From the NCBI GenBank assembly GCA_009602725.1, contig WELB01000157.1, positions 36,016 through 56,970 of the forward strand: a stretch of DNA of 20,955 nucleotides, given 5' to 3'. A model generated the notes under the pieces. It searched no databases. It saw only the letters and a program-made list of their open reading frames with translations, and was not told the DNA's origin. A program made the translations under genes and the position numbers. Position 1 is the first letter of the stretch. Each line of letters starts with the position of its first letter. Source of the DNA: Spirogloea muscicola (Eukaryota > Streptophyta > Zygnematophyceae > Spirogloeales > Spirogloeaceae). Of this stretch, positions 1-20,955 are shown one piece after another.

Positions 1-1
1 T

Positions 2-38
2 CCGCCGCCGTCGCCGCCGACGGCGGCGACGGCGGCGG
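2..38. repeat. Perfect GC-rich inverted repeat (hairpin)
   Basis: Bases pair symmetrically around position 20 (i + j = 40), giving two 18-bp arms of CCG/CGG triplets and one unpaired centre base. It would form a very stable hairpin. It lies at the extreme edge of the window, so it may be a fold-back at a contig end or a trinucleotide expansion. No gene is recognised around it. Confidence 0.85.
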
Positions 39-224
39 CGCGAGCGGCGGGCGCGCGGGCGCCCAACGGTCGGAAGGCGAAGGACGAGAAGAGCTGCGGT
101 AATGGACTGAGTAGTGGAGTGGAGTAGCTTGAGTGGGGCTGGGACTGGGAACCACTGGGGCTTTCCCCCGCGAAGCCCGTTAAAGCAAGAGGCAGGGGGC
201 TGGGAATGAACAAAGAACGAGAAG

Positions 225-627
225 GGGGCCAGAGGGAGAAGGCGCGCGGGGCGCATGAATTGAAAGGGAGGCCAATTCAAGCCAATACATTGTTCAGGCA
301 GAGTCGAGTGCAGACTAAACAATGCTACATAATACGGAGAGGAAGCCAGAGGAAGCGCTAAGAAACCAAAGCACACAAAGAAAGAAAGCAGCTACAAATT
401 ACTCAGTAACCCCTGCTAAGCAGCCGCAAATCAGAGAGGCTAGGGTCCTGGAAGTGGGTCCCCTGGACAGAGCCAGAGGCAGCAGCGAGGGCTCTCCCGG
501 CACGAAGGTGCAGCGCACGGGCCATGGACCTCTGCAGCGAGACGGCGGGATCCTCAATGGGCGAGCCCTTTCCTCTCGCTGGGAAGAGGAAGCCCCTTTC
601 AAGCGCTGCCCGTCTACTGGGCCTCAA
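225..627 (-). mobile_element. LINE 3'-end fragment, inverted relative to the main copy
   Basis: Read on the minus strand, 545 down to 225 aligns closely with 3625-3995 of the plus-strand LINE: the C-terminal coding part, then the same 3' UTR. Relative to that copy about 90 nt of the UTR, including the hairpin module, is missing. The coding tail is intact here: ALHLRAGRALAAASG, then SDLRLLSRGY and a TGA stop at 405-403. This copy therefore shows the family's true C-terminus, which the main copy has lost by frameshift and stop-codon mutation. The UTR ends in the shared tail motif at 233-290 (CCCTTTCAATTCATGCGCCC). The 5' boundary beyond about 545 is unclear. Confidence 0.8.
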
Positions 628-1023
628 GCGCTAGGCTTCAGTTCCCACCAGCAGTTCCCGCCGCGCCGGAGGCTCAGGCCGGGCAGGCGCGGGCAGAGGG
701 GGGAAGAATAGTCCCGCAGAGGAACCCCCCGCCCGGAGGCCCACGCGTGGCGCCACGTGTTGCACGGCAGGCGGCTTGCCCAATGGCGCGCCGCCGAATG
801 CCGCCCGCCAAGATCCGCGGCGCGCACGTGCCGGCGGCAGGGCGGGGCGCACCCGCAGCGCACGTGGCTCTGTGCGTGGAATAGACAAATCCACAGCCGC
901 CACGCACGCTCCTCTGCGGCCGCCGCCCGGCCGTCAAATCTCCCCGCCGCCGTCTGCCGTCAACTCCGCCCGTTGTAGAAAGCCGCTCCCCGACGGTGGG
1001 GAGGAAAGTGGCTCACCGTAAGA
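628..1023. other. GC-rich stretch without recognisable gene
   Basis: Open frames occur on both strands, but they reflect the high GC content. None shows a domain, an intron pattern or similarity to the neighbouring LINE pieces that I can see. It lies between two LINE fragments. Confidence 0.4.
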
Positions 1024-1110
1024 AGAAAGTGCTCACCCGTAAGGGCTGGCAAAAGCGAGCCCGCAAAGATTGACAACATCCGAAGAGGCCGAAAAGCGCT
1101 GAAGGACGTG
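1024..1110 (-). repeat. LINE 3'-UTR hairpin module (degenerate copy)
   Basis: On the minus strand this reads CGGCC, then a stretch resembling GGACCTTGTC, then a GGGCT...AGCCC hairpin followed by GAGCACTTTCTT, the same order as in the UTRs at 3832-3900 and 14400-14475. On the plus strand the hairpin is 1043-1062: GGGCTGGC, loop AAAA, GCGAGCCC, with one mismatch. Confidence 0.6.
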
Positions 1111-1149
1111 ACTAAGCACAGGATTGCGTAAGGAGAATCACCCAGTAAC

Positions 1150-1245
1150 CTCTCTAGTTGGTGGTCATCAGTTGGTGGTGGTAGTTGCCTCCCTTTCAAT
1201 TCATGCGCCCCGCGCGCCTTCTCTCTCTAGTTGGTGGTCATCAGT
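1150..1245 (+). repeat. 23-bp direct repeat flanking a LINE tail fragment
   Basis: Positions 1150-1172 and 1223-1245 are identical over 23 bases (both begin CTCTCTAGTTGGTGGTCATC). Between them lie 50 bases whose 3' part (1187-1222) is the LINE tail motif CCCTTTCAATTCATGCGCCC and the following CGCGCGCCTTCT. This looks like a target-site duplication around an extremely 5'-truncated insertion. A tandem duplication is the alternative. Confidence 0.7.
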
Positions 1246-1549
1246 AGCCCGCAAGGCAGAAAGCACCGGGGCGGTCGTCTTCTGAGGTGCTCCCCCCGCG
1301 GCCCGCCGCCAGGGAAGGCCACCGCCCGCTTCGGCCGCCTCAACATCCCTTTGGGCCCCTCACACCTTCTTTCTCACAGCCATTGCCGTAAACCGAAGAC
1401 GCTGTCCTCCTTACCCTCCATAGATAGCACTTGCTCGGGCTGGCTTATCACCGCGCTTCCCTCCTATCACAGCCCTTGACCCATGAAAGTGGCTCTCTCA
1501 ATGGGGTCAAGTGTCTCAGCGCCCCTGCGCGCTAATTTCATCGGGGGCT

Positions 1550-1805
1550 CTATGAAAAGCCAGCCCCGATACAGATAGGCAAGGTCCTTAGGGGCCGAAA
1601 AGAAAGAAAGCGCGGCCAGAAAAAGAAAAGCGCTGCAACACTTAAGCAAGTATTGAGGGCTGTGAAGCGTGTGGAAAAGAGGACGTGATTTCCCCCAAGA
1701 GAGAAGGCGCGCGGGGCGCATGAAGTGAAAGGGAGGCCAATTCAAGCCACTATTGGCGAGCACGTCTCTGTGCACAGCCAGCCCGGAAAAAGTTTACAAG
1801 GCTCA
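1550..1805 (-). mobile_element. LINE 3'-UTR/tail debris, minus strand
   Basis: The tail motif lies at 1697-1750 on the minus strand (TTGGCTTGAATTGGCCTCCC, then CGCGCGCCTTCTC). Hairpin-module copies lie at about 1554-1601 and 1770-1805 (GGGCTGGC next to a CCTTGT element). The pieces are inverted relative to the main LINE and directly abut its 5' side. No coding part of this copy is recognised, so it looks like UTR only. Confidence 0.6.
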
Positions 1806-2044
1806 CTTTGGAAGCGCTCACTTCGTCCGGGGCCCGGGCTTCGACCGCCCTGCTCCCGCCCCGATCCGCATTGGTGGACTGGCTCCCACTGCACGTTTTC
1901 CTTGTGCGGCTACTCGCGGAAGTCATGGCGAGTAGTTTCGCGATTCTTTGCCGTGCGACCGGGCCCCCTTGTCCATGACCCCCTTGCTCCCTCAGACCTT
2001 GTCCACTCTTTTGGGCTGGCCTTTCGTGCCGGCAGAGCCGAGTG

Positions 2045-3771
2045 GAGTCTCGCCGCACACCCAGGAGTCCTACTCCCCTCCTTCGCTGATGACACCACCA
2101 TAGTCGGCCCTCCGGAAGTCGTGGCGGCGGCCTTCATCACCTTTGAGCTGCAGCTGGCCACCCTCGGCCTGTCCACCCGGGCGTCAAAGTGCGCGGCTAG
2201 GTCTCCCTGCGGCCTCCCACCCACCCCGACGCTGCCCATCGGCTGCCAGACTCCAGCAGATGGCTTCACCCTGCTGGGTATCCCCATCGGCCCGCCGTCC
2301 TTCGTGGAGGGGCAGCTGCGAGCCCGCCTTGCAGAGCATCTTCAGCCTGCGGCCCGGCTTCCCGAGCTGGACGATATGCAGCTGTCGTTGGCCATGTTGA
2401 CCAAGGCCGTTGGGCAGCGGCCCCAGTACTTGACGCGGGCCACTCCGCCATCCCCAGGGGCGTTGGCGGCGTACGCGGATTTTGACGCAGGCATGGTGGC
2501 GAGCCTGGCGGCCCTGGTGCGCCACCAGGGCTTCCTCCAGTCGCCAGCCGCTATCCACCAGGCGGCGCTACCCCTCAGCCACGGTGGTCTCGGCCTGCGT
2601 CCGCTCGCCCGTTCTTGCCGGGCTGCATACCTCGGCAGCTGGCCGCAGACTGCCGCCTCCGTGGCCCAGCGCTTCATGGTCCACGGCCGGCGTGCACTAG
2701 AGCAGGCGGTGGTCGAGGTCGACATGGGCGCGCTGCCGTTCCAGGTGTCGCTTCACTCCGCCCACCGGGAGCTGCTCGCGGCGCACCCGGACCTGGCAGG
2801 CCAGGTGGTCTCCTTTGCGCACCTCGCGCACACCGCTGACCTGCGCGTCCAAGCGCGCTTCGCGGCCGTGGTCGACAAGGTCGCCTACACCACCGCCGTG
2901 CTGTGGCTCCCCGAGGCCGACTTGCGCGGGAGCGCGAGACTTCAATCGGCCTCCTCCCCGGGGGCAGCGGCGTGGCTTCAGGCCCTCCCCATCAATGACG
3001 CCCTCACTCTCCCCGATGAGGTATTTCGCACTGCCGTCCACCGGCTCCTGGGACTGCCGCCTCCATGTCACCAGGGCGTGCGTCAGTGTGTATGCGGCGA
3101 GCGAGGGACCGAGTCCGGGAAGCTGGCCGCTCATGTTCTGCGCTGCGCCCACGGCGGCGAGCGGACAGCGGCCCACGACTGCCTCCGTGACGCGATGCAT
3201 GGCATCCTGGTAGAGGCTGGCTTCTCGGTTGCAGCGGAGCACTCCGGCGTCATGCCGCTCCAGGAAAGGGCCGACGGTCTCCACGCCCGTCGCGTAGACC
3301 ACCCCACAGGCCGGCGGGCCACGTCTTCTCCTGGACGTGGTGACCACCGACGCATACGACCGCTCACACTCAGCCCAATGTGACACCAAGGTTGGGTATG
3401 CGGTCGCCTGGGCCGCTCGGGCTAAAGAGCTCAAGTACGCCGACCATCCGTGGGAAGACGAGTTCTTCACGTTGGCAATTGACACCCATGGGGCGCTGGG
3501 CGCTCGGAGGCTCGAGCTGCTCACCCAGCTCGCCCGCCACACCATCGCCCATCGCTTCCATGGGGAGCCGGTAGACTTTCCTGCAGCCGAGTCGCTGGCG
3601 CAAGTGTATCGTATGCGCCTGGCCGTCTCGCTGCAGAGGCTATGGCCCGCGCGCTGCACCTTCGTGCTGGCAGAGCCCTCGCTGCTGCCTCTGGCTCTGG
3701 CCAGGGGACCCACTTCCAGGAGCCTAGCATCTCTGATCTGCGGCTGCTTAGCAGGGGTTACTTAGTGATTC
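2045..3771 (+). pseudogene. LINE RT/endonuclease ORF, truncated and frameshifted
   Basis: The first frame is open to 3383. It shows the RT catalytic motif FADD at 2082-2093 (the YxDD box), followed by GGLGLRPLARSC, typical of the region after RT in such elements. A zinc finger follows: Cys codons at 3087 and 3093, His at 3132 and Cys at 3144, with the R...HD residues that follow the finger in R2-type elements. The endonuclease core (LLLDVVTTDAYD, from about 3316) continues in a second frame, which requires a shift between 3298 and 3330. Comparison with the copies at 403-545 and 13707-13979 shows a second one-base loss near 3640, after which the tail (ALHLRAGRAL...LLSRGY) is in a third frame. 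The family stop TGA is TTA here. With two shifts, a lost stop and no N-terminus the copy cannot be functional. The clade is not decided; a zinc finger plus PD-(D/E)XK-like region suggests an RLE-bearing LINE. Confidence 0.85.
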
Positions 3772-3831
3772 GTAGCTCCTTTGTTTCTTTGTGTGCTTGT
3801 TTTTCTTAGCGCTTCCCCTGGCCCCCTTCTC

Positions 3832-3900
3832 GTACTCTGTTCTGTCTTTTTTGGGCTGGCTTTTCCAGCCGCTATCCTCGATGGGCGAGCACTTTCTTCC
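3832..3900 (+). repeat. LINE 3'-UTR hairpin module
   Basis: The stem GGCTGG (3854-3859), loop CTTTT and CCAGCC (3865-3870) are followed by CTCGATGGGCGAGCACTTTC. The same arrangement occurs at 14431-14475, where the stem is 7 bp with loop CCTTT, and in degenerate form elsewhere in the window. Its place just after the coding region of the LINE suggests an RNA structure in the element's 3' UTR. Confidence 0.65.
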
Positions 3901-4083
3901 TCGTACTCCTCTTCAGTTTGCACTGGACTCTGCCTAGACAATTTATTGGCTTGACTTGGCCTCCCTTTCATTTCATGCGCTCCGCGCGCCTTCTCCCTTT
4001 CATTACGCAGGCTGTAGTTGCATGTTACAGAATGTGGCTCTCGCTTTATTTGCAGCGCTCTCAAATGAAGGTGGTTCTCCCAA

Positions 4084-4140
4084 AAGGGGCAAAGGGCTGT
4101 GAACAGCCAGCCTGAAAAGGAGTGACAAGGTCCCAAGCTA
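4084..4140 (-). repeat. LINE 3'-UTR hairpin module, inverted copy
   Basis: On the minus strand this reads GGGACCTTGTCACTCC, TTTTCA, then GGCTGGCTGTTCACAGCCC. It keeps the GGACCTTGTC element and a hairpin whose loop differs from the other copies. It directly follows the plus-strand main copy, so two elements meet tail to tail near 4000-4080. Confidence 0.6.
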
Positions 4141-4194
4141 TGACCATTCAGCAGCGTGCTGGGCGCTCTAAGTCAGGCCACGGCTTCCGTGGCG

Positions 4195-4400
4195 GCCCTC
4201 CGGCTCCCCAACTTAGCCTCTCTGATTCATATGTGCTCACCCGTGGATATTAGCGTCACACTGTTAACCTAGCCACCTTAGCATACGGCTTCGCTTCATG
4301 TAGCCCCACTCTCTGCACTAGCTTTTGCCTGAGTAGTGTAGTGGCTTAAATCGGCCACCGCTTCACTTCATGCTTCGAGCTGGTCTGCTGTCCTGTTCGG
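4195..4400 (+). mobile_element. LINE 3'-end fragment
   Basis: The coding tail reads SLSDSYVLTRGY with a TAG stop at 4251-4253, matching SASDLYVLTRGY at 13059 and YSDLHLLTRGY at 13979. The following UTR (GCCACCTTAGCA, CTTCATGTAGCCC, TCTGCACTAGCTTTT) matches 13590-13650. It is a second subfamily, diverged from the 3337-3995 copy. Only the last 12 or so codons are recognisable. Confidence 0.7.
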
Positions 4401-4435
4401 ACGAGCTGCTTCTCTCACAGCCACTGGCCTTTTGC

Positions 4436-4860
4436 GCTCTCCGGCCCCTCTGGACCTTGTCCCTTCCTTCCTTGCTGGTCTGGCTCCTCAGCTTAGCTTG
4501 TCAGATATGAATGTGCTCACTCGTGGATAACTATGTCACCCTTAGCCAGCTCATTGTCCCGTTACCAGGAATTTGCAAGGCTAGAATTGGCCTCCCCTTC
4601 ATTCTCATACGCACCGCTCGCCTTCCACTTTCTATGTAGCCCCAAAGTTTGCACTAGCTTTTGTCTGAACGGCGTGTTGGCTTGGCTTGCCTCCATTCCC
4701 TTCATGAGCACCACGTGCCTTCTGTCTCCGTCCGAGGCGTTTGCGTGCATTCTGCAATTGGCCGCGCCTTGGCTGCCGCCTCGCTTGGATTTCGATTTAA
4801 CGACTCTTTTTCGGCTGCTAACTAATCCAACTTTGTCCCTTGGAGGTAAACGAGCACCCA
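4436..4860 (+). mobile_element. LINE 3'-end fragment with duplicated tail
   Basis: The module CGGCCCCTCTGGACCTTGTC lies at 4441-4460. The coding tail SLSD-NVLTRG ends in TAA at 4528-4530, one codon earlier than in the sister copies. The UTR that follows contains the tail motif twice (4575-4626 and 4676-4722) with TTTGCACTAGCTTTTGTCTG between. The 3' limit near 4860 is where resemblance fades. Confidence 0.6.
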
Positions 4861-5246
4861 TCCGTGTTAATGTCATCCATGAGCAGCAGCCATGCCGTGG
4901 TGTCAGCGGCAGATTGAGCAAGCAATGCAGTCTTGCTTGGTCAGCTGCATGCAACCGCCATTGGTCCCTGGCTTGCTTGACTTTCAATAGCACTTATCCC
5001 CCACTTAGCAGCCCTACATTGTCGGGCTTGAAAGTGTTACTGCACATCTATACGGCCAGCTCCGTCGATGTTAGCAGTCACCTGGTCAGGATCGAGAAAT
5101 GCTTGAAGCAGGTCCACTAACTGGGGCTCTGGACCGGGCCCTGAATGGTAGCTCAATGCTGCCTCAAGTCCAGCAGAGGGTCCCCGTGACTGGCAACTCT
5201 TATCATCGAGGAGCACACTAAGAGGCCATTACCTCACTCTCAAGCA
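4861..5246. other. Intergenic: 3' flank of the TPR-SGNH gene
   Basis: No gene or repeat is recognised. This is the downstream side of the minus-strand gene ending at 5247, so its 3' UTR and polyadenylation site should lie here. I do not see a convincing polyadenylation signal. Confidence 0.4.
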
Positions 5247-8200
5247 TCACGATGCGCTTGTGACGACGGAAACTTGCGAGAGCCCGTCAGACAAATGTTG
5301 TATGTACATGGGGCTCATATGCGTCCCATCGAGCTCCAAGCCCTTTCTCAGTTTGCCTGCATTGAAGAACAACAACATCAGATGGAGGTGGCAGAACAAT
5401 ATCACCATTGTGTCCTCTATTCCTAGACGTGGAAGCAGACATGTTAATCATCCATAAGCAAAGAATTGCATCTGTTCTTGCAACACCAACCAAGCTCAAG
5501 TGTCCATGAGTGATGGTGAGTAAAAGCTCAGTGGAGATACTTCGCACAATACCTCTAATGCACAGCAAGTCTTTAAAGAAGTCCAACCAGTGCAACTTTC
5601 CCTGGAGCCGCTTGGTGGCTGCCAAAACCTTCGCCCTTAGAACGCGGTTGTAAATGGTGACCACTGGACGAGTGATGTCGAGCACCGGCGGCACAGGGTG
5701 AACAATAATTGTAAACCCCCTCTTTTCAATCAATCTCAAGAGCACATTGATGTAGATGTCAACAGTGACTTCGATGCCCTCCTCAACGTCCTGGCATAGA
5801 CACGATAAATGCATCCTCAGAGGCTCTTTCGTGACTAGCTAAAAAATGGCTAACAAGGACTGCTGAATGAGCAGGTGCAGGTCTGCATAGGGAGCCTGCC
5901 TTGTAGCGGCCTTTCTCGACCGAGACGAGGATGCCCTCCCGGCAGCACTACGATGTAACCTCATCGGCCAGGACGATGGGCGCACCTGATGGATGCACCC
6001 AAAGTAAGCAGCCTCGTTGCGGAAGATGGTCTTGTGGAGGGGCACCCTGGAGGCCAGTCTTGCGCGCTGCACTAGGCCTGCCATGAGCCGTGCCCGCTCC
6101 ACAGCTCCGCCGAGAAACAGGATCTTGACGACCGTGAAGAGGAGCGCCAGGACATCAAGCTGCTCCGACTGGTATTCAATAGATCCTTTGCCATTATCTG
6201 TGTGCTTTCCATCACTGCAAGCCGCGTTGTCACTGCTAGAAATGCGGCTCTGATGTTGATTCTCAGATTGCCCAGATTGCCCTCTTTCCTGCTTTGCTTC
6301 GTCTAGGACACTGAGAAGATTGAAGTCTGCAGGAACAGTCACTCTCGGGCGCACCTCATCTGCATCTTCTGACCTGAAATGCTTTTTCAGATCCAAAGCT
6401 TCATCGTCTTGCCCTGCAACCTCTAGTAATACCTGGCTCTTGTCTTCACTTATAAGCTGCCTGGCGTCAGCCCCCTTGGTAGACACTCTTCTGTCCTGCT
6501 CGAGGAGGAAGCCAATGTCGCTGCTCCCCCCCTTGATGCTAGATTGGTGGTCAGTACTTACAGGAAGGCCCTCGAGGAGCTGGACGATCGACCGCAGGGC
6601 CAGAGTCCCGAGTGCTATGGTCTCTTGGAGCTGGAGGAAGCGCAGCGCTTCTTGCAGGGCGTCTTCATGGCGGTTGCAGGTCTGATATGGCCACATAGCC
6701 GACGTTGGTAAGTAAGGTGTTATGATGTTTTCAGCAGATTTGTGTCAGGTGACTACGTCACAGAAGTAGCTAGCAAAAGCATGCCAAGGATGAGGGGAGT
6801 CTGCTGTCTTCGGCAACTGACGTTCACCTCCAATGTATGGATGAGATTGAGCGAGTATGATGCTGACTTGGGTTCAAGCTGGTAGCCCTTGTCATGAGCT
6901 CCACTGCTTAAGCCACCGCTGCCAAAATACCATTGGCATGAGCAATGTCAAATTTGCAGTACAATACCAAGAATGCATTTTTGCAATATAAGTACTCAAA
7001 ATCATGACAGATTTAGACTCATGTAAGACCCATATATGAACTCGAACCATGACTATCTAGACTCTTTGACCACAAACCAGACCCAAATGCCTTCTTTCAC
7101 ACTGTGTACATCTACGCACTATTTGGGCCTGCACACGGACAGCCCAAACACCAGCATGCACCAGTACTTTGATGCATGCTCCAAAATTCCAAAGCCGCGA
7201 AGCCACCATTCCTGGGCCCATAATTCTAGATCACTTCCACAAGCCCTCAGAGACAGGATAAGTACAGTCCTGCCTTGATATACTAACAATGTTATGATCT
7301 CAACGCAGCGAGGTGCCAAGGCTCTACCTCCTTGCTCCTTGATCATATTGGCTATGTAGAGAATGACCGGTGCCGACTGCTCATCTTCCACATCCTTTAG
7401 GTACCCAAAGAGCACATTGCGGCCACGCTCCTGTTGCACGAGCCCTGCAAGCTGTGAATGGATAGCCTTGCTTTTGTCCTTCCGCAAGACCACAAGCCGG
7501 AGCAATGCCCGCATGGCGTCGTCCACTAGATTGTTATCCTTGGCAATGGCAGCGTACTCGAGTATTGCGCTGACGTTGTCGTCCTCCTCCTTCAGTATGG
7601 CAGCAACTGGAGCAGCAAAGCATGTAAAGAAGCAACCGGCACATAATGTCATGCATGCTCCTTCCTGTAGCTGAGACAGTAGCTTTCGACCTCGATATCA
7701 AGCACAAGGTAATTTCACAAATACTTTCAGATGGTAACCAAATGCCAGTGCCAGGGTTTGCTGACCTATGTCATATGCGGGGCCCTTAATGCCCAAAGCA
7801 TAGAGGCACCGCGCAGAGGCCACCTCGAGGTTGTTTGCAGTAACTGGGCTGCCGATATCACCAGCTTCACTGCGGTCTATCTCATCTAGAGCAGTACTTT
7901 TGGTCTCAATGATGTTGTCCATCTTCTTCAGCAACAGGCTCAGGGCGCGCTTATATGCAGTGAGCGCTTTTTGGTGCTGCTTCAAATTTTCGAGGGCCTC
8001 TCCAAGCCTGCATTTGAGGTTATCATTGGGGCCAGATTGAGGCATCGGGAAATTGGGCTTAGGTACAATTGGAGATTATTTGTCATGCACTATATTCATG
8101 ACCAGGATATGGAATGTGAGACATACCTTGCATGGAAGAGCACGTCAGTAGAGTATGCAACAGTGCCCAGCTGAAAGTATGACATAGCGCGGCTGTATTT

Positions 8201-10239
8201 CTGAACAGCTAGTGCCATCGAACCTGCTCCATGTGCCCAAATGGCAAGCGTACAGCAACCAGGGCTGCAGTTCAGAGCTCAAAATCTAGAGTGTCAATTA
8301 AGAGCATACCATGCACCCGGCGTGAAAGAGTTGCACCGGCAATGTGTTCTGCTGATGCATGGACTATAAGCTTGTGTTTACCATGACATGTGTTTACCAT
8401 AGCCAATGGCTTACCAAGCCCGCGGAGGCAGACCTGCTGCTGCGGCGCAGCTTCCAGCATAGCCTCGAAGATTTTAGCAGCGCTCTGCAACATAGCAGCA
8501 TAGCTTCAGTCACATATGCAAGAAACAGGAACAGGAAGAGATAAGCTATTTCATATAAGTGCCTCAGGCATACTCAAAATCCTAGAGTATGCTTGACCTT
8601 ACAGGTGAAGGGGAAGAAGGCTACAGAAGGCAAGGCCTTCCTACAGAAGGCAACCTAACAGCAGGATGATGAGGTCAAAGGAAACCTCAGCATATCTGTT
8701 GGTAAGTGCTGCTTGCTATGCATGTCGCCATTCTTTACCTTGTACTTGCCTATTCTCTGAAGCCCCAATGCCTTGATAAGGATTTCCCGAAGAAAGGGCG
8801 CCAGCGTGGGCGGTGATTGATGAATCATCTGCAAACCACAGAATATCATAAGCATATTTGAAAGCCACAGATGCAACTTAATCAGCGGATATTGCAACGA
8901 AATTCCAGTCCAGTAGACCATCACCCATTGCTGAGCCCAACTCTGACCTGCAATAAAGATCCCAGCAATAACGTGATTGTCTGCAACTGACAGCTCAGAA
9001 GAGGAGTCTAGGGTGCCAGCTTGTCATACAAGATGAGGGTGGCATTAGCCCTTTCTTCAAAGCATGTACGGCCAGTGACACTCACCCTTGGCTTTGCAGG
9101 ACTTGCCGACACCCCCTTGCTGGCTGCAGAGCTTGTGCCATCAGTAACGCGCGGCAAGTATGATGTGGCCAGCTCTCCTGCAGATTGCATGGCTTTGCCT
9201 GTAGCTGCCCAATGCATGGATGAAAGAACAAGGCCCTCAGAAGCAGCAGCAACGTGAATGTCTCAGTGCAACAGTAAAGAGTCTGCTCTGTAAGAGACGC
9301 TATTTTGCACTTTTAAGGCCAGCACTTTGCAGGTCCCTGCAGTAATGCAGGCCGCAAGCACAGGATGCAAGGATCTGCTCGGCCAAGCCAAATCACTGCA
9401 AGCTGCTATAATTCACAATCCATTGGCAGGCCTGAGCAGATTGCAGTCTCAGAGGAGCCACAAGCTTGACCTTCAAGTGAAGTCACTTTGATGGGAGTCG
9501 ACGACAAGACCGCAAAGACATCTTCCCTGCAAGACCAAAGGATCTTGCAGGTGAGCATGGTCACTGTCACCTGCTACGAGCAGTCAGCCATACCCACACC
9601 TGCTTGAGGAAGCTGTCCAAGCTGCGTACAGCGCACCTGTCGTTTAGGCACTTGGCCACAGGCGTGGATGGCTCCAGCGCCACCTTCCTGGAACACTCAG
9701 CCCTTCACAGGTCAGAAGTGCACACTCCTGACCCCCACCGAGCGCGACAATATCTCCTAATTGCTAAGACCTGATTTAATCAGCTGAGTCATGACAATCA
9801 AGATCTCTTGGAATGCACCGGTCATTGAGAAGTGTGACGGAGGCCGGGTCCAGGGCAAGGCATCCGCTGGCGTGCTGCATAGAGATGGCGGCAGATAAGC
9901 TGAGCTGCACACCCACTATAACACTAGCAGCGACAAGGAGCAGAAGACTACGAGCTCCACATGCGAGTGATGCGCCTCAAGCAAAGCAAGGAGAGGTTCT
10001 ACGACCACTCACGAGCTCGTTGTAAGCCACAACGGCCTCCTGCAGCGGCGCCGCAGATGGAGAGAGCGGCGAGTCAGCCCCATCTGCAGCTGCAGAGCAT
10101 CTATGGCCGCCGGCTGGTGGAGCACACGCCCCACCTGACGAAGCTGGGCGACGGTCTGCAGGCCGCCGGCGGCGGTGTCGTCGAGCTTGGCCAAGTGGGT
10201 GTGCGCTGGCGGGCCGTCAAAGTGCACGTACAGCCGCAT
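5247..10239 (-). CDS. Ubiquitin-like / TPR / SGNH-hydrolase-like protein, 16 exons
   Basis: Exons (minus): 10239-10135, 10039-10013, 9874-9819, 9687-9598, 9526-9471, 9204-9086, 8828-8739, 8484-8415, 8223-8127, 8007-7739, 7606-7328, 6898-6828, 6681-5986, 5947-5900, 5790-5553, 5356-5247. They join in frame to 806 aa. Residues 1-63 resemble a beta-grasp domain: MRLYV strand, helix TVAQLRQEAVVAYNEL, then LDPASVTLLNDR. Residues about 180-450 hold TPR-like helix pairs (HARLGEALENLKQHQKALTAYKRAL region). A low-complexity polar stretch follows, then more helices. The C-terminus has REGILVSVEKGRYK, HPVPPVLDITRPV (722-734), LHWLDFF and the LDGTH motif (D780, H783), as in SGNH/GDSL-like domains fused to TPRs. 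The Gly-Asp-Ser block expected before REGIL is not found. Weak points: the 6898 acceptor, the 38-nt intron 5985-5948, and a GC donor at 5899. Substrate and function are unknown. Confidence 0.78.
8621..8653. repeat. Short direct repeat in an intron
   Basis: CTACAGAAGGCAA occurs at 8621-8633 and 8641-8653, within the intron between exons 7 and 8 of the TPR-SGNH gene. No function is evident. Confidence 0.75.
10013..10239 (-). other. N-terminal ubiquitin-like region (exons 1-2) and start codon
   Basis: The ATG at 10239-10237 opens a 35-codon first exon (MRLYVHFDGP...) ending at the donor CAG|GTGGGG. Exon 2 is only nine codons (EAVVAYNEL, 10039-10013) between CTGCAG and GTGAGT. I chose this start because the MRLYV opening is a typical first strand of a ubiquitin-like fold and no earlier in-frame exon was seen. 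Reading through the intron would leave the frame used by exon 2. Confidence 0.65.
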
Positions 10240-11053
10240 GGCGCACCGACGGCCTCACTGGGAGCCGCCGAGCTCCGCCGCCATAACCGTCGCCGTGTCT
10301 GTAGGCCTCGCCATCGACGAGGCGCCTCAAAGGCCAGGGGTTCTGCTTGTGGGACTCAGGGCCGTCTGGAGCGCAATGCATCCGGTAAGGAGCTCTCCAT
10401 CCGGCTTCCCCAGCCTTGGCTGCAGACGCGGAGTTCTGGGTATGGACAAGACTGCCTCTCTCTCTTTCTCCTGATGCTGGCTCGCCCAATTGTTACATCT
10501 TGCGTGTGGCCTGGTCTCTCGACCACCGTCCAAGTTGCAGGACTATTTCCAACAGAAGATGCAAACGATTTTGCAACGTCTGAACCGATCTCCTGCGTGC
10601 ACTTAGCTGGCTCACTCACTACTGCTCGTCAAAACCCACGTTCTTCATTACAGACTGCAAGCGACTGGAGGCCATTAATGGTAGCTGCTCCCCACCACTG
10701 TCAAGGCTAAAGTGATGCTTCTCGTATCCTGGCCAGCAAAGCCCATAACCGACAAGCCTCCAGCACTCACTGTGGTGCGCTGCTTACTTGGTTAGCAGTC
10801 GCCCTCCCAATTTGACAGCAATGAAACCATGCTTGCTGTGGCAGCAGTAGACTTGGGGCTTGACAGTGAGCTATTGACGACCTTCATTGTGAAGGCTTGC
10901 CTGCTTCACCGAATGCAGGCGCTGGCAAAATAAATTATGTGCCAGTGGCGGTGCAATGCCACTAGCTGGCCAATCAAATCCCATAGCAGGGGTGGGCCTA
11001 AGAGGCTACATATAGTATGAACGCTCGAGGAAGTGATAGGCGAACTGTCACAG
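10240..11053. other. Intergenic: promoter side of TPR-SGNH gene, 3' side of RING gene
   Basis: There is no recognisable gene. 10240-10340 is GC-rich and probably holds the promoter and 5' UTR of the minus-strand gene starting at 10239; 10455-10475 is a pyrimidine run. The rest should contain the RING gene's 3' UTR. Open frames here lack any domain or splice pattern. Confidence 0.4.
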
Positions 11054-11951
11054 CTAGAGCGTGCCCAACACCTCGGATCGGCAGATGGGACATGTGCGCC
11101 GTGTCTCTAACCACGGGGTGATGCATGCTTCGCTGCATGCGTAACAATGCAGAGGTGTAAGCGGAGCACATGCAAAAGGACATCAACGCTATGCTCATCA
11201 ACTTCCTGCTCTGTGGATTGTCAGAGCACATCGCCAAAGAGCCATGATCAGTAGCAGCAAAATGTGCAGGCCGGTGTGCATTGACAAACTGATACCAATA
11301 GGCTTGGATTTACGAACTGATAGAGGTGGGCGCATGGCAGCTTCACCAGCACCTCGCCAACACAGGTCTCCGACATGCAAATCTGGCCCACAACGAAGTG
11401 TGCACAATAAAGTCAGGCGTGCACCACGTGTGACAGAAATTGTGCACAGCAGGACCACGTTTAAGTACAGTGTCAAGCCGCCCACAGACGACCTGGCAAT
11501 CACGCCTCTCGTCGTTCAGATGGAGCTTGCGCCTCTCCAACCTTTCAACCTCTTGCAAGCTCAAGCCCCTGCAAGGTGTTTAGCGCTGCTCCTGTTAGCA
11601 GCATGCAATCCTCCTGCTACTACACGGGGCAACATTGGTCTGTATACTCCATGATGCAGATCGATTGGCGACACTACCCCTGACAATGCCTTTTCCTGCA
11701 ACTCTTCTTCCTCGGTGTCGAGGTCCCACTCACTTCCGCATGACGCTTTCGTCCAGCTCCAGCAGCTCCTCATATGTCCACGTGTCTTCCTCCCCGAGCA
11801 TTAGAGCATGCCGGCTCCCATCATGCTGCAAGATACCTGTCACGGAAAGCTTGTTCATGTCACACAGTGCTCTGCCAAGCTTTACAAGGGTATATGTTGC
11901 AAATGCATGCCTAAAAGTCATCATCCGCATATGTCCATTTGCGAGCGTCAT
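11054..11951 (-). CDS. RING-H2 zinc-finger protein, probable E3 ubiquitin ligase
   Basis: Four exons (minus), 11951-11734, 11568-11493, 11382-11318 and 11132-11054, join in phase to 145 aa ending TAG. The RING-H2 finger is complete in C3H2C3 order: C97, C100, C115, H117, H120, C123, C134, C137 (DCQICMSETC, LPCAHLYHEAC, W127, TCPICR). The split His codon at exon 3/4 and the Arg-Lys-Gly-Leu-Ser joint at exon 1/2 support the introns. Upstream of the finger is TWTYEELLELDESV...KGLS, a helix commonly placed before plant-type RING-H2 domains. Such proteins bind an E2 and transfer ubiquitin. There is no signal peptide or membrane segment, so it is likely soluble. The start at 11951 is the first in-frame ATG of the open stretch; a later ATG (11930 or 11921) is possible. 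Confidence 0.9.
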
Positions 11952-11956
11952 ATGTG

Positions 11957-11969
11957 AACCCTAAACCCT
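11957..11969 (+). promoter_or_regulatory. Telomere-repeat motif (telo-box-like) before the RING-H2 start
   Basis: The plus strand reads AACCCTAAACCCT, nearly two units of the plant-type telomere repeat, six bases upstream of the ATG at 11951 on the minus strand. Telo-boxes near transcription starts are known in plants. At this distance it would lie in the 5' UTR or at the start site. A chance match or a repair scar is possible. Confidence 0.45.
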
Positions 11970-12009
11970 GAACAACGGGGTTCGCGCTCCATGACGACGA
12001 CTACCGGCA

Positions 12010-12294
12010 ATGCTGTCGATTAAAATCGCCCGCACTGCCGCCTCGATGTTGGACGCATTATCCCGCGCATCTGGTGTAGCGCCGCAGCGACAGAGCCCAA
12101 CTGAAGATATCAATGAGCTGCTTGTTGCTACCAGAGAATCCCTTGTCCACATCAAAGCGGCAGGTCCACATTCAGCTGCACAGAGGCTACTCGCCAACAT
12201 GGTGACCAATCTCGAACGAGCCACCTGGCTCGGCAAGGGCTCCACCGCCGAGCTCAGGAGCTTGCTGTTAGGATGGTCATCGAGCCCAGGCTGA
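12010..12294 (+). CDS. Possible small hypothetical protein, 94 aa
   Basis: An ATG-to-TGA frame encodes a balanced, helix-prone sequence with alternating hydrophobic positions (ESLVHIKAAG, LLANMVTNLERATW). The ATG is 58 bases from the RING ATG on the opposite strand, which would make a divergent pair sharing a short promoter. No domain is recognised. It could equally be 5' UTR or an unspliced first exon, and a short overlapping frame starts at 11991. Confidence 0.25.
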   Translation: MLSIKIARTAASMLDALSRASGVAPQRQSPTEDINELLVATRESLVHIKAAGPHSAAQRLLANMVTNLERATWLGKGSTAELRSLLLGWSSSPG

Positions 12295-12299
12295 CATTG

Positions 12300-13058
12300 A
12301 TGGAGGGGTGCAGTATCTCAAGCTGAGCATATGCATGAGCAGGCAATGGTGGCTGCAGAACGAGGGAGCACGCGTACCCGAGGCTCGCCGCCACAGGGTG
12401 GCGCGGTGCCAGCCAATGACGCCGGGCGACGTGGGGTTGGAGGCTGTCACGCGGTGGTGGCCAGGGGGCGCGTCGCCGTCGTCCTGGGGGTGCGCCGACG
12501 AGCCCCTCCAGCGCCGCGCACGGTGCGACTGACTGGCTGCAACCGTCACGATGCGGCAGGCGCTGAGATGTTACCAGCAGAGCGCAGCGGCGGCATGCCG
12601 TGGCGTTGGCTGGCGAAGCCCGGTGCCGGAGCGGCATGGCGGTCATGGCGCCGTCGGGAGGAGTGCTGGCGCATCATGCGGCGGGGGACGCGGGAGGGCG
12701 GGCGCGGCGGGGCACCTGCGCGGCCGCCGTGGGCGGGGTGCGAGGGGCTGACCTCCACAGGCGTCGGGGGAGGGCCCCTCCTGCCGCCGCCTCAGGGACG
12801 ACAACGAGAGCCATCAGCGGGACATCAGGCAGGCAAGGCAGCAGCATTGGCGGCGGCGGCCGCGACGACGGCGGCGGCGGCGGCGGCGGGGAAGGNGCGG
12901 CGGAGGCGGCGGCAGCGGCGGCGCGAGAGCCGCCGAGAGGCGCGCCGCGGGGCCCGGGGAAATGCGTGTGTAATAAGAGATGGGGAGGCCATGTGTGGCC
13001 AAGTACAAAGGCAAGCACATTGGGCAAATGTACGTGACCTGCTGCTAAGCTGACCCGC
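12300..13058. other. GC-rich low-complexity region with GGC-triplet repeats and one N
   Basis: 12380-12960 is strongly GC-rich; 12846-12935 is largely GGC/GCG triplets and includes an undetermined base at 12896. Long open frames exist in several phases on both strands, which is expected from few AT-rich stop codons and is not coding evidence. No domain, intron pattern or recognised protein is seen. Confidence 0.55.
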
Positions 13059-13165
13059 TCAGTAACCACGAGTCAGCACATAGAGGTCGCTAGCTGACGC
13101 TCGAATACCGGGCGGCAATTGACTAGCTCTGGTGCCAGCAGCTAAGGCTCGACCAGCTTTCTTCT
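13059..13165 (-). mobile_element. LINE 3' coding end, minus strand
   Basis: The minus strand encodes AGRALAAGTRASQLPPGIRA followed by SASDLYVLTRGY and a TGA stop at 13061-13059. It matches the AGRALAA...RGY-stop ending of the copies at 403 and 13979. The sequence upstream (above about 13165) does not match, so this is a very short, 5'-truncated or rearranged piece. Confidence 0.7.
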
Positions 13166-13580
13166 TTCTGATGCAGAGCATACGCCTGAGCTCGTTGCAG
13201 GCAGGTTGACACTCGACGTCGCAGAAATGACAGATAGGCTGCCGGCATACCCATCTGGGCTGGGAGCATATCCTCGCGTCGTGCATATCCCAGACTCGCT
13301 ATGTTCTCGAGTAGGGTATGTTCTCGGGTAGGGTTCTCGAGGGGGGGGCGCCAAGTGGCAACAGCGCTCGCCAGCCTCCCGGAAGCCGGGCGGTGCAACG
13401 GCGGGCTAACGGGACGGAACGGGGCGCTGGCGCGCGTCGCTGGCATCGCCAAGCGCTGGCGTCAGCGTCATCGGCTCGCTCGATCCATCCGTCAGCCGTG
13501 CGCTGCCGAGTGCCCCGCCGTGCCCAATTCCTTTCCCCAATCTAGCCTGTCGGGTTTGCAAACCCGCGGTTTCTAACGTC
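13166..13580. other. Spacer between two LINE fragments
   Basis: No gene is recognised. Apart from the 17-bp tandem repeat at 13301-13341, it is GC-rich unique-looking sequence. The next LINE pieces start near 13585. Confidence 0.4.
13301..13341. repeat. 17-bp tandem repeat, 2.4 copies
   Basis: The unit ATGTTCTCGAGTAGGGT (13301-13317) is repeated at 13318-13334 with one change (A to G), and the first bases recur partially to 13341. Confidence 0.8.
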
Positions 13581-13584
13581 AGAT

Positions 13585-13705
13585 TGTCACGTTAGCCACC
13601 TTAGCACAGCCTTCGACTCAAGTAGCCCACCTTCTGCACTAGCTTTTCCCCGAACAGTGAAACCGCGTGAACTGGCCACCCTTACAACTCATGCGCACCG
13701 CGGAA
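13585..13705 (+). mobile_element. LINE 3'-UTR tail fragment
   Basis: GTTAGCCACCTTAGCA, AAGTAGCCC, TCTGCACTAGCTTTT and then CTCATGCGCACCGCG match 4262-4370 and the tail motif. It stops at about 13705, where the coding part of a different copy begins. Confidence 0.65.
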
Positions 13706-13706
13706 G

Positions 13707-13979
13707 TACTCGGATCTCGGGCTTGACTTGCTCCACCGCCTGGCGCGGCGTGCAGCGGCCCGCCGCCTCGGGCAGCAGGGCGAGCAGCCCGGCTTCAACA
13801 TCGCCGGGTCCCTCGCACAAGTCTTCTGTATGCGTTTGGCCGTCTCGATGCAGCGGTCCCTTGCCTTCGCGGTTCACTTGCGCGCAGGCCGAGCTTTGGC
13901 GGCCTCCGGCTTCCGTCAGGGCGATGTCTTTCCGCCAGCTAGCTACTCAGACTTGCATCTCCTGACTAGAGGTTACTGA
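13707..13979 (+). mobile_element. LINE C-terminal coding fragment, frame intact
   Basis: An uninterrupted frame encodes LLHRLARRAAARR, SLAQVFCMRLAVSMQR, HLRAGRALAASG and YSDLHLLTRGY with a TGA stop at 13977-13979. It aligns codon by codon with LLTQLARHTIAHR and SLAQVYRMRLAVSLQR of the main LINE (3516-3639) and shows that the main copy has lost one base near 3640. Protein identity is clearly better kept than nucleotide identity, which suggests an older subfamily that evolved under selection before dying. The 5' edge is at another copy's tail. Confidence 0.8.
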
Positions 13980-14014
13980 GCGTTCCCTGGCTGATGTCTT
14001 AGTCCTAGTCGTTC

Positions 14015-14580
14015 GCACTCAGGCTCCCTCAGACCTTGTCCATTCCTTTGGGCTGGCCTTTCCCAGCCACCAGTCAATCTGGCCGCGCTTCTTTCTCTCT
14101 TCTTGCAAGAGCCGGCTCTCACCACCCATGGCTTCCTGTGGGCCTTACTGAAGGACCCTCATCTGTAGTACTTGCATCTGTAGTACGTCAGTCAGCGATT
14201 TCCGGCCCCATTGGACCTTGTCATCCATATCGGGCTGGCCTTTCTCCTTCTTCCAGAAGGCAGAGCCCTCGCTGCTGCCTCTGGCTCTGGCCAGGGCCAC
14301 TTCCACGAGCCTAGCATCTCCGACCTGCGGCTGCTTAGCAGAGTGATTTGTAGCTGCCTAGTTTCTCTGTGTGCTTGTTTTTCTTAGCGCTCCCCCTGGC
14401 CCCCTTCTCGTACTTTGTTCATTCTTTTTTGGGCTGGCCTTTCCAGCCCCTATTCTCAGTGGGCGAGCACTTTCTCTTTCAGAGGGCTCGCCCCCTGTGG
14501 AAGCGCTTACTTCCCCGCAGTAAGCAGCCTCTTTCCTGGCGAAGCCTCTCGCTCTCTCCTTGGGCAGGTGGCTGTATACC
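14015..14580 (+). mobile_element. LINE 3'-end/UTR mosaic
   Basis: Hairpin modules occur at 14022-14070, 14198-14250 and 14400-14475. A coding tail at 14258-14338 (GRALAAASGSGQG, SISDLRLLS) has lost eight bases over the RGY-stop. The UTR after it closely matches 3770-3900. The modules are in the same orientation but repeated, so this is either several stacked 5'-truncated insertions or unequal exchange. Confidence 0.7.
14431..14449 (+). other. Best-preserved 3'-UTR hairpin
   Basis: GGGCTGG (14431-14437), loop CCTTT, CCAGCCC (14443-14449): a perfect 7-bp stem. It is the cleanest of about ten related modules on both strands of the window. Confidence 0.7.
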
Positions 14581-14958
14581 GGTGGATGCATGCCGGGAGA
14601 TCGGGAGACGGCACAGCGATGGAGGAGGCGAGAAGGACCAGCAGCACGGGCACTCATCTTACGAATGCCGGGGCGCTCTCGCCACACGCCCTTCAGTAGC
14701 AACGTCTAAAGCCTGCAATCGTTCTGTGGACCCCTTGTGCACATCTGAGAAGCTCTGCAGCTGCTTGTGGGCTGCCTGGGAGATAAACTCCAGATCCAAC
14801 AAGGGTAATCAGCCAGAAGCTATCCCCCCCTCTTCAAAAGTAGCAAAGGCAAAGCAAAGGCAAGTCTTGGCAAAGGCTTTCAAGCCCAACCCTCGTACAT
14901 GACCGCGGCAGTGTGACTGCTCTGTAAAACGCTCATGCACTTCCCACTCGCATCACTA
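14581..14958. other. Intergenic: 3' flank of MSH4
   Basis: No gene is recognised. It lies between LINE debris and the MSH4 stop and should contain the MSH4 3' UTR. Short A/G-rich repeats (AAAGGCAAAG) occur around 14843-14878. Confidence 0.4.
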
Positions 14959-17900
14959 TCATTCCAGGTACAAGTTCTTCAGACTCTGCAGGTACCGGCG
15001 CATATCGGCCTCCGCCAGATTGGCATGCTTCAGACAAAGCAGCTTCTGTGCAACGCCATAAGTCTTGTGCAACTCCAAGTGAAGATCACGGCCTCTGTGT
15101 AGCCTTCTGCTTTCCTGCACAATTGGCAAGTACTTTCAGAAGTCAAGCATGCTTCCTAGCTGTTCCTTGAACAGAAGGTAACATCGTGAGTGGTAAGAGC
15201 ACTATACTGCAGACACGACAGAGGAGTTCGAGTGCAACTTCGTCTGTGCTCTGTGGTGTCGTTTAGGTCTATGGATTCCGGTGGCCCTCTTAACTCACTA
15301 CATCGTCCAACAAGTTGGCAATGCGCCGTGCATCGCTTCGTACAGCAGTTGGAAAGCCCACAATCTCGGCCAAATGAAGGCCATAGTGCAAGATGTTGGT
15401 CTGCCCCTCTTTCAAAAGAAACTGTGGCATTTGGCACAACAATGTATCGAGGTGTAAGGCACAAAGTCAACGTGCTGAGCCGCATGCTAGTGCAATTTGC
15501 AATTTTGATTTTGTTAGCGAATGCAAGGATGGGTCGACCGTGCTCACCTTGTACTCCAAGTGACCGTCCTTGATGTCCACTGAGAAGTAGCAGACTTTCA
15601 CGTTGGGGTAAATGCTTGATATCTCTGCCATTCTTTGCATGTGAGTCGTCAAAATGGTGTACACTACTAGCAACAAAATCAGTGAAATAATTGACCGTAA
15701 GTTGTTTCGCTCTGTCTTAGACAAGGCCAAAGAGGTACAACTCTTGTACCTACTTTGTTCGATCTCCAAGCCTTCGCGTGCTCTGGGCAGGTCATTGAAT
15801 GGGACTCACGCTCCAAGAGACATGAGATACTCGCTGCAGCTCCATGCAAGGGCAAAGCCGTCGGCAGAAGACGTTGCTTTCCCTAATTCGTCAATCAGGA
15901 TCAAGCTCCTGCATCAACGAGTCATGATCGCTAGTGTCAGTCAATGGACATAAGTCATAGACTGCTTGCAGTGCGTGTCGATATAGCTAATCGTACAAGG
16001 ACGAGGGGCACTTGTAGACCTGGATGTTCCGATATTGATCAGGTAAGCAGTCTCCCTCATCTCAGCCATGAACTGCATTCGCACATGAACAATTGAGATT
16101 ATAGCTTGCCGGTGGCATAACAAACGAGCAGCCTGCTACGCATACTTACGCGTCAGTCTACCATAAATAGGGGAGGCTTTGGACTGACCGTGCTGGAGTT
16201 CGACTCAAGGCTGTCGCTACTTCCAATACGCGTAAAGAGCCTGTCAACAATCTGGAATGACGCAAATCTTGCCGGTACATGGCACCCAATATGTGCCAAG
16301 ATAGTAATCACAGCAACCTGTCGAAGGTAGGTGCTCTTGCCACTCCTGCCATAGGTGTTGAGTCACGTCTTGTTGATGGCGATGAAAGCAAGCTAAAAAG
16401 AATTGCACAGATGCACAGATGCGCCCGACCGCACCACTCACAAACAAAATACTCGTATAGCGGAAGTGACACTTACATGTTTGGACCTGTGATGATCATC
16501 ATATTTGAAGCTTCCGACAGAAACGTGTTGTTTGGCTGCAACACAGAGTTTCTTGCGGTCCAAATCAAAACTTGTAGGACTGGCACTTCCCTTCAGAACT
16601 GCACGGCGTTGGTCTTATGGAGTTGCACAGCACCAGCAATGCGCGCTAGAGCCATTGTGAAGTGGGATGCAACTTGAGGGCCTTGCACTCACAACGTACT
16701 CGTCCTCAAGCAGCTTCTCCAGCACTGGATGTCGACCTCCCTCAATGGCAAGTGGTCCATCGGCTTCATGCAACCAAGGACCCACCACAAGAACATGATG
16801 AGGTGGCCATGTGTCACCCTTGCATAAGTCATCAGAGAACCGAAGATGAAGCGCCTTGCAAGAATGTGCATGACAAATTCAGCATGAGACACGTGGTCGT
16901 TGCAGCAGCCAAAGACATGCCAATAGGCTGCGTTGACATTGAGAGTACATACTTGTGAACTCAGGTCGCACAAACTCTTTTGACGGATTGGAAGAGACAA
17001 GGAAGGCAAAAGCATTAACCATCATATCTAGGAAGCAGAGGGACTCCGACAACAGTGCCAGCCATGGCAAGCTTTTCCGGAGTTCCACGCAGAGACCTGA
17101 TGCATACGATAGTTGAACTCCTTAAAAATATTTTAAGGATCTCTTACATAGTAACAGGATGTAAGGTATCACGCAAATGCTTGGCAAAAGCAGGTATCAA
17201 CCATGTATCACCTTCCAAGCAGCGCTTACTTCTTACGTAACACTCAGCTGCTGCCTCTTTGTTTCGTAAGTTGAGCTGGAGTAGATGAACCATTCAGAAG
17301 CATCCAGAATCATTGACTCAATTCTGTGCCTAAGTCAGGTGAAGCAAGCTTGCTGAGAGATATCAGATTAGAAAAGCAGCAATCCTGAAATAACAACAGT
17401 CCTGAAAGTGATGCAGAGCTAAGAATCAGATTTGTGCATCTGGTCCTGACTCACGGAAGTAAGGTCTGGTGTCGAACATTGGATGAACTTCCCATGTTTG
17501 CTGACCTGCAATTGTACGTTGCATGGTAGTGCGACCTTGAGGGTTCGAGCCTATATTGTCGCTGCTTAAGAACCAGCAACATCAGAGCACGACATGAAAC
17601 TTACTTCTGTACAAGTATTAGCAGGATTGTGACAATGGTGAGGCACTCAACTGCACAAAAGGGCATGGTCTCTGCAGCTTCTTAAATTCCTTCACAGGGA
17701 TGCTAATGTAGAAGCCTCTTCTGCTGTTAAATGGCATCTTCAGACTTGGAAGATCGAACGTCTCCCTATAGTGTCTACCAAGCTCATGAATGGCTGGCAT
17801 AGCAGTGCACAACCGCTACACAAGCATCAGCCTCTCGTCCTCCGTAAGAACTGTGCCCTTCTCACCATGTCATCATTGCTATGCGACGAATCAACCGCGA

Positions 17901-20900
17901 TTGCTAGAATTACCTTCGCTTGTTTCGCAGAAGATCTTCCTAGCTAGGTCGAGGAAACCATCAATACCAGCCTTCACAGCAAAGCATTGCTGCGTTCTTG
18001 CCACAAATGGTGCTCGGGCGTGGAGCACGTCGGCTTCCACGACTTGGGCAATCCTGATGATGACACGAACACCCGGCAAACTCTGTCAGGTGCATATTCG
18101 GGATCAGGGATCTGCCTGGTCTGTTGGAATGACTACGAGGCACGGCTGGCTGAAGTCTTACTTGTCTTTAACAGCTTCCAGTGTTGGCTGCAAGCAGACA
18201 TTATTCCTGATATTATGAAGAAGCATACTTTTGGCCGGTTCAAGAACCTGCCAGAGAGAAACATTTGAAATGTGTCATCATGAACTGTAAGCCAATCATC
18301 GCAAAGAGACCGGGCAAATGCAACATCGCAGTGAGTTGGTAACCGTCAACCTCTGCAAGTCGCGGCAGCAGGTCCATCGTTTCCTTCAGTAAAATAATGC
18401 TAGCCACCAGAGCCTCGTTCCTTCTAGTCCTTGCACCGTCCAAGTCTTGCTCGTGTACTTTTGCGGGCTTGTAGATCAGGTGTGACAATATGCGGTCTGC
18501 ATGCGGAGGCTTGCAATGAGGATGTCACAATGCCTGCTCTCACAGTCTTATCATACATAGCAAGGCATCAAATCTTCCCCTCTTGGAAATGGTAGTCGCA
18601 GCAAGTCTCTGACACCTACAACGTCAGAGCAGCACATCCAAGTAACAGCTCATCACCTGAGTCCTTATGTAACATTGAGAGGATCTGGCATAGTCCAAAG
18701 AATATGTCCTCATTGCTTGTCAACTCATCCTACGGCAGATTCACTGTCAAGGACTGAGCAAGCAGGCCTGCAGTAACTGACAATGGTATGCATACTTGCT
18801 TCACTAACTGCCTTCAGTGTGTGCTCATGCCTAGGTTTGTCACATGCCTAGGTATGTCACGAGCAAGACACTTCGGAGCAGCAGGAGCGGATGTTCACCA
18901 TACAGTCCAGTCTTGACGTTATGGTGTTCATATCGTTTAGGGGCTGAAGCAGGTTTGCACGCAGTAGCCGAGTCCTGCGTAGAATGATTTCTGTGAGAGG
19001 AGGACTTGAGGAAAATGGTCGGCTAGCCATGAGAAGTGGCACCCAAATCCCACCATTGGCTGTCATTGTTTATCCCCAGCCTGTCTTATATCTTCGCAGA
19101 TCCTTTGATCCTTGACCTAGCTTGCGCAAGGGTTGCCAACTTCAGCCTATCCAGCTATGAGACCGTCCTTGGCTCTGGCAGCATACAATCATATCAGAAA
19201 AAAGAGAGTCTTCCTCAGTACCCTCCAGCTGTCTTCGTTGCTTTCAAGGTGCCAAATAAGCTGCCAGTCCGCTCGACCTTACGTCCCATGGCAATTGGTG
19301 CCAAAGATTCAACAATTTCCAGGTTGCGAATGCTGTTCACCATCTCACAACAGCAATCAACAAGTACACATGTTATGAATCCAACGATGCCGATGGCAAC
19401 TGCACTGCTGTGGTCATCAACGTGATTGACAGTCTTGTGCATGCTTTACCCATGATCTATTGCACCTGTTTGCATCTATATGCATGTGATCAAATGATCC
19501 ATTGTATGTAATCTGCACTGGCAACCATCTCCACTGGTCAACGGCTTGCGTCAATCCAATCTTACAAGCATTGTGATGCAGCCATGCTCCTTGACACGTG
19601 CAGTGCCTTTCTTTGCTATACTGAGCACGGCACTAAGTAATTTCTCATAGCCACCTAGTACAGATAGCACCTGCAATGAATGATGCGTCACCATGACTCC
19701 TTTATCGCTGTCGAGCCTATCACAGGAAATTTTCAGTAACTCATGTTTTGGCCTTGAATTAAGCTACAAAGATCCTCTTTCTGCCTGACCTAAATTCTCA
19801 CGAGCAAATGCATGTAACGGAGCAGATGTCCTCTGTCGAAGTATGGACATTATTTGTGCATTGATTTTTCACAGCAACTGTGTTGTTGAGCCACATTTTG
19901 TCACCACAATAGCTGCACATCCTGATCTATCAGCTCTCAGTTTCTTCACAATCAGGCTGCAGAATTACCACTTGAAAAGTGCCGCAGCTGCGGCCAAAGA
20001 CAGGTAGTACTCCTTTTGATGGCTATCCATGGTCTGTTGCAGGGTCTCTTGCGATGCCAGATCTTGCAACAGGAAGGACCCCTGTTGGCACGCCATATTT
20101 CAGGACCAGGATTTCATCCGGCACCATGAAGGCATTTGCAAATTGCACATGCAAGTCCGATAGATCTCGAGCCCAGTACTGCATACGGCCTTGGTTGATA
20201 AAAGCATGCGATTCCTCGCTCACCTTGGTGTCATCGAAGCACCCTCTTGCAAGCACAATCTGCCACTTGCAAATTGACGTGCACGATCATTGACTTGGTA
20301 GGTGAAGGCATCTGTCACGTGCGACTAGGCTCTCGCCACCAAGATGGTGGGTACGTTGGAAGAAGGAAATAATCATGGCTCTTCTTGTGTATCTGACGGG
20401 GAGCATGACCGCGTACCTTCTTGGCCGCTTCTTTCTCCAACAGGCCAATGAGACCCATGCCACTCGCTGAATGTGCTGCAGTCGCATTGCTTGGAAAGAT
20501 GACTACATCTGGCTTGAAAATTTGCAGCAGTGTAGCCGTATTGTGATATACTTGGCTGATCTCGATGTACTGAGAGAGGTGGAGCGTGGCGGATCGGAGA
20601 TCGATGGCTGCCATGCCGACCTGCAGCTTCTGACCTGTCAAATGCAGAGTGTGGCGCCGGCGCTACGCTGCCGTAACAGGCACCAGCATGTAATGCACCA
20701 TGTATGCAGAGCGATCATGGATCAGAATTACAGAACGCATGTCCAGATAGTAGGACAATTATTTCCGATCCAACATGCATGTGCGTGACGGCAGTCGGCA
20801 GGCTGATGAGCGCAGCACCTCGTTGGCCCGGTTCTCGATCAAGGCGACGATGCTGGAGCCGGCGCCAGCGGAGGCGGCGTGAGCGCCGCCGGATGACGCG

Positions 20901-20955
20901 GCGGTGGAGGCGCAGCAGCCGTCGCCGGCGCCGACGGCGGCGCGGCGCGCGGCCG
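14959..20955 (-). CDS. MSH4: MSH4, meiotic MutS homologue (5' end beyond window)
   Basis: Exons (minus): >20955-20819, 20620-20417, 20259-20125, 20012-19969, 19716-19671, 19512-19466, 19332-19222, 18974-18899, 18729-18657, 18496-18351, 18247-18162, 18053-17914, 17793-17657, 17505-17455, 17275-17212, 17096-16953, 16763-16693, 16535-16477, 16345-16189, 16072-16020, 15908-15810, 15663-15548, 15421-15299, 15114-14959; about 824 codons. Landmarks: [74 protein letters not shown], Walker [31 protein letters not shown], Walker [21 protein letters not shown]. The SGKS-type Walker A and plant-like Walker B surroundings indicate MSH4, not MSH5 or mismatch-repair MSHs. MSH4 pairs with MSH5 to stabilise crossover intermediates on meiotic chromosomes. 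Exon 3's 3' edge is uncertain, and exon 21/22 is one base out of frame. Confidence 0.95.
15810..15908 (-). other. MSH4: MSH4 Walker B exon
   Basis: It encodes [20 protein letters not shown] and then [12 protein letters not shown]. The aspartate and glutamate of Walker B are present. Most MutS proteins have GRGTS after DEL; the remembered plant MSH4 has GRATSS, and here it is GKATSS (Arg to Lys). The donor is GC|GTGAGT. Confidence 0.9.
16189..16535 (-). other. MSH4: MSH4 Walker A split by an intron
   Basis: Exon 18 ends after TGPN plus the first two bases of Met (AT|GTAAGT at 16477/16476). Exon 19 supplies G and continues [12 protein letters not shown]. The intron therefore falls inside the nucleotide-binding loop. 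The joint restores the MSH4 consensus exactly, which strongly supports the exon model here. Confidence 0.92.
18826..18859. repeat. 17-bp tandem repeat in an MSH4 intron
   Basis: CATGCCTAGGTTTGTCA (18826-18842) is followed immediately by the same unit with T changed to A (18843-18859). It lies in the intron between MSH4 exons 8 and 9, about 40 bases from the exon 8 donor. Confidence 0.85.

Follow-up and report, generated by a model that had tools for sequence, protein, structure and literature searches.

The gene described here lies on the minus strand, between 9217 and 5247, of a 20,955-nucleotide stretch of DNA from the alga Spirogloea muscicola (referred to throughout as the window). It is a TPR gene of about eleven exons, and its last three exons code for the second half of an esterase domain of the SGNH type. 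The first half of that domain, including the nucleophile block, is absent from the gene; the relatives keep it, and only 38 nt, far fewer than in the introns nearby, occupy its place. We propose, with a probability of roughly 0.87, that this gap reflects missing DNA rather than a natural architecture. The cause of the gap, like the esterase activity of a putative intact protein, is something that we infer. Judging from the absent nucleophile, the gene as drawn presumably cannot make a working SGNH esterase, and as it stands it would be a copy, either damaged or mis-assembled, of a TPR-SGNH protein about which little has been described. The locus can serve to test the assembly, and the 38-nt 'intron' is unfit for gene sets or intron statistics unless RNA evidence supports it.

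Structure of the TPR-SGNH gene

The gene model and two further features of the window are collected in Table 1. Exons 9 to 11 encode 131 residues, among them LDGTHMSP, followed by the stop codon, and exons 8 to 11 as modelled contain no internal stop. The TPRs lying N-terminal to the SGNH half match Pfam TPR_2 above its cut-off (E 4.9e-08) and align with the TPRs of bacterial relatives, the best alignment being with L131 (2e-09, blastp). The model is least certain at its start codon and in exon 1. The 806-aa product given in the initial annotation was not reproduced; its reading of exon 7 requires a non-AG acceptor, and canonical alternatives exist. The intron following exon 9 begins with a GC donor at 5899 (AAG/GCAGGC), which is the sole non-GT donor of the gene model.

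Table 1. Features of the window; positions are counted from its first nucleotide
Feature	Position	Strand	Remarks
Exons 1-4 and introns	9217-9086, 8828-8739, 8484-8415, 8223-8127 (block 8008..9217)	-	Splice sites GT..CAG; TPR matches for joined exons 2-7
Exons 5 and 6, TPR region	8007-7766, 7606-7328 (block 7328..8007)	-	TPR_2 E 4.9e-08 and others
Exon 7 region, TPR unit apparently divided between two frames (AVELMTRATSLNPS, ASYSLNLIHTLE)	6828..6918	-	Likely 1-nt frameshift; canonical acceptor at 6863 or 6899
Exon 8, final TPR part, low-complexity linker, then RNEAAYFGCIHQ	5986..6681	-	
38-nt stretch GTGCGC...TCGTAG, 61% GC	5948..5985	-	
Exon 9, CCREGILVSVEKGRYK, beginning of surviving SGNH half, then GC donor	5900..5947	-	
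Exon 10, DVEEGIEVTVDIY...HPVPPVL...YNRVL...LDFF	5553..5790	-	
Exon 11, KLRKGLELDGTHMSP..., D..H pair of SGNH block V (LDGTHMSP), stop codon	5247..5356	-	
MSH4-like MutS gene	~18420-15000	-	MutS_V 3.6e-19, above cut-off; MutS_IV and MutS_III below cut-offs
Long GC-rich open frames	1689-3383, 3298-3765	+	Frame change near 3300

Absence of the first half of the SGNH domain

The initial annotation had noticed that no more than 38 nt separate the exon with REGIL from a TPR exon ending CIHQ, and that only CCREG precedes GIL, with the upstream frame reading E-V-T-S-stop. We confirm both observations in the sequence: exon 8 closes with ...YFGCIHQ at 5986, and exon 9 opens TGC TGC CGG GAG GGC (CCREG) at 5947. 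The motifs of the SGNH superfamily, as set out in PMC2824669, are GDS in block I, a Gly in block II, GxND in block III and D..H in block V. Absent from the gene are the nucleophile GxSH, the glycine block and GEID, which correspond to blocks I, II and III, and of GEIDCR only the C-R is left; the D..H of block V is present in exon 11. The earlier estimate of about 90 residues for the missing segment is about right: in all 12 relatives examined the spacing between GxSH and the Asp of GEID is 68 residues, and before GxSH as many as about 30 others are missing, depending on how CIHQ is aligned, for a total of about 90–100.

Searching all six frames for G[DEN]S[HN], G.[ILV][DE][CVS]R or DSH gave five matches in the window, none of them suitably placed, and no match was obtained in these frames with a profile of the missing block (best E 3.7). 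In a control, the same profile recognises 10 of 10 relatives and gives the most divergent of them 22.3 bits, although one of the ten (L130) is the L019 gene, which is already in the profile, so that nine are independent. A profile of the remaining half, run on the same six frames, ranks the correct exon first, albeit weakly (E 0.022). On these motif and profile searches we reject the idea that the block lies on the opposite strand or at some other place in the window. A tandem paralogue as its source is likewise rejected, there being none in the window. Alternative donors for exon 8 give 14 donor/acceptor pairs that keep a frame, and none brings in the block.

We consider it very improbable that the block has its coding sequence at another place and joins the gene in some other way, whether from an unplaced exon, by trans-splicing, or from an exon too divergent to be seen. 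Nothing speaks for this directly. Read in a frame neighbouring that of CREG, the 38-nt stretch ends in YIVVL, at the position occupied in relatives by the strand that precedes FGEIDC, and these residues could be a remnant of that strand. However, we give YIVVL little weight because it was spotted after the fact; runs of four I/L/V/F/M residues occur at 0.4% of places in the window (173 of 41886). The block profile finds nothing in the six frames and yet recognises the control relatives, and the site is too small, with 38 nt set against some 90–100 codons.

Bacterial relatives of the gene

When bacterial and archaeal genomes were scanned for FGEIDCR, at least 117 stretches came back, many of them chance readings, and from the matches listed we chose by eye 19 relatives that have an EGI-like sequence after GEIDCR, the GEIDCR itself being demanded by the pattern. 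Against a profile of these 19 bacterial sequences the 131 residues of the window score 26.7 bits, in a match that spans the second half only, as compared with a maximum of 6.9 bits among the 1461 shuffles, out of 2000 generated, that received a score. The 19 aligned relatives share [GS][DE]SH, G.K..H, FGEIDCR, G, Y, P, N..L, D and D..H, and the surviving half matches them at Cys-Arg, Tyr, Asn, Asp and Asp..His. Two further alignments used below, of the whole domain (A1) and of the second half alone (A3), include the window's own sequence, which is therefore counted in their 'invariant' columns.

Because of this second-half score, together with TPRs that can be aligned with theirs, we regard the gene as a relative of bacterial TPR-SGNH proteins. 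Examples of these come from Methylococcales (L019), Alphaproteobacteria (L072 and L037) and Desulfurivibrio (L100), and have the form GxSH...FGEIDCR..EGI...VPAP...FN...D..H. The C-terminal part of the window gene is similar, with CR..EGIL, K, Y, (V)P.P, N..L, LD and D..H..P, and TPRs stand in front in those relatives that were inspected, as they do in the window. The layout expected in the initial annotation, in which a GxSH block and a GEIDCR segment follow the TPRs, is thus borne out by the bacterial proteins. They differ from the window gene in having the 68-residue segment from GxSH to GEID, with 17–27% identity over the rest, and in being intronless open frames.

In these relatives GEID replaces the GxND of the SGNH/GDSL hydrolases (Pfam PF00657, PF13472), and the one member tested, L019, falls below the Pfam cut-offs (19.3 versus 23.6 bits). 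We found no description of a TPR-SGNH family with GEIDCR for GxND in the literature searched; such a family is found in proteobacteria and their kin and in the alga of the window.

Retention of the first half among relatives

The FGEIDCR scan selects for the very segment in question, and the A3 profile, containing the second half alone, was built to remove this bias. It matched 14 of 385 and 4 of 297 genomes, giving 19 matches, all bacterial, although three of them repeat known loci (L145 is L072, L160 is L100 and L158 is L139) and two, L149 and L159, come from one genome. The first half is present in all 19, and the serine is kept in 18; the motifs are G[DE]SH in 17, GDSL in one (L163) and GDGG in one (L155). 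The block profile recognises 17 of the 19 at E 1.9e-06 or better. L162 is weak in that profile (0.095), with GDSH in place upstream, and L163, which the profile does not recognise, belongs to a different SGNH family as a canonical GDSL protein, its first half being identified by motif only. The initial annotation had singled out orthologues naturally without the block as evidence against its reading; of the 19 second-half matches in the 385 + 297 genomes, all of them bacterial, 0 are without a first half.

L155, of alphaproteobacterial class, has GDGG in place of GDSH and is a natural serine-less member of the family; it retains the first half as a scaffold (27.1 bits to the block profile), whereas the window gene has lost all of it. 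With the whole-domain A1 profile 15 of 299 genomes were matched, and G[DE]SH is found in all 10 matches with E < 1e-19, one of which, L130, is again the L019 gene. The five weaker A1 matches hold GDS motifs at unchecked positions, namely GDSH in L142 and L144 and GDSI or GDSL in L140, L141 and L143. A few of the weak A1 and A3 matches belong to other SGNH families.

Other searches gave no relative. The A1 profile had no match in 199 genomes of the phylum of G003, a set without a positive control. Nor was a relative seen by tblastn of the surviving half against plasmids and phages, by protein search of genome contigs, or in eight genomes queried with the single algal sequence (one match, E 0.6). 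Viral contigs contained none by protein search, and the 11 loci that the GEIDCRE pattern returned from them included none by eye. PDB sequences gave one match at E 0.094 and no relative, and comparison of the half-domain with NCBIfam (best E 0.02, unrelated) and with Pfam likewise revealed none.

Predicted fold of a complete relative

An AlphaFold2 model of the relative L097, made with 11 relatives, has a mean pLDDT of 89.6. Its best PDB match by Foldseek is 3p94 (E 1.6e-06), and 3mil, sialate O-acetylesterases and PAF acetylhydrolase (1bwp among the structures) are also matched. Most of the 50 matches listed are GDSL/SGNH esterases, the rest including designed scaffolds (9hi4-9hi6) and CgnD; the TM scores of these 50 to the query are modest, at 0.42–0.57, with an rmsd of 6–11 Å. 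The predicted model thus supports an SGNH fold for L097.

The first conserved Cys of the window gene aligns with Cys101 of the model. Before Cys101 lie strands 28–33, 44–47, 50–58 and 91–95, which are four of the six predicted, helices 64–68 and 74–85, and the invariant Ser35-His36, Gly61 and Gly97-Glu98-Ile99-Asp100. The part corresponding to what remains in the window has strands 143–147 and 188–190 and the Asp210/His213 pair. On this model it is unlikely that the window gene would yield a stable half-domain, let alone a catalytic one. The initial annotation had suggested a catalytically dead or repurposed domain, and we find no support for this: what has been lost amounts to four of six predicted strands together with SGNH blocks I to III, and the serine-less L155 still has its first half.

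The 38-nt stretch

We compared the stretch with 15 introns, comprising the nine others of the TPR-SGNH gene and six, hand-placed and not all, of the MSH4-like gene. These are 109–409 nt long, and 14 of the 15 end CAG, as against the TAG (TCGTAG) that ends the 38-nt stretch. Its GC content of 61% compares with 42–50% in the nine other introns of the same gene; its pyrimidine fraction near the end, 0.45, equals the lowest value in the 0.45–0.75 of the others and is not distinctive. PMC3446292 gives, for the green alga Coccomyxa, 49% GC in introns, 59% in exons and a mean intron of 240 bp. For Arabidopsis (PMC6161759), two introns were verified of 30 predicted ones of 31–59 bp that were tested, both of them 59 bp. 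Splicing at GTGCGC..TCGTAG leaves the frame open, and without splicing the exon 8 frame runs to a stop at 5839.

One reading of these data is that the 38 nt are a real minimal intron and that the half-domain, attached to the TPRs, has been repurposed and works as a non-catalytic module. The splicing just mentioned keeps the frame, exon 7 can be brought into frame through an acceptor at 6863 or 6899, the pyrimidine fraction equals that of one other intron, and a 23-bp intron is listed in one green-alga annotation (PMC3890519). However, the length is outside the range of all 15 local introns, none of the 19 second-half matches is without the first half, which even the serine-less L155 keeps, and the part of the relative's model that would have been dispensed with holds four of six strands, two helices and the nucleophile. 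We therefore regard a minimal intron as very improbable, and the more specific proposal of a natural algal fusion of TPRs to an SGNH second half across a 38-nt intron, acting as a non-catalytic binding module, as slightly less probable still.

We read the 38-nt stretch instead as a scar at which some 90–100 codons are missing, and not as a true intron. The right edge of the missing DNA is probably at the D/C codons of GEIDCR, because the likeness to DCREG ends just before the second TGC, and the left edge lies at CIHQ or beyond it.

Reading frame of exon 7

In exon 7 a TPR unit appears to be divided between two frames, its two parts standing a few bases apart. Joining AVELMTRATSLNPS and ASYSLNLIHTLE with an X gives 33.9 bits to the TPRs of L097 in a database of 26 proteins, a score reached by none of 200 shuffles of the AVELMTRATSLNPS part, while readings that stay in frame score 18.5 bits (acceptor 6863), 23.5 bits (acceptor 6899) and 26.6 bits (the frame of the initial annotation) against the same protein. 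A Pfam search of the exon 7 readings that were tried did not separate them. The better reading is a 1-nt frameshift, because AVELMTRATSLNPS completes a TPR unit, and a frameshift within this unit is likely. It is not proven, because canonical in-frame splicing exists: of 324 open splice combinations, 12 use the consensus donor 7327 with the acceptor at 6863 (CAG) or 6899, and this donor with either acceptor joins exons 6 and 8 in frame and skips AVELMTRATSLNPS. A frameshift in exon 7 need not, then, break the gene by itself.

Origin of the gap

The two mechanisms offered at the outset, an internal deletion and sequence dropped from the assembly, are the two that survive. We put the chance that an assembly or sequence error removed the block at a little under even. 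Under this proposal the missing DNA would have stood after exon 8 and ahead of the Asp-Cys codons of GEIDCR, with the 38 nt as the leftover scar; one or more exons with GxSH, the glycine block and GEID would exist in the organism and have been dropped from the assembly; and the 1-nt oddities in exon 7 and at a splice site of the MSH4-like gene would be base errors in that assembly as well. In that case the intact protein would be nothing unusual for an SGNH esterase fused to TPRs, and its triad would be Ser-Asp-His.

The MSH4-like gene lies upstream of the TPR-SGNH gene and is well preserved in its readable parts, with a junction (15810/15663) that stays open only when its acceptor is displaced from AG by one base. 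One-base faults in two adjacent genes suggest base errors in the sequence, although splicing oddities are a possible cause of both. Several observations go against an assembly error. The scar holds no run of N, and the frame oddities lie outside long homopolymers, in which assembly indels are commonest. Exon 7 has the in-frame route from donor 7327 to the CAG acceptor at 6863, and the fault in the MSH4-like gene rests on one splice site and on a presumed likeness to plant MSH4 motifs.

A real deletion accounts for the scar equally well. Here a genuine recent event would have inactivated this copy, perhaps together with the 1-nt frameshift of exon 7, leaving a young pseudogene or a broken allele, any transcripts of which would yield a truncated TPR protein or be degraded. 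We hold this to be a serious possibility, if a tentative one, to which we give clearly less than even odds. In keeping with it, two faults fall within one gene, presumably retroelement-like repeats lie within a few kb, the scar is free of N, and the 38 nt when unspliced lead into a stop. However, the surviving exons are otherwise undecayed and keep the residues conserved in relatives, so a deletion would have to be very recent, and the similar 1-nt fault in the MSH4-like neighbour fits base errors better than it fits two genes dying together. It is because the surviving exons are little decayed and the neighbouring gene is similarly faulty that we favour an assembly error over a deletion.

Other features of the window

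The PDB matches of the MSH4-like gene are MutS and MSH2/3/6. We call it MSH4-like from its motifs: it has DELGKATSS where most MutS proteins have DELGRGTS and in this resembles plant MSH4. A weak MutS_III match near 19337-19221 may belong to the same gene.

To judge by the motif FADDTTIVG, the long GC-rich open frames near the left end of the window look like the C-terminal portion of a reverse transcriptase of LINE type; they gave no reverse-transcriptase-type match in Pfam. One repeat occurs in three copies (327-546, 3622-3897 and 14259-14475), in both orientations and with 78–89% identity, and these copies are possibly the 3' parts of a retroelement. A GGC triplet array at 12849-12923 holds the only N of the window, at 12896.
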